DNA of 64,000 nucleotides from Xanthomonas sp. F10. GTDB lineage: Bacteria > Pseudomonadota > Gammaproteobacteria > Xanthomonadales > Xanthomonadaceae. Shown piece after piece: positions 1-64,000 of the stretch. A program made the translations under genes and the position numbers. Numbering within the stretch: position 1 is the first letter of the stretch; every line of letters begins with the position of its first letter. The notes under the pieces were generated by a model. The model was not told the DNA's origin, made no database searches, and saw nothing but the letters and a program-made list of their open reading frames with translations. The stretch covers positions 434,001-498,000 of the forward strand of contig NZ_JACHNP010000002.1 of the NCBI RefSeq assembly GCF_014206815.1, given 5' to 3'.

Positions 1-560
1 AACTGGTTGTCCCAGCCCTGGAACTTGGCGTCGCCGAGCAGTTCGTGCACTGCATCCTGCACCTGCTTGCCCTGCGCCGACGGGCCGATCAGGCCTAGGG
101 TGAGTTGCGTGGTGCGCAGGCGCTCGTCGTTGCGCGCGTTGTAGCCGATGTTCATCAGCAACAGGCCGGCGTAGGGACGATCGTCCTCGATCAGGTCGCG
201 GCGGGTCTTGTCGGTGGGGGTGAACAGCGCCTGGCCGATCGCGAAGGTCATGTTGCGCTGGGTGAAGTCGCTGTTCGGCTGCAACCATGTCAGAGAGCGG
301 TTCACCGCCCGCGCCAACCGCGGCAGGCAGGGGTCGTCGGTGTAGTCGCGCAGATTCGGCGAGACCAGGATCAGGCCGAACCCGTTGGTATAGCCCTGGT
401 CCTGGCCGGCGCCGCCGAACAGGTCGTTGTCGACGCGGAAGTTGACCGTCGGCGCGGTCGCTTCCAGGGTGTCGCGTGGGCATTGCGCGGTGGCCGCTGC
501 GGGCGCGGCGATGAGGGCGAGGGCAACAGCCAGCGGAAGAAGCGGGCGCGATGACGGCAT
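1..560 (-). CDS. lpxR: LpxR-like lipid A deacylase, partial (runs off left edge)
   Basis: The visible 186 residues begin with a hydrophobic signal peptide (MPSSRPLLPLAVALALIAAP...) followed by motifs of the LpxR/DUF2219 outer-membrane barrel family: a VDNDLFGGAGQDQGYTNGFG segment around residues 43-62, then Q-LFTPTD, a DRPYAG block, and GLIGPSAQG...HELLG with GWDNQ at the edge. The family removes the 3' acyloxyacyl group of lipid A in the outer membrane; the Asn-Asp and downstream Asp-Arg-Pro-Tyr residues belong to its conserved core. The 3' half lies outside the window. Another in-frame ATG lies 26 codons upstream (at 638), but only the start at 560 puts the signal peptide at the N terminus. 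It is divergent from the lipoate genes. Assignment rests on motif order seen here; activity is inferred. Confidence 0.8.
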   Translation of the reverse strand, partial: MPSSRPLLPLAVALALIAAPAAATAQCPRDTLEATAPTVNFRVDNDLFGGAGQDQGYTNGFGLILVSPNLRDYTDDPCLPRLARAVNRSLTWLQPNSDFTQRNMTFAIGQALFTPTDKTRRDLIEDDRPYAGLLLMNIGYNARNDERLRTTQLTLGLIGPSAQGKQVQDAVHELLGDAKFQGWDNQ

Positions 561-894
561 GAATGGCGTCTCTGTTCGGAGGAGGGGGACGGCGCCGCCC
601 GCCCGCCGCCGGTGGCAGGGGTGAACAGCAGGGACCATGAACGCAGCCCGTGCGACAAGGATAGGTGTATGCGCGTCGGCGGACAAATTCGTCCGCTTGG
701 GTTTGTCCGTCCCATTTGCCCGCTTGCCGTGTGAAGGCGGTAGTGCGACGTGCGAGCAGGAAGCCAATGCACCTGCGCGCAGGGGCATTGGCGCCTGACC
801 TGCCGGGCGCCTCGGACGCGCCGGCGCCGAGGGCTGCTTCGCTATCCACCGGCGCGGCCTTGGGTTTGCCCGGCGCCGGCCCGATAATGCGGGC
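561..894. other. Divergent intergenic region lpxR-like / DUF493
   Basis: This 334-bp gap between divergent genes has no convincing small gene. It must hold the promoters for both directions, although I could not pick a clear -35/-10 pair. Its main structure is the long palindrome at 763-792. Confidence 0.6.
763..792. repeat. 30-bp near-perfect palindrome upstream of DUF493-lipB-lipA
   Basis: Two 15-bp arms (GCCAATGCACCTGCG and CGCAGGGGCATTGGC) meet with no spacer and have a single mismatched pair. Its position about 100 bp before the DUF493 start suits an operator or a cruciform. It matches none of the REP-like units elsewhere in the window. Confidence 0.7.
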
Positions 895-1173
895 ATGGAC
901 ATCACTTCCGACAACCCCGATCACGGTTTCCAGTTCCCCGGCGTGTTCGAACTCAGCGCCATGGGTACCGCCAACACCGGCCTGGAGGCCGAACTGCCGC
1001 GCCTGCTCGTCGCCGCCGGCGTGGAGGTGATGGAGGAGCGCATCAGCTGGAAGCATTCGTCCAACGGCAAGTACGTGTCGGTCCGCATCGCCTTTCGCGC
1101 CGTCGACCGCGCTCAGTACGACGCCGCGCACCAGGCGCTGCGCGAGCACCCGGAAGTGAAGTGGACGCTGTAG
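895..1173 (+). CDS. DUF493 (YbeD/UPF0250) family protein
   Basis: A 92-residue protein with the compact DUF493 alpha/beta fold pattern: an N-terminal [13 protein letters not shown] strand-turn, a central [15 protein letters not shown] strand pair and a C-terminal [18 protein letters not shown]. The family is about 90 residues and is habitually encoded just upstream of lipB, as here. E. coli YbeD sits in the same position; its molecular role is unsettled and an ACT-like regulatory fold has been noted. Its stop overlaps the GTG start of lipB by 13 bases, so the two are translationally coupled. Function beyond the lipoate context cannot be read from the sequence. Confidence 0.9.
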
Positions 1174-1868
1174 CCGAGGACGCGCCGCTGGCGCCGGCAC
1201 CGACACTGCCGCCGTGCCGGGTGCGCCAACTCGGCCGCCAGCCCTACGAGCCGGTGTGGCGGGCGATGCAGCGCTTCACCGACGCGCGCGACGAGGCCAC
1301 GCCCGACGAACTGTGGGTGGTCGAACACGACCCGGTGTTCACCCTCGGCCAGGCCGGCAAGCCGGAACACGTGCTGGCGCCCGGCGACATTCCGGTGCTG
1401 CAGGTCGATCGCGGCGGGCAGGTCACCTACCATGGCCCCGGCCAGTTGGTGGTGTACCCGCTGCTGGACCTGCGCCGGCTGCACATCGGCGTGCGCGACT
1501 ACGTGTGCCGGATCGAGCAGGCGATCATCGACACCCTCGACGAATGGAACATCCTCGGCCAGCGCCGCGAGGGCGCGCCGGGCGTCTACGTCGGCGGCGC
1601 CAAGGTCGCCGCGCTCGGCATCCGCGTGCGCCGCGGCTGCACCTTCCACGGCCTGTCGTTCAACGTGGCGATGGACCTGGAGCCGTTCCACCGGATCAAT
1701 CCCTGCGGCTACCAGGGCCTGCAGGTGACCGCGGTGCTAGACTTGGGCGGTCCCTCCGGCATGCAGGCGGTCACTCCGGTCCTGCTGGCCCAACTGGCGC
1801 GCCAGTTCGGGCTGACCCTGCAGCCGCTCGACGCCTTGCCCGATCTCTCGTTCACGCACGCGGCCTGA
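1161..1868 (+). CDS. lipB: Octanoyltransferase LipB
   Basis: LipB transfers octanoyl from acyl-carrier protein to the lipoyl-domain lysine of E2/GcvH proteins, the first committed step of de novo lipoate assembly in the cytosol. The 235-residue protein has the family signature [13 protein letters not shown] (residues 84-96), the active-site lysine in [12 protein letters not shown] (Lys148) and the acyl-carrying cysteine in NPCGY (Cys182). The GTG start lies inside the DUF493 frame and gives normal family length; the N-terminal 15 residues are Ala/Pro-rich and a slightly later start is possible. lipA follows 22 bp downstream, giving a DUF493-lipB-lipA operon. Confidence 0.97.
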
Positions 1869-1890
1869 CCGCCTGCCCGCCGACCACGCC

Positions 1891-2901
1891 ATGACCCAGC
1901 CCAGCGCACGCTCCATTCCCTTGCAGGTCCTTTCCGGCGATAGCGCGTCCGCGCCGCTGCAGACCGGCGTCAAGCAGTTGGGCGGCGACAAGATCGCGCG
2001 CTCGCCGGTGCAGTTCGCCGACGCGCCGGTGCTGCGCAAACCGTCGTGGATCCGCGTACGCATTCCCTCCGGCAATGCGGTGCAGAACCTCAAGGCCAAG
2101 CTGCGCGAGAACCGCCTGGTCACCGTCTGCGAAGAGGCCAGCTGCCCCAACATCCACGAGTGCTTCGGCCACGGCACCGCCACCTTCATGATCCTGGGCG
2201 AGGTCTGCACCCGGCGCTGCTCGTTCTGCGATGTCGCCCACGGCCGGCCCAAGCCGCCGGATGCCGGCGAGCCGGCCAGCCTGGCGCAGACCGTGGCCGA
2301 CATGGGCCTGAAATACGTGGTGGTGACCAGCGTCGACCGCGACGACTTGCGCGACGGCGGCGCCCAGCATTTCGCCGACTGCATCGGCGCGATCCGCGCG
2401 GCCGCGCCGACCACCCGCATCGAGATCCTGACCCCGGACTTCCGCGGCAAGGGCCGCATGGACCGCGCGCTGGAAATCCTGGCGACCAATCCGCCGGACG
2501 TGTTCAACCACAACATCGAGACGGTGCCGGACCTGTATCCCAACGTGCGTCCCGGCGCCGACTACCAGTGGTCGCTGACCCTGCTGAAGAAGTTCAAGGC
2601 GCAGCACCCGGCCATCGCCACCAAGTCCGGCATCATGCTCGGCCTGGGCGAGACCCTGGAGCAGGTGCAGGCGACCCTGCGCGACCTGCGTGCGCACGAC
2701 GTGGACATGGTCACCATCGGCCAGTACCTGCAGCCGACCGCCCATCACCACCCGGTGATGCGCTACTGGACCCCGGACGAGTACAAGGCGCTGGAGGAGT
2801 ACGGCAACGCGCTGGGCTTCAGCCACGTCGCCTCCGGGCCGATGGTGCGGTCCTCCTACCACGCCGATCGCCAGGCGGCCGGCGCTGGCGTCGCTGCCTG
2901 A
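1891..2901 (+). CDS. lipA: Lipoyl synthase LipA
   Basis: A radical SAM enzyme of 336 residues that inserts two sulfurs into the octanoyl group placed by LipB. Both iron-sulfur sites are visible: the auxiliary cluster cysteines Cys80, Cys85 and Cys91 ([16 protein letters not shown]) and the radical SAM CX3CX2C cysteines Cys106, Cys110 and Cys113 ([10 protein letters not shown]). The C-terminal RSSY contains the conserved serine that caps the auxiliary cluster. The first 50 residues are a variable extension usual in proteobacterial LipA. It is the last gene of the DUF493-lipB-lipA set; 228 bp separate it from prc. Confidence 0.98.
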
Positions 2902-3129
2902 GCCGCATCCGCGCGATCGCGCGCCGCGCGCTCTGCCGCGCGGGCACCGCGCGTTCGTCGCCGCAGCACCGCCGTCCGCACGGCTCGCACCGGCAGCGTT
3001 CACACTTCTGCGCAGGCCGGCCGCTAGTCTGCTTCATGAACAGGTGACACGGCCTGCAACTTGCGTCACTGTCGTGTTGTCTCACGCGATGTGCTGCCCC
3101 CCTGACGGCCTGGTGCCGAGAGTCCCCAG

Positions 3130-5307
3130 ATGAAATTCAAAGCTTCCGCCTTCCTGCTGGCGTTTGCGCTGACCGCACCGCTGGCGCTGTTCGCCCGGAC
3201 CGATGCGCCCGCACTGCCGGCCGCTGCCACCGCCGACCAGGCCACCACCGCCAAGCTGGTGTACGGCCTGCTGTCCGACAGCCGCTACGCCTACCGGCCG
3301 CGTGCCCTCGACGAGGCGACCTCCAAGGAGGTCTTCAAGAAGTACCTGGAGACCCTCGACGGCAGCAAGCAGTTCTTCACCCAGGCCGACGTCGACAAGT
3401 TCGCCAGCTTCCAGAACAACCTCGGCGCCAACATCGCCTCCGGCCAGCTGGAACCGGCGTTCCAGATCTTCGCCGTGTATCGGCAGCGGGTGGACGAGCG
3501 CATCGCCTACGCGCGCAAGCTGCTCAAGCAGGACTTCAACTTCGACGGCGACGAGAAGTTCGAGTACGACCGCAAGAACGCGCCGTGGGCCAAGGACGAC
3601 CAGGAGCTGGATGCGCTGTGGCGCAAGTCGGTGATGAACGACTGGCTGCGGCTCAAGCTCGCCGGCAAGAAGCCGGAAGACATCCGCAAGACCCTGGACA
3701 AGCGCTACGCCAACCTCGACGACTCGGTGAAGGAACTGAAGAGCGAGGACGTGTTCCAGTTCTTCATGAACGCCTACACCAACACGGTCGATCCGCACAC
3801 CGACTACTTCACTCCGCGCACCGCCGAGAACTTCAACCAGCAGATGTCGCTGTCGCTGGAAGGCATCGGTGCGCAGCTGCAGAAGCAGGACGACCTGGTG
3901 GTGATCCGCGAGGTGATCCCGGGCGGTCCGGCGGCGCTGGACGGCACGCTCAAGCCGGGCGACCGCATCGTCGGCGTCGGCCAGGGCAAGAGCGGCCCGG
4001 TCGAGGACGTGATCGGCTGGCGCATCGACGACGTCGTCGCCAAGATCCGCGGCGACAAGGACACCCAGGTGCGCCTGGAATACATCCCGGCCGAGGCCGG
4101 CGTGGACGGCAAGCACCGCCAGGTGCTGCTGACCCGGCAGAAGGTGCGCCTGGCCGAACAGGCCGCCAAGGGCGAGACCATCGAATTGCCGGCGAAGGAC
4201 GGCGAGCCAGCGCGGCGCATCGGCGTGATCAAGCTGCCGGCGTTCTACCAGGACTTCGAAGGCCGCCGTCGCAACGCCAAGGACTATGCCTCGGCGACCC
4301 GCGACGTGGCCAAGCTGCTGGCCGGGTTCAAGACCGACAAGGTCGACGGCGTGGTGCTGGACCTGCGCAACAACGGCGGCGGTTCGCTGGATGAGGCGAT
4401 CGAGCTGACCGGCCTGTTCATCGAGCAGGGTCCGGTGGTGCAGGTGCGCGAATCCGGCGGCCGCGTCACCGTCAACAGCGACCAGAATCCGGCCGTGGCC
4501 TGGGACGGCCCGCTGGCGGTGCTGATCAACCGCGGTTCGGCCTCGGCGTCGGAGATCTTCGCCGGCGCCATCCAGGATTACGGTCGCGGCCTGATCATCG
4601 GCGAGACCAGCTTCGGCAAGGGCACGGTGCAGAACATCGTCGACCTGGACCGCTGGCCAGCCAACGAGACCGACCGCTTCGGCCAGGTCAAGCTGACCAT
4701 CGCCCAGTTCTTCCGCGTCAGCGGCAGCAGCACCCAGCACAAGGGCGTGGTGCCGGACATCGCCTTCCCGGCCAGCGTCGATGCCACCGAGTTCGGCGAA
4801 AGCACCTACGACAATGCCCTGCCGTGGAGCCGCATCGCCGCGGTGCCGCACACCCAGTACGGCAATTTCGCGCCGCTGCTGCCCAAGCTGGAGGCGCTGC
4901 ACACCACGCGCATCGCCAACGACAAGGAATTCCAGTGGTGGGAAGAGGACGTGCGCCAGTTCCGCACCGAGGCGGCGAAGAAGTATGTGGTGCTCAACGA
5001 GGCCGAGCGCCGCGCCGAGCGTGAGAAGCAGGACGCGCAGCGCAAGCAGCGCCAGGAGATCCGCAAGCAGCTCGGCCTGCCGCTGGATCCGCTCGCCGAC
5101 GACAGCAGCGACGACGGCCTGACCGGCAACGAGCGCGACATCGTCAAGGATGCCGCACGCGAGAAGCTGGTCGACAAGCGCCCGGACCCGCTGCTGCGCG
5201 AATCGGCGTCGATCCTGAGCGATGCGGTCAACCTGCTGGAGAAGGACCGTCCGCTGTCGGTGCAGGTGCTGCCGCAGTCCACCGGCCCGGGGCGCTGGGC
5301 CGACTGA
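3130..5307 (+). CDS. prc: Tail-specific (carboxy-terminal) protease Prc
   Basis: A periplasmic S41 serine protease of 725 residues that degrades SsrA-tagged and other proteins with apolar C termini. Order seen: signal peptide (residues 1-22), N-terminal helical domain, PDZ domain (about 244-325, with the LEGIGAQL binding loop), then the S41 protease core (about 365-545). The serine-lysine dyad is Ser472 in NRGSASASEIF and Lys497 in SFGKGTVQ, spaced 25 residues as in E. coli Tsp. The last 150 residues are the charged helical DUF3340-type tail. An independent unit: 228 bp of upstream sequence and a strong terminator at 5336-5368. Confidence 0.97.
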   Translation: MKFKASAFLLAFALTAPLALFARTDAPALPAAATADQATTAKLVYGLLSDSRYAYRPRALDEATSKEVFKKYLETLDGSKQFFTQADVDKFASFQNNLGANIASGQLEPAFQIFAVYRQRVDERIAYARKLLKQDFNFDGDEKFEYDRKNAPWAKDDQELDALWRKSVMNDWLRLKLAGKKPEDIRKTLDKRYANLDDSVKELKSEDVFQFFMNAYTNTVDPHTDYFTPRTAENFNQQMSLSLEGIGAQLQKQDDLVVIREVIPGGPAALDGTLKPGDRIVGVGQGKSGPVEDVIGWRIDDVVAKIRGDKDTQVRLEYIPAEAGVDGKHRQVLLTRQKVRLAEQAAKGETIELPAKDGEPARRIGVIKLPAFYQDFEGRRRNAKDYASATRDVAKLLAGFKTDKVDGVVLDLRNNGGGSLDEAIELTGLFIEQGPVVQVRESGGRVTVNSDQNPAVAWDGPLAVLINRGSASASEIFAGAIQDYGRGLIIGETSFGKGTVQNIVDLDRWPANETDRFGQVKLTIAQFFRVSGSSTQHKGVVPDIAFPASVDATEFGESTYDNALPWSRIAAVPHTQYGNFAPLLPKLEALHTTRIANDKEFQWWEEDVRQFRTEAAKKYVVLNEAERRAEREKQDAQRKQRQEIRKQLGLPLDPLADDSSDDGLTGNERDIVKDAAREKLVDKRPDPLLRESASILSDAVNLLEKDRPLSVQVLPQSTGPGRWAD

Positions 5308-5335
5308 GTCCACGCTCCACCGTCGTGCGAACACG

Positions 5336-5368
5336 AACGCGCCATCGCTCAGCGGTGGCGCGTTTTTC
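5336..5368 (+). terminator. Rho-independent terminator of prc
   Basis: Nine-base arms AACGCGCCA (5336-5344) and TGGCGCGTT (5356-5364) with an 11-nt loop run straight into a T tract, 28 bp after the prc stop. Confidence 0.93.
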
Positions 5369-5637
5369 GTTGCAGGTTCGGGTTGGGTCCCGGTCTGCGC
5401 CATCGTCGTGCGCCGGCCGATCGGTCCAGGGTATCGGTGTCGGTGCGTGCGGAGGAACCGGCGGGCTGCGCGGGCCGGCAGGCCACGGCCTGGTGATCGG
5501 CACGCACCGCGGATGCGGCGGTTAGTCCGCCGCGTCCTTGCCGTGGCGTGTCGTGGGAGCGGCTTCAGCCGCGACAGGGCTTCTCGGGGATGCCGGGTCG
5601 TCCTACGGCTGACCGGTGCCGCGGCGAAATCACATCT
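5369..5637. other. Intergenic spacer with GC hairpin and one REP-like unit
   Basis: No gene is supported between the prc terminator and the end of the exporter gene. A hairpin at 5511-5537 has 11-base arms (GGATGCGGCGG / CCGCCGCGTCC) with one mismatch and a 5-nt loop but no T tract. A REP-like unit lies at 5550-5575. Confidence 0.6.
5550..5575 (+). repeat. REP-like unit (GGAGCGGCTTCAGCCGCGAC)
   Basis: Single copy of the short palindromic element containing GCGGCT-TC-AGCCGC, with a CGTGGGA variant on the left side. Related copies lie at 7507-7880, 52518-52582 and 59805-59870. Confidence 0.85.
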
Positions 5638-6381
5638 TCAACCCAGCGCCTGCCACAGCTGATGCAGGCCCAGCCCCAGCAGGGTCAGGAAGAACACACG
5701 GCGGAACGCGCTGGCGGAAATGCGCTCGCGCAGCCGCGCGCCCAGCCACATGCCGATCGCGGTGGGCAATAGCGCCAGCAACGAGGGGCCTAGCGCCTGC
5801 GTGGGGAAGGCGCCGTGCGCGATCAGCGCCGCGGCCAGCGCCAGGGTGGCCGCGGCGAAGCAACTGCCCAGGGCGCGCATCAGCGTGTCCCGCGGCTGGT
5901 GCAATGCCACCAGGTAGGGCAGTACCGGCAACACGAACACGCCGGTGGCGCCGGTCAGCAGACCGGTCGCCAGGCCCACCGGCGGGGCCGCCCAGCGCGC
6001 CTGGGAGGGCGACAGGCGCCCCTGCCACTGGACCAGGCCGAGCGCGGCGTACAGCGCCAGCAACGCGCCCAGCCCGGCGCGCGCCAGCCGCGGGTCGGCG
6101 CCGGCGAGGATGCCGGCGCTGCACCAGGTACCGGCGACGATGCACGCCAGCAGCGGCCACAGCCGCCGCAGCAGCGCGCCGGTGCCCGCGCCCCATGCCT
6201 GTTGCAGGTTGGTCAGCAGCGATGGCAGCGCCAGCAGTGTCGCGGCCTCGGTCGGCGTCAGCCACAGCCCGAGCAGGCCCATCGCCACTGTCGGCAGGCC
6301 CATGCCGGCCACGCCCTTGACGCCGCCGGCGAGCAGGAAGACCAGGGCGATCGGCAGCAGGTGCGGTGCGAGGGTGTCCAT
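5638..6381 (-). CDS. TauE/SafE (TSUP) family membrane exporter
   Basis: A 247-residue, highly hydrophobic protein with about eight predicted membrane segments. The glycine-rich KGVAGMGLP block near the N terminus and its counterpart GLLTGATGVFVLPVLPYL after the midpoint are the paired TSUP repeat motifs. The family exports anions such as sulfite or organosulfonates through the inner membrane; the substrate here is unknown. The start at 6381 (MDTLAPHLLP) is preferred over an in-frame ATG at 6393 and an upstream extension rich in Arg. It is divergent from the LysR gene with 86 bp between starts, so that regulator probably controls it. Confidence 0.85.
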   Translation of the reverse strand: MDTLAPHLLPIALVFLLAGGVKGVAGMGLPTVAMGLLGLWLTPTEAATLLALPSLLTNLQQAWGAGTGALLRRLWPLLACIVAGTWCSAGILAGADPRLARAGLGALLALYAALGLVQWQGRLSPSQARWAAPPVGLATGLLTGATGVFVLPVLPYLVALHQPRDTLMRALGSCFAAATLALAAALIAHGAFPTQALGPSLLALLPTAIGMWLGARLRERISASAFRRVFFLTLLGLGLHQLWQALG

Positions 6382-6467
6382 GGGGGCCAGCATCGGCGCG
6401 CCGCGGCGGCCGCACAATGCGCGAATGCTTCAGGCAGACTTCGGCAACGACGAAGGCGGGAGTGCCG

Positions 6468-7367
6468 ATGCATCTGGATTTCACCGATCTGCGGCTGTTC
6501 CTGGCGGTGGCCGAGGCCGGCAGCATCACCGCCGGCGCCGACCGCGCGGCGCTGTCGCTGGCCGCCGCCAGTGCGCGCATCCGCGCGCTGGAAACGCAGC
6601 TCGGGGTTGCGTTGTTCGAACGCGGCCCGCGCGGCGTCGGCCTCACCGCGGCCGGCACCGCGTTGCTGCGGCACGCGCGGCAGTTGCTGGGCCAGGCCGA
6701 GGCGATGCGCAGCGAACTGGGCGAGTACGTCGGCGGCCACCCGACCAGCGTGCGCCTGCTGGCCAATACCGCGGCGTTGTCGGAATGGCTGCCAGAGGTG
6801 CTGGCCGGGTTCCTGGTGGCGCATCCGCGCATCGATCTGGCGCTGCGCGAGCAGGGCAGCGTCGCCGCGGCCGACGCGCTGCGCGAGCAACGCGCCGATC
6901 TGGCGGTGATCGCCGACCATGCCGATCTGCAGGGCCTGCACGCGCACCCGTTCCGGCAGGACCGGCTGGTGCTGGTGGCCGCGGCCACGCACCCGCTGGC
7001 GCAGGCGTCGCAGCTGCGGTTCTCGGAGCTGTGGCAGGCGCAGTTCCTCGGGCTCACCGAGGACAGCGCGCTGCAGCGGCATTTGCGCACGCAGGCCGCG
7101 CGCACAGGCGGGCAGTTGCGCCTGCGTGCGCAGGTGCACGGCATCGAACCGTTGTGCCGGATGCTGGCGCGCGGCGCCGGCGTGGCGATCCTGCCGCAGG
7201 CGGCGCTGGAGCGGGTCAGCGTGCGCGCGCAGCTGGTCGCGGTGCCGCTGCAGGAGCCGTGGGCGCTGCGCCGGTTGTCGATCGTATGGCGGCCGACACC
7301 GGCGCCGTCGCCGCCGGTGCAGCGGGTATTGGACTGGCTGCGTGCGCATGCCGCGCCGGAGGCCTGA
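6468..7367 (+). CDS. LysR-family transcriptional regulator
   Basis: A 299-residue protein with an N-terminal winged helix-turn-helix (residues 1-62: DLRLFLAVAEAGSITAGADR...LSLAAASARIRALETQLGVALFERGPRGVGLTAAG) and a LysR substrate-binding domain (about 88-295). The helix-turn-helix keeps the family residues A-A-S-R-I---E--LG--LFER. Start chosen at 6468, preceded by an AAGGCGGGAG ribosome site; it fits family length. Divergent pairing with the TSUP exporter is the standard arrangement for a LysR regulator and its target. The effector cannot be inferred. Confidence 0.9.
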   Translation: MHLDFTDLRLFLAVAEAGSITAGADRAALSLAAASARIRALETQLGVALFERGPRGVGLTAAGTALLRHARQLLGQAEAMRSELGEYVGGHPTSVRLLANTAALSEWLPEVLAGFLVAHPRIDLALREQGSVAAADALREQRADLAVIADHADLQGLHAHPFRQDRLVLVAAATHPLAQASQLRFSELWQAQFLGLTEDSALQRHLRTQAARTGGQLRLRAQVHGIEPLCRMLARGAGVAILPQAALERVSVRAQLVAVPLQEPWALRRLSIVWRPTPAPSPPVQRVLDWLRAHAAPEA

Positions 7368-7942
7368 GGATCCGCCGGCTGGCGCACGACGGACGCCTCT
7401 GACGATGCGCTTGCGCACTGGTGCAGCGAGGCATCGTCAACCGGCAGGCGCGGGCCTTGCTACGCTGTTCGGGATCGCTTGCGACGGCTGTTCCCCGGTG
7501 ACGCGTGTCGCGGCTGACGCCGCTCCTGCGGACGCCCGGCCCTCTGTCAGCGCAGTTGCTTCCTGTGGGAGGGACTTCAGTCCCGGCTGCTATCGGAGCC
7601 GGATGCTTTTCGGTGCGAGATTGCGACTGAAGCACTGCGCGGATCACGCGCTTCTGCTTTGGCTGTGCCGGAGGTGTTGCCCGTCTTGCAGCGCTCGATG
7701 TGGCCTTGGCCAGCCAGCCACGCCGAGCTCTTTCGCGTCATGCGCGTCGCGGCTGAAGCCGCTCCTACGAGGAGCGGCACTTCGTTAGCGCACCGTCTGC
7801 CTCGCCAGGCATGACGTTGCCTCGTAGGAGCGGCTTCAGCCGCGACAGGCGTTACCGCTGGCGCCTCGTCGCGGCTGATTCCGAACAGATGGGAACCGCT
7901 GCCGATCGTGGGCCTGCGACCCATGCCGCAGGCCCACGCGCG
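7368..7942. other. 575-bp intergenic region carrying a REP array
   Basis: No gene is supported. The stretch lies between the 3' ends of two convergent genes and is filled with REP-like hairpins in both orientations between 7507 and 7880. Confidence 0.7.
7507..7880. repeat. Array of REP-like elements of two families
   Basis: Units of the GGAGCGGCTTCAGCCGCGAC family lie at 7507-7529 (minus, with a GAC variant loop), 7746-7768 (minus), 7824-7846 (plus), and as a half unit from 7868 (minus). A second, related family, GTGGGAGGGACTTCAGTCCC, occurs once at 7565-7590 (plus), with stem GGGACT-TC-AGTCCC. Orientation alternates, as in BIME-type clusters. The hairpins may act as transcript 3' ends for the flanking convergent genes. 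Confidence 0.85.
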
Positions 7943-8824
7943 TCAGTTCGGCCAGGCGAACGTGGCGATCACCGGGAAGTGGTCCGACGGCCAGTGACCC
8001 TGCGGCCGCGCGTCGAGCGTGGCGTAGTGGGTGGCCTGCAGGCCGCGCGAGAGGATCCAGTCGATGCGCCGGTCCGGGTGGCCGGTGAAATCGTGGAAGG
8101 TCGCTTCCGGGCCCTGCGGCTGCGCCACCTGCGTACGCGCGTCGGCCAGGCTGGCGGTGAGGGTGCGGTAGGTCGGCGAGTCCGGCACCGTGTTGAAGTC
8201 GCCGGTCAGCACCACCGGCACGTCCGCCGGCAGCGCCTTCAGGCGCGACACGATCAGCGCCGCGCCCTTGGCGCGCGCGGCTTCGTCCTCGTCGCGATAG
8301 GGCAGGTGGGTATCGAACAGGTAGAAGCGGCGGCCATCGCCGATGCGCTCGAACAGGCCCCAGTTGACCATGCGCGGCAGCGGATGGCCCCAGCTGATGC
8401 TGCCCATCACCTCCGGCGTGTCCGACAGCCAGAAGTGTCCCGACTCCACCAGCTTCAGTTTTTGGCTGTCGTAGAACACGCCCATGCGTTCGCCGTCGTC
8501 CTTGCCGTCGCGGCTGGGGCCGAACCAGCGGTACTCCGGCAGTTGCGCGGCCAGGTAGTCGGCCTGGCGCTTGACCAGTTCCTGGGTGCCGAACACGTCG
8601 GGATGCTGCGTGCGGATCAGCGCGGCCATCGCACTGCGGCGCACGTCCCAGCGCTTGTCGCCGTCGGTGTCGACCGGCACGCGCACGTTGAAGCTCATCA
8701 CCTTGAGCGGGGCCGGCGTGGCGGGCGGCGCCGGCTTATGTGCCTGCGCCGGCGCAATGCACACGCCCAGCACCAGCAGCAGAGGGAGCGCGAGCTTGCG
8801 CGCGGACGACAGCGACAGCGACAT
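7943..8824 (-). CDS. Secreted endonuclease/exonuclease/phosphatase (EEP) family hydrolase
   Basis: A 293-residue protein with a signal peptide (residues 1-28, ending AQA) and the EEP metal-dependent fold. Seen in order: KVMSFNVRV, DVFGTQEL (metal-binding Glu), YLFDTHLPYR, VVLTGDFNTVPDSP (catalytic Asp-Asn), RRIDWILSRG and the terminal SDHFPV (catalytic His). Family members with this layout hydrolyse phosphodiesters or phosphomonoesters, often of small molecules or sugars; the substrate is not apparent. It lies 88 bp downstream of the GH53 gene on the same strand and could be co-transcribed with it. A cytosolic paralogue-like gene lies at 59899-60666. Confidence 0.85.
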   Translation of the reverse strand: MSLSLSSARKLALPLLLVLGVCIAPAQAHKPAPPATPAPLKVMSFNVRVPVDTDGDKRWDVRRSAMAALIRTQHPDVFGTQELVKRQADYLAAQLPEYRWFGPSRDGKDDGERMGVFYDSQKLKLVESGHFWLSDTPEVMGSISWGHPLPRMVNWGLFERIGDGRRFYLFDTHLPYRDEDEAARAKGAALIVSRLKALPADVPVVLTGDFNTVPDSPTYRTLTASLADARTQVAQPQGPEATFHDFTGHPDRRIDWILSRGLQATHYATLDARPQGHWPSDHFPVIATFAWPN

Positions 8825-8912
8825 GGCAGAGATCTCGACAGGAGCGGAACGCGCGATGGTGGCACGGCGATGGTGTCGATGACCACCGCGCGGCGCGCCT
8901 GTCGAGCGGCGA

Positions 8913-9911
8913 TCAATTGAATGCCGACAGCGCCTGGGTCAGCTGCCCGTTGTTGTTGACCGCTCCCATCGTGTAGCCCTGCCAGCCTGGGTAGGCGTCG
9001 GGTTCCCAATAGAACACGCCCAGGCCGCGGCTGCCGAGCGCGCGGCTCCTGGTGAGCAGATCGGCCAGCATCGCGCGGGTGGTGGCGGCCTGCTGCCAGT
9101 CCATGCCGACCTCGCTGACGATCACGTCCGAGCCGTAGCGCGCCACCATGTCCTGCATGTTGCTGGCGATCTGCGTGTTGGCGCTCTGCCAGGCGTTGGG
9201 GGACGGGTAGTGCGACATGCCGACCACGTCCCACTTGCCGCCGGCCGACTTGAGGCCGTCGAAGAACCAGCGGAAAGTCGCATTGTCGTAGCCGTTGGCC
9301 AGGTGCACGACCACCTTGGCGTTGGGGTAGACCGACTTGCTGGCGTTGTAGCCGCTGTTGATCAGCTGCGCGAGGTTGCCGAAGTTGGGCGTCTTGCCGT
9401 CCGGCCACAGCATGCCGCTGTTGATCTCGTTGCCCACCTGCACCCAGCTCACGTCGATGCCGTTGGACTTGAGGTAGGACAGGATGCCGTTGGTGTGCGC
9501 GTACACGTCCTTCACCAGGGTGGCGAAGTCATGGTTGCTCCAGGCCGCCGGCTTGGTCTGCTTGCCGGGATCGGCCCAGCTGTCGCTGTAGTGGAAGTCG
9601 ATCATGATGCGCATGCCCTGCGCCTTGGCGCGCTTGGCCATGTTCAGCGTGTCGGCGCCGTCGTTCCAGCCGCCCTGCGGATTGACCCACACGCGCAACC
9701 GGATCGCGTTGACCCCGGTGCCCTTGAGCAGCGAGAAGAAGTCGGTGGTGGCACCGGAGGCGTTGCGGAACACGCGCCCGCTGCTTTCCTGCTGGTCGAT
9801 CCAACTGACATCGGCGCCTTTGGCGAAGGTCTGCGCCATGGCCGGCGCACACAGGCAGGCAAGCAACAACACCAGCAGCCAGGCGGACACGCGCTTGCTC
9901 GATCGGTTCAT
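8913..9911 (-). CDS. Secreted GH53 arabinogalactan endo-beta-1,4-galactanase
   Basis: A 332-residue secreted glycoside hydrolase that cuts the beta-1,4-galactan side chains of pectin (rhamnogalacturonan I). Signal peptide residues 1-26 (ends AMA-Q). The GH53 TIM barrel shows KGADVSWIDQQE near the start, RLRVWVNPQGGWNDG, IDFHYSDSWADPGKQ, the acid/base glutamate Glu162 in VQVGNEINSGMLWP, and the nucleophile Glu267 in VSEVGMDWQ, ending with the FYWEPDAYPGW block. Length matches single-domain GH53 enzymes; no carbohydrate-binding module. Together with the expansin at 30.3 kb it points to growth on plant tissue. Confidence 0.95.
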   Translation of the reverse strand: MNRSSKRVSAWLLVLLLACLCAPAMAQTFAKGADVSWIDQQESSGRVFRNASGATTDFFSLLKGTGVNAIRLRVWVNPQGGWNDGADTLNMAKRAKAQGMRIMIDFHYSDSWADPGKQTKPAAWSNHDFATLVKDVYAHTNGILSYLKSNGIDVSWVQVGNEINSGMLWPDGKTPNFGNLAQLINSGYNASKSVYPNAKVVVHLANGYDNATFRWFFDGLKSAGGKWDVVGMSHYPSPNAWQSANTQIASNMQDMVARYGSDVIVSEVGMDWQQAATTRAMLADLLTRSRALGSRGLGVFYWEPDAYPGWQGYTMGAVNNNGQLTQALSAFN

Positions 9912-10116
9912 GCGATTCTCGCAGTGATGGAAGGAGGGAAGGAGGGGTGTCGCGCGGCCCCGAACGGCGGCCGGCAGGACTGCCGGGCTGTCCCCTTGGC
10001 CGCGGCGCGCACGAGGCTAGCGCGATCGCCTTGGCGACGCGCGCTGCACTGCAGCGGCGCTGGCACGCGTCGGGACGCGCTGTCTGGATGGCCGATGAAT
10101 CTGCGCGGTGCGTCAC

Positions 10117-10144
10117 TTGACGCGATGCGGCATCGGCGTAGCAT
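10117..10144 (+). promoter_or_regulatory. Candidate sigma-70 promoter of the nadM-nadV cluster
   Basis: TTGACG (10117-10122) and TAGCAT (10139-10144) are separated by 16 bp, 56 bp before the chosen nadM start. Five of six and four of six bases match the consensus. A perfect CGCTGCA-C-TGCAGCG inverted repeat at 10042-10056 lies upstream and might be an operator. Confidence 0.45.
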
Positions 10145-10200
10145 TTCGCCCACGCCAAGGGACAGACCCGCGGCGATCCACCCAACCGTGAGGGATGCTC

Positions 10201-11250
10201 ATGGAGTTCGACTATCTGGTGTTCATCGGGCGCTTCGAGCCCTTCCACAACGGCCATGCCGCCGTTGCCCGCCACGCCCTGGCGCGTGGCCAGAAACTCA
10301 TCTTCCTGATCGGCTCGGCCGAGACGCCTCGTACCATCCGCAATCCCTGGACCGTTGCCGAGCGCAGCGTGATGATCCAGGCCGCGCTCGAGGGTGCTGG
10401 CGAACGCCTGATCCTGCGACCGCTGCGCGACCACCTGTACAACGAAAGCCAATGGATCGCCGCGGTGCAGTCCACGGTGGCCGAGGCGGTGCGCAGCGAC
10501 GGCGGCAGCGCCGAGGCGCGGATCGGCCTGATCGGCATGGACAAGGACGCCAGCAGCTATTACCTGCGCGAATTCCCGCAGTGGCCGCTGGTCGACGTGC
10601 AGCACACCGAAACGCTGTCGGCGACCGAGCTGCGCCGTTACCTGTTCGAGGCCGGCAGCATCGATTTCCACGGCGCGCTGCTGATGCTGCGCGGCAACGT
10701 GCCGGCGCCGGTCTTCGACATGCTCGAGGCGTTCCGCAAGAACTCGCCGTCGTATGCCGAACTGCTCGCCGAATACCAGTTCATCGAGCAGTACCGCGCG
10801 GCCTGGAAGGAGGCGCCGTATCCGCCGACCTTCGTCACCGCCGACGCGGTGGTGGTGCATTCCGGACACGTGCTGCTGGTGCGCCGCCGCGCGGCGCCGG
10901 GCAAGGGCCTGTGGGCGCTGCCGGGCGGCTTCGTCGGCCAGCACGAGAGCATCCTCGACGCCTGCCTGCGCGAGCTGCGCGAGGAGACCCGGCTGAAGAT
11001 CCCGGTGCCGGTGCTCAAGGGTTCGCTGAAGAACCGTCACGTGTTCGACCACCCCGAGCGCAGCCTGCGCGGGCGCACCATCACCCATGCCTTCCACTTC
11101 GAGTTCGTGTTCGGCGAACTGCCCGAGGTGCGCGGCGGCGACGACGCCGACAAGGCGCGCTGGGTGCCGGTCAGCGAAGTGCTGGGCATGGGCCCGAAAC
11201 TGTTCGAAGACCACCTGCACCTGCTCGAATTCTTCCTGGGCCGCGGTTGA
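10201..11250 (+). CDS. nadM: Bifunctional NMN adenylyltransferase / Nudix hydrolase (NadM-Nudix)
   Basis: A two-domain cytosolic enzyme of 349 residues. The N-terminal nucleotidyltransferase (1-180) joins NMN and ATP to form NAD; it carries FIGRFEPFHNGH with the HXGH motif (residues 16-19) and the ATELRR segment near 141. The C-terminal Nudix domain (210-345) has GX5EX7REUXEE in GGFVGQHESILDACLRELREET (about 242-263, Arg where the family glycine usually is), expected to hydrolyse ADP-ribose. ATG 10201 is chosen because AGGG lies at a usable distance; the ATG at 10195 would touch it. nadV follows after 60 bp, so the pair makes NAD from nicotinamide. Confidence 0.93.
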   Translation: MEFDYLVFIGRFEPFHNGHAAVARHALARGQKLIFLIGSAETPRTIRNPWTVAERSVMIQAALEGAGERLILRPLRDHLYNESQWIAAVQSTVAEAVRSDGGSAEARIGLIGMDKDASSYYLREFPQWPLVDVQHTETLSATELRRYLFEAGSIDFHGALLMLRGNVPAPVFDMLEAFRKNSPSYAELLAEYQFIEQYRAAWKEAPYPPTFVTADAVVVHSGHVLLVRRRAAPGKGLWALPGGFVGQHESILDACLRELREETRLKIPVPVLKGSLKNRHVFDHPERSLRGRTITHAFHFEFVFGELPEVRGGDDADKARWVPVSEVLGMGPKLFEDHLHLLEFFLGRG

Positions 11251-11310
11251 CGCGGCCTCCCGGCTGGCGGACAGACCGCCGGCTTTCCCCGACGCGAAGG
11301 AGCTTCCGTC

Positions 11311-12735
11311 ATGCAATGCCTGAACAACCTGCTGCTCAACACCGATAGCTACAAGGCCAGCCACTGGCTGCAGTACCCGCCCGGCACCGACGCCACGTTC
11401 TTCTATGTGGAATCGCGCGGCGGCGTCTACGACCGCACCGTGTTCTTCGGCCTGCAGTCGATCCTCAAGGAGGCGCTGGGCCGCCCCGTCACCCATGCCG
11501 ACATCGACGAGGCGCGCGATCTGTTCGCCGCGCACGGCGAGCCGTTCAACGAGGCCGGCTGGCGCGACATCGTCGACCGCCTCGGCGGCCAGTTGCCGAT
11601 CCGTATCCGCGCCGTGCCCGAGGGCAGCGTGGTGCCGACCCACAACGCGCTGATGACCATCGAGTCCACCGACGCGCAGGCCTACTGGGTGCCGTCGTAC
11701 CTGGAGACGCTGCTGCTGCGCATCTGGTACCCTGTGACGGTGGCCACGGTGAGCTGGCATGCCAAGCAGACCCTGCGCCAGTTCCTGGAGCGCACCAGCG
11801 ACGATCCGGACGGGCAGTTGCCGTTCAAGCTGCACGACTTCGGCGCGCGCGGCGTGTCCAGCCTGGAATCGGCCGCGATCGGCGGCGCGGCGCACCTGGT
11901 CAACTTCCTCGGCACCGACACCGTGTCCGGACTGTTGCTGGCGCGCGCGCACTACCACGAGCCGATGGCCGGCTATTCCATCCCCGCCGCCGAGCACAGC
12001 ACCATCACCAGCTGGGGCCGCGAACGCGAGGTCGACGCGTACCGCAATATGCTCAAGCAGTTCGGCAAGCCCGGCGGCGTGGTCGCGGTGGTGTCGGACA
12101 GCTACGACATCTTCCACGCGATCCGCGAGCACTGGGGCACCACGCTGCGCGAGGAGGTGATCGCCTCCGGCGCCACCGTGGTGATCCGCCCCGACTCCGG
12201 CGATCCGGTAGCGGTGGTGCACCAGTGCCTGGAACTGCTCGACGAGGCCTTCGGCCACAGCGTCAACGGCAAGGGCTACAAGGTGCTCAACCACGTGCGG
12301 GTGATCCAGGGCGACGGAGTCAACCCGACCAGCATCCGCGCGATCCTGGAGCGCATCACCAGCGCCGGCTACGCCACCGACAACCTGGCCTTCGGCATGG
12401 GCGGCGCCTTGCTGCAGCGGCTCGACCGCGACACCCAGAAGTTCGCGTTGAAGTGCTCGGCCGCGCGCGTCGACGGCCGCTGGATCGATGTCTACAAGGA
12501 TCCGGTCACCGACAAGGGCAAGCTCAGCAAGCGCGGCCGCATGCGCCTGCTGCGGCACCGCGAGTACGGCAGCTATCGCACCGAGCCGGTGCCGCCAGAC
12601 GCGGTGTCGGCCGAAGCGGTCGCCGGCCCGGCCGGCTACGACGATGCGATGGTCACCGTGTGGGAGAACGGCCGCCTGCTGCACGACTGGACCTTCGCCG
12701 AGGTACGCGAGCGCGCGAACGCCGCGCGCCTGTAG
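11311..12735 (+). CDS. nadV: Nicotinamide phosphoribosyltransferase NadV
   Basis: A 474-residue NAMPT-family enzyme that makes NMN from nicotinamide and PRPP, bypassing nicotinamidase. Landmarks are NTDSYKASHW at the N terminus, the HDFGARG active-site segment (175-181), the histidine of PAAEHST (His229, equivalent to the phosphohistidine of human NAMPT) and RPDSGDP (293-299) for the phosphoribosyl moiety. Start preceded by GAAGGAG. The 60-bp gap after nadM contains a GC hairpin (about 11264-11283), which could adjust relative expression. The next gene starts only 9 bp after the stop. NadV is patchily distributed and often horizontally moved, including in phages. Confidence 0.95.
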   Translation: MQCLNNLLLNTDSYKASHWLQYPPGTDATFFYVESRGGVYDRTVFFGLQSILKEALGRPVTHADIDEARDLFAAHGEPFNEAGWRDIVDRLGGQLPIRIRAVPEGSVVPTHNALMTIESTDAQAYWVPSYLETLLLRIWYPVTVATVSWHAKQTLRQFLERTSDDPDGQLPFKLHDFGARGVSSLESAAIGGAAHLVNFLGTDTVSGLLLARAHYHEPMAGYSIPAAEHSTITSWGREREVDAYRNMLKQFGKPGGVVAVVSDSYDIFHAIREHWGTTLREEVIASGATVVIRPDSGDPVAVVHQCLELLDEAFGHSVNGKGYKVLNHVRVIQGDGVNPTSIRAILERITSAGYATDNLAFGMGGALLQRLDRDTQKFALKCSAARVDGRWIDVYKDPVTDKGKLSKRGRMRLLRHREYGSYRTEPVPPDAVSAEAVAGPAGYDDAMVTVWENGRLLHDWTFAEVRERANAARL

Positions 12736-12744
12736 GAGGCGGCC

Positions 12745-13851
12745 ATGCACGCCTCCCTGCCGAGTGCGCCGCCGTTGAGCGGCGGCTCGCCGCTGTTCGC
12801 CGCGCTGCGCGCCAGCACACCGCATCTGGAATGGCGGGTGCCGGCCGCGACGGATGCGTCGCGCTGGCGCCAGCAGCGCATCGGCGCGCGCGACTACCGC
12901 GTCGCGCAGCCAGTGACCTTCACTCCCTACGCATCGGTGCGGCCGTGTTCGGCGCGCTGCCGCTTCTGCTCGGAAACCCTGCGGCCGCAGAGCGGCGGCA
13001 CCGCCGCGGCCAGCCTGCGGCCGCCGCCGGACTACTTCGCGCAACTGCGCCAGGCGCTGGCGCAACTGCACGGGTTGCCGCTGTCGCATTCGCTGTCGGG
13101 GCTGGAGATGACCGACGACGAAGCCTGGTTCGTGGAACTGCTGCAGACCCTGGGCGCGGCCGAGCGCGACGGCCTGTTGGTCGAACAGCGGGTGCTGTAC
13201 AGCAACGGCGCCGGTTTTGCCCGCGGCCACGGCGATGCGCTGTTGCAGGCCTTGCAGCGCTTCGACCTGTCGTGGATCGAACTGTCGCGGCATCATCCGC
13301 AACAGGCGCGCAACGACGCGATCATGCGTTTCCGCCCTGGCGAGGCGATCGCCGATGCGGGCGTCTTCGTCGCCACCGCCCAGCGCATCGCCGAAGCGCT
13401 GCCGCTGCGCCTGGTGTGCATCCTGCAGCACGGCGGCATCGCCGACGCCGACGGCGTCGCCGCCTACCTGGACTGGGCGCGCGCCTGCGGGGCGCGCACG
13501 GTGATCTTCCGCGAGTTTTCCCGACTCGGCGACGGCTACCGCGACGGCGGCACCGCGCGCTATCTGGCGCAGGCGCGGGTCGCGGTCGAGCAGGTGCTCG
13601 GCGCCTGCATGGCGGCGCCGTGGTGGCGCGCGCTGCAGCCGCTGCAGATCACCGAGGGCTACTACTTCTGGAATGTGCGCCTGGCGACCGCCGACGGCAT
13701 GGAGGTGGTGTTCGAGACCTCCGACTACGGCGCGATGCATGCGCGCCACGACAGCGGCGACATCTACAAGCTGGTGTTCTTCGCCGATGGGCGGCTGTGC
13801 GCCGGCTGGCAGCCGGACCGCGATCTGCTGTGGCGGGCGCCGCATGGATAG
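12745..13851 (+). CDS. Radical SAM protein in the nadM-nadV cluster, function unknown
   Basis: A 368-residue protein with a canonical CX3CX2C 4Fe-4S motif, Cys68-Cys72-Cys75 (RPCSARCRFCSET), at the start of a partial TIM barrel; LSGLEMTDDE, RVLYSNGAG, WIELSRHHPQQARNDAIMRF and LVCILQHGG look like the SAM-binding strands of MoaA/PqqE-type enzymes. No SPASM cysteines follow. The C-terminal 70 residues (EGYYFWNVRLATADGMEVVFETSDYG...) look like a beta-rich add-on. A strong TAGGAGGCGGCC precedes the ATG, 9 bp after nadV; the 3' end overlaps the methyltransferase gene by 8 bp. It therefore belongs to the same translation unit, but I cannot name its reaction. Confidence 0.75.
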   Translation: MHASLPSAPPLSGGSPLFAALRASTPHLEWRVPAATDASRWRQQRIGARDYRVAQPVTFTPYASVRPCSARCRFCSETLRPQSGGTAAASLRPPPDYFAQLRQALAQLHGLPLSHSLSGLEMTDDEAWFVELLQTLGAAERDGLLVEQRVLYSNGAGFARGHGDALLQALQRFDLSWIELSRHHPQQARNDAIMRFRPGEAIADAGVFVATAQRIAEALPLRLVCILQHGGIADADGVAAYLDWARACGARTVIFREFSRLGDGYRDGGTARYLAQARVAVEQVLGACMAAPWWRALQPLQITEGYYFWNVRLATADGMEVVFETSDYGAMHARHDSGDIYKLVFFADGRLCAGWQPDRDLLWRAPHG

Positions 13852-14893
13852 CCGCAGCTGGTGGACGCCGTCGCCGGATCCGCCGGAACATCGGCTACCG
13901 GAGGATCTGCGCCAGCGCGATCCGCTGGGCGCACGCGACTGCGGCTGGGTCGGGCAGATGCGGCCGTTCGTGCGCCACTTCAGCGCGCGCGGCGCGCGCG
14001 TGCTGGATCCGTTCTGCGGCTTCGGCAGCACCTTGCTCGCCGCCGAGCTGGAAGGTCGCCACGGCATCGGCCTGGAGATCGACCCGGCGCGCGCGCGGCT
14101 GGCGCGCGAACGGCTGCAGCGGCTCGGCCTGCAGGCCGAGGTGCTGGACGGCGGCTTGCCCCAGTGCATGACGGCCGCGCCGGTGGACCTGTGCCTGACC
14201 AACGTGCCGTACTTCGGCTGCGCCTGGCCGGCCGCGGCGGCACCCGGCCAGCTCTACGCCAGCGCCGACTACGCCGCCTACCTGCATGGCCTGCGTGCAG
14301 TGTTCCATGGCGTGCGCCGTGTCCTGCGCGAAGACGGCTTCTGCATCGCGATGGTGGAGAACGTGCAGCTCGGCGACGCCACCGTGCCGCAGGCCTGGGA
14401 CCTGGCCCGGATCCTCGGCAGCCTGTTCGCGCCCCGTCCTGAGCGCGTGCTGTGCTACCCGCGCGAGACGGCGCAGCCGCTGGCGCCCGGCGACACCCGC
14501 AACGACCGCAGCCACGAGTACGCGCTGATCTTCCAGCACCGGCGCCAGCCCATCGACCTGCCCGGCACGGCGCAGTTGCTGGCGGCCCTGCGTGCCGACG
14601 GCTTCGCCTTTGCGCTGTACGGCAGCTATCCGCACTGGCTGGACGATCCGGCGGCGGCACCGCGCCCGCCCGGCGACGTCGACCTGCTGCTGCCGCGCGA
14701 CCTGGACGGGCTGCTGCGGCTGCTCGAATGGCTGCGCGCGCGTGGCTTCCTGCTGAGCCTGTGGGGCGAGCCGCTGGCGGCGCCGCCGACCCTGGAACTG
14801 CTCGATGCCCATCATTACCTGCGCGCCGAACGCCGCGCCCACGACGGCGGCCTGCTGCGCGTGGACCTGGCGCTGGAACCCGCCGCCGCCTGA
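13844..14893 (+). CDS. Methyltransferase fused to nucleotidyltransferase-like domain
   Basis: A 349-residue two-part protein. Residues 40-232 form a Rossmann methyltransferase: SAM motif VLDPFCGFGSTLLAAELEG (53-71), acidic GLEID (77-80), and catalytic-type LTNVPYF (118-124), where N-V-P-Y replaces the usual N/D-P-P-Y. This I-to-IV order and the DPFCG-GT-LLA pattern occur in DNA amino-methyltransferases and also in Trm11/RlmL-like RNA enzymes. Residues 243-346 resemble a minimal nucleotidyltransferase: FALYGSYPHW (Gly-Ser at 260-261), GDVDLLLP (Asp278, Asp280) and a third acid in LRVDLALE (Asp341). ATG 13844 overlaps the radical SAM stop. No restriction nuclease is adjacent. Substrate unknown. 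Confidence 0.7.
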   Translation: MDSRSWWTPSPDPPEHRLPEDLRQRDPLGARDCGWVGQMRPFVRHFSARGARVLDPFCGFGSTLLAAELEGRHGIGLEIDPARARLARERLQRLGLQAEVLDGGLPQCMTAAPVDLCLTNVPYFGCAWPAAAAPGQLYASADYAAYLHGLRAVFHGVRRVLREDGFCIAMVENVQLGDATVPQAWDLARILGSLFAPRPERVLCYPRETAQPLAPGDTRNDRSHEYALIFQHRRQPIDLPGTAQLLAALRADGFAFALYGSYPHWLDDPAAAPRPPGDVDLLLPRDLDGLLRLLEWLRARGFLLSLWGEPLAAPPTLELLDAHHYLRAERRAHDGGLLRVDLALEPAAA

Positions 14894-15017
14894 GTCGGCG
14901 CGGCCCACGCCGCGCACCTCGCTAACCGCGGGATGAGCGGCCGCGCCGGCGTCAAGGCCGCGCCGACGCGCTTGCGGCTATTCTTTGCCGCGGTTCCCTC
15001 TCTCCGGTCAACGGCCT

Positions 15018-15764
15018 ATGTCCGCTCCCTCCAAGGTTCTCGCCATTCCCGCGCTCGCGCTGATCGCGATCGGCCTGAGCGGCTGCTTCGCCCGCAAGCA
15101 GGACGGCCTGGTGAAAGAGACCTTCAATTCCGACAACACCTATTCGCGCAACTACCCGGTGCAGCCGGCGCAGGCCTGCGAATCGGCGCGCCGCGCCCTG
15201 CTGAGCCAGGGCTATGTGGTCTCCAAGGCCACCGCCGATGCGGTGGAAGGCACCAAGAACTTCCAGCCCAGCGACGAGTTGCACGAGCAGCTCGAGTTGC
15301 GGGTGTCCTGCGTGGCGCATGGGCAGGACGAATCCTGGGTGTTCGTCAGTGCGTTGCAGGACCGCTATGCGCTGAAGAAGAGCCCGACCTCGGCCAGCGT
15401 CGGCGTCGGCGTGCTCGGTTCGGTCTCGCTGCCGATCGGCAGCAGCGACGACTCGATGGTGCGCGTGGCCAGCAGCACGGTGCAGGACGGCGACTTCTAC
15501 AAGCGCTTCTTCCAGTTGATGAGCGAATACCTGCCCAAGAACAAGCCGGCACCGGAGCCGCCTACGCATCCGCCCGCCGCGGCGGCCGTGACCGCGCCGG
15601 CACCGACGCCGGCAGCGCCCGCACCTGCGCCGGCAGCGCCGCTGATGCCGACTCCGATGCCCACGGCGACGCCTGTGCCACCGCCGGCACCCGCGGCCAC
15701 CACCGCGACGCAGCCGCCTGCGACGATGGCGCCGCAGAGCGGCGAACCCGGCGGCGCCGACTGA
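15018..15764 (+). CDS. DUF2242-like lipoprotein with Pro/Ala-rich tail
   Basis: A 248-residue lipoprotein. The signal peptide ends in a lipobox LSGC, with the lipidated cysteine about residue 23, so it is anchored in the periplasmic face of a membrane, probably the outer one. The body (25-175) carries TFNSDNTYSRNYP, an ESARRALLSQGYVV segment and VSSTVQDGDFYKRFFQL, a pattern I associate with DUF2242 proteins; the last 70 residues are almost only Ala, Pro and Thr and should be disordered, perhaps reaching peptidoglycan. Start at 15018 gives the shortest proper signal peptide; an upstream ATG at 14985 is in frame. Molecular role unknown. Confidence 0.75.
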   Translation: MSAPSKVLAIPALALIAIGLSGCFARKQDGLVKETFNSDNTYSRNYPVQPAQACESARRALLSQGYVVSKATADAVEGTKNFQPSDELHEQLELRVSCVAHGQDESWVFVSALQDRYALKKSPTSASVGVGVLGSVSLPIGSSDDSMVRVASSTVQDGDFYKRFFQLMSEYLPKNKPAPEPPTHPPAAAAVTAPAPTPAAPAPAPAAPLMPTPMPTATPVPPPAPAATTATQPPATMAPQSGEPGGAD

Positions 15765-15895
15765 TTCAGGCGCCGCTGCGGAAGCTGAATCCGCGCGATT
15801 TCGCTTCACGAACCATTCGCGAAGTCGGTGAGAAGGTGGCGCCCGTCGAGAGCGCGGTGCTTGTGCATCGGCTCCGCCACCCAGGAGCAATCAGC

Positions 15896-16264
15896 ATGAA
15901 CACTCTCAAGTCCGCCTTGTGTCTTTCCGTGCTCGCCATCGCCACCGCCGCCGCGCCGCTGGCCGAGGCGCAGCGCCACTACGGCCCCGAGGACAACGGC
16001 CGCCGCTTCAGCGACGGCACCCGCGTGCACTGCAAGAAGGTCGCGGTGCGCAAGAACAGCACCGACCCCGACCGCCTCGGCGGCACGCTGGCCGGAGCGG
16101 CGATCGGCGGCCTGCTCGGCAACCAGATCGGCAAGGGCGATGGCCGCAAGCTGGCCACGGTCGGCGGCGCGGTCGCCGGCGGCGCCACCGGCCGCTACAT
16201 CCAGGGCCAGCGCCAGCAGGCCAACGGTAACCGCGTGGTCGAGACCGTCTGCAAGCGCTATTGA
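15896..16264 (+). CDS. Glycine-zipper 2TM outer-membrane-type protein
   Basis: A 122-residue exported protein: signal peptide 1-25 (ends AEA-Q), a short charged segment with Cys46, then a glycine zipper GGTLAGAAIGGLLGNQIGKG followed by GGAVAGGATGRY (residues 62-101), the Rick_17kDa/SlyB-type membrane-inserting repeat, and a C-terminal segment with a second cysteine (Cys119), which may pair with Cys46. Unlike SlyB it has no lipobox. AGGAGCAATCAGC precedes the ATG. Such proteins sit in the envelope and are often stress induced; no specific function can be assigned. A terminator follows at 16324-16355. Confidence 0.85.
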   Translation: MNTLKSALCLSVLAIATAAAPLAEAQRHYGPEDNGRRFSDGTRVHCKKVAVRKNSTDPDRLGGTLAGAAIGGLLGNQIGKGDGRKLATVGGAVAGGATGRYIQGQRQQANGNRVVETVCKRY

Positions 16265-16323
16265 GTCGCACCAATATATCGCGTCGACCGGCGCCTGACG
16301 CCGGCGCGGCGACCTGATGCAAC

Positions 16324-16355
16324 ACGCCCCTGCGGAGTCTCCGCCGGGGCGTTTT
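16324..16355 (+). terminator. Rho-independent terminator after glycine-zipper gene
   Basis: ACGCCCC (16324-16330) pairs with GGGGCGT (16346-16352); an inner GCGG/CCGC extends the stem, and TTTT-CG-TTT follows. Confidence 0.9.
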
Positions 16356-16405
16356 CGTTTCGGTACTGATTGCGGCGCTGGGCGACGCGGCGCCTCCGCA
16401 GTGGC

Positions 16406-17296
16406 TCAGTCGGCGAGCACGGCGCGTAGCGCTGGGTCCAGTTGCGGGTAGCGGAATACATAGCCCTCGCGCTGTGCGCGCGTCGGCAGCACGCGCTGGC
16501 TGCCCAGCAACAGGTCGGCCATCTCGCCGAAGGCCAGGCGCAATGCCGCCGCCGGCATTGGCAGCAGTGCCGGACGATGCAGGGTGGCGGCGAGTTGCTG
16601 CGCGAACGCGGCATTGGTCACCGGCGCCGGCGCGGTGGCGTCGTAGGCGCCTTCGCCGCCGTGCTGCAGCAGCCACAGCAGCAGCCCGACCTGGTCGTCG
16701 CGGTGGATCCAGCTCATCCACTGGCGGCCATCGCCCATGCGCCCGCCCATCCCGAACCGGAACGGCAGCAGCATCCGCGCCAGTGCGCCGCCGTCGCGGC
16801 CCAGCACCACGCCGGTGCGGACCAGGCTGGTGCGCACGCCCAGGTCCTGCGCGCGCAGCGCCTCCGCTTCCCAGTCGCGGCACAGCTGTGCGGAAAAGTC
16901 GTCGCCGGGCGTGCTGGTTTCGTCCAAGACCTCGTCGCCGCGATCGCCGTAGTAGCCGATCGCCGAGCCGGAGATCAGGCAGCCCGGGCGCCGCGCGGCG
17001 TCGAGCCCACTCATCCAGTCGATCAGGGCGCGGGTGGTGCCGATGCGCGAGGTGCGGAAGCGGCGCTTGCGGGTAGCGCTCCAGCGGCCCTCGCCCAGCG
17101 GTTCGCCGGCGAGGTTGATCACCGCATCGGCCGGTCCGGCGCGCTGCAGGTCGTCCAGCGTCTGCACCGCCGGCAACAGGCGCGCTGCGCGTGCCGGGTC
17201 GCGGGTGAGCACGCTGACCTTGTACCCCGCGTCGAGCAGGGCAGCGCACAGCGCGCGGCCGATGAATCCGGTGCCTCCGGTAACGAGCACGTGCAT
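16406..17296 (-). CDS. TIGR01777-family SDR epimerase (YfcH-like)
   Basis: A 296-residue extended short-chain dehydrogenase. The N-terminal MHVLVTGGTGFIGRALC carries the TGGTGFIG nucleotide-binding loop; INLAGEPLGEGRW, the LISGSAIGYYGDRGDEVLDE active-site region with YXXXK replaced by the family's GYYG pattern, and WMSWIHRDD follow. A C-terminal DUF1731-type segment ends with YVFRYPQLDPALRAVL, typical of the family. These proteins bind NADP(H), but the substrate is not established; a role linked to cell division inhibition was proposed from homologues (SulA-like naming). Start at 17296 places the Rossmann strand at residue 1; an ATG 7 codons upstream is possible. Confidence 0.9.
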   Translation of the reverse strand: MHVLVTGGTGFIGRALCAALLDAGYKVSVLTRDPARAARLLPAVQTLDDLQRAGPADAVINLAGEPLGEGRWSATRKRRFRTSRIGTTRALIDWMSGLDAARRPGCLISGSAIGYYGDRGDEVLDETSTPGDDFSAQLCRDWEAEALRAQDLGVRTSLVRTGVVLGRDGGALARMLLPFRFGMGGRMGDGRQWMSWIHRDDQVGLLLWLLQHGGEGAYDATAPAPVTNAAFAQQLAATLHRPALLPMPAAALRLAFGEMADLLLGSQRVLPTRAQREGYVFRYPQLDPALRAVLAD

Positions 17297-17479
17297 GCAG
17301 GGGGTCGCTTGCGCCAAGAGAGCCGCAGTGTAGGTGCGTCGGGCATGGCGGAAGAGTGAACGCCGCGCGGGTGGTGGGGGACCGGATGACTTCGCGACGC
17401 CTGCACGGGCGATGCGGCACGCTGCACCGGCGCCGCCGCCGCTGCGGCCGACGGAGTTCCTGCCCGCGATGCCCGCTGC

Positions 17480-18781
17480 ATGATTCGATCACTCAGGTTC
17501 GCTTGCGTTGCGCGTCGTCGCGGCGCCGGCCTGCTGTTGGCCGCACTGCTGGCCAGTGCCGCAGCCGACGCCGCGCCGGCGCCGGCCGACCAGGCCAGCG
17601 CGACCTGCCTGGCCGCGCTGCTGGAGCGGCTGGGCTGGCGCATCGGCAGCACCGCCGCCGCCCAGCCGCAGATCGCGGCCGGCGCGCCGTGCCAGCGCGG
17701 TTCGCTGGCCGAGGCGCAGGCGCACGGCGATCTGCAGGTGGCCTTGCCCGCTGCCTGGAACGACGCGCAGCGTCGCCAGGCGCTGCGCGCCTTGCTGGAC
17801 ACGCCGGCGACGCAGTGCGGCTATTTCCTGCAACTGGGCACGGCCACGACGCGCGCGGTCACGCGGCTGCAGGACAATCCCGGCTATCGCTTCTCGGCGC
17901 TGCAGCTGGGCTGGATCGGCTTCGGCCTGCGCGGCGCGCAGGCGCAGGGCTGGGAGCGCTTCCGCAGCTTCGGCCGCGGCTATCGCCCGGCAGGCGGCAA
18001 TGCGCAGGCGATCGAGACGTTCTACAGCGGCCATGTGCGTTCGGAATGCGGCGTCGGCCGGCAGATCGCGCAATTGGCCACGCAGCGCGAACTGTATGGC
18101 GATGCCGCGTTCGATCGTGCGTTCAGCGCCGACGAACTGTCGATCGGCACCTTCCTGACCCTGCACGACACCGACAGCGTCCTGCTCGGCGCGCACGCCG
18201 GCGACTTCTTCGCCGACGGCAAGGCGGCCAAGACCGCGCAACGCGGCCGTGCCGCCTTCCTCGGCGCGCCGGGCTACATCGTGCACGTGTTCGAACGCCG
18301 CTACCTGGACGACATCAACAACCAGGCGGAGAACTTCGTGGTCGCCGCGGTCAGCGCCGAGGCCGCCGCCGCGCTGCGCACGCACGGTGGCTTCGCGTAC
18401 TACGACGGCCAGAACCGGCGCATCTGGGAACTGGCGCGGGCGCTGCGCGGTCCCGGGCGCGAACGCTTCGAGCGCCTGCTGTACGATCGCGACCCGGCGC
18501 TGCGCGCACGCCTGGATCCCGCGCAGCAGGCCGTGCTCGCGCAACTGGACGCCCTGCTCGACGATCCGTTCTACCGCGGCTTTCAGGTCTACGTGCATCC
18601 CAAGGGCGTCAAGCCGATCGGCTACCACGTGGTGCGGCTGCTGGACCGCAATCCGCGCACGCCGTTCGCGGTCGAACTGACCCTGCACAACCTGCACACC
18701 ACGCTGTACCGGCGCTGGCGCGACCTGCAACTGCGCGACTGCGCGCAGGCGCCGGTGCCGGCCGCCGCAGCGGCGCCTTAG
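17480..18781 (+). CDS. Secreted protein with Tgl-type transglutaminase-like core (putative)
   Basis: A 433-residue exported protein (signal peptide 1-31, ending ADA-A). I do not recognise it as a named family, but the central part resembles bacillar spore transglutaminase Tgl. FYSGHVRSECGVGRQI (181-196) has the adjacent Glu-Cys of the Tgl active site (Glu189, Cys190), followed by a LYGDAAFDRAFSADEL helix, a GAPGYIVHV strand resembling Tgl's LGDCLYF, and NNQAENFVV (280-288), where Tgl has the W-X-GENVIL active-site glutamate (here Glu284). This would make it a periplasmic or secreted protein cross-linking or acyl-transfer enzyme. The N-terminal 170 and C-terminal 140 residues have no match I can name. 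It is transcribed divergently from the SDR gene. Confidence 0.5.
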   Translation: MIRSLRFACVARRRGAGLLLAALLASAAADAAPAPADQASATCLAALLERLGWRIGSTAAAQPQIAAGAPCQRGSLAEAQAHGDLQVALPAAWNDAQRRQALRALLDTPATQCGYFLQLGTATTRAVTRLQDNPGYRFSALQLGWIGFGLRGAQAQGWERFRSFGRGYRPAGGNAQAIETFYSGHVRSECGVGRQIAQLATQRELYGDAAFDRAFSADELSIGTFLTLHDTDSVLLGAHAGDFFADGKAAKTAQRGRAAFLGAPGYIVHVFERRYLDDINNQAENFVVAAVSAEAAAALRTHGGFAYYDGQNRRIWELARALRGPGRERFERLLYDRDPALRARLDPAQQAVLAQLDALLDDPFYRGFQVYVHPKGVKPIGYHVVRLLDRNPRTPFAVELTLHNLHTTLYRRWRDLQLRDCAQAPVPAAAAAP

Positions 18782-18850
18782 CTGCGCGTCACGTCGGCGC
18801 CGCCGCTTCGTGAGACCCTAACCCTCCTTTTTTCGAACCGGGAACGACGC

Positions 18851-19795
<945 letters not shown>

Positions 19796-19805
19796 CCCGC
19801 GCCGC

Positions 19806-20846
19806 TCAGTCCAGCGTCACGCTGCAGCCGGAGGCGGCGCTGCGCACGCCCGCCTCCAGCAGCCGCATCACCGCCAGCGCCTGCGCCGCATCCACCGGCG
19901 CAGGCCCGCGCCCGGCCAGCGCTTCGCGAAAGGCCGCATAGCAGTCGCGGTAATCGCCGCGGTGTGCGGGCAGGGTCTGTACCGAATGCGTGCCGTCGGC
20001 GCCGACCAGACGCAGTTGGCCGGGCAGGGGATCCTCGCCCCACTCCGCTGCGCCCGGCGCCACGCCCGCGCGCAACTGCGCTTCCTGCGTGTCCAGGCCG
20101 TGCTTGAGATAGCTGCCGCCGCTGCCGTGGATCGCGAAGCGCAGCCCGTTCGCGGCGACCAGCGAGCCGGCATGCAGCACCACCAGCAGCCGCGGATAGC
20201 GCAGGACCGCATGCACGTAGTCCACCGTCTGTGCGCCGGGGCGCTGCAGTGCCAGGTCGGCCTGCACCGCCTGCGGCGGCCCGAATAGTTGCAGCGCCTG
20301 GTCGAGCAGGTGCGGCCCCAGGTCGAACCACAGCCCGGAGCCGGGCAGGGCGTGCTCGCGCCAGCGGTCGCCCACCTGCGGGCGATGGCGGTCGAAGTGC
20401 GAATGGAACTCGGCGATCTCGCCCAGCGTGCCGGCTTCCAGCAACGCGCGCACACCGAGGAAGTCGCCGTCCCAGCGCCGGTTCTGGAACACGCTGACGA
20501 TGCGGCCGGCCCGCTGCGCCTGCTCGAGCACCTGCTGCGCTTCGGCCACGTCCAGGGTGAACGGCTTGTCCACCAGCACGTGCTTGCCGTGCGCCAGCGC
20601 GGCCAGCGCCAGCGGCGCGTGGGTCTGGTTGGGCGTGGCGACCACCACGGCGTCGATCTGCGGATCGGCGAAGGCCTGCGCCGCATCGGCGAGCACATGC
20701 GCCTGCGGCCAGGCCGCGTTCACGGCGTCGGCCTGGCGCGAGACCACGGTGTGCAGGCGCAGGCCGGGCGTGTGGGCGATCAGCGGTGCATGGAAGGTAC
20801 GGCCGACATAGCCGAAGCCGAGCAGGGCGAGATTGAAGTCGGACAT
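19806..20846 (-). CDS. Gfo/Idh/MocA-family oxidoreductase
   Basis: A 346-residue NAD(P)-dependent dehydrogenase. The N-terminal Rossmann domain shows LALLGFGYVGRTFHAPLI, VVVATPNQTHAPLALAAL and the EKP-type catalytic motif as VDKPFTL (residues 92-98); the C-terminal half is the alpha/beta Gfo/MocA substrate domain with FQNRRWDGDFLG, SGLWFDLGPHLLDQALQLFG and the catalytic-type DLGPH aspartate and histidine. Closest in pattern to YdgJ/scyllo-inositol-dehydrogenase-like proteins, but the substrate is unassigned. Start at 20846 (MSDFNLALLG); 22 further in-frame codons upstream are Arg-rich and unlikely to be translated. Confidence 0.9.
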   Translation of the reverse strand: MSDFNLALLGFGYVGRTFHAPLIAHTPGLRLHTVVSRQADAVNAAWPQAHVLADAAQAFADPQIDAVVVATPNQTHAPLALAALAHGKHVLVDKPFTLDVAEAQQVLEQAQRAGRIVSVFQNRRWDGDFLGVRALLEAGTLGEIAEFHSHFDRHRPQVGDRWREHALPGSGLWFDLGPHLLDQALQLFGPPQAVQADLALQRPGAQTVDYVHAVLRYPRLLVVLHAGSLVAANGLRFAIHGSGGSYLKHGLDTQEAQLRAGVAPGAAEWGEDPLPGQLRLVGADGTHSVQTLPAHRGDYRDCYAAFREALAGRGPAPVDAAQALAVMRLLEAGVRSAASGCSVTLD

Positions 20847-20991
20847 GGGGCGCGGGCGAGTGCGACGGGAATCCAGTATCGCGCGGCCCATGTCGGCGGA
20901 TTGCGCATTCACGCTGCGGCGATTTCGCGGTCACGCCGCCTGTACGACGGCGTGGTGGAGACTGCGCGCACCTTCAGCGGAGGAAGACACG

Positions 20992-21408
20992 ATGAAAACG
21001 ATCAATGCACGCACCCTGCTTGGCGCCACCCTGGTGGCCGGTTTTGCGTTCGGCGCGGGCCAGGCGTTCGCGGCCGGCCAGTCCACCGGCGCCAAGGACC
21101 ACGGCACCATGGGCCAGCAGGACACCATGCAGCACGACACGACCGCCCACGAGGCAGGCCACCACGACTCCAAGGAGCCGGTCACCGACACCTGGATCAC
21201 CACCAAGGTGAAGGCCGATCTGCTGGCGACCAAGAACGTGTCGGGCACCGAGATCAAGGTCGATACCGTCAACGGCACGGTCAAGCTGTCGGGCGCGGTC
21301 GCGACCAAGGCGGAGAAGGACAAGGCCGTGGCGGTCGCCAAGAAGATCGACGGGGTCAAGAAGGTGGATGCGACCGACCTGAAGGTCAGCGCGGCTGCCA
21401 AGAAGTAA
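20992..21408 (+). CDS. Periplasmic BON-domain protein
   Basis: A 138-residue exported protein: signal peptide 1-26 (ends AFA-A), a His/Asp/Ser-rich linker (27-60) that could bind metal, and one BON domain (62-132: DTWITTKVKADLLATKNVSGTEIKVDTVNGTVKLSGAV...). The single BON domain is as in the halves of OsmY, which protects the envelope under osmotic stress. GGAGGAAG precedes the ATG at 20992. Tandem hairpins terminate the transcript at 21426-21499. A stress or envelope-stability role is inferred from the domain only. Confidence 0.87.
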   Translation: MKTINARTLLGATLVAGFAFGAGQAFAAGQSTGAKDHGTMGQQDTMQHDTTAHEAGHHDSKEPVTDTWITTKVKADLLATKNVSGTEIKVDTVNGTVKLSGAVATKAEKDKAVAVAKKIDGVKKVDATDLKVSAAAKK

Positions 21409-21425
21409 GTAGCGCGATCCGCGGC

Positions 21426-21499
21426 CGCGGGTGGGGATGCGACGAGGCGCCCCACCCGCGACACCGGCCATGGCGCACCCTGCGGGGTGCGTTTTTTTT
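21426..21499 (+). terminator. Double hairpin terminator after BON gene
   Basis: An upstream hairpin with 11-base perfect arms (CGCGGGTGGGG 21426-21436 / CCCCACCCGCG 21450-21460) is followed by CGCACCC (21474-21480) / GGGTGCG (21485-21491) with a tetraloop and an eight-base T tract (21492-21499). Confidence 0.92.
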
Positions 21500-21597
21500 G
21501 GTGGATGCCGAAGAAATTGAGACGCGCATAACATTTCGCGTCGCTTTGACACCGGTTCGGACATCATCCCTTCATGTTCCTCAACGGATCACGCGCG

Positions 21598-21942
21598 ATG
21601 TTGGACACCCAACCCCACCCGGCCGCGGGGCATGCGGCCGCAGCCGCCGAGGCGCTGGGCGCCGCGCTGTCCGGCCATGCGGCGCAGGGGTCGCCGCTGC
21701 TGGCCGCGGTACGCCGGCTCGAGGCGCAGTTGAGCATGCTGTTGACCACCTTCCACGACGATGCCGGTTTCTGGCCCGCCTTCTCGTCGCTGATGCAGGA
21801 ACTGGATCAGGGCCTGAGCCAGTCCGAGCGCCGGCGCCTGCGCAGCCATGCCGATTTCCTGCTGGTCCGCGCCGGCATGCCGGCCTGGGCGCTGGTCGGC
21901 ACCCAGGCCGGTCCAGCCGCCCGCGTGGCGCGCCAGCCCTGA
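21598..21942 (+). CDS. Small conserved-type hypothetical protein
   Basis: A 114-residue protein (122 if the ATG at 21574 is used) with no signal peptide or membrane segment. It is helical and Ala-rich in the first half, followed by LEAQLSMLLTTFHDDAGFWPAFSSLMQELDQGL and a Ser-Glu-Arg-Arg-Arg-rich helix. Codon use matches neighbouring real genes and the other frames are poor, which supports coding. It precedes the signalling cluster by 199 bp on the same strand, but nothing ties it to that function. I do not recognise the family. Confidence 0.55.
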   Translation: MLDTQPHPAAGHAAAAAEALGAALSGHAAQGSPLLAAVRRLEAQLSMLLTTFHDDAGFWPAFSSLMQELDQGLSQSERRRLRSHADFLLVRAGMPAWALVGTQAGPAARVARQP

Positions 21943-22141
21943 GCGCCGCGCGTACGTGGCGCTCCTGCCGGCGGCCGGGGGCCGCTGGCGTGGACGCGTG
22001 CGCGAAGTGGGATAGAGTCCATGCCGTTGGCGCGATCGGGGTGTCGCGCTCCCGCTGAATAATTCATCTGCTGCCGGGGAAGATGGGCGACAATGCGCGC
22101 CCGCGATGGCCGCAGCCGTTTCTCCTTCTGACGCACCCGCT

Positions 22142-23953
22142 ATGCAGACCATCGCCAAACACGATGCTTGGGACCGCTGGCGCCTGCCGCTGCTGGCATT
22201 GGCCGTCGTCCTGATCGTCATCCTGCCCTCGCTGCTGCTGCGGCAGATGAATGCCAGCACCCTGCGTGCCGCCGACTGGGTCGGCCACAGCCAGGAGGTG
22301 ACCGCCACGCTGAACGCGATGGAGGCGGACATGCGCGACATGGAGTCGGCGGCGATGGCAATGTCGCATGGCGTGCAGTCGCCGATCCTGACTGCGCGCC
22401 TCAAGGACGCGCGCGTGTCGTTGCAGCCGTCCATCGCCCACTTGGCCGAACTCACCCGCGACAACCCCGACCAGCAGATCCGCATCGGCCGCCTGCAGAG
22501 CACGCTGGAACGGCGCGGCCTGATCGCCGAGCGGATCGCGCAGACGCGCGATCCGGACCGGATCCGCGCGCTGATCCAGGACATGACCGCCGACAATCCG
22601 GTGCGCGGCCTGATCGCCGAACTGCAGCGCCGCGAGGACGAACTGTTGACCGAGCGCACCGCCGACGCCGAACAGCGTCGCATGGTCGCCTCGATGGTCA
22701 GCTGGGCCTCGCTGGTGGTGCAGTTGCTGCTGCTGGGCCTGGTGATCTGGCTGCTGCAGCGGCAGATCGGCCGGCGCCTGGATGCCGAGCGCCACATGCT
22801 GCGCGCCAACGGCCGCGCCGCGGCGGTGCTGCAGACCGTGCGCGAGCCCATCGTGCTGCTCGACGGCAGCCAGCGCATGCTGATGCACAACACCGCCTTC
22901 GCCGAACTGTACGGGATGGACCTGGCCGATCCGCCGAAGATGCTGGCCGATGTGGGCCACGGCGTCTGGCAGGATCCGATCATCGTCCAGCGCCTGGCCG
23001 ACGTGCTGCTGCGCGGACGCGAATTGTGGGATTTCGAGCACGAACAACTCGGCGCGGACGGGGTACCAAGGACCATGCTGCTGAATGCGCGGCGCATGCC
23101 GCTGCCCGACAGCGAGGATGAAGTGGTCTTGATGACGGTCAGCGACATCACCCTGCAGAAGACGGCGCAACAGCGCATCCAGGAACTGAACCGGCAACTG
23201 GAGGGCAAGGTCGAGCAGGTGTCGGAGGTCAATCGCGAGTTGGAGGCGTTCAGCTATTCGGTCTCGCACGATCTGCGCGCGCCGCTGCGCCATGTCGCCG
23301 GCTTCGCCGACAAGCTGGCGCGCCACCTGGGCGACGGCGCCGACGAGAAGAGCCGGCACTATCTCGAGGTGATCGGCACCTCGGCGCGGCGCATGGCCTC
23401 GCTGATCGACGACCTGCTGGTGTATTCGCGCCTGGGCCGCAGCGCGCTGCGCCTGCAGGCGGTGGACATGCAGTCGCTGGTGGCGGAGACGCGCTCGGTG
23501 CTCGACGCCAACTATCAGTCCGAGCACGGCGGCAGCGGCCACCGCATCGAATGGAACATCGCGCCGCTGCCGATCCTGGTGGCCGACGAGAACATGATGC
23601 GGCAGCTGTGGCTGAACCTGCTCGGCAACGCAGTCAAGTACAGCGCCAAGCGCGAGGTCGCGCAGATCGAGGTCGGCTACCAGGTGCAGCCGGACGGCAG
23701 CCATCACTTCAGCGTGCGCGATAATGGCGCCGGCTTCGACATGACCTACGCGGCCAAGCTGTTCGGCGTGTTCCAGCGCCTGCACAAGGCCAGCGAGTAT
23801 TCCGGTACCGGCATCGGCCTGGCCAGCGTGCGCCGCGTGCTGGCCCGCCATGGCGGCCATATCTGGGCCGAGTCCGCCCCCGACCAGGGCGCCACCTTCC
23901 ACTTCGTCTTGCCCCCGGCGCCCGAAACGCCCTCTACCGAGTTCATTGCATGA
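22142..23953 (+). CDS. Membrane sensor histidine kinase with PAS domain
   Basis: A 603-residue inner-membrane kinase. A first membrane helix (15-34) and a second (about 186-206) bracket a 150-residue helical periplasmic sensor of CHASE3-like character. Then come a linker, a PAS domain (about 229-338: AVLQTVREPIVLLDGSQRMLMHN...), a coiled coil, the HisKA H-box FSYSVSHDLRAPLRHV (phospho-acceptor His376) and an HATPase domain with NLLGNAVKYS, DNGAGFDM and GTGIGLASV boxes. H-box wording is that of phytochrome-type kinases. Start 22142 is preferred to 22106 because the intervening codons (TCT, CCT, TCT) are unlike the gene. The stop overlaps the next start (ATGA). Confidence 0.92.
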   Translation: MQTIAKHDAWDRWRLPLLALAVVLIVILPSLLLRQMNASTLRAADWVGHSQEVTATLNAMEADMRDMESAAMAMSHGVQSPILTARLKDARVSLQPSIAHLAELTRDNPDQQIRIGRLQSTLERRGLIAERIAQTRDPDRIRALIQDMTADNPVRGLIAELQRREDELLTERTADAEQRRMVASMVSWASLVVQLLLLGLVIWLLQRQIGRRLDAERHMLRANGRAAAVLQTVREPIVLLDGSQRMLMHNTAFAELYGMDLADPPKMLADVGHGVWQDPIIVQRLADVLLRGRELWDFEHEQLGADGVPRTMLLNARRMPLPDSEDEVVLMTVSDITLQKTAQQRIQELNRQLEGKVEQVSEVNRELEAFSYSVSHDLRAPLRHVAGFADKLARHLGDGADEKSRHYLEVIGTSARRMASLIDDLLVYSRLGRSALRLQAVDMQSLVAETRSVLDANYQSEHGGSGHRIEWNIAPLPILVADENMMRQLWLNLLGNAVKYSAKREVAQIEVGYQVQPDGSHHFSVRDNGAGFDMTYAAKLFGVFQRLHKASEYSGTGIGLASVRRVLARHGGHIWAESAPDQGATFHFVLPPAPETPSTEFIA

Positions 23954-24390
23954 CCGCCATCCGCACCATCCTGCTTGCCGAAGACAGCCCCGCCGATGCC
24001 GAAATGGCGGTGGATGCGTTGCGCGACGCGCGCCTGGCCAACCCCATCGTGCACGTCGAGGACGGCGTCGAGGCGATGGACTATCTGCTGCGCCGCGGCG
24101 CCTACGCCGACCGCGAGGAAGGCCTGCCGGCGGTGTTGCTGCTGGACATCAAGATGCCGCGCATGGACGGCCTGGAAGTGCTCAAGCTGGTGCGCAGCGA
24201 CGAGTCGCTCAAGCGCCTGCCGGTGGTGATCCTGTCGTCCTCGCGCGAGGAAAGCGACCTGGCCCGCAGCTGGGACCTGGGCGTGAACGCCTATGTGGTC
24301 AAGCCGGTGGACGTGGACCAGTTCTTCACCGCGGTGAAGACCCTGGGCACCTTCTGGGCGCTGATCAACCAGGCGCCGGACAAAGAGTAA
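23950..24390 (+). CDS. Single-domain response regulator (Rcp1-like)
   Basis: A 146-residue stand-alone receiver domain with no output domain. Asp11-Asp12-type acid pair appears as AEDSPADAEMA, the phospho-acceptor is Asp66 in LLLDIKMPRMDG, Ser/Thr switch in VILSSSREESD and the conserved Lys in VVKPVD. The extra insert DYLLRRGAYADREEGLPA is typical of Rcp1-type regulators that partner phytochrome-like kinases. ATGA overlap with the upstream kinase indicates translational coupling, so that kinase is the probable donor. The signal may pass on by protein contact or phosphorelay to the next gene, which starts 6 bp downstream. Confidence 0.93.
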   Translation: MTAIRTILLAEDSPADAEMAVDALRDARLANPIVHVEDGVEAMDYLLRRGAYADREEGLPAVLLLDIKMPRMDGLEVLKLVRSDESLKRLPVVILSSSREESDLARSWDLGVNAYVVKPVDVDQFFTAVKTLGTFWALINQAPDKE

Positions 24391-24396
24391 GCGCGC

Positions 24397-25911
24397 ATGC
24401 CCACCACCGGCCCCAGGCTTGGCCCGATCCGGATCCTCATGGTCGAGGATTCGCCGGAGGATGCCGAGCTGCTGTCCGACCAGTTGCTGGACGCCGGCCT
24501 GGAGGCGACGTTCCGCCGTGTGGAAAGCGAACCGACGCTGCGCGAGGCGCTCGGCGATTTCGCCCCGGACATCGTGCTGTCGGATCTGAGCATGCCCGGG
24601 TTCTCCGGGCACGAGGCGCTGCGGGTGGTGCGTGAGGACGGCAACGCCGTTCCCTTCATCTTCGTCTCCGGCACCATCGGCGAGGAGACCGCGGTGGAGG
24701 CGCTGCGCGACGGCGCCAACGACTACATCATCAAGCACAACCCGACCCGCCTGCCGTCGGCGGTGGCGCGGGCGATCCGCGAGGCCCGCACCGAGCGCGA
24801 GCGGCAGCGGGTGGAGCGCGAACTGATGCGCGCGCAGCGGCTGGAGAGCCTGGCCCTGCTCGCCGCCGGCCTCAGCCACGACCTGCGCAACATCCTGCAG
24901 CCGCTGCTGATCGTGCCGGAACTGATCGTCGGGCGCAGCGACGATCCGCAACTGCGGCACCTGGCCGACGTCATCGCCGAGTGCGGCCGGCGCGGCCATG
25001 AGATGGCCGAGTCGATGCTCTCGTTCGTGCGCGGTTCGCGCACGCCCAGCGAGCGGGTGCGCCTGGCCGAGCTGTTCCAGGCGGTGCAGATGCTGCTCAA
25101 GAGCAGCCTGCCGGAGCGGGTTTCGCTGAAGGTGGACGTGGCCGATCCGGCGCTGTCGATCGAGGCCAACTACACCGAACTGCAGCAGTGCCTGCTCAAC
25201 CTCGGCCTCAACGCGATCCAGGCGATGCCGGAGGGCGGCCAGTTGAGCCTGTCGGCGACGCCGGCGATCGGCGCCGACGGCAGCGAGCAGGTGCGCATTC
25301 TGGTCCGCGATAGCGGTATCGGCATGGATGCGGAGACCCAGGCGCGGCTGTTCAGCCCGTTCTTCACCACCAAGCCGGACGGCACCGGCCTGGGCCTGAT
25401 CTCCTGCAAGCGCATCGTCGAGAGCTATGGCGGCCGGATCGGCGTGGACAGCACGCCGGGCGAGGGCACCTGCTTCGAACTGCTGATGCCGCTGCGCACG
25501 CCGGCGCCGTCGACCGAGCCGGAGCTGTCGCTGCCGATGGGCAAGGGCCAGCGCGTGCTGCTGGTCGACGGCGAGGCCACGCGGCTGTCGCTGCTGGGCA
25601 ATGCGCTGTCCAGCCAGGGCTACCGCCCGCAGCTGGCGTCCGACGGCGCCGCGGCGCTGCGCGACGTCGAGGAGCACGGCCTGCCGGACCTGGTGATCGT
25701 CGACAGCGACATCATCCTGCTGTCGGCGGTGCGCTTGCTGCTGGCGCTACAGGACCTGGGCTACCAGGGCCCGGCGATCGTGCTCGAGGACACCGGCACC
25801 CACCTGGAACGCGACCACTTCCCCGCCGACATCGCCGTGCACGTCCTGCGCAAGCCGCTGGAAATGCAGCGCGTGTTCCGCGCCGTGGCGCATGCGCTTG
25901 AGAGTGGTTGA
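24397..25911 (+). CDS. Hybrid signalling protein REC-HisKA-HATPase-REC
   Basis: A 504-residue soluble protein with an N-terminal receiver (11-130, phospho-acceptor Asp63 in VLSDLSMPG), a coiled coil, an NtrB-like kinase with H-box LAAGLSHDLRNILQPL (His161), N box CLLNLGLNAIQAM, G boxes DSGIGMD and GTGLGLISC, and a C-terminal second receiver (about 384-500, candidate acceptor in LVIVDSDIILL; the usual metal-binding acid pair reads VDGE and is weak). No DNA-binding or enzymatic output domain is present. With the two preceding genes it forms a kinase-receiver-hybrid cascade whose final target must be encoded elsewhere. Ends at the first heptamer cassette. Confidence 0.9.
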   Translation: MPTTGPRLGPIRILMVEDSPEDAELLSDQLLDAGLEATFRRVESEPTLREALGDFAPDIVLSDLSMPGFSGHEALRVVREDGNAVPFIFVSGTIGEETAVEALRDGANDYIIKHNPTRLPSAVARAIREARTERERQRVERELMRAQRLESLALLAAGLSHDLRNILQPLLIVPELIVGRSDDPQLRHLADVIAECGRRGHEMAESMLSFVRGSRTPSERVRLAELFQAVQMLLKSSLPERVSLKVDVADPALSIEANYTELQQCLLNLGLNAIQAMPEGGQLSLSATPAIGADGSEQVRILVRDSGIGMDAETQARLFSPFFTTKPDGTGLGLISCKRIVESYGGRIGVDSTPGEGTCFELLMPLRTPAPSTEPELSLPMGKGQRVLLVDGEATRLSLLGNALSSQGYRPQLASDGAAALRDVEEHGLPDLVIVDSDIILLSAVRLLLALQDLGYQGPAIVLEDTGTHLERDHFPADIAVHVLRKPLEMQRVFRAVAHALESG

Positions 25912-25916
25912 TCCAG

Positions 25917-26113
25917 GGGCTGGGATTGGGGAGTCGGGATTCGGGATTTGTTGTGAAGCCGGAATTGGGGAGTCGGGATTGGGGATTCGCCCGGGGCAAC
26001 AACAACAGCCGACGCCGCTCGCGCGCGAAGCGCAGCAACGCGCTAGGCGCGTTGTGTCAGCTCCCCAGGGATCCGCTTTTGCGAATCCCTAATCCCGACT
26101 CCCCAATCCCGGC
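25917..26113. repeat. GGGATTC heptamer cassette 1
   Basis: Left arm (25917-25990) is built of GGGATTGGGGAGTC/GGGATTC heptamers; the right arm (about 26080-26113) is the inverted form GAATCCCTAATCCC. The 90-bp core has no gene. The cassette fills the space between the convergent 3' ends of the hybrid kinase and the Anbu protease. Core edges (TTGTGAAGC on the left, ATCCGCTTTTGCGAATCCC on the right) recur in cassette 2. Confidence 0.85.
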
Positions 26114-26116
26114 GCC

Positions 26117-26956
26117 TCACTGCTGGGCTGACTGGTCTTCCGGGTCGCGACGGGCGGGGGCGCGACGGGGCGGCAGGGGCGGCAGGATGTCGCGGGTTTC
26201 GTTGTCGGGGTCGGCGGCCAGGGCCGGTTCCCAGGGGAAACGCGGCAGGGTGCGCACGGCGTTCTCCAGCTTGCGCGACCAGGTGTCGTGGATCTCGGCG
26301 TACAGCGGGGTGTCGGCTTCCAGGCGCATGCGTTCGGTCACGCGCAGGTCGTTGCGGCGGATCAGCGCCAGGTCGATCGGCATGCCCACCGACAGGTTGG
26401 AGCGGATGGTCGAGTCCAGCGACACCAGCGCGGTGCGCGCGGCGTCTTCCAGTTGCATCTCCGAGCGGATGATGCGGTCCAGGATCGGCTTGCCGTACTT
26501 GGATTCGCCGATCTGCAGGTAGGGCGTCTCCGGCGAAGTGGCGATGGCGTTGCCGAGCGGATAGATCATGTACAGCCCGGGCCGTTCGCCGGCGATCTGC
26601 CCGCCCAGGATCAGCGTCGACTGCACGTTGACGCCGCTGTGCTGGGATTGCTCGGAGAGCTTGATCTGGCTGGAGGCCAGCACTTCGCCGACATACTCGG
26701 CGACCTCGAACAGGTGACGGAAGCTGCGCAGACTGCGCGGCGCCTCGGGATCGTCGGCGTCGCGCTGCAGGCGCGAGAGGGTCAGCTGCGTGGTCGCCAG
26801 GTTGCCGGCCGACATCAATGCGAACACCGCCTGGCCCGGATACTCGAACACGTGCAGCTTGCGGTGCACGCGGACGTCGTCCAGCGAGGCGTTGGTGCGG
26901 GTGTCAGCGGCGAAGACCAGGCCTTCGTCCACTTCGATGCCGACGCAATATGTCAT
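26117..26956 (-). CDS. Anbu (ancestral beta subunit) proteasome-like protease
   Basis: A 279-residue Ntn-hydrolase of the Anbu/proteasome-type family. It begins MTYCVGIEVDEGLVFAADTRTNASLDDV: removal of Met would expose Thr as the catalytic N-terminal nucleophile, with the Asp of AADTR and the lysine of RVHRKLHVF supporting it. QSTLILGGQIAGERPGLYMIYPLGN and the STIRSNLSVGMPIDLA block match the beta-type fold. The C-terminal 50 residues are Pro/Arg-rich and unusual. In many bacteria Anbu is encoded with an ATP-grasp protein, an alpha-E protein and a transglutaminase-like protein; none is adjacent here. Divergent from folK with 96 bp between starts. Confidence 0.88.
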   Translation of the reverse strand: MTYCVGIEVDEGLVFAADTRTNASLDDVRVHRKLHVFEYPGQAVFALMSAGNLATTQLTLSRLQRDADDPEAPRSLRSFRHLFEVAEYVGEVLASSQIKLSEQSQHSGVNVQSTLILGGQIAGERPGLYMIYPLGNAIATSPETPYLQIGESKYGKPILDRIIRSEMQLEDAARTALVSLDSTIRSNLSVGMPIDLALIRRNDLRVTERMRLEADTPLYAEIHDTWSRKLENAVRTLPRFPWEPALAADPDNETRDILPPLPPRRAPARRDPEDQSAQQ

Positions 26957-27052
26957 GGCGCTGCCGAAAAACCAGGTACGTTCCGATTCTATGCGGGGGG
27001 CTCGGGCTTGGCTACCGTTGACGCTCGCCGCCGCGGCATGCGCGAATAGCGC

Positions 27053-27541
27053 ATGACCACCGTGCTTCTGAGCCTGGGCAGCAATCTGCGCCCGCATCAC
27101 CACCTGGCCGCGGCGATCGCGGCGCTGCGCCGGCAGTTCGGCGCGATCGTCGTGTCGCCGACCTATCGCACCGCGGCGGTCGGCTTCGACGGGCCGGCGT
27201 TCCTGAACAACGCCGTGGCGCTGCAGACCGACTGGGAGCTGGCGCCGCTGGACGACTGGCTGCATGCGCTGGAGGACGCGCATGGCCGCGACCGCAGCGG
27301 CCCGCGTTTCAGCGACCGCACCCTGGACATCGATGTAGTGTTCTACGGCGACCGCATCGTCGAGGGGCCCGGCAAGTTGCGCATCCCGCGTCCGGAACTG
27401 CGCCACGCCTTCGTCCTCAAGCCGCTGGCCGACATCGCCGCCGACTTCGTCGACCCGGTCAGCGGCCAATCCCTGGCTGCGCTATGGCAGGCGCATGCCG
27501 AGCACGGGAAGGTGTTCGAGGTGGTGGAATTGGTTGAGTAG
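27053..27541 (+). CDS. folK: HPPK, 6-hydroxymethyl-dihydropterin pyrophosphokinase FolK
   Basis: A 162-residue cytosolic enzyme that transfers pyrophosphate from ATP to 6-hydroxymethyl-7,8-dihydropterin in folate synthesis. Family marks are LSLGSNLRPHHHL at the N terminus, SPTYRTAAVGFDGPAFLNNAVAL (pterin site), the RFSDRTLDIDVVFYGD signature (Asp95-type metal ligands DIDV) and IPRPELRHAFVLKPLADI. Length is normal. The pteridine-reductase-like SDR gene lies downstream in convergent orientation beyond heptamer cassette 2, so pterin chemistry is grouped here though not in one operon. Confidence 0.96.
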   Translation: MTTVLLSLGSNLRPHHHLAAAIAALRRQFGAIVVSPTYRTAAVGFDGPAFLNNAVALQTDWELAPLDDWLHALEDAHGRDRSGPRFSDRTLDIDVVFYGDRIVEGPGKLRIPRPELRHAFVLKPLADIAADFVDPVSGQSLAALWQAHAEHGKVFEVVELVE

Positions 27542-27542
27542 C

Positions 27543-27735
27543 GGGGATTGGGGAGTCGGGATTGGAGATTGGTTGTGAAGCAGGGATTCGGGATGTAGGG
27601 ATTGGGGATTCGCTTCAGGCAGCAGCGACGGCGGGGCCACGGCCATCGCGGAAAGCGCCGCGGCGTTCAAGCGGCGCTATCGGACCGCTGCAATCCGCTT
27701 TTGCGAATCCCGACTCCCGAATCCCCAATCCCGGC
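27543..27735. repeat. GGGATTC heptamer cassette 2
   Basis: Left arm 27543-27615 (GGGATTGGGGAGTC..., TTGTGAAGCAGGGATTC) and right arm about 27700-27735 (TTTTGCGAATCCC, CCCGAATCCCCAATCCC) are inverted relative to each other. It lies between the convergent 3' ends of folK and the SDR gene and shares core-edge sequence with cassette 1. Confidence 0.85.
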
Positions 27736-27736
27736 C

Positions 27737-28471
27737 TCACATCAGCCCGCGCCCGCCATCCACCCGCACGGTCTGCCCGGTGACGAAGCTGGCATCGTCG
27801 AGCAGCCAGCGCACGGCCTCGGCGATTTCCTCGATCTGGCCGGTGCGCGCCAGTGGGGTGCGTGCCAGCAGGGCCTGCTGCGCGGCCGCGTCCTTGCCCG
27901 CGTCGGGCCACAGGATCGCGCCGGGGGCGATGGCGTTGACCCGCACCTGCGGTGCCAGTTCCAGCGCCAGCGAACGGGTCAGCATCGCCAGGGCGGCCTT
28001 GGCCGCGCTGTACAGCGGATGCGCGCGCAGCGGTTGTTCGGCGTGCAGGTCGGTGAGGTTGACGATCGCGCCGCCATGCTGGCGCAGTTGCGTGGCCGCG
28101 GCCTGCGCCAGGAACAGCGGCGCGCGCGCGTTGACCGCGAACAGGTCGTCCCACTGCGCCGGCGTCGCCTCGTGCAACGGCGTGGGATAGAAGTTGGAGG
28201 CGTTGTTGACCAGCGCGTCGAGCCGGCCGAAACGCGCCACGCACTGCGCCACCAGGTCCGGTAACTGCGCGGTGTCGCGCAGATCGGCCTGCAGGGTCAG
28301 CGTGCTGCCGGCGCGCACGGCCTCCAGTTCCTGCGCCAGCGCCTGCAGCTCGGCCTGCGAGGTATGCGCATGCAAGGCGACGGCGTAGCCGGCCGCGTGC
28401 AGGCGTCGGGCGATGCCGGCGCCGATGCGCCGCGCGCTGCCGGTGATCAGGGCGACTTTGGTCTGGGTCAT
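27737..28471 (-). CDS. Pteridine reductase-like SDR (FolM/PTR1 type)
   Basis: A 244-residue short-chain dehydrogenase with TGSARRIGAGIARRLH, whose TGXXXRXG motif (rather than TGXXXGXG) characterises pteridine reductases that reduce biopterin and dihydrofolate with NADPH. ALVNNASNFYPTPL carries the NNAS motif, YSAAKAAL the catalytic Tyr and Lys, and the C terminus VTGQTVRVDGGRGLM is typical. Proximity to folK supports a folate/pterin role. A classical SDR acting on another small substrate cannot be excluded. It is divergent from midA with 54 bp between starts. Confidence 0.85.
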   Translation of the reverse strand: MTQTKVALITGSARRIGAGIARRLHAAGYAVALHAHTSQAELQALAQELEAVRAGSTLTLQADLRDTAQLPDLVAQCVARFGRLDALVNNASNFYPTPLHEATPAQWDDLFAVNARAPLFLAQAAATQLRQHGGAIVNLTDLHAEQPLRAHPLYSAAKAALAMLTRSLALELAPQVRVNAIAPGAILWPDAGKDAAAQQALLARTPLARTGQIEEIAEAVRWLLDDASFVTGQTVRVDGGRGLM

Positions 28472-28525
28472 GTACGGGTTCCGTGCTCGGCTATGCTGTG
28501 CATTGTCCACGCAATCCGGCGCCGC

Positions 28526-29710
28526 ATGCCCACCGACCTTCCTTCGCCCGATGCCATCGCACTGGCCCACAGCGATCGCCTGGCCGCGCACATGCGCGCC
28601 GAGATCGCCGCCGCCGGCGGGGCGATTCCGTTCTCGCGCTTCATGGAGCTGGCGCTGTACGCGCCAGGTCTCGGTTACTACAGCGCCGGCAGCAGCAAGT
28701 TCGGCGAGGAGGGCGATTTCGTCACCGCGCCGGAGTTGGGGCCGCTGTTCGCCGCGACCGTGTCCAATGCGCTGGCGCCGGTCTTGCAGCAACTCGGGCC
28801 GCAGGCGCGCATGCTGGAAGTGGGCGGCGGCAGCGGCGCCTTCGCCGAGGTCATGCTCAAGCGCCTGCTGGCGCTGGATGCGCTGCCCGAGCGCTACGCG
28901 ATCCTGGAGCCCAGCGCGGATCTGCGCGAACGCCAGCGCGAGCGCCTGGCGCGCGCGCTGATCCCGCCGGTGTTCGACCTGGTGGAGTGGCTGGACCGGC
29001 CGTTCGACGACGACTGGAACGGCGTGCTGTTCGCCAACGAGGTGATCGACGCCCTGCCGACGCCGCGCTTCGCGCTGCGCGACGGCGAGGTGTTCGAGGA
29101 GACCGTGACCCTGGACGGCGAGGGCCGCTTCCGCCGCGGCGAACAGCCGGCCGATCCGCTGCTGGCGGCGGCGGTGCGGCACATCGAGCGCTATCTGCAG
29201 GCGCCGTTCGCCGATGGCTACCGTTCCGAGCTGCTGCCGCAGTTGCCGTACTGGATCCAGGCGGTGGCCGGCGGCCTGCGCAGTGGCGCGATGCTGTTCG
29301 TGGACTACGGCTATCCACGCCGCGAGTTCTATCTGCCCGAGCGCGACGACGGCACCTTGCGCGCCTTCTACCGGCATCGCACGCATGCCGATCCGTACCG
29401 CTGGCCGGGCCTGCAGGACCTGACCGCATCGGTCGACTTCACTGCGCTGGCCGAGGCCGGCACCGGCGCCGGCTTCGACCTGGCCGGTTACTGCAACCAG
29501 GCCAGCTTCCTGCTCGGCAACGGCCTGGACGCGCTGCTGGCCGAGGCCGAGGCGCGCGGCGACGAGGCCGCGCGGCTGCGCCTGCGCCAGCAGGTGAAGC
29601 AGCTGACCCTGCCCAGCGAGATGGGCGAGCGCTTCCAGGTAATGGGCTTCGAACGCGACGTGTCGCTGGCGCCGGCGTTCCTGTCCGGCGACCTGACCTG
29701 GCGGCTGTGA
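28526..29710 (+). CDS. SAM-dependent methyltransferase MidA/NDUFAF7 family
   Basis: A 394-residue protein of the MidA family; the human orthologue NDUFAF7 dimethylates an arginine of respiratory complex I. Recognisable blocks are IPFSRFMELALYAPGLGYYSAG near the N terminus, EEGDFVTAPELGPLFA, the SAM-binding LEVGGGSGAFAEVMLKRL, FANEVIDALPTPRF, and LFVDYGYPRREFYLPERDDGTLRAFYRH. Length is standard. ATG 28526 is used; an in-frame ATG at 28493 would add 11 residues. The VanZ-like gene overlaps its stop by one base. The bacterial target has not been settled, so only the family is claimed. Confidence 0.92.
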   Translation: MPTDLPSPDAIALAHSDRLAAHMRAEIAAAGGAIPFSRFMELALYAPGLGYYSAGSSKFGEEGDFVTAPELGPLFAATVSNALAPVLQQLGPQARMLEVGGGSGAFAEVMLKRLLALDALPERYAILEPSADLRERQRERLARALIPPVFDLVEWLDRPFDDDWNGVLFANEVIDALPTPRFALRDGEVFEETVTLDGEGRFRRGEQPADPLLAAAVRHIERYLQAPFADGYRSELLPQLPYWIQAVAGGLRSGAMLFVDYGYPRREFYLPERDDGTLRAFYRHRTHADPYRWPGLQDLTASVDFTALAEAGTGAGFDLAGYCNQASFLLGNGLDALLAEAEARGDEAARLRLRQQVKQLTLPSEMGERFQVMGFERDVSLAPAFLSGDLTWRL

Positions 29711-30111
29711 TGGCGGCAGTGCGCGCCTTCCGCTGGCCCTGGCTGTGGCTGGGGCTGTGGTGGCTGGGCATCGTGGTGCTGATCTACGTGTGCATGATGC
29801 CGCACCCGCCGCAGTTGTCGGACCTGCCCGACAGCGACAAGGCCGAGCACTTCATCGCCTACCTGCTGCTGGCGGCTGCGGCGGTGCAGATCTACGCCGG
29901 GCCGCGCGCCTGGCGCTGGGCCGCGCTGGGCCTGCTGGCGTTGGGCGTGGGCATCGAGTTCGCGCAAGGGGCGTGGACCACCACGCGGTCGGCCGATCCG
30001 CTGGATGCAGTGGCCGATGCCTTGGGCGTGGCGGCGGGCATGGCCACCGCGGCCACGCCATGGCGCGACCTGCTGTGGCGGCTGGAGCGCGGCGGTCTGC
30101 GCCGTCGCTGA
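29710..30111 (+). CDS. VanZ-like membrane protein
   Basis: A 133-residue protein with about four hydrophobic helices. The sequence DLPDSDKAEHFIAYLLLAA contains the DK--HF-AY pattern of VanZ-like proteins, and GVGIEFAQGAWTTTRSADPLDAVADALG the E--Q-----R--D--D---N/D-LG block. The family name comes from a teicoplanin-resistance gene, but most members in proteobacteria have no known role. Overlap TGATGG with midA means translational coupling. Nothing in the sequence suggests antibiotic resistance. Confidence 0.88.
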   Translation: MAAVRAFRWPWLWLGLWWLGIVVLIYVCMMPHPPQLSDLPDSDKAEHFIAYLLLAAAAVQIYAGPRAWRWAALGLLALGVGIEFAQGAWTTTRSADPLDAVADALGVAAGMATAATPWRDLLWRLERGGLRRR

Positions 30112-30264
30112 GACGTGACGGCGCGGTCTACGGTGTCGGCCAAGTCGTGGAATTCCCGGCCGCGCGCAAGGCGCGGCGTGCGCGCCGCGTCCTAGAGTGC
30201 CGGCGCCGGGCAGGCTGCCCGGTCGCCGCGCGGCGGCTCCGCGCGCCTGTGCAGGAGAACACGC

Positions 30265-30978
30265 ATGCAAGCACGCCACTCCACCCGTGCCGCGCGCGGC
30301 GCCGGCCTGTTCGCCGCGCTGTGCCTGGCGATCAGTGCGGCACCGGCCAGCGCCGCCTGGAACGATGTCTGCAGCGGCACCGCCACCTACACCAGCTCCG
30401 GCTATTCCGGGGGCGCGCTGCTGCTGGATCCCATCGACCCGGCCGCGACGATCACTGCGCTGAACCCGAAGCAGCTCAATTACGGCGGAATCCAGGCGGC
30501 GCTGGCCGGCGCCTACCTGCAGGTGCAGGGACCACGCGGCACGGTCACGGTGTACGTCACCGATCTGTATCCGGACGGCGCCGACTGCGGGCTGGATCTG
30601 TCGCCCAATGCGTTCGCCGCGATCGGCGACACCAGTGCCGGGCGCATCCCGATCCGCTGGCAGGTGGTGGCCGCGCCGGTCAGCGGCAACGTGGTGTACC
30701 GGATCAAGGAGGGCAGCTCGCAGTATTGGGCGGCGATCCAGGTGCGCAACCACCGCTATCCGGTGGTGAAGTTCGAATACAAGAAGAACGGCGACTGGGT
30801 CAGCCTGCCGAAGACCGCGTACAACCATTTCGTCGGCGAGCAGATGGGCGCGCAACTGCTGGAGATCCGCCTCACCGATATTCGCGGCCAAGTGGTCACC
30901 GATACCATCGGTGCGCTGCCCAGCCAGGGCGACAAGGGCGTGTACTTCGCCGACGGGCACGTGCAGTTTCCGCGCTGA
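30265..30978 (+). CDS. Secreted bacterial expansin (EXLX1-like)
   Basis: A 237-residue secreted protein with a signal peptide (1-30, ASA-A) and the two expansin domains: D1, a double-psi beta barrel (WNDVCSGTATYTSSGYSGGALLLDP, ...VYVTDLYPDGADCGLDLSPNAF, with catalytic-type Asp in VTDLYP and a Cys pair), and D2, a family-63 carbohydrate-binding beta sandwich (about 143-235, aromatic YWAAIQVRNHRYP and KNGDWVSLPKTAYNHF). Expansins loosen cellulose-xyloglucan contacts without hydrolysis; bacterial ones are concentrated in plant colonisers and pathogens. A single gene; a 14-bp-arm hairpin separates it from the convergent receptor gene. Confidence 0.93.
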   Translation: MQARHSTRAARGAGLFAALCLAISAAPASAAWNDVCSGTATYTSSGYSGGALLLDPIDPAATITALNPKQLNYGGIQAALAGAYLQVQGPRGTVTVYVTDLYPDGADCGLDLSPNAFAAIGDTSAGRIPIRWQVVAAPVSGNVVYRIKEGSSQYWAAIQVRNHRYPVVKFEYKKNGDWVSLPKTAYNHFVGEQMGAQLLEIRLTDIRGQVVTDTIGALPSQGDKGVYFADGHVQFPR

Positions 30979-31027
30979 GGCGTGCCGGTGCCAGCGCATG
31001 CCGGCGCTGCCGCGGCCCGCATGCGCG

Positions 31028-31063
31028 CGCCTGCGCCGCGGCGTTGGCTCCGCGGCGCAGGCG
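31028..31063. terminator. Very stable hairpin between convergent expansin and receptor genes
   Basis: Perfect 14-base arms CGCCTGCGCCGCGG (31028-31041) and CCGCGGCGCAGGCG (31050-31063) enclose an 8-nt loop. No T tract on either side, but the position, 50 bp after the expansin stop and 10 bp after the receptor stop, suits a bidirectional transcript end or RNA stabiliser. Confidence 0.6.
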
Positions 31064-31072
31064 TGGCAGCGC

Positions 31073-33706
31073 TCAGAACTTGAAGTGCAGCGTCGCCATG
31101 TAGCGGCGGCCGTTGTGGTAGCGCCCGGCCGGGTGGTCCTTGTCGCCCAGGTACTGCAGGTACTCCTCGTCCAGCAGGTTCTGCGCGTCCAGTTGCAGCG
31201 ACCATTGCGCGTTGATCGCGTAGCCCACGCTGGCGCCCAGGTCGGTGTAGTCGTCGACGCTGGCCGGCGCGGCGCCGGCGACGTAGCCGCCGGCCAGGTA
31301 GCTGTCGCGCCAGTTCAGGCTGATCCGCGCGTTCCACGGCCCCTTCTCGTAGTACGGGCTGAAGGCGACGCTGTTGCGCGACTGATAGGGCAGCGGGTTG
31401 CCGCTGTTGTTCTCGCCGCTGGCGTAGGTGTAGTTGGCGGACAGGCCGAAGCCGGTCTCGCCGAACGGCTGCTGATAGGCCAGGGTGAAGCCCTTGACCT
31501 TGCCGTCGCCGGCGTTGCGCGGGCGCTGGATGCTGTAGTCGCAATAGCCGTCGGCGGTGCAGCCGTTGCTGCCGAGCATCTGCGCCCAGGTCTGCGGCGA
31601 GGTGTCGCGGATCGCGTTGTACTGGCGCTCGATGGTGGCCGAAGTGTCGATGTAGTTGTCGATCTTCTTGTAGAAGATCGACCAGGCCACCACCGCCTGC
31701 GGCGCGAAGTAGTACTCGGCCGAGAGGTTGAAGTTCCACGATTCGTAAGGCGAGAGCTCGGCATTGCCGCCGCTGCCGGTGAGCGTGGTGTCGTTGAGGA
31801 AGGTGTTGTTGACCATCTGGTTGTACGGCGCCCAGGCGATCACCTTGCCGGCGCCGAAACGGAACACCCAGTCGTTGTCGGTGTCGTAGGCCAGGTTCAG
31901 CGACGGCAGCAGGAAGTGCTCGGTCTGCGTGCGCGTCTGCCACTTGCTGTCCAGGTCCTGCAGGGTCGGCGTGCCGCTGTAGACGAAGCCGCTGCCCTCG
32001 GTCTTGGAACGCACGTAGCGCAGGCCGAGGTTGCCGCGCAGGCCGGCGTTGGAGAAGTTCAGCTGCACGTAGGCGGCGTTGTTGGTCTGCTGCAGCGCCC
32101 AGGTATTGTTGAGGTAGCTGGACGGGTCCGGGTTGGCGTAGTCGACCGGGCTGTTGCGGATCCAGTCGATCACGTTGCCGCGCCCGGCCTGCACGTGCTG
32201 GCCCTGGTCGGGATAGAACCCGCGGATGTCGGTCAGGCCGATGGTGCCGATGTCGGCCAGCGTGCCGGGGGTGACGCCACCGTACACGTTGAGGGCGAAG
32301 TCCTCGTCGTGCTTGCCCTGGCGTACGCCGGCCAGCAGCTGGTTGAACACGCCGTCGAACTGCAGGTCCAGATCGAGCTGGCCGTAACGGTCCTTGCTCT
32401 GGGTGGAGAACACGCCGTTGTTGCCGATCCAGCCGCCGGCCGAGCCCCAGTTGGCCGGGTTGCGCGCGCCGGTGGGGTCGTCGAAGCGGATGCCGCGGTC
32501 CAGATCCCAGCGGAAGCCGCCGTTGTAGAACGGCTCGATGAAATACTGCGCCAGGTGATCGTTGTCGGACTTGCTCTGGCCGACCTGGCCGCGCAGGGTC
32601 CAGCGTTCGCCGCGGTAGGCACCGCGCAGGTCCAGGCCCTTGGTGGTCACCTGCGATTGGCGCACGTTGTTGTCGTAGATCACCGTGCCGCCGCCCGCGT
32701 TGGCGTTGGCGCCGGAATGGCCGCTGCGGACCACGCCGTTGCGCACGTCGCCCAGCGCGTCGACCGCGGCGACGGTGCCCGGGTTCCAGGTCAGGAAGCT
32801 GTACATCGACTGGTTGTAGTTGTCGAAGTCTTCCTTGATGTACAGGCCGCTGAGGTTGAACTCCAGCGCGTCGCTCGGCTTGAGCTGCAGGTTCACCACC
32901 GCGCTGTCGCGCTTGCGGTCCTGCTGGAACCAGGCGGCGTTGATCGAGTTGGGCACGTCGGCATCGGCGGGTACGCCGGTGGCGTTGGCGAAGGTGCCGG
33001 CCTTGGCGTAGCCGAACACTTCCAGGCCCTGACGGTCGACGCGTTCCTCGTAGTGCTGCGCGGAGACCGCAATACCGAAGGTCTCCTGCGGATTCTTCCA
33101 GCTGTACAGCAGCGACGCATTCGGCTTGCCCTCGCTGGCCTGCTGGCTGTAGCTGTAGCCCACCGAGCCGGCGATCTCGTTGGCCTTCAGGTCCAGCGGC
33201 TGGCGGCTGTGCATCAGCACGGTGCCGCCAAGGCTGCCTTCGGTCAGCCGCGCCTCGGTGGATTTGACGATCTCCGCGCGCCCCAGGATCTGCGGCGACA
33301 GCAGGGTGTAGTCGAAGCCACGGTTGGGCTGCTCGCCGTACAGCCAGATCGCCTGCGCCACCGGGTGGCCGTCCAGGAACGACAGGTTGAGGCTGGGATC
33401 GGTGCCGTCGATGCTGACCCGCTCACCCTGGCCGAAGCGGCGGTCGATGGTGACGCCGGGGATCTGCGCGAATGCCTCGGCGACGTTGGTGCTGGGGAAC
33501 TTGCCGATGTCCTCGGCGGTGATCGCCTCGGACACGGTGACGTTGTTGCGCTTGGTGTCCAGCGACTTCTCCAGGCTGGCGCGGATGCCGACCACCTGGA
33601 CCGCGTCCAGGTCGGTGGCGGCGGAATCGGCCTGCTGCGCCTGCGCGGCGAAGGCGAGGACGCTGGCGGCGATGGCCGCCGACAGGGCGGAATGGCGGTA
33701 TTGCAT
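31073..33706 (-). CDS. TonB-dependent receptor, TIGR01782 type (left of island)
   Basis: An 877-residue outer-membrane receptor. Signal peptide 1-23 (AQA-Q), TonB-box-like DLDAVQVVGIRAS, plug domain (about 45-165: NVTVSEAITAEDIGKFPSTNVAEAFAQIPGVTIDRR...) and a 22-strand barrel ending in aromatic F (RYMATLHFKF). The IGKFPSTNVAEA wording is that of the Xanthomonas/Caulobacter carbohydrate receptors (TIGR01782). It is divergent from a second receptor of the same type across a 1.16-kb control region, the layout of a carbohydrate-utilisation locus. The ligand is inferred from the GlcNAc genes to the right, not from the protein itself. Confidence 0.93.
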   Translation of the reverse strand: MQYRHSALSAAIAASVLAFAAQAQQADSAATDLDAVQVVGIRASLEKSLDTKRNNVTVSEAITAEDIGKFPSTNVAEAFAQIPGVTIDRRFGQGERVSIDGTDPSLNLSFLDGHPVAQAIWLYGEQPNRGFDYTLLSPQILGRAEIVKSTEARLTEGSLGGTVLMHSRQPLDLKANEIAGSVGYSYSQQASEGKPNASLLYSWKNPQETFGIAVSAQHYEERVDRQGLEVFGYAKAGTFANATGVPADADVPNSINAAWFQQDRKRDSAVVNLQLKPSDALEFNLSGLYIKEDFDNYNQSMYSFLTWNPGTVAAVDALGDVRNGVVRSGHSGANANAGGGTVIYDNNVRQSQVTTKGLDLRGAYRGERWTLRGQVGQSKSDNDHLAQYFIEPFYNGGFRWDLDRGIRFDDPTGARNPANWGSAGGWIGNNGVFSTQSKDRYGQLDLDLQFDGVFNQLLAGVRQGKHDEDFALNVYGGVTPGTLADIGTIGLTDIRGFYPDQGQHVQAGRGNVIDWIRNSPVDYANPDPSSYLNNTWALQQTNNAAYVQLNFSNAGLRGNLGLRYVRSKTEGSGFVYSGTPTLQDLDSKWQTRTQTEHFLLPSLNLAYDTDNDWVFRFGAGKVIAWAPYNQMVNNTFLNDTTLTGSGGNAELSPYESWNFNLSAEYYFAPQAVVAWSIFYKKIDNYIDTSATIERQYNAIRDTSPQTWAQMLGSNGCTADGYCDYSIQRPRNAGDGKVKGFTLAYQQPFGETGFGLSANYTYASGENNSGNPLPYQSRNSVAFSPYYEKGPWNARISLNWRDSYLAGGYVAGAAPASVDDYTDLGASVGYAINAQWSLQLDAQNLLDEEYLQYLGDKDHPAGRYHNGRRYMATLHFKF

Positions 33707-34211
33707 GATGTCTCTCCCTCATCATTCAATGGATCAACGCGATTGCGCGGACGTCGGGCCGCGTGCCGGAGTTGCCTGTTGCCTTACTGCCTGGGGTGCG
33801 GATGCGGGCTGGAGTGCCGGGTGGTGCGGAACCTGGAGGCCGTCCTGCGCTGCACGGGACGACGGGTGCTGCCGGTGTCGTGCGCACGTGCAGGCGCGAG
33901 CGGCCGCGGCGCGTGCACGGCGATATTGCGTGAATCGAGCAGGTGCGCTGGCGAGGCCGCCCATCGCGGTCGATCGGACCACGTTCCGATGGCGGGACGC
34001 CGCGGAAACGGTGGCAGGGCACTGGACGCGGCGTGCGCCGACGACCTCGCGCCGGGCAGGGCGCGAGGCCGTCTTTCGGAATGCCATGAAGTGCCGCGTG
34101 CGACACGCGATGCGTGCGAACGGATCATTGCGATCACATGCCTCCCTTGGCCCGCTTTCGCGCCGCACATGCGCGGCTACACCCCCGTGTGCGCCGATTC
34201 TTACGAGGCCA

Positions 34212-34225
34212 TGACAACGATGTCA
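34212..34225. promoter_or_regulatory. Candidate NagR (LacI-type) operator TGACA-N4-TGTCA
   Basis: TGACAACGATGTCA has perfect 5-base arms around a 4-base ACGA centre. LacI-family NagR sites described for proteobacterial GlcNAc regulons have, as I recall, this TGACA-N4-TGTCA form, and a LacI-type nagR lies in the same island. Confidence 0.5.
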
Positions 34226-34411
34226 AGCCTTGGCAAGAAAATTTGTCTGGTTCTGGTTTTGCCGCTCAATCTCGGCACTGGATCCCGGAAAGGACGCTGT
34301 GGTGGAGTGGGAATGTAGATTTATCAATCAGTTGCACAAGAGGCTGTAACAGTACGTGGCCGTGCGCAAATGAGAATGCAGTGCGATTATGCGGCGGTGC
34401 ACAAATTGGTC

Positions 34412-34452
34412 TCGTTGTCACAATTGGTGCGACATAGGTATCGTGACAACGA
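34412..34452. promoter_or_regulatory. 10-bp inverted repeat with NagR-like half-sites
   Basis: TCGTTGTCAC (34412-34421) and GTGACAACGA (34443-34452) are perfect inverted copies 21 bp apart. Each arm contains the TGACAACGA half-site of the palindrome at 34212-34225, so a dimer-of-dimers looping arrangement is possible. Confidence 0.5.
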
Positions 34453-34570
34453 TGCGTGGAAAACGCCGCGCCGGAAATATTTCGCCGGTGCATACAATTG
34501 ATAAATAAGCGATTTATCGGAATGCGCGCGCAAGTCCAGAGGTCATTGTGCGATTTCGTGCGGCACGGCG

Positions 34571-34599
34571 TTGACACAATCTTTCTAAGACCATAAGAA
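34571..34599 (+). promoter_or_regulatory. Candidate promoter of the right-hand receptor operon
   Basis: A perfect TTGACA (34571-34576) is followed after 17 bp by TAAGAA (34594-34599), which is a weak -10. The receptor start is 265 bp downstream, implying a long leader or a second promoter. Confidence 0.4.
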
Positions 34600-34864
34600 T
34601 CGAAGCGCCTGGAATTGGTCCTTGCCAATTCGGGCCAGATTCGTCCAGCCGCACCATGCAGTCGCCCGTTCCGGGGAAGGGACGGGGACGCGCCTCCTGC
34701 AAGACCGGGCGCAGGAAACAGCCAGAACGCTCCATTCACTCCGTGTCCGCACGGACGGCATCGCCCTGCGCGTCGCGTGGGCGCGATGGAGGGTGCTGCC
34801 TGCCGATCGCCGCCCTGGATGTCCGCCGTCGTCGTGCCGATCCGCCATCAACCAGGATAGCCCA

Positions 34865-37564
34865 ATGCCACATGTCGCCCGCTCCCGTTCGCATTGTTGT
34901 CCCCTGTCCGCCCTCGCCAGCGCCATCGCGCTCGGCCTGCTCAGCGCCGCTGCGCAGGCGCAGGAAGCGCCCGCATCCGACGCGGTCTCCCAGCTCGATA
35001 CGGTGACCGTCACCAGTTCCTACCAGAAGAGCCTGATCACCGCGCTGGACAACAAACGCACCGACGCACGCATGACCGACGGCATCTCCTCGGAGGACAT
35101 CGGCAAGTTCCCGGCCGAGAACATCGCCGAGGCGATCCAGCGCATTCCCGGCGTGCAGATCTCCACCATCAACGGGCGCGGGTCGACCATCAGCATCCGC
35201 GGCCTGGGTCCCCAGTATTCGGCGACCACCATCAACGGCCAGACCATCAAGAGCGCCGATTTCACCGACGGTTTCCGCTACGACATCATCCAGCCGGAAG
35301 TGGCTGCGGCGATCCAGGTGATCAAGTCGCCGTCGGCGGACATGGATGCCGGCGGGCTCTCGGGCACGGTCAACATCGAGACCACCAAACCGCTGGACTA
35401 CAAGGCGCGCAAGCTGATCTTCTCGGCCAAGGAGCAGTACGCCGAATTCGCCGGCGGCGCGCCGACGCCGAAGGGCGTGCTGACCTACATCGACCAGTTC
35501 CATCTCGCCGACGGCGGCGAACTGGGCGTGTTCGTCAACGCCGGCTACCAGAAGCTCAAGGACCGTGCCGACTACCTGTGGATCGACCGCTGGTACACCC
35601 AGGCCACCGACGACGGCACCCTGTACATCCCGCGCCGTCCGCGCTATCGCTCGATCGAGCGCGAGACCGACCGCAAGATGCTCACCGCCGGGCTGCAGTG
35701 GAAACCCAACGACCGGTTGGAGATGAATCTGACCGCGCTGTATTCGCAGGACAAGACCGACAACGACATGAACCAGTTGGTCTACTCCTTCGATCGCAAC
35801 TTCCTGAGCGTGCTGCAGACCGACGGCCTGACCGCAACCAAGGTGTCGGCCTCCAACTACTGGCTGGAGAACAACCGCCAGCTCGAGCGCCACGATCTGA
35901 CCTCGCAACTGCTGACCTGGGACGCGCGCTGGAAGGGCGACGCGTGGACCTTCAGCGGCGTGGCCAACTACACCGAGGGCAAGACCGACGAGGACGAGCG
36001 CGCGGCGATCCTCGGCCGCAAGCCGAGCGCGACGCTGTTCGACATGTCCAACCCCGGCGCCATCTCGCTGACCACCGATGCCGACGCCACCGACGCCAGC
36101 GCCTGGAACAAGGCCAACCTGGTCCGCGACGAATACCCCAACGGCGCGATCAACGCGCTGCGCAACAAGGAATGGTCGCTGCAGTTCGATGCGGAGAGTT
36201 ACGTCGGCAACGGCTTCCTCGATGCGGTCAAGGTCGGCACCAAGTTCCGCCGCGAGACCTTCGACCGCAACGTCTGGCGCCGCGACTTCCTGTACCTGAT
36301 CAACTCCGGCGCGGTGTCCGGCTACGACATGTTCCCGGAGCTGTCGGCGGCCAGTTCCAACGTCAGCAACTTCCTCGACGGCAACCTGGCCTCGCAGAGC
36401 GACTGGGTGGCGCCGGACGTGTATGCCTACGCCCGGGCCCTGGCCGCCTCCGGCATCACCGTGCCGGTGCTGTTCGCGCCGCAGGCCAGCTACCACATCC
36501 GCAACGACATCTTTTCCGCCTACGCGTTGGCGAAGATCGACACCGACCTCGGCAGCATGCGCCTGCGCGGCAACGTCGGCGTGCGCTACGAGAACACCAA
36601 GCGCACCACCGACACCTACCTGACCACCGCCTCGCAGTACAGCGAGGACGCCAACGAGGTGGTCGGCACCGAGCGCGCCCCGTACGACTACCACAACTGG
36701 CTGCCCAGCCTGAACCTGGTGCTGGACATGCGCGAGGACCTGCTGCTGCGCTTTGCCGCCGGCAAGGTGCTGGTGCGGCCGATCCTGGACAGCAACACCG
36801 CCATCGCCACCACCATCTCCTCCGGCAGCAACACCGGCGGCACCACCACCTACGACGTGGCGCTGGGCCAGACCGACCTGAAGGCGCTGACCGCCGACCA
36901 GGCCGACCTCAGCCTGGAGTGGTACTACGGGCAGGGCGGCGGGCTGACCCTGGCCGGCTTCTGGAAGAACGTCAAGAACGGCACCTTCAACAGCATCGTC
37001 TGCCCGGCCACGTTCAACGGCACGGCGCTGTCCACCAATGGCGCCGGCGACTGCGTGGACGGTGGCGGCAACATCTACGAGATCACCGCCACCCGCAACG
37101 ATCCCAGCAAGGTCAAGATCAAGGGCTACGAACTGGGCTGGACGCAATCCTTCGATGCGTGGCTGCCGATCCAGGGCTTCGGCCTGACTGCCAACTTCAC
37201 CCGGGTGATCCCGCAGCGCGACACCGACTTCAAGATCCGCAACCTGTCGGAGAAGACCTGGAACGCCACCGGCTACTGGGAGAACGCGATGTTCTCCGCG
37301 CGCGTGTCGCTGAACCACCGCAGCGAGTACGAGCAGGACAGCAGCGACAGCTTCTTCGCCCGCGAAGGCCACACCATGAAGGCGCGCACCCAGGTCGACG
37401 CGGTGCTCGGCTACCAGGCCACCGACACGCTCAGCTTCCAGCTCGGCGCGCTCAACCTGACCAACAAGAAGGAAGAGGCGTACAAGGACATCAGCAGCCG
37501 CTGGCAGATGACCGGGGTCACCGGCCGCAGCTTCTACGTGTCGATGCAGTGGGACATCCTGTGA
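34865..37564 (+). CDS. TonB-dependent receptor, TIGR01782 type (first gene of glycan operon)
   Basis: An 899-residue outer-membrane receptor with signal peptide 1-32 (AQA-Q), a TonB-box-like LDTVTVTSS, plug domain (IGKFPAENIAEAIQRIPGVQISTINGRGSTISIRGLGPQYSATTINGQ...) and a barrel that closes with SFYVSMQWDIL. It shares the IGKFPAENIAEA signature with the divergent receptor. Genes for a GH2, a GH89 and an HGSNAT-like protein follow on the same strand, so it probably imports the oligosaccharide they process. Start ATG 34865 is the one giving a regular signal peptide; the long open frame upstream is not translated in character. A hairpin after its stop may separate its expression from GH2. Confidence 0.94.
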   Translation: MPHVARSRSHCCPLSALASAIALGLLSAAAQAQEAPASDAVSQLDTVTVTSSYQKSLITALDNKRTDARMTDGISSEDIGKFPAENIAEAIQRIPGVQISTINGRGSTISIRGLGPQYSATTINGQTIKSADFTDGFRYDIIQPEVAAAIQVIKSPSADMDAGGLSGTVNIETTKPLDYKARKLIFSAKEQYAEFAGGAPTPKGVLTYIDQFHLADGGELGVFVNAGYQKLKDRADYLWIDRWYTQATDDGTLYIPRRPRYRSIERETDRKMLTAGLQWKPNDRLEMNLTALYSQDKTDNDMNQLVYSFDRNFLSVLQTDGLTATKVSASNYWLENNRQLERHDLTSQLLTWDARWKGDAWTFSGVANYTEGKTDEDERAAILGRKPSATLFDMSNPGAISLTTDADATDASAWNKANLVRDEYPNGAINALRNKEWSLQFDAESYVGNGFLDAVKVGTKFRRETFDRNVWRRDFLYLINSGAVSGYDMFPELSAASSNVSNFLDGNLASQSDWVAPDVYAYARALAASGITVPVLFAPQASYHIRNDIFSAYALAKIDTDLGSMRLRGNVGVRYENTKRTTDTYLTTASQYSEDANEVVGTERAPYDYHNWLPSLNLVLDMREDLLLRFAAGKVLVRPILDSNTAIATTISSGSNTGGTTTYDVALGQTDLKALTADQADLSLEWYYGQGGGLTLAGFWKNVKNGTFNSIVCPATFNGTALSTNGAGDCVDGGGNIYEITATRNDPSKVKIKGYELGWTQSFDAWLPIQGFGLTANFTRVIPQRDTDFKIRNLSEKTWNATGYWENAMFSARVSLNHRSEYEQDSSDSFFAREGHTMKARTQVDAVLGYQATDTLSFQLGALNLTNKKEEAYKDISSRWQMTGVTGRSFYVSMQWDIL

Positions 37565-37600
37565 GGGCGGCGCGCGCGCCTGCGGGCTAGCGCGACCCTG

Positions 37601-37625
37601 GCCCGGCGCCGCGGTGGCGCCGGGC
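37601..37625 (+). other. Intercistronic hairpin between receptor and GH2 genes
   Basis: Perfect 10-base arms GCCCGGCGCC (37601-37610) and GGCGCCGGGC (37616-37625) with a GCGGT loop lie 36 bp after the receptor stop and 24 bp before the GH2 start. With no T tract it is more likely an mRNA stability or processing element, a common device for high receptor-to-enzyme ratios, than a terminator. Confidence 0.6.
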
Positions 37626-37649
37626 GGTCGTTCCGATGAGGACAAGCGC

Positions 37650-40532
37650 ATGCAACGAAGAACCTTCCTGGCCGGCAGCGCCGGCGCCGGCCTGCTGCTG
37701 GCGCTGCCACGCGGCAGCCGCGCCGGCCCGGCGGCGTCCGCCGGCCTCGCCGGCGCCGATACCGCGGCGCTGGCGGCCGTGCCAGGGGTGACCCTGGCGG
37801 CCGATCCCGGCCTGTTCTGTCTGGACGAGGGCTGGCGTTTCCACGAGGGCGACATCCCGTTTCCGCCGATCACCGGGCAGGACGCGAGCTACGACAACGC
37901 CAAGGCCGGCAAGGCCTGGGGCGCGGCCGCCGGTGATTTCGACGACAGCCAGTGGCGGCAACTGCGGCTGCCGCACGATTTCGCCATCGAGCAGCCGATC
38001 GAGGCCAGCGCCAATGTGGCGCAGGGCTATCGCCGCCGCGGCATCGCCTGGTACCGGCGCAGCCTGCGGCTGGACGAGGCGCAGCGCGGCAAGGCGCTGG
38101 AACTGCGCCTGGACGGCATCGCCAGTCGCGCCACGGTGTGGGTCAACGGCCTGCTGATGGCGCGCAGCTGGAGCGGCTACGACGGCATCGCCATCGACAT
38201 GACCGCGATCGCGCGCTATGGCCAGGATCTCAACACCATCGCGGTGCGCGTGGACGCCGAGGCGATGGACGGCTGGTGGTACGAAGGTGCCGGGCTCTAC
38301 CGGCATACCTGGCTGGCGGTGCGCGATGCGCTGCATATCGTCGGCGACGGCGTGCATGCGGTGCCGCGTGCCGGGGCCGACGATCGCTGGACGCTGCCGG
38401 TGACGGTCACCGTCGCCAACGTCGGCGAGCACGCCGATGCGGCGCTGCTGGAGGCGGCCCTGTACGACGCCCGAGGCACGGTGGTGGCGCAAGGCAGCAG
38501 CGCGCTGCAGGCCGGCGCGCTGGCGCAAGTGGAGGCCCAGGTCGTGTTGCAGGTCCGTCAGCCGCAGCGTTGGGACGTGGCCGCACCGCATCTGTACCGG
38601 CTCGCGACGGTGCTGCGCAGCGCAGGCCGCGAGCGCGACCGCCGCGAGTGCGCGATCGGCTTCCGCACGCTGCGCTTCGATGCGCAGCAGGGCTTCTTCC
38701 TCAACGAGCGGCCGCTCAAGATCAAGGGCGCCTGCCTGCACCAGGACCATGCCGGGGTCGGCGTGGCGGTGCCGGACAGCCTGCTGGACTTTCGCATCCG
38801 CCGGCTCAAGGCGCTGGGCTGCAACGCGATCCGCCTGCACCATGCCGTGGCCGCCGAACTGCTCGACGTGTGCGATCGCCTGGGCATGCTGGTGATGGCC
38901 GAGAACCGCGTGTTCAATCCTGCCCCGGACTATGCGGCGCAACTGCGCTGGCTGGTGCGCCGCGACCGCAACCGCGCCTGTGTGTTCCTGTGGTCGGTAT
39001 TCAACGAAGAGCCGATGCAGGGCACCGCCGCCGGCTATGAAATGGTGCGCCGTGCGGTGGCGCTGGTGCGCGAACTCGACGACAGCCGCCCGGTGACCGC
39101 GGCGATGAACGACGGCATGCTGACCCAGCGCAACGCGTCCCATGCGGTGGATGTGGTCGGCTTCAACTACCGCCAGTTCAACTACGACCGGGTGCATGCG
39201 GCGATGCCGCATACACCACTGCTGTCCAGCGAGGACACCAGTGCGTTCCAGACCCGCGGCGCCTGGTTCACCGACATGGAGGCGCACGTCATCGCCGAGG
39301 ACGATTCGGTCGCTGCGCCCTGGGGCAACACGCATCGCACGTCCTGGAAATTGATCGACGAGCGGCCCTACCTGGCCGGCAGCTTCGTCTGGACCGGCTT
39401 CGACTATCGCGGCGAGCCGACCCCGTTCGAATGGCCATCGGTGTCCTCGTTCTTCGGCATCATGGATCTGTGCGGCTTCCCGAAGGGCGCCTACTGGCTG
39501 CGCCAGGCGCAGTGGATCGACGAGGCGCCGGTGCTGCAGCTGCTGCCGCACTGGAACTGGCCGGGCCGCGAGGGCACGCCGATCAAGGTGATGGCGTTCT
39601 GCAACGCGCAGCAGGTGGAGCTGTGGCTCAACGGCCGCTCGCAGGGGCGGCAGGCGGTGGACCGGATCGCGATGAACACCTGGCAGGTCGTGTACGCGCC
39701 CGGCGTGCTGGAAGCGGTGGCGTATCGCGACGGGCGCGAGGTGGCGCGGCAGCGGGTGCAGACGGTCGGCGCAGCGGTCGCGCTGCGGCTGACCCCGGAC
39801 CGCCCGCGCATGCGCGGCGATGGCCGCGACGCGCAACCGATCACGCTGGAAGCGGTGGACGCGCAGGGCCGTCACGTGCCGTTCGCCGATGCGCAGATCG
39901 CGCTGCAGCTCGACGGCGGGCGCCTGCTCGGCGTCGGCAACGGCGACCCGAACCGGCATGCGCCCGACAACGTGCCGCAGGTGCAGTTGTTCAACGGCCT
40001 GGCGCAGGCCATCGTCGAGGCCGGCAGCGATCGCCGTCGGCTACGCATCGTGGCAAGCGCGCCTGCCTTGCGTGCGGCGCAGGCAAATATCACGCTGGAC
40101 GCGGCGCCGCCGCCGTTGTCGTTGCCGCCGGCTGCCGCGGCGATGGTGGTGGGCGGCTGGCGGCACACCCTGCCGTTCGCCACCCCGCCGGATCCGGCGC
40201 TGCCGCGCGCACCCAACGACAACAACAGCTGGAGCTTCTGCCAGCCGGGCAACCTGGAGACGCGCGCCGAGCGCGATGGCTATGTGCTGTACCGAACCAC
40301 GTTCACGCCCTGGGCCGGGATCCAGCAGCGCGGCGGCCGCGTGCGGCTCGGCCGCGCGACCGGCGCGGTGCAGGTGTATCTGGACCGGCAGCGGGTGGCC
40401 GACGTGGCGGCGGGGCAGCCGGTGTCCCTGCGGCTGTCGCCGGCGTCCGGCGAACGGGTGCTGGCCGTGGTGATGCAGGTGACGGCCGGGACGCCTTTCG
40501 GCTTCGACGATGTCGCGACAGTGGAGTATTGA
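37650..40532 (+). CDS. Tat-exported glycoside hydrolase family 2 (beta-galactosidase-like)
   Basis: A 960-residue enzyme exported by the Tat system (MQRRTFLAGSAGAGLLLALP). GH2 layout: sugar-binding jelly roll (about 60-230), immunoglobulin-like domain, TIM barrel from about 345 with acid/base Glu453 in FLWSVFNEEP and nucleophile Glu528 in PLLSSEDTSAF, then DUF4982/C5-type beta domains (VELWLNGRSQG..., QALDAQG...) and an extra C-terminal sandwich. This domain order is typical of beta-galactosidases from Bacteroidetes and xanthomonads; beta-mannosidase or beta-glucuronidase activity cannot be ruled out. Start 37650 places the twin arginines at residues 3-4. GH89 begins 4 bp after its stop. Confidence 0.9.
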   Translation: MQRRTFLAGSAGAGLLLALPRGSRAGPAASAGLAGADTAALAAVPGVTLAADPGLFCLDEGWRFHEGDIPFPPITGQDASYDNAKAGKAWGAAAGDFDDSQWRQLRLPHDFAIEQPIEASANVAQGYRRRGIAWYRRSLRLDEAQRGKALELRLDGIASRATVWVNGLLMARSWSGYDGIAIDMTAIARYGQDLNTIAVRVDAEAMDGWWYEGAGLYRHTWLAVRDALHIVGDGVHAVPRAGADDRWTLPVTVTVANVGEHADAALLEAALYDARGTVVAQGSSALQAGALAQVEAQVVLQVRQPQRWDVAAPHLYRLATVLRSAGRERDRRECAIGFRTLRFDAQQGFFLNERPLKIKGACLHQDHAGVGVAVPDSLLDFRIRRLKALGCNAIRLHHAVAAELLDVCDRLGMLVMAENRVFNPAPDYAAQLRWLVRRDRNRACVFLWSVFNEEPMQGTAAGYEMVRRAVALVRELDDSRPVTAAMNDGMLTQRNASHAVDVVGFNYRQFNYDRVHAAMPHTPLLSSEDTSAFQTRGAWFTDMEAHVIAEDDSVAAPWGNTHRTSWKLIDERPYLAGSFVWTGFDYRGEPTPFEWPSVSSFFGIMDLCGFPKGAYWLRQAQWIDEAPVLQLLPHWNWPGREGTPIKVMAFCNAQQVELWLNGRSQGRQAVDRIAMNTWQVVYAPGVLEAVAYRDGREVARQRVQTVGAAVALRLTPDRPRMRGDGRDAQPITLEAVDAQGRHVPFADAQIALQLDGGRLLGVGNGDPNRHAPDNVPQVQLFNGLAQAIVEAGSDRRRLRIVASAPALRAAQANITLDAAPPPLSLPPAAAAMVVGGWRHTLPFATPPDPALPRAPNDNNSWSFCQPGNLETRAERDGYVLYRTTFTPWAGIQQRGGRVRLGRATGAVQVYLDRQRVADVAAGQPVSLRLSPASGERVLAVVMQVTAGTPFGFDDVATVEY

Positions 40533-40536
40533 GCCA

Positions 40537-42894
40537 ATGAACCATGTTTTCCGCCAGATCTTCCCGCATGGCCTTGCCGGGCTGCGCCGCCTCCGGGCGG
40601 CGTCGGGACGCGCGCATGTGGTGCTGTTGCTGCTGGCCTGTGCGCTGCTGGCGCCGATCGCTGTTGCCGCGCCCGCGCAGGACACGCAGGGCGGCGCCGC
40701 ACGCGAGGTGCTGCTGCGCACGCTTGGCCCACGCGCGGCCGAGCTGCAGCTGCAACGGCAACCGCGCGGCCGCGGCAACGACTGGTACCAGGTGACCGCC
40801 GAGGCCGGCGCGCTGCGCGTGTCCGGGTCCTCGGAGGTGGCGCTGGCACACGGTGCATACAGCTATCTGCAGTCGATCGGCGCGGCGTCGGTGAGCTGGG
40901 AAGGCAGCCGCGTGGCACTGCCGGCGGCGTATGCCGACGCCCACGGTCCACGCGTGGCCACGCCGTTCGCGCACCGCGCCTATCTCAACGTCTGCACCTA
41001 CGGCTACACCACGCCGTGGTGGGACTGGGCGCGCTGGGAGCGCGAGCTCGACTGGATGGCGCTGCACGGCATCGACATGCCGCTGGCGATGGAAGGCCAG
41101 GAGTACGTGTGGCAGGCGCTGTGGCGCGAGTTCGGCGTCGCCGATGCCGACCTGGCGCAGTACTTCTCCGGCCCGGCGTTCGCGCCATGGCAGCGCATGG
41201 GCAACATCGAGGGCTACGATGCGCCGCTGCCGCAGCAGTGGATCGAGGACAAGCACGCGCTGCAGCTGCGCATCCTGCAGCGCATGCGCGCGCTGGGCAT
41301 GAAGCCGGTGCTGCCGGCCTTCGCCGGCTATGTGCCGAAGGCGTTCGCGCAGACGCATCCGCAGGCGCGGATCTACCGCATGCGCGCCTGGGAGGGCTTC
41401 CACGAGACCTACTGGCTGGATCCGGCCGATCCGCTGTTCGCGCAGATCGCGCAGCGCTTCATCCAGCTCTACGACCGCACCTACGGCAAGGGCACCTATT
41501 ACCTGGCCGATGCGTTCAACGAGATGCTGCCGCCGATCGCCGCCGACGGCAGCGACGCGCGCCTGGCCAGCTACGGCGACAGCACCGCCAACTCCGCCAA
41601 GACCAAGCCGCCCGAGGTGCCGCCGGCGCAGCGCGACAAGCGCCTGGCCGAGTACGGCCGCGCGCTGTACGCCTCGATCCACCGCGCCAACCCGGATGCG
41701 GTGTGGGTGATGCAGGGCTGGCTGTTCGGCGCCGACCGCCACTTCTGGACGCCGCAGGCGATCGCCGCATTCCTGCGCGAGGTGCCCAACGACAAATTGC
41801 TGGTGCTGGATATCGGCAACGACCGCTACCCCGGCACCTGGAAGCTGTCCGACGCGTTCGACGGCAAGCAGTGGATCTACGGCTACGTACACAACTACGG
41901 CGGCAGCAATCCGGTGTACGGCGACCTGGCGTTCTACCGCGAGGACCTGCGCACGCTGCTCGCCGACAAGGACAAGCAGCAACTGGTCGGCTTCGGCGCC
42001 TTCCCGGAGGGGCTGCACACCACCTCGGTGGTCTACGAGTACATGTACGCACTGGCCTGGGGCGCACAGCAGCGCCCGCTGCAGGACTGGCTCGACGACT
42101 ACACCCGCGCCCGCTACGGGCACACCTCGCCGGCCTTGCGCGCGGCCTGGGACGACCTGCAGGCGTCGGTGCTGTCGACCCGCTACTGGACACCGCGCTG
42201 GTGGCGCAGCCGTGCCGGCGCCTACCTGTTGTTCAAGCGGCCGACGCTGGACATCGGCGAGTTCGAGGGCGCGCCCGGCGATCCGCCGCGGCTGCGCCGC
42301 GCCTTGCAGCAGTTGCTGGCGCTGGCGCCGGAGTACGCCGACGCGCCGCTGTACCGCTACGACCTGGTCGACTTCGCCCGCCACTACGCCACCGGTCGCG
42401 TGGACGTGCAGTTGCAGCAGGCCGTGGCCGCGTACCGGCGTGGCGACGTTGCGGCCGGCGACGCCGCGGTCGCGCGCGTGCGAGATGCGGTGATGCAACT
42501 CGACCGTCTGGTCGGCGGCCAGCAGGACACCTTGTCGAGCTGGCTCGACGCGGCGGCCGGTTACGCCAAGACCCCGCAGGACGCGGCCTACTACCGGCGC
42601 GACGCCAAGGCGCAGGTCAGCGTGTGGGGCGGCGAGGGCAATCTCGGCGACTACGCCTCCAAGGCCTGGCAGGGCATGTACGCCGACTACTACCTGCCAC
42701 GCTGGACCTTGGCGCTGCAGATGCTGCGGGAAGCGGCGGTCGCCGGCGGCAGCGTGGACGAGGCGCACTTGCAGCAGCGGCTGCGCGACTGGGAGCGGGA
42801 CTGGGTGGTGCGCGACACGGCCTACCTGCGGCAGGCGCCGGCCGATCCGGTCGCCGCGGTGCGCACGCTGCTGCAACAAGTGGATGCGCCATGA
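40537..42894 (+). CDS. GH89 alpha-N-acetylglucosaminidase (NAGLU family)
   Basis: A 785-residue exported enzyme (signal anchor-like segment about 27-46 ending AVAA) that releases terminal alpha-linked GlcNAc. It has the GH89 fold: N-terminal domain, then a TIM barrel with YLNVCTYGYTTPWWDWARWERELDWMALHGID, MPLAMEGQEYVWQ and DLAQYFSGPAFAPWQRMGNI. The two catalytic glutamates are Glu329 in YLADAFNEMLPP and Glu491 in GFGAFPEGLHTT, matching human NAGLU Glu316 and Glu446. The C-terminal helical domain completes the active site. Start follows the GH2 stop by 4 bp; the acetyltransferase gene overlaps its stop as ATGA. Mammalian members act on heparan sulfate; the plant- or microbe-derived substrate here is unknown. 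Confidence 0.94.
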   Translation: MNHVFRQIFPHGLAGLRRLRAASGRAHVVLLLLACALLAPIAVAAPAQDTQGGAAREVLLRTLGPRAAELQLQRQPRGRGNDWYQVTAEAGALRVSGSSEVALAHGAYSYLQSIGAASVSWEGSRVALPAAYADAHGPRVATPFAHRAYLNVCTYGYTTPWWDWARWERELDWMALHGIDMPLAMEGQEYVWQALWREFGVADADLAQYFSGPAFAPWQRMGNIEGYDAPLPQQWIEDKHALQLRILQRMRALGMKPVLPAFAGYVPKAFAQTHPQARIYRMRAWEGFHETYWLDPADPLFAQIAQRFIQLYDRTYGKGTYYLADAFNEMLPPIAADGSDARLASYGDSTANSAKTKPPEVPPAQRDKRLAEYGRALYASIHRANPDAVWVMQGWLFGADRHFWTPQAIAAFLREVPNDKLLVLDIGNDRYPGTWKLSDAFDGKQWIYGYVHNYGGSNPVYGDLAFYREDLRTLLADKDKQQLVGFGAFPEGLHTTSVVYEYMYALAWGAQQRPLQDWLDDYTRARYGHTSPALRAAWDDLQASVLSTRYWTPRWWRSRAGAYLLFKRPTLDIGEFEGAPGDPPRLRRALQQLLALAPEYADAPLYRYDLVDFARHYATGRVDVQLQQAVAAYRRGDVAAGDAAVARVRDAVMQLDRLVGGQQDTLSSWLDAAAGYAKTPQDAAYYRRDAKAQVSVWGGEGNLGDYASKAWQGMYADYYLPRWTLALQMLREAAVAGGSVDEAHLQQRLRDWERDWVVRDTAYLRQAPADPVAAVRTLLQQVDAP

Positions 42895-44045
42895 GCGCCG
42901 CGTCCGTCCGCCTTCCCGCCGCGGCGCCGTCGCGCGAACGCTTCCTGTCGCTGGACGTGTTCCGCGGCCTGACCATCTTCCTGATGATCCTGGTCAACAC
43001 GCCGGGCGCCGGGGCCGATGCGTTCGTGCAGTTGCGGCACGCGCCGTGGTTCGGCTTCACCGCCGCCGACCTGGTGTTCCCGTCGTTCCTGTTCGCCGTC
43101 GGCAACGCGATGAGTTTCGCGCTGGACCGCGGCCAGCCGCTCGGCGCCTTCCTGCGCCGGGTCGGCAAGCGCAGCGCACTGATCTTCCTGCTCGGCTTCC
43201 TGATGTACTGGTTTCCGTTCGTGCACCAGGGCGCCGACGGCCACTGGAGCGTCACCGCGATCGACCAGACCCGGGTGCCCGGCGTGCTGCAGCGCATCGC
43301 GCTGTGCTACGCGCTGGCCGCGCTGCTGTGCCGCTGGCTGTCGCCGCGCGGCCTGCTGGGCATGTGCGTGGCGCTGCTGCTCGGCTACTGGGGTGCGTTG
43401 TACCTGTGGGGCCAGCCGGGCGCGGAACTGAGCAAGCTCGGCAATGCCGGCACGCGGCTGGACCTGTGGCTGCTGGACCCGGCGCAGCTGTACCGCAAGG
43501 ACGGCGGGTTCGATCCCGAAGGTCTGCTCGGCACGCTGCCGGCCACGGTCAATGTCATTGCCGGCTACCTGACCGGGGTGTACGTGCGCCGTGTCGGCAA
43601 GCAGGCACGCACGGTGCGCTGGCTGCTGCTGGCCGGTGTCGCGCTGGTCCTGCTGGCGCTGGCCTGGCAGCCCTGGTTCCCGCTGGCCAAGAAGCTGTGG
43701 ACCGGCTCGTTCGTGCTGCTGACCGTGGGCCTGGACCTGCTGTTGCTGGGCGCGTTGTTGTGGGCGATCGAGATACGCGGCTGGCAGGCCGGCAGCGGCT
43801 TCTTCACCGTGCTAGGGCGCAATCCGCTGGCGATTTACCTGTTCTCCGAACTGTTTGTGGTCTGCCTGCGGCTGGTCCCGGCCGGCGCCAGCGGCATGGA
43901 CCTGTACCAGTGGCTGGGCGTGGAGGTGTTCCAGCGGCTGCTGCCCGGCCCCTGGGGCAGCCTGGCCTGTGCGCTGGCCTACACCCTGCTGTGCTGGGCG
44001 GTGGGCTGGTGGATGGACCGGCGAAGGCTGTACCTGCGGCTGTGA
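42891..44045 (+). CDS. HGSNAT-like membrane acetyltransferase (DUF1624/DUF5009)
   Basis: A 384-residue polytopic inner-membrane protein of about ten helices. RFLSLDVFRGLTIFLMILVNTPG and RHAPWFGFTAADLVFPSFLFAVG align with the start of human heparan-alpha-glucosaminide N-acetyltransferase; the histidine of the RHAPW motif (His50) corresponds to the human catalytic His269. The human enzyme carries acetyl from cytosolic acetyl-CoA across the membrane to the amino group of terminal alpha-glucosamine, making the substrate for NAGLU. Here the gene is translationally coupled to the NAGLU homologue. A periplasmic acetylation role is inferred. The family also includes proteins of unknown function next to other glycosidases. 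Confidence 0.87.
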   Translation: MSAASVRLPAAAPSRERFLSLDVFRGLTIFLMILVNTPGAGADAFVQLRHAPWFGFTAADLVFPSFLFAVGNAMSFALDRGQPLGAFLRRVGKRSALIFLLGFLMYWFPFVHQGADGHWSVTAIDQTRVPGVLQRIALCYALAALLCRWLSPRGLLGMCVALLLGYWGALYLWGQPGAELSKLGNAGTRLDLWLLDPAQLYRKDGGFDPEGLLGTLPATVNVIAGYLTGVYVRRVGKQARTVRWLLLAGVALVLLALAWQPWFPLAKKLWTGSFVLLTVGLDLLLLGALLWAIEIRGWQAGSGFFTVLGRNPLAIYLFSELFVVCLRLVPAGASGMDLYQWLGVEVFQRLLPGPWGSLACALAYTLLCWAVGWWMDRRRLYLRL

Positions 44046-44065
44046 CCCGGCGTGCACGGACCGCA

Positions 44066-44088
44066 AATTGGTACTATATTGGACATAA
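44066..44088. promoter_or_regulatory. AT-rich candidate operator/promoter before nagQ
   Basis: AATTGGTACTATATTGGACA stands out in a GC-rich gap 30-50 bp before the chosen nagQ start. The ATTGGTA part resembles one half of GntR/NagR (DasR, YvoA) sites of the TGGTATAGACCA type, suggesting autoregulation by NagQ and an internal promoter. The other half-site is imperfect. Confidence 0.4.
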
Positions 44089-44116
44089 CGAATTCATGCG
44101 GACTGGAGAGCGCGCC

Positions 44117-44872
44117 ATGACCAAGCCCAAGCCGCAGGCCGATCCGCGCCTGCATGCGCTGGCCGTGGACCCGGACGCGCCGACGCCGCTGTACCTGCAA
44201 CTGGCCAGCAAGCTGGTGGAGGCGATCAAGGGCGGGCAGTGGAAGCCGGGCGAGGCGCTGCCGGCCGAACGGCAACTGTGCGAATACCTGCAGGTGTCGC
44301 GGGTGACCCTGCGCCAGGCCGTGGATGCGCTGGTCGAACAAGGCCTGGTGTCGCGCCGCCAGGGCGCCGGGACGTTCGTCACCTCGCACATCCAGCACCA
44401 GCTCAGCGGCCTGGCCAGCTTCAGCGAGACCCTGCGCATGAAGGGGCTGGAGCCGGGCACGCGCTGGCTGGAGCGGCGCACGCGTCCGGCGCACGGCGAG
44501 GAGATCCTGCGTCTGGGCCTGTCGCCGGACACGGTGGTCGCGGCGCTGACCCGCCTGCGCAGCGCCGACGGCCGGGTGATGGCCTACGAAAAGGCGGTGC
44601 TGCCGCAGCACGTGGTGCCCGATCCGCACGCCATCGCCGATTCGCTCTACACCTACCTGGACGAACGCGGCACCCCGGTGGTGCGGGCGCTGCAGTACTT
44701 CCGTGCCATCAACCTGCCGGCGCGGCTGGCCGGCCACTTGGGCATGAAGGAAGGCGAGGCGATCCTGCACGTGGTGCGGGTCGGCTACACCCGCGACGGC
44801 AGCGCGATCGAGCTGACCGACACCTATTGCCACAACGACTACTACGACTTCGTCGCCGAACTGCGACGCTGA
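44117..44872 (+). CDS. nagQ: GntR/HutC-family regulator, NagQ-like
   Basis: A 251-residue cytosolic regulator. N-terminal winged helix (about 20-90): PLYLQLASKLVEAIKGGQWKPGEALPAERQLCEYLQVSRVTLRQAVDALVEQGLVSRRQGAGTFV, the GntR signature. C-terminal UTRA ligand-binding domain (105-250) with LSGLASFSETLRMKGLEPGTRWLE and TDTYCHNDYYDFVAELRR, the form found in NagR/DasR-type sensors of GlcN-6-P or GlcNAc-6-P. The name NagQ follows the GntR regulator of GlcNAc loci in Xanthomonas and Shewanella, which sits beside nagP as here. GGAGAG 8 nt before ATG 44117 decides the start over ATG 44096. Confidence 0.75.
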   Translation: MTKPKPQADPRLHALAVDPDAPTPLYLQLASKLVEAIKGGQWKPGEALPAERQLCEYLQVSRVTLRQAVDALVEQGLVSRRQGAGTFVTSHIQHQLSGLASFSETLRMKGLEPGTRWLERRTRPAHGEEILRLGLSPDTVVAALTRLRSADGRVMAYEKAVLPQHVVPDPHAIADSLYTYLDERGTPVVRALQYFRAINLPARLAGHLGMKEGEAILHVVRVGYTRDGSAIELTDTYCHNDYYDFVAELRR

Positions 44873-44909
44873 TCGCCGAACCCTGCGCCCACCCGGAGCA
44901 CGCCCGCCC

Positions 44910-46175
44910 ATGACCACCGCACGGCCCGCCAGTCCCTACGCCTCCATCGCCATCGTCGGCCTGTTGTTCTTCATCATGGGCTTCTTCACCTGGATCAACG
45001 GGCCGTTGATCCTGTTCGCCAAGGTCGCTTTCAACGTCAGCGACACGTTCGCGTTTCTCATCCCGAGCGCGTTCTACATTTCCTACTTCTGCCTGGCATT
45101 GCCTGCTTCGTTCATCCTGAAGCTGACCGGCATGAAAAAGGGCCTGGCGCTGAGCCTGCTGATCATGGCGATCGGCGCCGCCATCTTCGGCCAGTTCACC
45201 AATGCCCGTTCGTATGCGGGTGCGGTGAGCGGCATCTTCATCATCGGCGGCGGCCTGGCCTTGCTGCAGACTGCGGTCAATCCGTACATCAGCATCCTCG
45301 GGCCGATCGATGGCGCAGCGCGCCGTATCGCGCTCATGGGCATCTGCAACAAGGTGGCCGGAGCGCTGGCCACCTATGGACTGGCGAAGGTGGTCCTGCA
45401 CGGGATGGAGGATTTTTCGACCCGGATCGAACAGGTACTGCCTGCGCAGAAGGAGCTGCTGTTGCAGGAGTTCGCTGGTCGCATCCACGGCCCCTACATG
45501 GCGATCGCCGGTGTCCTTGCCGTGCTTTCCGTCGCCATCCTGTTTTCGCCCTTGCCCGAGATCAGCGCCGAGAAGGCGAACGCGTCGGCCTCCGACGAGC
45601 GCAGCCGCGACAGCATCTTCGCGTTTCCGCACGTGTGGCTGGGCGCGTTGTGCATCTTCGTGTACGTCGGCGCCGAGGTGATGGCGGGCGATGCGATCGG
45701 CATCTACGGCAACAGCCTCGGCCTCTCGCTCGACTACGCGAAGTATTTCACCATCGGCACGCTGGCCTGCATGCTGGCAGGCTACCTGGTCGGCCTGGTG
45801 CTGATCCCGAAGTACATCTCCCAGGAAAAGTACCTGTCCATTTCGGCCGGCCTTGGCATCGTGTTCTCGCTGTGCGCGATGTTGACCGGCGGCTATGTCT
45901 CGGTGGCGTTCGTCGCGGCGCTCGGATTCGCCAACGCCATCATGTGGCCGGCCATTTTCCCTCTGGCCATCAAGGGCCTGGGAAAGTTCACGGAGAAGGG
46001 CGCGGCGTTGTTGATCATGGGCATCGTGGGCGGCGCAGCGGTTCCGCAGCTGTTCGCCCATCTGAAGGAGTTCTTCGATTTCCAGGTGGTCTTCGCCGGC
46101 TTGATGATCGCTTGCTACCTGTACATCTTGTTCTTCGCGCTGCGCGGTCACCGCGTGGGCCAGGGCGCGCGGTGA
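44910..46175 (+). CDS. nagP: MFS GlcNAc transporter NagP (FucP/GluP type)
   Basis: A 421-residue inner-membrane symporter with 12 predicted helices. SIAIVGLLFFIMGFFTWINGPLILFAK at the N terminus and GGGLALLQTAVNPYISILGP (the NPY-I-LG motif in helix 4-5) are hallmarks of the FucP/GluP/NagP branch of proton-sugar symporters. Adjacent nagQ and nagR and downstream nagB-II and nagA make GlcNAc the likely substrate; glucose or other hexoses are used by close relatives. Codon use is a little less GC-extreme than in flanking genes (more TTT, TCG and GTT), a weak sign of separate origin. nagR starts 38 bp downstream. Confidence 0.88.
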   Translation: MTTARPASPYASIAIVGLLFFIMGFFTWINGPLILFAKVAFNVSDTFAFLIPSAFYISYFCLALPASFILKLTGMKKGLALSLLIMAIGAAIFGQFTNARSYAGAVSGIFIIGGGLALLQTAVNPYISILGPIDGAARRIALMGICNKVAGALATYGLAKVVLHGMEDFSTRIEQVLPAQKELLLQEFAGRIHGPYMAIAGVLAVLSVAILFSPLPEISAEKANASASDERSRDSIFAFPHVWLGALCIFVYVGAEVMAGDAIGIYGNSLGLSLDYAKYFTIGTLACMLAGYLVGLVLIPKYISQEKYLSISAGLGIVFSLCAMLTGGYVSVAFVAALGFANAIMWPAIFPLAIKGLGKFTEKGAALLIMGIVGGAAVPQLFAHLKEFFDFQVVFAGLMIACYLYILFFALRGHRVGQGAR

Positions 46176-46213
46176 GCTGACGCGCTTTTCTCCAACTCGG
46201 CAAACTCATTCCA

Positions 46214-47281
46214 ATGCGCAGACCCACCATCAAAGACGTCGCCGAACGGGCGCGGGTGTCGCTGAAGACCGTCTCGCGGGTCATCAACAACGAACCGTCG
46301 GTGATGCAGGCCACGCGCTCGCGCGTGCTGCACGCCATCGCCGAACTCGACTACGAGCCGGATCCGTCCGCGCGCAACCTGCGCAGCGGCACCCCGTTCG
46401 TGATCGGGCTGGTGTACGACAACCCCAATCCGTACCACATCATCGGCGTGCAGAACGGCGTGCTCGCCGCCTGCCGCGAAACCGGCTTCGGCCTGCAGAT
46501 CCATCCCTGCGATTCCACCGCGCCGATGCTCGCCGAGGAACTGGCCGAATGGACCCAGCGTTCGCGCCTGGCCGGGCTGGTGCTGACCGCGCCGATGTCC
46601 GAGCGCGCCGACCTGGTCGCGGCGCTGGCCGCGCGCGGCATCAAGACCGTGCGCATCATCGCCGCCACCGAGGATCCGCAGGACGGCCCGTGCGTCTATG
46701 TCGACGATCGCGATGCCGCCTATGAGATCACCGAGCACCTGATCCAGCTCGGCCACCAGCGCATCGGCTTCCTGTGGGGCGGCACCTCGCACCGGTCCAG
46801 CGGCGAGCGCTATGCCGGCTACGAGGCGGCGCTGAAGGACTACGGCATCACCCTGGACAAGCACCTGGTGATCCCCGGCGACTACACCTTCGACGATGGC
46901 TTCCGCGGCGCGCGGCGGCTGCTGGCGCTGCGCGAACCGCCGACGGCGATCTTCGGCTCCAACGACGAGATCGCCGCCGGCGTGCTGGCCGCGGCCAAGT
47001 CGGCGGGCATGAACGTGCCCTACGACCTGTCCATCGCCGGCTTCGAGGACAGCCCGTTCTCGCGCCAGTCGTGGCCGCCGCTGACCACCGCCAAGCAGGC
47101 CACCGAGGACATCGCCCGCCATGCCGCGCGGCTGCTGATCAGCCAGCTGCGCAGCGATGCCTACGAAGACCATCCGGCGCCGGTGCACAACCAGGGCTTC
47201 GTGCCGCAACTGGTGGTGCGCGGCTCGACCGCGCCCATGCAGCCGCATTCCCGCCGTTCCTCCTCCCCCGACCCCACATGA
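46214..47281 (+). CDS. nagR: LacI-family repressor NagR
   Basis: A 355-residue repressor. The LacI helix-turn-helix occupies residues 3-58 (TIKDVAERARVSLKTVSRVINNEPSVM, hinge YEPDPSARNLRSG), followed by a periplasmic-binding-protein-like sensor domain (TPFVIGLVYDNPNPYHIIGVQNG ... PTAIFGSNDEIAAGVLAAAK ... IAGFEDSPFSRQSWPPLTT). Position between the GlcNAc transporter and deaminase/deacetylase genes matches NagR of Xanthomonas, which represses the GlcNAc regulon including TonB-dependent receptors. Its likely operators are the TGACA-N4-TGTCA palindromes at 34.2-34.5 kb. Its stop overlaps the nagB-II start as ATGA. Confidence 0.88.
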   Translation: MRRPTIKDVAERARVSLKTVSRVINNEPSVMQATRSRVLHAIAELDYEPDPSARNLRSGTPFVIGLVYDNPNPYHIIGVQNGVLAACRETGFGLQIHPCDSTAPMLAEELAEWTQRSRLAGLVLTAPMSERADLVAALAARGIKTVRIIAATEDPQDGPCVYVDDRDAAYEITEHLIQLGHQRIGFLWGGTSHRSSGERYAGYEAALKDYGITLDKHLVIPGDYTFDDGFRGARRLLALREPPTAIFGSNDEIAAGVLAAAKSAGMNVPYDLSIAGFEDSPFSRQSWPPLTTAKQATEDIARHAARLLISQLRSDAYEDHPAPVHNQGFVPQLVVRGSTAPMQPHSRRSSSPDPT

Positions 47282-48318
47282 CCCTGCCCATGGCGCTGCC
47301 CTCCGAAACCGAAACCCTGATGTTCCGCGAAGCCGCGGAAGCCGCCGCGGTCGTCGCCGCGCAGTTCCAACGCAACCACGCCACGGTGGCCGCACTGGCC
47401 GCATCGCTGCGCGCCGATCCGCCGCCGTTCGTGGTGACCTGCGCACGCGGCAGTTCCGACCACGCCGCCACCTACGCCAAGTACCTGTTCGAGACCCAGC
47501 TCGGCGTGGTCACCGCTTCGGCCTCGCCGTCGGTGGGCTCGGTGTACGAGGCGCCGCTGCAACTGCGCGGGGCGCTGTACCTGGTGATCTCGCAATCGGG
47601 CAAGAGCCCTGACCTGCTGCGCAACGCCCAGGCCGCCAAGGACGCCGGCGCGCGCGTGGCGGCGCTGGTCAACGTCGAAGACTCGCCGCTGGCGCAACTG
47701 GCCGACACGGTGATCCCGCTCGGCGCCGGCCCGGAGAAGAGCGTGGCCGCGACCAAGAGCTACCTGGCGTCGCTGGCGGCGATCCTGCAACTCGGTGCGC
47801 ACTGGAAGAACGACCCGGCGCTGCTGGACGCGCTGCAACACTTGCCGCAGGCGCTGCGCGCGGCCTGGCAGGCCGATTGGCGCTCGCTCACCGACGGCCT
47901 GGTCGAGGCGCACAACCTGTTCGTGCTCGACCGCGGCCTGGGCCTGGCGGCGGCGCAGGAAGCGGCACTGAAGTTCAAGGAAACCTGCGGCCTGCACGCC
48001 GAGGCCTACAGCTCGGCGGAAGTGAAGCACGGGCCGATGGCGCTGGTCGGCCCGGGCTTCCCGGTGCTGGCGTTCGACCAGCCGGACGAAGCGGGCGAGG
48101 GCACCCGGCGCCTGGCCGAGGAATTCCGCGGCCGCGGCGCGCAGGTGTGGCTGGCCAGCGCCGGCGGCGACCTGCCGCTGGTCGCCGCGCCGCACCCGGC
48201 CTGCGCGCCGCTGCTGGCGATCCAGAGCTTCTACCGCGCGATCAACGCCCTGGCGCTGCGCCGCGGTTACAACCCGGACCTGCCGCCGCACCTGAACAAA
48301 GTGACGGAGACCGTCTGA
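47278..48318 (+). CDS. nagB-II: Glucosamine-6-phosphate deaminase NagB-II (SIS family)
   Basis: A 346-residue cytosolic protein of two SIS (sugar isomerase) domains without the glutaminase part of GlmS. CARGSSDHAATYAKYLFE and VISQSGKSPDLLRNAQ mark the first sugar-phosphate site, EKSVAATKSYLASLAAI the GlmS-like TKSY motif, FKETCGLHAEAYSSAEVKHGPMALV the second, and the C terminus LPPHLNKVTETV is typical (PRNL-K--TVE in GlmS). It deaminates and isomerises GlcN-6-P to fructose-6-P. This alternative form replaces classical NagB in Shewanella and Xanthomonas GlcNAc loci. Translationally coupled to both nagR (ATGA) and nagA (TGATG). Confidence 0.9.
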   Translation: MTLPMALPSETETLMFREAAEAAAVVAAQFQRNHATVAALAASLRADPPPFVVTCARGSSDHAATYAKYLFETQLGVVTASASPSVGSVYEAPLQLRGALYLVISQSGKSPDLLRNAQAAKDAGARVAALVNVEDSPLAQLADTVIPLGAGPEKSVAATKSYLASLAAILQLGAHWKNDPALLDALQHLPQALRAAWQADWRSLTDGLVEAHNLFVLDRGLGLAAAQEAALKFKETCGLHAEAYSSAEVKHGPMALVGPGFPVLAFDQPDEAGEGTRRLAEEFRGRGAQVWLASAGGDLPLVAAPHPACAPLLAIQSFYRAINALALRRGYNPDLPPHLNKVTETV

Positions 48319-49463
48319 TGACCACGGTGGCGCTGCGCAATGCCCGCGTGCTCGGCGAGGACGGTTTCCTCGATGGCGTCAGCGTGCTGTTGGAGGGCGA
48401 GCGCATCCTCGCCCTGCTCGACGACGCCGACCCGCGCGTGGCGGCGGCGCCGGTGCAGCACGACCTGGGTGGCGGCAGCCTGCTGCCGGGCTTCATCGAC
48501 CTGCAGGTCAACGGCGGCGGCGGCGTGCTGTTCAACAACCGCACCGACGTCGAGGCGCTGCGCCGCATCGGCCAGGGCCATCGCCGCTACGGCACCACCG
48601 GCTACCTGCCGACGCTGATCAGCGACGACGTGGAGGTGATGCGTGCGGCGATCGCCGCGACCCGCCAGGCCATCGCCGAGGGCGTGCCGGGCGTGCTCGG
48701 CATCCATCTGGAAGGGCCGTACCTGGCGCCGGCGCGCAAGGGCACCCACAACGCCGACAAGTTCCGCGTGCCCGACGCCGAGGAACTGGCGCTGGCGACC
48801 TCGCTGGACAACGGCGTCACCCTGATCACCCTGGCGCCGGAACGCGTGCCGGCGGCCAGCATCCGCACCCTGGCCGCGGCCGGCGCGCGCGTGTTCGCCG
48901 GCCACACCGCCGCCAGCTACGAGGAGACCCGCGCCGGGCTGGACGCCGGCATCTGCGGCTTCACCCATCTGTACAACGCCATGACCCCGCTGCAGGGACG
49001 CGATCCCGGCGTGGTCGGCGCCGCGCTGGAAGACCGCAACGCCTGGTGCGGGGTGATCGTCGACGGCGTGCACGTGCATCCGGCCAGCCTGCGCGTGGCG
49101 CTGGCGGCCAAGCCGCGCGGCACCGTGTTCCTGGTGACCGACGCGATGCCGATGGTCGGCGCCGACAGCCCCGCCTTCGATCTGTATGGCGAAACCATCA
49201 CCGCCATCGACGGGGTGGTGCGCAACGCCGCCGGCGCCCTGGCCGGCTCGGCGCTGGACATGGCCAGCGCGGTGCGCAACAGCGTGCAGTGGCTGGGCGT
49301 ACCGCTGGAGGAGGCCGCACGCATGGCCTCGCTGTACCCGGCGCAGTGCGTGGGCCTGGACCACCGCTACGGCCACATCGCACCCGGCTATCAGGCCGAC
49401 CTGGTGCTGCTAGACGCCGCGTTGCAGGTCCGCCATACCTGGATCGCCGGCGCGATGGAGTAA
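48318..49463 (+). CDS. nagA: N-acetylglucosamine-6-phosphate deacetylase NagA
   Basis: A 381-residue amidohydrolase that removes acetate from GlcNAc-6-P before NagB-II. Visible motifs: LLPGFIDLQVNGGGGVLFNN (family N-terminal strand with Q instead of the first metal His), the metal ligand Glu in GIHLEGPYLAPARKGTHN, VFAGHTAASYEET (His), FTHLYNAMTPLQGRDPGVVG (His and substrate-binding NAM) and the catalytic Asp in VTDAMPMVG. Length is normal. It is the last gene of the nag block; after it there is only a GC hairpin without T tract (about 49469-49490). Confidence 0.95.
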   Translation: MTTVALRNARVLGEDGFLDGVSVLLEGERILALLDDADPRVAAAPVQHDLGGGSLLPGFIDLQVNGGGGVLFNNRTDVEALRRIGQGHRRYGTTGYLPTLISDDVEVMRAAIAATRQAIAEGVPGVLGIHLEGPYLAPARKGTHNADKFRVPDAEELALATSLDNGVTLITLAPERVPAASIRTLAAAGARVFAGHTAASYEETRAGLDAGICGFTHLYNAMTPLQGRDPGVVGAALEDRNAWCGVIVDGVHVHPASLRVALAAKPRGTVFLVTDAMPMVGADSPAFDLYGETITAIDGVVRNAAGALAGSALDMASAVRNSVQWLGVPLEEAARMASLYPAQCVGLDHRYGHIAPGYQADLVLLDAALQVRHTWIAGAME

Positions 49464-49622
49464 GCGGCTGCCGGCACCGCCCGTCGGTGCGCGCAGGGAA
49501 ACATCGTGCCGCCGGCCGTGGATAGGTGCGGTAGCCTGGCGCCGGCGCATCGGCGATGCCGCGCCCTCGCCGCGCGGGCGCAGGCAGGCGCCAGCTCCGC
49601 TCCACCTCACAAGGAACGTCCG

Positions 49623-50045
49623 GTGATCTACGCGATTCAACCCTATGCCACCGTGGGCGGATTCCGTTTCGGCTGCAGCCAGGCCCAGATCGCCAAGGCG
49701 CACGGCGCGCCATTCACCACGGTGATCGACAACATCCAGAAGATCGTGACCGAGACACGCGAAGGCTGCGAACTGGTCTACGAACACAAGGCGCTGTGTT
49801 ACGTGACGCTCAACCGGCATGTGGCCCGGGTGGTCGAGGGGATCGCCATCTATGCGTCGGACGCGTTGGCGCAGCTGATGGCGCTCGATCCCGATCATGC
49901 GATCGGGCCGCGCTATGCGCTGTTTCGCCGCCTCGGCATCTGCGTCGGCGGCCTCGGCGTCAAGCGCATTCCCGAAGGCAGGCTGGTCAGTGCCTTCGCC
50001 GAGGACAAGCGCGACTTCTTCGAATTCTTCGTTGCCGAGGACTGA
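49623..50045 (+). CDS. Conserved-type hypothetical protein (140 aa)
   Basis: A 140-residue cytosolic protein read from GTG 49623, chosen for the AAGGAACGTCCG ribosome site and because the frame upstream is Arg/Ala-rich shadow. It begins VIYAIQPYATVGGFRFGCSQAQIAKAHGAP, a GF-FG-----I----G-P pattern seen in many small beta-rich proteins of unknown function, continues with IVTETREGCELVYEHKALCYVTLNRHVARVVEGI, and ends acidic (DFFEFFVAED). No membrane segment, signal or catalytic motif is evident. I do not recognise a family and assign no function. Confidence 0.65.
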   Translation: MIYAIQPYATVGGFRFGCSQAQIAKAHGAPFTTVIDNIQKIVTETREGCELVYEHKALCYVTLNRHVARVVEGIAIYASDALAQLMALDPDHAIGPRYALFRRLGICVGGLGVKRIPEGRLVSAFAEDKRDFFEFFVAED

Positions 50046-50276
50046 GGCGCGCGCTCGTGTGGCGGACGCACGGTGCGCAGGGTGCAGGCGCAACCACGCG
50101 AATCGTTTGGAAGCGCGGTTCGCTTGAGCGGCGATGTCGGCAGCGCCGCGGCGCCAGTCCCCGCTGGGCGTGCCTGTTGAGCAAAAGATTAAAAGTCTTC
50201 TGTCTCTCTCCCCGCACGCGGGGTCGTCACCCGCATGCATTAGGATCACGGGCGATCGCCACAGGGGGAGATCGTC

Positions 50277-52373
50277 ATGCGTATCGTACGGACGGTGCCG
50301 CGTTCTTGCGGCAGCGGTGAAGGGTGGTTCGACGGAATGTCGCGTGTCGTCGTGGCTTGGCGCAAGCAATGGCATGGTATCGGCGATGCGCCGCGTCGCG
50401 CGGCTGAGCGGCCGCAGGTGCAGATGTCGAAGCTGCTTGGCGCGGGCAGCATGCGCGCCGGGGCCGTCCTGCTGTTATGGGCCACGGCCTGGCCGACCTG
50501 GGCCGCGACGCCACCGGCGGCGTGTCGGCGGCCGGCGTTGCCGGTGGCGTGCGCGGGTCCGACCGCGGTCGGGCGCTTCATCGCCCGCAACGGCGGGTCC
50601 TGGCAGCCCTATGCGTTCGCCACGCCGCTCGATGTGCCCGCCGGGGAAACCCTGGCCATCGCGATCTGCGGACAGGCCAATCAGACCGTGCAGGATGCGT
50701 GGTGGCAAGCGCAGCCGTCGTTGTTGCCGACGCTGGTGCACAGTGTCGGTGCGAACGCCACGCTGGCGATCTTGGTGGAGGACAGTGCCAACGTGGCGCT
50801 GGCCGGGCGGTTGATCCTGGGCGAGGACACGCGTGCGGCCGACGGCAGCTTGCATGCGCCGGCGGGGCTGGTGCAGGCCGCGCTGATCGGCACGTTGGTC
50901 GACGGCCCCATCGCGGACGGTGCGCGCCTCGATGTGCGCCTGCGCGACTCGGCCAACGTCAGTCTGCAGACCGCGCAGAGCCACCTGCACCTGGGCGGCG
51001 GCAGCCTCAGCGAACGGCTCATCGCGCCACGCGATGCAGCGGTCGCGGCGGCCGACGGCGCCTGTCTCGCGGTCGCCGTGGAGCGCAGCGACCGGGTGCG
51101 CGGTGATCGTGGCCTGCTGACGATCGGCGGCGGCCGCCTGCAAGGCGCGCTGATCGCCCATCCGTTGCGCGGCAGCCATGTCGCCGTGCAGGCGGACGAC
51201 GTGGCCACTGTGGCGGCGGACGAGGTCCGCCTGTTCGCCGGCCAGTTGCTGGATGAGGTGGTGCACGCCGGGCCGTGGCTGGGCGGCCAGATCGCGATCG
51301 GACTCGCCAACGTGGCCAATGTCGATGCGCGCGCACTGGACATCCAGGATGCGGTGCTGGTCGACGAACTGGTCGACGCCGGCCACGTGCAGGGCGCGGC
51401 GATCGACCTGCGCCTGACCGATACCGGCAACGCCAGCATCGAGGGCGCGCTGCGCATCGGCGATGGCGGGCTGATCGACGAGCCGTTGGACGCTGCCGAC
51501 CTGCTCGCGTCCGATGTCGCGGTCACGCTGCTGCGCAGCGGCAATGCGGTCGCTGCCGAAGCGCGGATCGTGGACGGCGAACTGATCGACGAAGCGATCG
51601 ATGTGGGGGCGATACAGGATGCGGTGTTGGCGGTTCGCTTCGAGGATGCCGGCAACCTGCATGCCGTGGCCGCGCGGATCGAGGAGGGCGAACTGATCGA
51701 CGAGGCGATCGATGCCGGGTCCATCGACGGCGGCACGCTCGACGTCGCGTTCGCGGACAGCGGCAACGTCACCGGCGACGCCCTGGCCATCGTCCATGGC
51801 GAACTGATCGACGAGGCGGTCGACCTGCAGGGCCCGCTCGCCCGCGCGCAGCTGCGCCTGGACATGGCCGATGCCGGCAACGCCCGGGTCCAGGCGCTGG
51901 ACATCGTCGAGGGCGAACTGGTCGACGAAGTGCTGGACCTGATCGATGCGCGCGATGCCAGCGCGGAACTGCGCGTGCGGCGCAGCGGCAATGCCGGAGG
52001 CGCGCTATCGGCGTCGGCCCAGCGCGTGTCGATCGTGGATGGCGAGTTGATGGATGAGGTGATCGACGCGGCAGGCACGCTGGACGGATTCGCCGGCATC
52101 GTCGATCTCGGCGATGTCGCCAACGCGCGCGCCGCACGCATCGCGCTGCAGGGCGCGCAGCTGCTCGACGGCGTGGTGGACGCCGCGTCGCTGCGCGTCA
52201 GCGAACTCGGCCTGCAACTGACCGATGTGGCCAACGCGCGCTATCGGGACGCCTTGGACATGCAGGACAACAGCACGCTGTTGGGGGAGATCGCCGACGT
52301 GGTCAGCCGCGATGCCGCATCGCAGATCGCCACGGTGGTCGTGGCCAGCGGGGAGGCGATCCAGGTGCCCTAG
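50277..52373 (+). CDS. Large acidic tandem-repeat protein, probably exported, function unknown
   Basis: A 698-residue protein not matching any family I know. A strong GGGGGAG precedes ATG 50277; a signal-peptide-like segment lies unusually deep (about 59-77: MRAGAVLLLWATAWPTWAA), so starts at 50424 or 50451 are alternatives. After a 70-residue Cys-containing head (four cysteines), residues 161-698 are about thirteen units of roughly 37 residues with consensus A--I--GELIDE-ID-G-I--A-L-V-F-D-GN. The Asn of successive units falls at 349, 385, 423, 460, 497, 535, 572, 617 and 653. Units in the middle are nearly identical (GELIDEAID), the outer ones degenerate. The even hydrophobic spacing suggests a beta-solenoid. 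Role unknown; surface fibre, adhesin or coat are possible. Confidence 0.8.
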   Translation: MRIVRTVPRSCGSGEGWFDGMSRVVVAWRKQWHGIGDAPRRAAERPQVQMSKLLGAGSMRAGAVLLLWATAWPTWAATPPAACRRPALPVACAGPTAVGRFIARNGGSWQPYAFATPLDVPAGETLAIAICGQANQTVQDAWWQAQPSLLPTLVHSVGANATLAILVEDSANVALAGRLILGEDTRAADGSLHAPAGLVQAALIGTLVDGPIADGARLDVRLRDSANVSLQTAQSHLHLGGGSLSERLIAPRDAAVAAADGACLAVAVERSDRVRGDRGLLTIGGGRLQGALIAHPLRGSHVAVQADDVATVAADEVRLFAGQLLDEVVHAGPWLGGQIAIGLANVANVDARALDIQDAVLVDELVDAGHVQGAAIDLRLTDTGNASIEGALRIGDGGLIDEPLDAADLLASDVAVTLLRSGNAVAAEARIVDGELIDEAIDVGAIQDAVLAVRFEDAGNLHAVAARIEEGELIDEAIDAGSIDGGTLDVAFADSGNVTGDALAIVHGELIDEAVDLQGPLARAQLRLDMADAGNARVQALDIVEGELVDEVLDLIDARDASAELRVRRSGNAGGALSASAQRVSIVDGELMDEVIDAAGTLDGFAGIVDLGDVANARAARIALQGAQLLDGVVDAASLRVSELGLQLTDVANARYRDALDMQDNSTLLGEIADVVSRDAASQIATVVVASGEAIQVP
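50757..52370 (+). repeat. Coding 111-bp tandem repeat array
   Basis: DNA counterpart of the 37-residue units. The core GGCGAACTGATCGACGA starts at 51576 and again at 51687, exactly 111 bp apart, and in close variants further right. The best-conserved copies are central, as expected from internal duplication and conversion. Confidence 0.85.
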
Positions 52374-52818
52374 CGGGTGTCCGGCGAGCACTGCGGCGGG
52401 TGGTGGCAGCGCTGCAATCGCCGCCACGCAATTCGGGCAACTTGCCGTTGTCTGCAGGCGCGGTGTCAGGTGCGGCGGCATGCTTGCCACGCATCAAGCG
52501 GGCACGTTACCGCACCCGTAGGAGCGGCTTCAGCCGCGACGGGCGTTCCCGATAACGCGGTCGCGGCTGAAGCCGCTCCTACACGTGTGGCTAGGGCACC
52601 TCAATAACGGCAAAGACCGCGACCAAAGCGCCTGGAAAACACTAATGTGCACAGATCGCTATGGATGGATTCCAGGTTCTCAGCGGTGCCTTCAATCGCT
52701 CCTGGATGTTCGCTTCCGTTGCGATGGACCATCCAGTTGAGCCTGTCGCGGCTCATGCCCAGGAAGCGGATGAGCCCCGCTTCCACCGCGCATCTATGCA
52801 AGCGCGACGTGGCAGCGC
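52374..52818. other. 445-bp intergenic region, possible gene remnant
   Basis: It holds the REP doublet at 52518-52582. On the minus strand, 52601-52800 reads openly as ...GLIRFLGMSRDRLNWMVHR... with lower GC and unusual codons (TTA, ACA, AGG), but no proper start context, family match or neighbour supports a gene. It may be the relic of a foreign open frame. Confidence 0.4.
52518..52582. repeat. REP-like doublet (inverted pair)
   Basis: Two 23-base units, 52518-52540 in plus and 52560-52582 in minus orientation, are perfect inverted copies with a 19-bp spacer containing GTTCCCG. Each unit is itself a GCGGCT-TC-AGCCGC hairpin, so the pair can fold as one long or two short stems. Confidence 0.9.
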
Positions 52819-54063
52819 TCAGAGCGTGTCGGCCGGCAGCTCCCGCCGCGCCGCGGCGATCGCCGCGATCCGCGCCTTGGCCAGTGCCTCGCCGATCTGC
52901 GGGCCGCTCAGGCCCTGCGCGGCCAGGTCGCGGGCGTTCACTGCCAGCGCCGCGGCATGCAGGCGCTGCAGCGCGGGGCCCTGCGGATAATCGGCGTCCT
53001 CGCTGCCGAGGCGGCCGCGCTTGTCGGCCTCGCACACCGTCGCCAGCTGCGCGATGCGCTCGGGCTTGCGGAAGCCGTCGCAACGCTGCAGCAGTTCGTG
53101 CACGGTGCGGTCGCGCAACTCGGCCAGGCGATGCACGTTCAGATGTTCGCGGCAGGCGATCTCGGCCAGTTGCCGATGCTCCTGCGGCAGCTTCAGGCGC
53201 TCGCACAGCGCGCGCAACGGCGCCAGGCCGCGTTGCTCGTGCATCAGGTGGCGCGGCCATTCCTCGGGCGGGGTCAGCGCCTTGCCCAGGTCGTGGGTCA
53301 GCGCGGCGAAGCCGATCAGCGCGTCGCCCGGCGCCAGCCGCGCGGCCATGTCGCTGACCAGTTCCTGGTGGCGTCCGGTGTCGATCTCCGGGTGGTACTC
53401 GGCGCGCTGCGGCACCCCGTACAGCGCGTCCAGTTCGGGCAGCACCCAGCACAGCGCCTCGGCCTCGCGCAGCGTGCGCAGGAACGCCGATGGCTGCGCG
53501 GACGCCAGGCTGCGGCGCAGCTCCTGCCACACGCGCTCGGGCACCAGCGTTTCCAGTTCGCCGCCGGCGGCCATCGTGCGCATCAGTGCCATGGTCTCGT
53601 CGGCGACACGGAACCCCAGCGGCGCCAGCCGCGCCATGAACCGCGCCGCGCGCAGCACCCGCAGTGGATCCTCGGCGAAGGCCGGGCCGACATGACGCAG
53701 CACCCGCTGTTCGAGATCGCGCACGCCGCCGTAGGGATCGACCAGGCGCCCGTCGGCCTCGTCGCGGGCGATGGCGTTGATGGTGAAGTCGCGCCGCTGC
53801 AGGTCCTCCTCCAGCGTCACCGACGGATCGGCCTGCACCACGAAGCCGAGGTAGCCGCGCCCGGCCTTGCGCTCGGTGCGCGCCAAGGCGTATTCCTCGC
53901 CGCTGCGCGGATGCAGGAACACCGGGAAATCGCGGCCGACCTGCTTGTAGCCCAGGTCCAGCATCTGCTGCGGCGTGGCCCCGACCACCACCCAGTCACG
54001 ATCGCCCGGCGGCTGCCCGAGCAAGGCATCGCGGACGGCGCCGCCGACGAGGTAGGTGTTCAT
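52819..54063 (-). CDS. cca: tRNA nucleotidyltransferase (CCA-adding enzyme)
   Basis: A 414-residue cytosolic enzyme that builds or repairs the 3' CCA of tRNA. The class II nucleotidyltransferase head shows [13 protein letters not shown], the catalytic GDRDWVVVG (DXD), [32 protein letters not shown] and [17 protein letters not shown]-terminal HD phosphohydrolase domain is present ([27 protein letters not shown]), making the long bifunctional gamma-proteobacterial form with phosphatase/2',3'-cyclic phosphodiesterase activity. Start ATG 54063 is preceded by heptamer cassette 3, which must therefore contain or abut its promoter. Confidence 0.96.
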
Positions 54064-54064
54064 G

Positions 54065-54207
54065 GGCTGGGATTCGGGAGTGGGGATTCGGGATTCGTAA
54101 AGGCGGATTGTCGGAACGAATACCGCTCCCGCCTATGTCGATGCTACCTGCATGTGGGCGCGCTGCGCTGTTGCCAATCCCGAATCCCTAATCCCGAATC
54201 CCCGCCT
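54065..54207. repeat. GGGATTC heptamer cassette 3, overlapping the end of slt
   Basis: Left arm 54065-54096 (GGGATTCGGGAGTGGGGATTC) and right arm 54174-54207 (CCAATCCCGAATCCCTAATC...) are inverted. The core differs from cassettes 1 and 2. The right arm supplies the last codons and the stop of slt (stop at 54188-54190). Confidence 0.85.
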
Positions 54208-56140
54208 CACACACAAACTTCTTCCGCGGCGCGTCCAGCTTGCCGAGCATGCGCTCGGTGACCGGCAGGGCGTCGCCGTTGAGGCGCCAGTCGTAGATCA
54301 CGCTGAAGGCGAGGATGCGCGCCACGTACTCGCGGGTTTCCTTGTAGCTGACCGTCTCGATCCAAAAGTCGGGATCGTGGCCCGGGCGCTGGGTCTGCCA
54401 GCGCGAGGCCGGGCCGGGGCCGGCGTTGTAGGCGGCGATGGTCAGGTAGGGCAGGCCGTAGGTATTGAGCAACTGGCGCAGGTAGGCGGTGCCGATGGCG
54501 ATGTTGGTGTCCGGGTCGTACAGGCTCGCGGCGCCGCCGTAGCCGGCCAGGCCGAGGTTGCGGGCGACGCTGGCGCCGGTGGCCGGCACCACCTGCATCA
54601 GGCCCATGGCATTGGCCGGCGAGCGCGCATTGGGATTGAACACGCTCTCGGCGCGGATCTCGGCGGCCACCCAGGCCGGGTCGATCGCGTTCCTGCCGGC
54701 TTCACGGCGGATGGTCTCGGCGTGGTGCAGCGGGAAGCGCAGCGTGTACAGGCGCTGCTCTTCCGGGCGCTTGCCCAGCCCGAACACCGCGCGGTCGAAC
54801 CAGCCGTTGGCGCTGGCCACTTCCACCGCCAGGCGCCGCTGGGTGTCGTCGAAGCGGCTCAGCGCATCGTTCCACTCGGCCACCGCCCAGCCGGCGCGGT
54901 CGATCTTGAACAGCTCCAGCGCGCGGATCAGCGCCGGGTCGCGCGCCACCGCCGCCTGCGCCTGCGCGCTGTCGTTCGGTTCCCACGGGCACAGCGCATA
55001 CGGCTGCTTGAGCCGGTCGGCGGCCAGGAAGCCGTGGAAGGTGGCGGAGGTGGCCGCCGCGCGATACAGGCGCTGCGCCTCGCTGGCATTGCCGGTCTTC
55101 TCCGCCAGGCGCGCTTCGAAGTACTGCCAACGCGAATCGCTGCGCTGCGCCGGCGGCATCTTGCGGATCGCGGCCAGCGCCGCCGGCCAGTCGCCGCGCG
55201 CCATCGCCTCGCGCGCGCGCCACTCGTGCAGGCGTTCGTCGTAGGCGGACTCGGGCACGGCATTGAGCCGGCGCGCCGAATCGGGGCCGTACGAGGCCAC
55301 CGTCCACAGCGCGATCTGATACAGCACCGCGCCGCGTTGCGCCTCGCTGAACTGCAGCGCCTGGGCGAACTGCGGCAGTTGCCGCTCGGCGGCATCCGGG
55401 TCAGTCTTGGCCAGCTTTTCCAGCCCGTCCACCGCCACCTTGCGGCTGCGCTCGGTCTTGGGCCAGCTCAGCGCACGCGGATGCACCGCGTCCAGGAACG
55501 CGGCGTAGTCGTTGGCCAGCGCCAGCTCGGCGGTGGGCAGACCGCGCGCGGCGGCGCGCATCACCGCCGGTTGCTGGGCGTCCGCGGCCGCTTCCACGCG
55601 CGCCCAGCGCAGCGCATCGGTCATGCCGCCGCGCGCCTGCAGCACCGCGAACACCGGGTCGCAGGCGTCGGGCAGCGACTTGCCGGCGTTGCGCCACAGC
55701 GCCTGCGCCTCGTCCACCCACTGTGCGTCGGCGCGGCCGGTGGCCTGGCGCGCATTGAGCTGGGCGCAGCGCAGGCCGAGGTTCTCGGTGGGTTTCCAGT
55801 TCGCCAGCAGTGCCGGCCAGTCCTCGCGCCGCGCCAGCGCCGGCAGCCACAGCGCGCGGAAGCTCTCGGCCACCGGCTGCCCGGCGTAGCGCTTAAGGAA
55901 GTCCTGCGCCTGCGCATCGGACACCTTGTCGATGGTGCGGCGCAGGTTGGCGTACTCCAGCCAGCCGTACAGCGGATGCTGCCTGAAGGCAGCGGCGCGG
56001 ACCGGATCGAACCGGCCCTGCTCGGCATCGTCGATCGCCGAGCGGATCGCCGGGCGTTGCGCATCCAGGGACTGGGCGAGGGCGGAAACGGGGCCGCACA
56101 ACGCGGCGGCGAACAGCAGGAGAGACGTGCGCAGGATCAT
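54188..56140 (-). CDS. slt: Soluble lytic murein transglycosylase Slt
   Basis: A 650-residue periplasmic enzyme that cleaves glycan strands of peptidoglycan forming 1,6-anhydro ends. Signal peptide 1-24 (ALA-Q), an alpha-superhelical U/L domain (30-460) and a C-terminal lysozyme-like SLT domain: catalytic Glu in AAEIRAESVFNPNARSPANAMGLMQVVPATG, then YDPDTNIAIGTAYLRQLL and AAYNAGPGPASRW. The C-terminal EAGIRD and the stop are encoded by the heptamer repeat of cassette 3, so the original C terminus has been replaced or shifted. Start at 56140; the open frame continues upstream through noncoding repeats and is not used. Confidence 0.95.
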   Translation of the reverse strand: MILRTSLLLFAAALCGPVSALAQSLDAQRPAIRSAIDDAEQGRFDPVRAAAFRQHPLYGWLEYANLRRTIDKVSDAQAQDFLKRYAGQPVAESFRALWLPALARREDWPALLANWKPTENLGLRCAQLNARQATGRADAQWVDEAQALWRNAGKSLPDACDPVFAVLQARGGMTDALRWARVEAAADAQQPAVMRAAARGLPTAELALANDYAAFLDAVHPRALSWPKTERSRKVAVDGLEKLAKTDPDAAERQLPQFAQALQFSEAQRGAVLYQIALWTVASYGPDSARRLNAVPESAYDERLHEWRAREAMARGDWPAALAAIRKMPPAQRSDSRWQYFEARLAEKTGNASEAQRLYRAAATSATFHGFLAADRLKQPYALCPWEPNDSAQAQAAVARDPALIRALELFKIDRAGWAVAEWNDALSRFDDTQRRLAVEVASANGWFDRAVFGLGKRPEEQRLYTLRFPLHHAETIRREAGRNAIDPAWVAAEIRAESVFNPNARSPANAMGLMQVVPATGASVARNLGLAGYGGAASLYDPDTNIAIGTAYLRQLLNTYGLPYLTIAAYNAGPGPASRWQTQRPGHDPDFWIETVSYKETREYVARILAFSVIYDWRLNGDALPVTERMLGKLDAPRKKFVCEAGIRD

Positions 56141-56445
56141 GCGCGGGACTATACCGAAGGCCGATGAATCGCCGTGCCACGGGCGATGGTGGGTGCTGTC
56201 GTTGCGTCCGCTGTCGCGGCTGCGGCGCTGTTGTCCCGTGCCGTCCGGGCGCGCGACGATTGCGCTGGATGACGCGATGCCGACGTGCTGACGGGTGGAG
56301 CCGCTGCACGTCGTGTCGGTGCAACGCGCTGCAGCGTTTGCAGCTTGGCGCCGCTCGCCGGGCCGGTATCCGGTGCCTGCAGGGACGGATGAGAGAGTGG
56401 GCAAGCCTCTTGTCGCAGATCGGCGCGGGCGCTTCGCCTCTGTAC

Positions 56446-56482
56446 TTTCACCCCAACCCTTCTCCCGGGGGAGAGGGGCTTG
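56446..56482. repeat. CCCCTCTCCC-type dispersed hairpin repeat, copy 1
   Basis: TTTCACCCCAACCC followed by TTCTCCCGGGGGAGAGGGGC, an imperfect palindrome. A closely related copy lies at 56597-56636. Confidence 0.8.
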
Positions 56483-56596
56483 GCTTCTCCCTTCTTCCAT
56501 CGAGACCATGGCCCCCTTTTCGGGGGAAGGTGCCCCGCAGGGGCGGATGAGGGTGCGGGCGAAGCCCCTTATCGTCGCGGGCGCTTCGCGCGCCGG

Positions 56597-56636
56597 ACCC
56601 TCACCCCAACCCCTCTCCCGAGGGGAGAGGGGCTTT
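56597..56636. repeat. CCCCTCTCCC-type dispersed hairpin repeat, copy 2
   Basis: ACCCTCACCCCAAC is followed by perfect arms CCCCTCTCCC (56610-56619) and GGGAGAGGGG (56623-56632) and a CTTT tail, so it could act as a weak plus-strand terminator. Confidence 0.85.
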
Positions 56637-56827
56637 GGCATTGCGTCGCTGTTGGATGAAGTCTCGCGAGCCTGTGTCTACCAGATCGACCAGTCGCATC
56701 GATCGCCCACCGCTTTGCCTGCCGGGCGCTTGCAGCCCGTTTACGATTTGTTTACAAAGAATTCCACGCCGTCGCGGTGCAGGGGGTCGCAGCGGCCGAC
56801 CCACATCCTTTCTGGAGAGAGAGACGG

Positions 56828-59716
56828 ATGAACTTCCTGCACCGCCATCCTTTGGTCTTCGCGGTATCCCTGGCCCTGCTCGGCGGCGTCCCCGCCATCG
56901 CCGGCGCCCAGCAACAGAGCACCCCGGCCGCCCCCGGCGGCGCCACCACCCTGGACAGCGTGCAGGTCACCGGCACCCGCATCCGCCGCGCCGAAGTGGA
57001 GGGCCAGGTGCCGGTGCAGACCCTGAGCCGCGCCGACATCGAGCGCACCGGCCTGACCTCCATCGGCGATGTGCTGCAGGAGCTCACCGCCTCCGGCTCG
57101 GCCTTGAACGCCAAGTTCAATTCCTCCGGCAATTTCGGTTTTCCGCCGGACGGCAGCGGCGTCGGCGCCGGCTCGGCGCAGGTCGATCTGCGCCATCTGG
57201 GCGCCAAGCGCGTGCTGGTGCTGGTCGACGGCATGCGCTGGGTCAACGAGTCCTCGGCCTCGGGCGTGGGCGCGGCCACCGACCTCAATACCATCCCGCT
57301 GGCCATCGTCGAACGCGTCGAGGTACTGGAGGACGGCGCTTCCTCGCTGTACGGCTCGGACGCCATCGCCGGCGTGGTCAACATCATCACCCGGCGCAGT
57401 TTCGAAGGCGGCCAGGTCACCCTGAACTACGGCGGGTACGACAAGGGCGACGGCGCCAGCAAGGGCGTGGACCTGGCCTGGGGCCACAGCACCGAGCGCA
57501 CCAGCCTGTTCCTCGGCGCCAGCTACACCAAGCAGGACCCGATCTACGCACGCGACCGTGCGCAGTCGCTGTATCCGATTCCCGGCACCGGCCTGAGCTT
57601 CGGCAGCTCGGCCACGCCGGACGGGCGCTTCATCTTCGTCGATCCCAACACCGGCGCCGAGCAGAACCTGACCCCCAACAGCGGCGTGGGCACGCCGCGC
57701 TACGACGGCGCCGGCGGCTGTACCCGCAGCGACGACTACCATTGCTTCACCACCGCCGACCGCTACAACTTCGCCGCGTCCAACCTGCTGCTGACGCCGT
57801 CCGAGCGCAAGGGGGTGTTCGGCCAGTTCCGCTTCTTCTTCAACGACGACGTGCAGTGGTACCTGAAACTGCTCGGCAACCGCCGCGAATCGACCAACCA
57901 GGCCGCGCCGGAGCCGATCTTCCTCGGCCCCGACGCCGGCACCGGCAATCCGCTGGCCGACAACATCGTCATTTCCGCGGCCAACCCGTACAACCCGTTC
58001 GGCTTCGCGCTGGATTCGGGCAGCAACCTGATCATGATCGGGCGCCGCCCGGTGGAAGGCGGCGCGCGCGTGTTCGAGCAGCGCGTGGACACCCAGTACG
58101 TCGGCACCGGCTTCATCGGCAGCTTCGAGGGTGCCGACCGCACCTGGTTCTGGGACGTCAACGGCGCCTACAGCAAGAACAAGGCCGAGCAGACCAACTA
58201 CGGCAGCTACAACATCTACAACATCAACCTGGCGCTGGGCGATCCGGCGGCGTGCGCGGCGGTGGCCGGCTGCGTGCCGCTGAACATCTTCGGCGGCGCC
58301 GGCAGCATCACCCCGGACATGCTGCGCTGGATCCAGCCGGTGGTGCACGACCGCAGCCAGAACGAACTGACCCAGTTCACCGCCAACCTCAGCAGCGACC
58401 TGTTCCGGCTGCCGGCCGGCGCGGTGTCCTTCGCCACCGGCGTGGAGTACCGCAAGTACGAGGGCTTCTACCGCCCCGATCCGCTCACCGTCATCGGCCA
58501 CTACAACGGCGTGCCGTCGCTGCCGACGCAGGGCAGCTACGACGTCAAGGAGGCCTACCTCGAACTGAGCGTGCCGATCTTCGCCGACTCGCCGCTGGGC
58601 GACAAACTGGACCTGAGCCTGGCCGGGCGCTATTCCGACTACTCCACCTTCGGCGGCAAGTTCACCCCGAAGTACGGCCTGCGCTGGCAGGTGGCGCCGG
58701 ACTTCGTGCTGCGCGCCAGCTATGCCGAAGGCTTCCGCGCGCCCAGCATCGGCGAACTGTACGGCTCGGCCGCGCGCGCCGACCTGACCCTGTCCGACCC
58801 GTGCTCGATCGGCCTGGGCGGCACCGCGCCGCGCGGCAGCGCCAGCAACTGCGCCGCGCTCGGCGTCCCGGCCGGCTACCAGCAGGCCAACTCGCAGATC
58901 TCGGTGACCACCGGCGGCAACCGCGCGCTGGAGCCGGAGAAGGCGCGCAGCTTCAGCGCCGGCTTCGTCTGGAGCCCGTGGTTCGCCAGCAACGTGCCGT
59001 GGTCGGACCGCTTCGACGTGGAGGTGACCTTCTACCGCCACGACATCGATGGCGCGATCCAGGCGATCAACGCGCAGACCCAGCTCGATCTGTGCGTGGA
59101 CACGCTGTCGCCGACGTACTGCGACGGCATCACCCGCGCGTCCACCGGCGGCATCAACGGCTTCAACAACCGGCTCACCAACCTCGGCTCGATCAAGACC
59201 GACGGGTGGGACGTGGACCTGTTCTGGACCACGCCGGAGACCGCCGCGGGGCGCCTGAAGGTCGGCTGGCAGAACACCTTCGTCACCCGCTACGTCGCCA
59301 CCGGCGCGGCCGGCCAGGTGCAGCCGCAGCGCCCGGGCGTGGAAGTGGTGGACAGCTCGATTCCCGAGTGGACCAGCAACCTGAGCCTGGACTGGTCGCT
59401 TGGCCGCTGGAATGCGTCGTGGACGCTGCGGCACATCTCCGAACTGACCGAACAGTGCGGCGATGCGGTCGCGTTCCCGGTGTGCAGCGACCCGGTCGCC
59501 GGCACCAACACGCTGGATGCGATCACCTACCACGACCTGCAGGTGGGCTACCGCTTCGACTGGCTCAAGGGCCTGACCCTCAGCGGCGGCGTCAACAACG
59601 TCTTCGACAAGGACCCGCCGATCTGCCTGTCGTGCTCGCTCAACGGCTACGACGCCTCCACCTACGGCATCCCGGGCGGGCGCTACCTGTACGTGCGCGC
59701 GGATCTGAAGTTCTAG
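56828..59716 (+). CDS. TonB-dependent receptor (VTGTRIRR type)
   Basis: A 962-residue outer-membrane receptor. Signal peptide 1-27 (AGA-Q), TonB-box-like [18 protein letters not shown], plug domain ([24 protein letters not shown] ... [21 protein letters not shown] ... [27 protein letters not shown]) and a long barrel ending YVRADLKF. It belongs to a different branch from the two carbohydrate-island receptors, lacking the IGKFP signature. GGAGAGAGAGACGG precedes ATG 56828. The ligand is unknown; members of this branch are often peptide, siderophore or unassigned receptors. Its own gene stands alone, followed by a REP doublet. Confidence 0.93.
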
Positions 59717-59804
59717 TCGCGGCCTGCGCATGCAACCGTGCGGGAGCGCGCGTGTGCTCCTGCAGGGCGCGGCTGATGCGGTGGGCCGAAGCGACCTTGA
59801 TGCT

Positions 59805-59870
59805 GTAGGAGCGGCTTTAGCCGCGACCGATGTTCCCGGGAACGCCCGTCGCGGCTAAAGCCGCTCCTAC
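59805..59870. repeat. REP-like doublet (inverted pair, TTTAG variant)
   Basis: Units 59805-59827 and 59848-59870 are perfect inverted copies with a 20-bp spacer containing GTTCCCG, as in the doublet at 52.5 kb, but with GGCTTTAGCC instead of GGCTTCAGCC in both arms. Both arms changed together, so the copies evolve in concert or were inserted as one unit. Confidence 0.9.
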
Positions 59871-59898
59871 GCGTGGTGCAAGAACCGGCGTGGCTGCC

Positions 59899-60666
59899 TC
59901 AGCGCAACAAGTGCTGCGGCACTTCGATCTCGGTGGCCACGGCGAGGTGGTCGGAGAACGCGGCGGGCACCGCACGCTGCGCGTTGCAGCGCAGGCCGTC
60001 GCTGACCAGGATGTGGTCGATGGCGCGCTGCGGGCGCCAGCTGGGGAAGGTCGGCACCACGCAGCCCGGCGGTTGCAGCCGGGTGCGCTGGTAGAGGAAC
60101 TGCATCTCCGGGCGGTCGGCGACGCAGTTGAAGTCGCCCATCAGCACCACGTTTGGGTGATCGGACAGCAGCTCGGCGATGAAGGCCAGTTGCGCTGCGC
60201 GCGAGTTGGCGCCCAGCGACAGGTGCGCCACCGCCACCGCCAGGCCTTCGGCGCCATTGCCGAACTTGGCCAGCAGCACGCCACGCCCGCCGAGCCGGCC
60301 GGGCAGGGCATGGTCCTGCACCTCCACCGGCTCCAGCCGGCTGAGCAGGCCGTTGGCGCTGGAGGCCACCCCGCCCACGCGGCGGTTCGGCTGGTGGCTC
60401 CAGTAGTTGAAGCCGGCGCGCTCGGCCAGGTAGTGGGTCTGGTTGGTGAAGCCCGAGCGCAGGCTGCCGGGGTCGGCCTCCTGCAGGCCGACGATGTCGT
60501 GGTCGCTGGCCAGCTGCGCGATCGCGTCCAGGCTGCTGCGCTTGCGCCCGGCCGGCAGCGCATGCGACCAGCTGCGGGTCACGTAGTCGCTGTAGCGGCG
60601 CGTGCTGGAACCGGCCTGGATGTTGGCGGTCAGCACGCGCAGGGTGCGGGTGGCGGGAGCGGTCAC
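59899..60666 (-). CDS. Endonuclease/exonuclease/phosphatase (EEP) family protein
   Basis: A 255-residue protein without signal peptide, read from GTG 60666. EEP motifs in order: RVLTANIQAG (catalytic Asn), DIVGLQEADPGSLRSGF (metal Glu), VAVAHLSLG, VVLMGDFNCVADRPE (Asp-Asn), RAIDHILVSDGL and AFSDHLAVATEI (His). FTNQTHYLAERAGFNYWSH is a substrate-loop wording seen in a group of EEP proteins next to DsbA or cardiolipin genes in xanthomonads as I recall. Nuclease or phosphatase action is expected but the substrate is open. It ends near the REP doublet, and begins 25 bp after the DsbA-like gene, so the two may be co-transcribed. Confidence 0.85.
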   Translation of the reverse strand: MTAPATRTLRVLTANIQAGSSTRRYSDYVTRSWSHALPAGRKRSSLDAIAQLASDHDIVGLQEADPGSLRSGFTNQTHYLAERAGFNYWSHQPNRRVGGVASSANGLLSRLEPVEVQDHALPGRLGGRGVLLAKFGNGAEGLAVAVAHLSLGANSRAAQLAFIAELLSDHPNVVLMGDFNCVADRPEMQFLYQRTRLQPPGCVVPTFPSWRPQRAIDHILVSDGLRCNAQRAVPAAFSDHLAVATEIEVPQHLLR

Positions 60667-60691
60667 GGCGGGGCGGGCCGGGGCGGACGGC

Positions 60692-61543
60692 TTACTTGGC
60701 CATCGCCGCGCGTTCGCGCGCGATCAGGTGATCGGCGATGCGCAGCATGTCGTCGTAGCTCTTGCCCTTGACCAGGTACTTGCCGTTGATGATCAGCGAC
60801 GGCGTGCCGCTGATGCCGCTGCGGGTGGCGAACTGCTTGGCGCGGTTGGTCTTGGTGGCCACCGCGAAGCTGCCCATGGTGTCGGCGAACTGCTTCGGGT
60901 CCACGCCGTACTTGGCATAGAAGTTGGCGATGTCCTGCACCGAGTCGCGGCCGCGCTCGCCCTTCAGGGTCTGGTCGACGTGGATGGCCTTGTACAGCGC
61001 ATCGTGGGTCTTTTCCTGCACGCCCAGTGCCTCGGCGGCGTAGAAAGCGCGGGCGTAGTCGTCCCAGGTGCCGCCGAACATCGCCGGCACATAGACGAAG
61101 CGCACGTCGGAGGGCAGGCCGGCCTTCCACGGGCCGATCAGCGGCTGGAAGCGCGCGCAGGCCGGGCAGACGTAGCCGAAGATCTCGGCCACCTCGATCT
61201 TGCCGTTGGTCGGCTGGAACGGCTGGCCGCCCGCGATGTCGACATAGTCGGTGCCGGCGACCGGCTCCGGACCGTTCGGGGTCTTGGCGGCGACCGGCTT
61301 GGCTGCGGCGGTGCTGTCGCCTTCGGCGGCGGCGGGCTGCGCGGCGGCATCGGCGGTGGTGGTTGCGGGAGCGGCCGGGGTCTCGGCGGGCGCGGCGGCG
61401 GCATCGTTGCCGGCGGCAGGCGCGGCCGGGGCCGCGGTGGTGCCGGAGGCAGGGGCGACGGTGTCGGCAGTGCCGTCCTGGGCCTTGCATGCCACCAGGA
61501 TCGGCAGCAGGGCCATCAGGGTCAGGGCGAAGCGGGTCTTCAT
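60692..61543 (-). CDS. DsbA-like thiol:disulfide oxidoreductase, lipoprotein with Ala/Pro linker
   Basis: A 283-residue periplasmic protein anchored as a lipoprotein (lipobox LVAC, Cys19). Residues 20-95 are an Ala/Pro/Thr-rich low-complexity linker; the thioredoxin fold with a DsbA helical insert follows, active site CPAC (Cys126-Cys129) in EIFGYVCPACARF and the cis-proline in SGTPSLIINGKYLV. It catalyses disulfide formation or exchange in envelope proteins. Start 61543 places the lipobox correctly. The DsbA domain is about half identical by eye to the neighbouring gene's product, marking a tandem duplication. The long linker may let it reach distant substrates. Confidence 0.9.
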   Translation of the reverse strand: MKTRFALTLMALLPILVACKAQDGTADTVAPASGTTAAPAAPAAGNDAAAAPAETPAAPATTTADAAAQPAAAEGDSTAAAKPVAAKTPNGPEPVAGTDYVDIAGGQPFQPTNGKIEVAEIFGYVCPACARFQPLIGPWKAGLPSDVRFVYVPAMFGGTWDDYARAFYAAEALGVQEKTHDALYKAIHVDQTLKGERGRDSVQDIANFYAKYGVDPKQFADTMGSFAVATKTNRAKQFATRSGISGTPSLIINGKYLVKGKSYDDMLRIADHLIARERAAMAK

Positions 61544-61646
61544 CGGCGACATCTCCAGCAGGATGGGGGACAAATGCCGGACGCCGCAAGCGCGGTCCGG
61601 CCACCCCGTCATGATGCCATGGCGCGGATGAAGCGCCGTGCGCCGA

Positions 61647-62288
61647 TTACTTGCCTGCGCGCTCGCGGGCGATCAGCGCATCGGCGATGCGCAGCATGTC
61701 CTCGAAGTTCTTGCCCTTGACCAGGTACTTGCCGTTGACGATCAGCGCCGGGGTGCCGGCGATGTCGGCGCGCACGGCGAAATCGCGCGCGGCCTTCACC
61801 TGCGCGGCGACCTGCGGGCTCTGGTAGGCGGCGATGAAGGCCTGCGGCTTGACCCCGAAGCCGGCGTAGAACGTGGCCAGTTCCTCCGGCGCCACGTTCT
61901 GCACGGGCACACTGCGCTTGTCGTGGATGGCCTCGAACATGGCGCGGTGGCTGCGGCTCTGCACGCCCAGCTGCTGCGCGGCATAGAAGGCGGCGGCGAA
62001 GTTGTCCCAGTAGCCGCCGAACGCCGCCGGCACCAGGGTCAGGCGCACGTCCTTGGCCTGCTTGCCGGCCCATTCCTCCAGCAGCGGCTCGAAGTGCGCG
62101 CAATGCGGGCAGGTGTAGCCGAACACTTCCACCACCTCGATCTTGCCGGCCAGCGGCGCGAACGGCTTGGGATCGGCGATCAGCGTGTAGTCCTCGCCTT
62201 CCACCGCGGTGGCGGACTTGGGTTGCGCGCAGGCGCTCAACGGCAGCAGGGCGAGCAGGCACAACAGCAGGCGGGGCAGACGGTTCAT
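61647..62288 (-). CDS. dsbA: DsbA-like thiol:disulfide oxidoreductase, lipoprotein
   Basis: A 213-residue periplasmic oxidase with lipobox LSAC (Cys20), active site CPHC (Cys60-Cys63) in EVFGYTCPHCAHF, the same dipeptide as E. coli DsbA, and a cis-proline loop AGTPALIVNGKYLVKGKNFEDMLRIADALI. It introduces disulfides into newly exported proteins. Lipidation distinguishes it from E. coli DsbA but is known in other bacteria. With the CPAC paralogue 103 bp downstream on the same strand, it gives two oxidases of different active-site redox tuning. The upstream cytochrome c4 gene is closed by its own terminator. Confidence 0.92.
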   Translation of the reverse strand: MNRLPRLLLCLLALLPLSACAQPKSATAVEGEDYTLIADPKPFAPLAGKIEVVEVFGYTCPHCAHFEPLLEEWAGKQAKDVRLTLVPAAFGGYWDNFAAAFYAAQQLGVQSRSHRAMFEAIHDKRSVPVQNVAPEELATFYAGFGVKPQAFIAAYQSPQVAAQVKAARDFAVRADIAGTPALIVNGKYLVKGKNFEDMLRIADALIARERAGK

Positions 62289-62303
62289 GCGATCTCCAAT
62301 GGC

Positions 62304-62332
62304 AAAAACGAACGCCGGTCGTCGGACCGGCG
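62304..62332 (-). terminator. Rho-independent terminator of cytochrome c4 gene
   Basis: On the minus strand, arms CGCCGGTC (62332-62325) and GACCGGCG (62320-62313) with a 4-nt loop are followed by TTCGTTTTT. It lies between the cytochrome c gene and dsbA, about 40 bp after the cytochrome stop. Confidence 0.88.
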
Positions 62333-62372
62333 CAAGGGGGAAACGGGCCGGCGCCGCCGCGGCGGCGCACGG

Positions 62373-63194
62373 TCAGGATTGTTGCGCGGGTGCCGGCTGC
62401 GGTGGCGTTGCGGCCGCCGGCGTCACCTGCGCGGCGGCCGCGTCGTCGGCGCGGTCGTGCAGGCCCTGCAGGTAGCTGCCCAGCGCCTTGATCTCCTGGT
62501 CGGTCAGCGGCTTGGCCACCTGCGCCATGATCTTGAACAGGGTCGGGTCGCGCTCCTGGGTGGTGCCGGCCTGGTATTCCTGCAGGCGCCGCGCCACGTA
62601 GTCGGCATGCTGGCCGCCCAGGTGCGGGTAGGCCGGGCCCGGGTTGCCGGCGCCGGCCGGGCCGTGGCAGGCCATACACGCGGGGATGCCGCGGCTCGCA
62701 TCGCCGCCGCGATACAGCTGCTGGCCGACCTCGTAGAACTTCATGCCCGCATACGGGCCGTCGGCGATCACCGCGTCGTCGGCGATGCCGGCGCCGGCCT
62801 TCTGCGTGGCGAAGTAGGCGCCGATGTCGCGCATGTCCTGCGCGCTCAGCGGCTGCACGAACGGCACCATCGCCGCGACCGCGCCGCTGGTGCGCTCGCC
62901 GTGGGCGATCAGCGCCATCTGCCGCGCGCTGTAGCGCTCCACTTGGCCGGCGATGCGTGGATACATGGCGATGGCGGGATTGCCGTCCGCGCCATGGCAG
63001 GCGGCGCAGGCCGCGGCCTTGGCCTGGCCGGCCTTGGGGTCGCCCCAGGCGGCCTTGCCGATGTCGCCCTCCAGCGGCGTGGTGCGCACCGGGGCGTTGT
63101 CGGGAATGGGAACCACCGAGGTCTGCGCGAACGCGACCGCGGCGGCGACGGAAACCGCTAGACCGGCAAAGGCAAGAACGCGAGCGTGGCGCAT
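62373..63194 (-). CDS. Di-haem cytochrome c4-type protein
   Basis: A 273-residue periplasmic electron carrier. Signal peptide 1-23 (AFA-Q). Two class I cytochrome c domains each with a haem c site: CAACH (Cys63, Cys66, His67) and CMACH (Cys173, Cys176, His177); likely axial methionines in AAMVPFVQPLSAQDM (first) and LFKIMAQVAKPLTDQEI (second). It transfers electrons to terminal oxidases. A C-terminal 30-residue Ala/Pro/Gln tail is unusual for cytochrome c4. Divergent from engB with 129 bp between starts, a linkage common in gammaproteobacteria. Confidence 0.93.
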   Translation of the reverse strand: MRHARVLAFAGLAVSVAAAVAFAQTSVVPIPDNAPVRTTPLEGDIGKAAWGDPKAGQAKAAACAACHGADGNPAIAMYPRIAGQVERYSARQMALIAHGERTSGAVAAMVPFVQPLSAQDMRDIGAYFATQKAGAGIADDAVIADGPYAGMKFYEVGQQLYRGGDASRGIPACMACHGPAGAGNPGPAYPHLGGQHADYVARRLQEYQAGTTQERDPTLFKIMAQVAKPLTDQEIKALGSYLQGLHDRADDAAAAQVTPAAATPPQPAPAQQS

Positions 63195-63323
63195 TGCTGA
63201 AGCTCCGTATGACCCGACCCCGCGGCTGCCGGGCCGGCGACCGCACTCGCGCGATTATCGGCATGCCGCGGCCTGGCGGTCAACGAAGCCCGCCCGGGGC
63301 CGCGGACGTGCGATCCTAGGCGG

Positions 63324-63947
63324 ATGTCGCTGATCCTCGAACGTGCCCACTATCTGCTTTCCGCCCACAACGCCCGCCAGTTGCCGGACGATGGCGGCTG
63401 GGAAGTGGCATTCGCCGGCCGCTCCAACGCCGGCAAGTCCAGCGCGCTGAACGCGCTGACCCGGCAGAACGCCCTGGCCCGCGTCTCCAAGACGCCGGGC
63501 CGCACTCAGCAACTGGTGTTCTTCGAGGTCCAGCCTGAGCGCTGCCTGGTGGACCTGCCTGGTTACGGCTACGCCAAGGTGCCGCTGGAACTGCAGGCGC
63601 ACTGGCAGAAGTTCATCGACACGTATTTCCGTACCCGCGAGGCGCTGCGCGGGCTGGTGGTGGTGATGGACATCCGCCATCCGCTCAAGGACTACGACCG
63701 GCAGATGCTCGGCTACGCGGTGCAGCGCGGGCTGCCGGCGCATGCGTTGCTGACCAAGGCCGACAAGCTCGGCCGCGGCCAGCAGGCGCAGGCGCTGCAG
63801 CAGGTGCGCAAGGAACTGGCCAGCGCGTTCGGCGACACGGTCAGCGTCCAGGCCTTCTCCGGCGAGACCCGCCAGGGCGTGGACGAAGCGCGCGGCATCG
63901 TCGGCCGCTGGCTGGGGCTGGAGACGGAGCCGCCCGCCGCTGAGTGA
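63324..63947 (+). CDS. engB: Ribosome biogenesis GTPase EngB (YsxC/YihA)
   Basis: A 207-residue essential-type GTPase of the TrmE-Era branch that assists large ribosomal subunit assembly. G1 loop GRSNAGKSS (32-40), switch/G2 TPGRTQQLVFFE, G3 DLPGYGYAKVP, G4 TKADKL and the C-terminal FSGETRQGVDEARGIVGRWLG (SSETK-like G5 position). Length is normal. Preceded by the divergent cytochrome c4 gene; its stop at 63945-63947 is followed by 53 bp with no recognisable gene before the window ends. Confidence 0.97.
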   Translation: MSLILERAHYLLSAHNARQLPDDGGWEVAFAGRSNAGKSSALNALTRQNALARVSKTPGRTQQLVFFEVQPERCLVDLPGYGYAKVPLELQAHWQKFIDTYFRTREALRGLVVVMDIRHPLKDYDRQMLGYAVQRGLPAHALLTKADKLGRGQQAQALQQVRKELASAFGDTVSVQAFSGETRQGVDEARGIVGRWLGLETEPPAAE

Positions 63948-64000
63948 GCGCGGCGGCGCCGGGCTCGGTCTCCTACGCTTGAATCCTGCGAGACGCTTCG

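Follow-up and report, generated by a model that had tools for sequence, protein, structure and literature searches.

A Xanthomonas nicotinamide-salvage operon extended by a radical SAM gene and a methyltransferase-nucleotidyltransferase fusion

Introduction

NAD has a central place in the immunity of bacteria and in phage counter-defence, and the NAD genes known to us in these two settings degrade the molecule, resynthesize it or transfer portions of it. In the window analyzed here (the whole 64,000-nucleotide stretch from Xanthomonas sp. F10), two nicotinamide-salvage genes are followed at close spacing by genes for a radical SAM (rSAM) protein and a methyltransferase-nucleotidyltransferase (MTase-NTase) fusion, which raises the question of what the latter two enzymes do beside NAD synthesis.

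According to PMC9503650, NadV and NadM constitute the enzyme set for nicotinamide salvage in phages, and NadV is found in 22% of medium-sized and 33% of jumbo phages; the term "radical SAM" is absent from that main text. Our literature search found no paper combining NadV-NadM salvage with rSAM and MTase-NTase genes.

Results

Four closely spaced genes follow one promoter candidate

The operon comprises the following features.

10117–10144, + strand: sigma-70-like promoter candidate, TTGACG-16-TAGCAT, 56 bp 5′ of nadM
10201–11250, + strand: nadM-Nudix, bifunctional NMN adenylyltransferase/Nudix hydrolase (NCBIfam NF003788; PF01467 and PF00293)
11311–12735, + strand: nadV, nicotinamide phosphoribosyltransferase of the NAMPT type (PF18127, PF04095, PHROG 448, PRK09198)
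12745–13851, + strand: rSAM protein of an unmodelled family (CX3CX2C; homology to PF04055-positive proteins)
13844–14893 including stop, + strand: MTase-NTase fusion (349 codons, 13844–14890; stop, 14891–14893)
13844–14540, + strand: methyltransferase domain of the fusion, residues ~1–232 (motif I DPFCGFGST, motif IV NVPYF)
14558–14890, + strand: minimal nucleotidyltransferase-like domain of the fusion, residues ~239–349 (GS..DVD..VD)

The coordinates, gaps, motifs and single promoter-like site of the original prediction are all reproduced. Gaps of 60 bp (nadM to nadV) and 9 bp (nadV to the rSAM gene) are followed by an 8-bp overlap, the fusion reading frame starting 8 bp ahead of the end of the rSAM stop codon. 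Within 9900–15100, the promoter candidate is the only sigma-70-like site, against a mean of 0.2 in shuffled sequence, and no terminator-like site is found; no RNA family is found within 9600–15300.

NadV and NadM-Nudix provide a nicotinamide-to-NAD route

Judged by profile matches, the assignments of the first two products are secure. NadM-Nudix scores 709.5 bits against NF003788 (cut-off 354) and matches both PF01467 and PF00293, while NadV scores 102 bits against PF18127 (NAMPT_N), 211 bits against PF04095 and 687 bits against PRK09198, a model that NCBIfam labels nicotinate phosphoribosyltransferase, and matches PHROG 448 with an E-value of 1.7e-155. NadV produces NMN, which NadM turns into NAD, and the Nudix half of NadM probably trims ADP-ribose or NAD; the profile matches thus bear out the nicotinamide-to-NAD route first proposed for this locus. 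The pairing of a NAMPT-type NadV with an adjoining NadM-Nudix resembles phage nicotinamide salvage, but the unit described here is bacterial, apparently vertically inherited and extended by the rSAM and MTase-NTase genes.

The rSAM protein belongs to a family beyond curated models

For the window rSAM (P0003), Pfam, NCBIfam and PHROG contain no matching model, and PF04055 matches neither this protein, at E-values up to 10, nor its relative from Hymenobacter (P0005). The PF04055 cut-off of 29.5 bits is passed by a phage relative (P0008, 33.5 bits), a further relative (L085, 34.6 bits) and a distant one (L079, 37.6 bits). Sequence comparison shows the window protein to have PF04055-positive homologues in phages and more remote ones in Embleya. 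Its CX3CX2C motif (C68/C72/C75) is invariant in an 11-row alignment and present in 60 of 61 rSAM matches from loci L001–L074, a redundant set in which several loci cover one genome; the exception, L026, looks degraded and also deviates in the PYF motif of its fusion.

Among curated models, P0008 scores best against MoaA (46.7 bits), followed by prokaryotic viperin (39.1 bits), both CX3CX2C rSAM enzymes whose substrates are nucleotides. The likeness is limited, as P0008 falls far below both equivalog cut-offs (284 and 180 bits, respectively) and the window rSAM matches neither model.

The fusion joins a methyltransferase to a minimal nucleotidyltransferase-like domain

The last gene encodes a PF01555/Trm11-like methyltransferase fused to an NTase-like domain. 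It scores 51.3 bits against the PF01555 N6/N4 DNA methylase model (cut-off 26.7), with the best stretch at residues 39–88, and fold matches span residues 8–234. The secondary structure of residues 239–349 is compatible with an NTase fold. In an 11-row alignment, the P122-Y123-F124 of NVPYF (residues 120–124) and the NTase-like G260-S261, D278 and D280 (DVD, 278–280) and D341 are all invariant. Across the redundant loci L001–L074, all 62 fusion matches contain GS..DxD and 60 of them T-(N/S)-(V/L)-PYF, the PYF exceptions being the degraded-looking L026 and L028. L016 and L026, which contain stops, and the fragment L028 were excluded from the rSAM (A3), A4 and NTase (A7) alignments.

The GS...DxD...D pattern follows the rule for minimal nucleotidyltransferases, placing the C-terminal part near Pol-beta type enzymes and the MdcG C-terminal domain. 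It reaches no curated Pfam or NCBIfam cut-off; of seven NTase sequences searched, two give weak MdcG (PF10620) matches that stay under the threshold. The original prediction had called the rSAM and MTase-NTase combination unfamiliar, which agrees with the lack of a curated match for either the rSAM protein or the NTase part.

That prediction also named DNA or tRNA as a possible target, for which we find no supporting evidence. An enzyme pair that modifies RNA or DNA, for example tRNA, and neighbours NAD salvage for regulatory reasons only is in our estimate unlikely. The fusion shares the motif I region of PF01555 DNA methylases and the catalytic fold of the Trm11/TrmN/Trm14 tRNA guanine-N2 methyltransferases. 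It differs from the former in having motif I ahead of motif IV and no visible target-recognition region, and from the latter in its altered motif IV, its added NTase-like domain and in lacking space for a THUMP domain, as judged from its length and predicted model, in which only ~35 residues precede the first long helix. Its motif IV, (N/S)(V/L)PYF, departs from the (D/N/S)PP(Y/F) rule of PF01555-type enzymes, and the pair is both patchy (18 of 149 family genomes) and less conserved than nadM and nadV, unlike housekeeping tRNA enzymes. The MTase likeness to PF01555, TIGR01177 and Trm11 could equally mean a nucleic-acid target.

The pair accompanies nadV across Xanthomonadaceae without being fixed to it

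Among 149 Xanthomonadaceae genomes, the fusion is present in 18, immediately 3′ of nadV in 17 of these, and nadV is present in 37. Independence of the pair from nadV, which the original prediction had named as grounds for refutation, is contradicted within the family by co-occurrence (nadV in 18/18 genomes with the fusion versus 19/131 without). By position the two are separable, as the pair lies away from nadV at L067, at L073 and in Hymenobacter. The association is significant by Fisher's test (2.5e-13 by genome, 3e-4 by genus), but neither value is corrected for kinship, and both overstate independence because the linkage in Xanthomonadales may go back to a single ancient arrangement inherited vertically. 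Since the pair is separable by position, its description as welded to the NAD genes was too strong; equally, we reject the notion that every pair lies in an NAD operon. The converse, that nadV always has the pair, fails on the 19 of 37 nadV genomes without the fusion and on X. nasturtii (L028), which has lost the rSAM gene and retains a reduced fusion beside nadM and nadV.

The four-gene arrangement is not due to chance, because the same order persists in other genera despite diverged sequence. All four genes occur together in 7/7 loci of other genera, compared with 0/7 for the six flanking window genes tested (of seven flank queries, one, d2, was excised in the wrong frame and is uninformative). 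Adjacency within Xanthomonas is only weakly informative, as 3 of the 6 flanking genes also persist in 24/24 loci. Mean identity to the window is 67% and 61% for the rSAM and fusion proteins versus 81% and 84% for NadM and NadV. Trees of 20 chosen loci agree between rSAM and fusion for most groups, with L069 placed differently in the two and L067 and L068 on long branches. In wider samples, the rSAM gene is present in 8 of 200 genomes at order level and, among the matches listed for 398 genomes at phylum level (at most five candidates scored per genome), only in the source genome and G012. As the single scan across genome contigs used just short peptides from the fusion, the pair may also occur in other phyla.

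These patterns bear on the possibility that the pair was inserted once 3′ of nadV in a family ancestor and has been cotranscribed since, with no relation to NAD, which we regard as rather unlikely. The apparently vertical descent and mostly concordant trees fit it, as do the displaced pairs at L067 and L073, the retention of nadM and nadV in X. nasturtii and a Hymenobacter pair without adjoining NAD genes. Against it, all four genes persist across genera where the six flanking genes do not, nadM and nadV matches are retained in the two genomes whose pair is displaced (G314 and G012), and the same rSAM family sits inside an unrelated phage NAD cluster.

The nadV match of G012 contains one TGA. 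Presence of nadV in both of these genomes could itself be chance, at about 1 in 16 given its frequency of 37/149 in the family. In pair-less nadV genomes, compared by eye from crude gene calls in 18 of 19 genomes (G300 was left out), no alternative gene 3′ of nadV is shared across genera; L112 and L116 (one genus) share neighbours, as do L110 and L119 (one genus), and L107 and L112 share a later gene. NadM adjoins nadV in 12 of these 18.

rSAM relatives occur on a Bacteroidota plasmid and in a phage NAD cluster

On the Hymenobacter plasmid pHsw1, an rSAM gene (38% identity) overlaps a stand-alone homologue of the fusion's NTase C-terminus (BLASTP E 5e-9; hhalign 97.6%). This single case makes an rSAM-NTase pair look like the core of the module. 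No NAD genes lie beside it, and PF04095 is absent throughout the plasmid, the only replicon searched.

In the phage contig IMGVR_UViG_3300009081_000009, the one such case, a relative of the window rSAM lies within an NAD-salvage cluster in the order NAPRTase, small rSAM, window rSAM relative, third rSAM-like gene, NadE, nicotinamidase-like, NadD-like and Nudix-like genes; a sister phage has the cluster with the rSAMs missing. Phage rSAMs are adjoined by another rSAM and by neither NTase nor MTase. The rSAM is also present in Dulem virus 40, a 73-kb genome recorded as complete, in which PF04095 has no match. As NadV is common in larger phages, nearness of rSAM to NAD genes there is moderately surprising at most.

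Viral scans with alignment A1 and with the Hymenobacter rSAM as queries returned no relative, and Staphylococcus phage record L089 does not match the rSAM family profile, against which the core set scores at least 433 bits, its members being in the profile or near copies of its rows. Distant phage rSAMs considered as further NAD links were set aside, as their profile matches were partial (38–48 bits): those located near an RNA 2′-phosphotransferase in jumbo phages of Erwinia and Dickeya, and that of a 735-kb phage.

An NAD-centred defence or counter-defence unit, another reading offered at the outset, appears highly improbable. NadV and NadM do match the phage salvage set (PMC9503650), and phage rSAM relatives lie beside or near NAD salvage, but the bacterial neighbourhood is conserved with apparently vertical descent, and the unit contains no NADase, sensor or effector. 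The PADLOC matches listed (25 of 51 for the fusion) are to generic models, namely type II MTase (MTase_II) and mad2 for the fusion and Nudix (PDC-S07) for NadM, with no match for nadV or the rSAM gene; among them we find no supporting evidence for defence.

Relatives in Streptomyces and Embleya raise the prospect that the product of the pair is a secondary metabolite or signal containing a nucleotide, for which NAD salvage would supply a precursor. In Streptomyces sp. NBC_01450, a stand-alone MTase-domain homologue (37.8%, E 8e-30) follows ATP-grasp-like and MFS-like genes (assigned by eye), and in Embleya L079 a distant rSAM precedes aminotransferase-like and methyltransferase genes. The Embleya rSAMs, however, match only the core of the family profile (87 and 82 bits), and no transporter or extra tailoring enzyme directly adjoins the Xanthomonas pair, so that we consider this quite unlikely.

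Discussion

We tentatively favour, at a probability of roughly 40%, an operon in which nicotinamide salvage is combined with an optional module, rSAM/NTase(-MTase), whose nucleotide-type substrate would be either taken from NAD metabolism or made at its expense. The module core would be an rSAM enzyme and a minimal nucleotidyltransferase, which in Xanthomonadales is fused to an amino-methyltransferase of the Trm11/PF01555 type. In the likeliest sequence of steps, a small nucleotide-type compound would be altered by the rSAM enzyme, joined to or activated with a nucleotidyl group by the NTase domain and finally methylated by the MTase domain. The substrate may be a pyridine nucleotide of the salvage route (nicotinamide, NMN or NAD) or a compound whose synthesis consumes NAD, releasing nicotinamide for recycling by NadV. 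Because an rSAM relative also lies inside a phage NAD-salvage cluster, this combination suggests undescribed chemistry tied to NAD.

A bolder version of the proposed NAD link, which we think very unlikely, is a hitherto undescribed NAD-coupled rSAM pathway, common to Xanthomonadales, phages and a plasmid of Bacteroidota, in which rSAM chemistry on nicotinamide or ribose, NTase-mediated dinucleotide or conjugate formation and an MTase cap would yield an altered pyridine (di)nucleotide signal. If so, the phage product could be an NAD-like cofactor resistant to host NADases.

The unit is small and intact, and two of its three catalytic domains (rSAM and NTase) match no curated Pfam or NCBIfam model at its cut-off. 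An rSAM enzyme that accompanies NAD salvage in both bacteria and phage would indicate new NAD chemistry or a product costly in NAD.

Operon organization and gene identities

Four open reading frames lie at exactly the positions given in the original prediction (10201-14893, + strand), the first three separated by 60 and 9 bp and the last two overlapping by 8 bp, with a single promoter-like site ahead of them and no terminator-like site found within 9900-15100.

Genes of the operon
Gene 1, +, NadM-Nudix (NF003788, 709.5 bits)
Gene 2, +, NAMPT-type NadV (PF18127, PF04095, PHROG 448; its top NCBIfam model, PRK09198, is labelled nicotinate phosphoribosyltransferase)
Gene 3, +, radical SAM protein (no match in Pfam, NCBIfam, PHROGs or PADLOC)
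Gene 4, +, methyltransferase-nucleotidyltransferase (MTase-NTase) fusion (PF01555, strongest at residues 39-88)

The genome comprises 4.78 Mb in 6 contigs. Among named strains the closest is Xanthomonas sp. NCPPB 1128, with 92-99% identity across the four operon proteins, which makes the host probably a Xanthomonas or a near relative. Upstream of nadM lies a glycosidase-like gene (8913-9911, - strand), GH53 galactanase-like by eye, which has no counterpart in 24 further Xanthomonas loci used for comparison and is matched in one of the two closest relatives.

NadA (PF02445) has no match in this genome, the same search matching 12 of 14 control genomes, while a 3-hydroxyanthranilate dioxygenase (PF06052, 231.7 bits) is present here and matched in none of 14 control genomes. 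Together these fit de novo NAD synthesis from tryptophan, and NadV is therefore probably a recycling route next to another NAD source.

Association of the gene pair with nadV

In 149 Xanthomonadaceae genomes the fusion gene, called present at E < 1e-70, occurs in 18 (one, G270, with an internal stop); among the matches listed, the other 32 genomes show nothing beyond short hits to MTase motifs (E 7.5e-11 or weaker). nadV occurs in 37 of the 149 and in all 18 fusion-bearing genomes, with the radical SAM and fusion genes directly 3' of nadV in 17 of them. Fisher's test of the association gives 2.5e-13 by genome and 3e-4 by genus, kinship being ignored in both. The pair lies away from nadV in G314 and in G012, a genome from another family of the same order; both retain nadM and nadV matches, that to nadV in G012 containing one TGA.

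A contig scan yielded 28 loci (27 Xanthomonas, one Lysobacter), all with nadM and nadV and 27 with the radical SAM gene; stops occur in L026 and L016, and nadV is split into two pieces in L025. The Xanthomonas nasturtii locus L028 is a natural loss of the pair, with nadM and nadV present, the radical SAM gene unmatched and the fusion reduced to its NTase end with a stop.

The radical SAM and fusion trees agree in most groups, suggesting vertical descent of the pair, so its linkage with nadV may have arisen once, long ago, and been retained since. Across seven loci of other genera (L018, L068-L072, L074), all four operon genes are present in every locus and none of six usable flanking genes in any; the four-gene linkage is thus well kept. 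Comparison inside Xanthomonas is a weaker test of retention, as three of the same six flanks are kept in all 24 loci and a fourth in 16, the remaining two being absent throughout. Mean identity to the proteins encoded in the window is 67% for the radical SAM protein and 61% for the fusion, versus 81% for nadM and 84% for nadV.

The radical SAM family and its phage members

The three CX3CX2C cysteines of the radical SAM protein are invariant across 11 aligned relatives. Over most of its length it matches proteins of a Hymenobacter plasmid (38%, E 4e-45) and Dulem virus 40 (26.5%, E 2e-13). A family profile, its core set drawn from Xanthomonadales, Hymenobacter and four phage records (two of which, L083 and L084, have the radical SAM region in common), scores 433-598 bits on that core set, 82-87 on Embleya and 38-48 on jumbo phages. 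In profile searches, PF04055 does not match the window or Hymenobacter proteins, and its cut-off is passed by the phage relative, by the related protein of L085 and, further removed, by that of Embleya. The nearest NCBIfam models to the phage relative are MoaA and viperin, with scores far below both cut-offs; the window protein has no NCBIfam match.

Three Dickeya and Erwinia jumbo phages (L086, L087, L088) carry a distant radical SAM gene close behind one annotated as RNA 2'-phosphotransferase, which uses NAD, with one or two genes between. A stand-alone MTase-domain homologue on a Streptomyces sp. NBC_01450 plasmid (L082, about 3400-6660) follows ATP-grasp-like and MFS-transporter-like genes (by eye), possibly a small biosynthetic cluster.

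The 164.7-kb phage contig IMGVR_UViG_3300009081_000009 (L085/L091) places the family inside an NAD cluster.

Gene order in the phage cluster (L091, 8073-16338)
NAPRTase (PF04095)
Small radical SAM (PF04055)
Window-family radical SAM
Third radical SAM-like gene (PF04055 score below cut-off)
NadE (PF02540)
Nicotinamidase-like (by eye; no Pfam match)
NadD-like (PF01467)
Nudix-like (by eye)

The sister contig L120, whose NAPRTase is 79% identical, has NAPRTase, NadE, nicotinamidase-like, NadD-like and Nudix (by eye) genes at 10001-16405 and lacks the trio that sits between NAPRTase and NadE in L091; the radical SAM family of the operon has no match elsewhere in its 69 kb. In a second phage, L092, an NAMPT-type gene lies 4.2 kb before the pair formed by the small radical SAM gene and its radical SAM neighbour. 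That gene (3523-5157) contains an in-frame TAG, as do a few further frames of the contig, and the phage may recode this stop codon. Dulem virus 40 has both radical SAM genes and no PF04095 match. Since NadV is frequent among larger phages (22-33%, PMC9503650), what counts as evidence is how the gene is embedded in the NAD cluster of the first phage, not mere presence.

Interpretation

NadV-NadM salvage and radical SAM enzymes are known kinds, as are Trm11-like MTases and minimal NTases. In the open-licence papers searched, we did not find the window radical SAM family, its pairing with this NTase or its place in NAD operons, and we therefore count the unit as a variant on known kinds.

Several features lead us to favour, from sequence, a small molecule of nucleotide type as the substrate rather than a nucleic acid modified as housekeeping: the NTase is small, the MTase leaves no space for an RNA-binding domain, relatives of the radical SAM protein are MoaA/viperin-like, and the pair is patchily distributed and less conserved than nadM and nadV. 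A nucleic-acid target, among the readings first proposed, is a live rival to this small substrate; the NAD-linked defence role also proposed found no direct support.

In bacteria and phages alike, the radical SAM module is optional and NAD salvage self-standing. Within the family sample nadV is found without the pair and the pair never without nadV, an asymmetry expected if NAD metabolism feeds the radical SAM module or is burdened by it.
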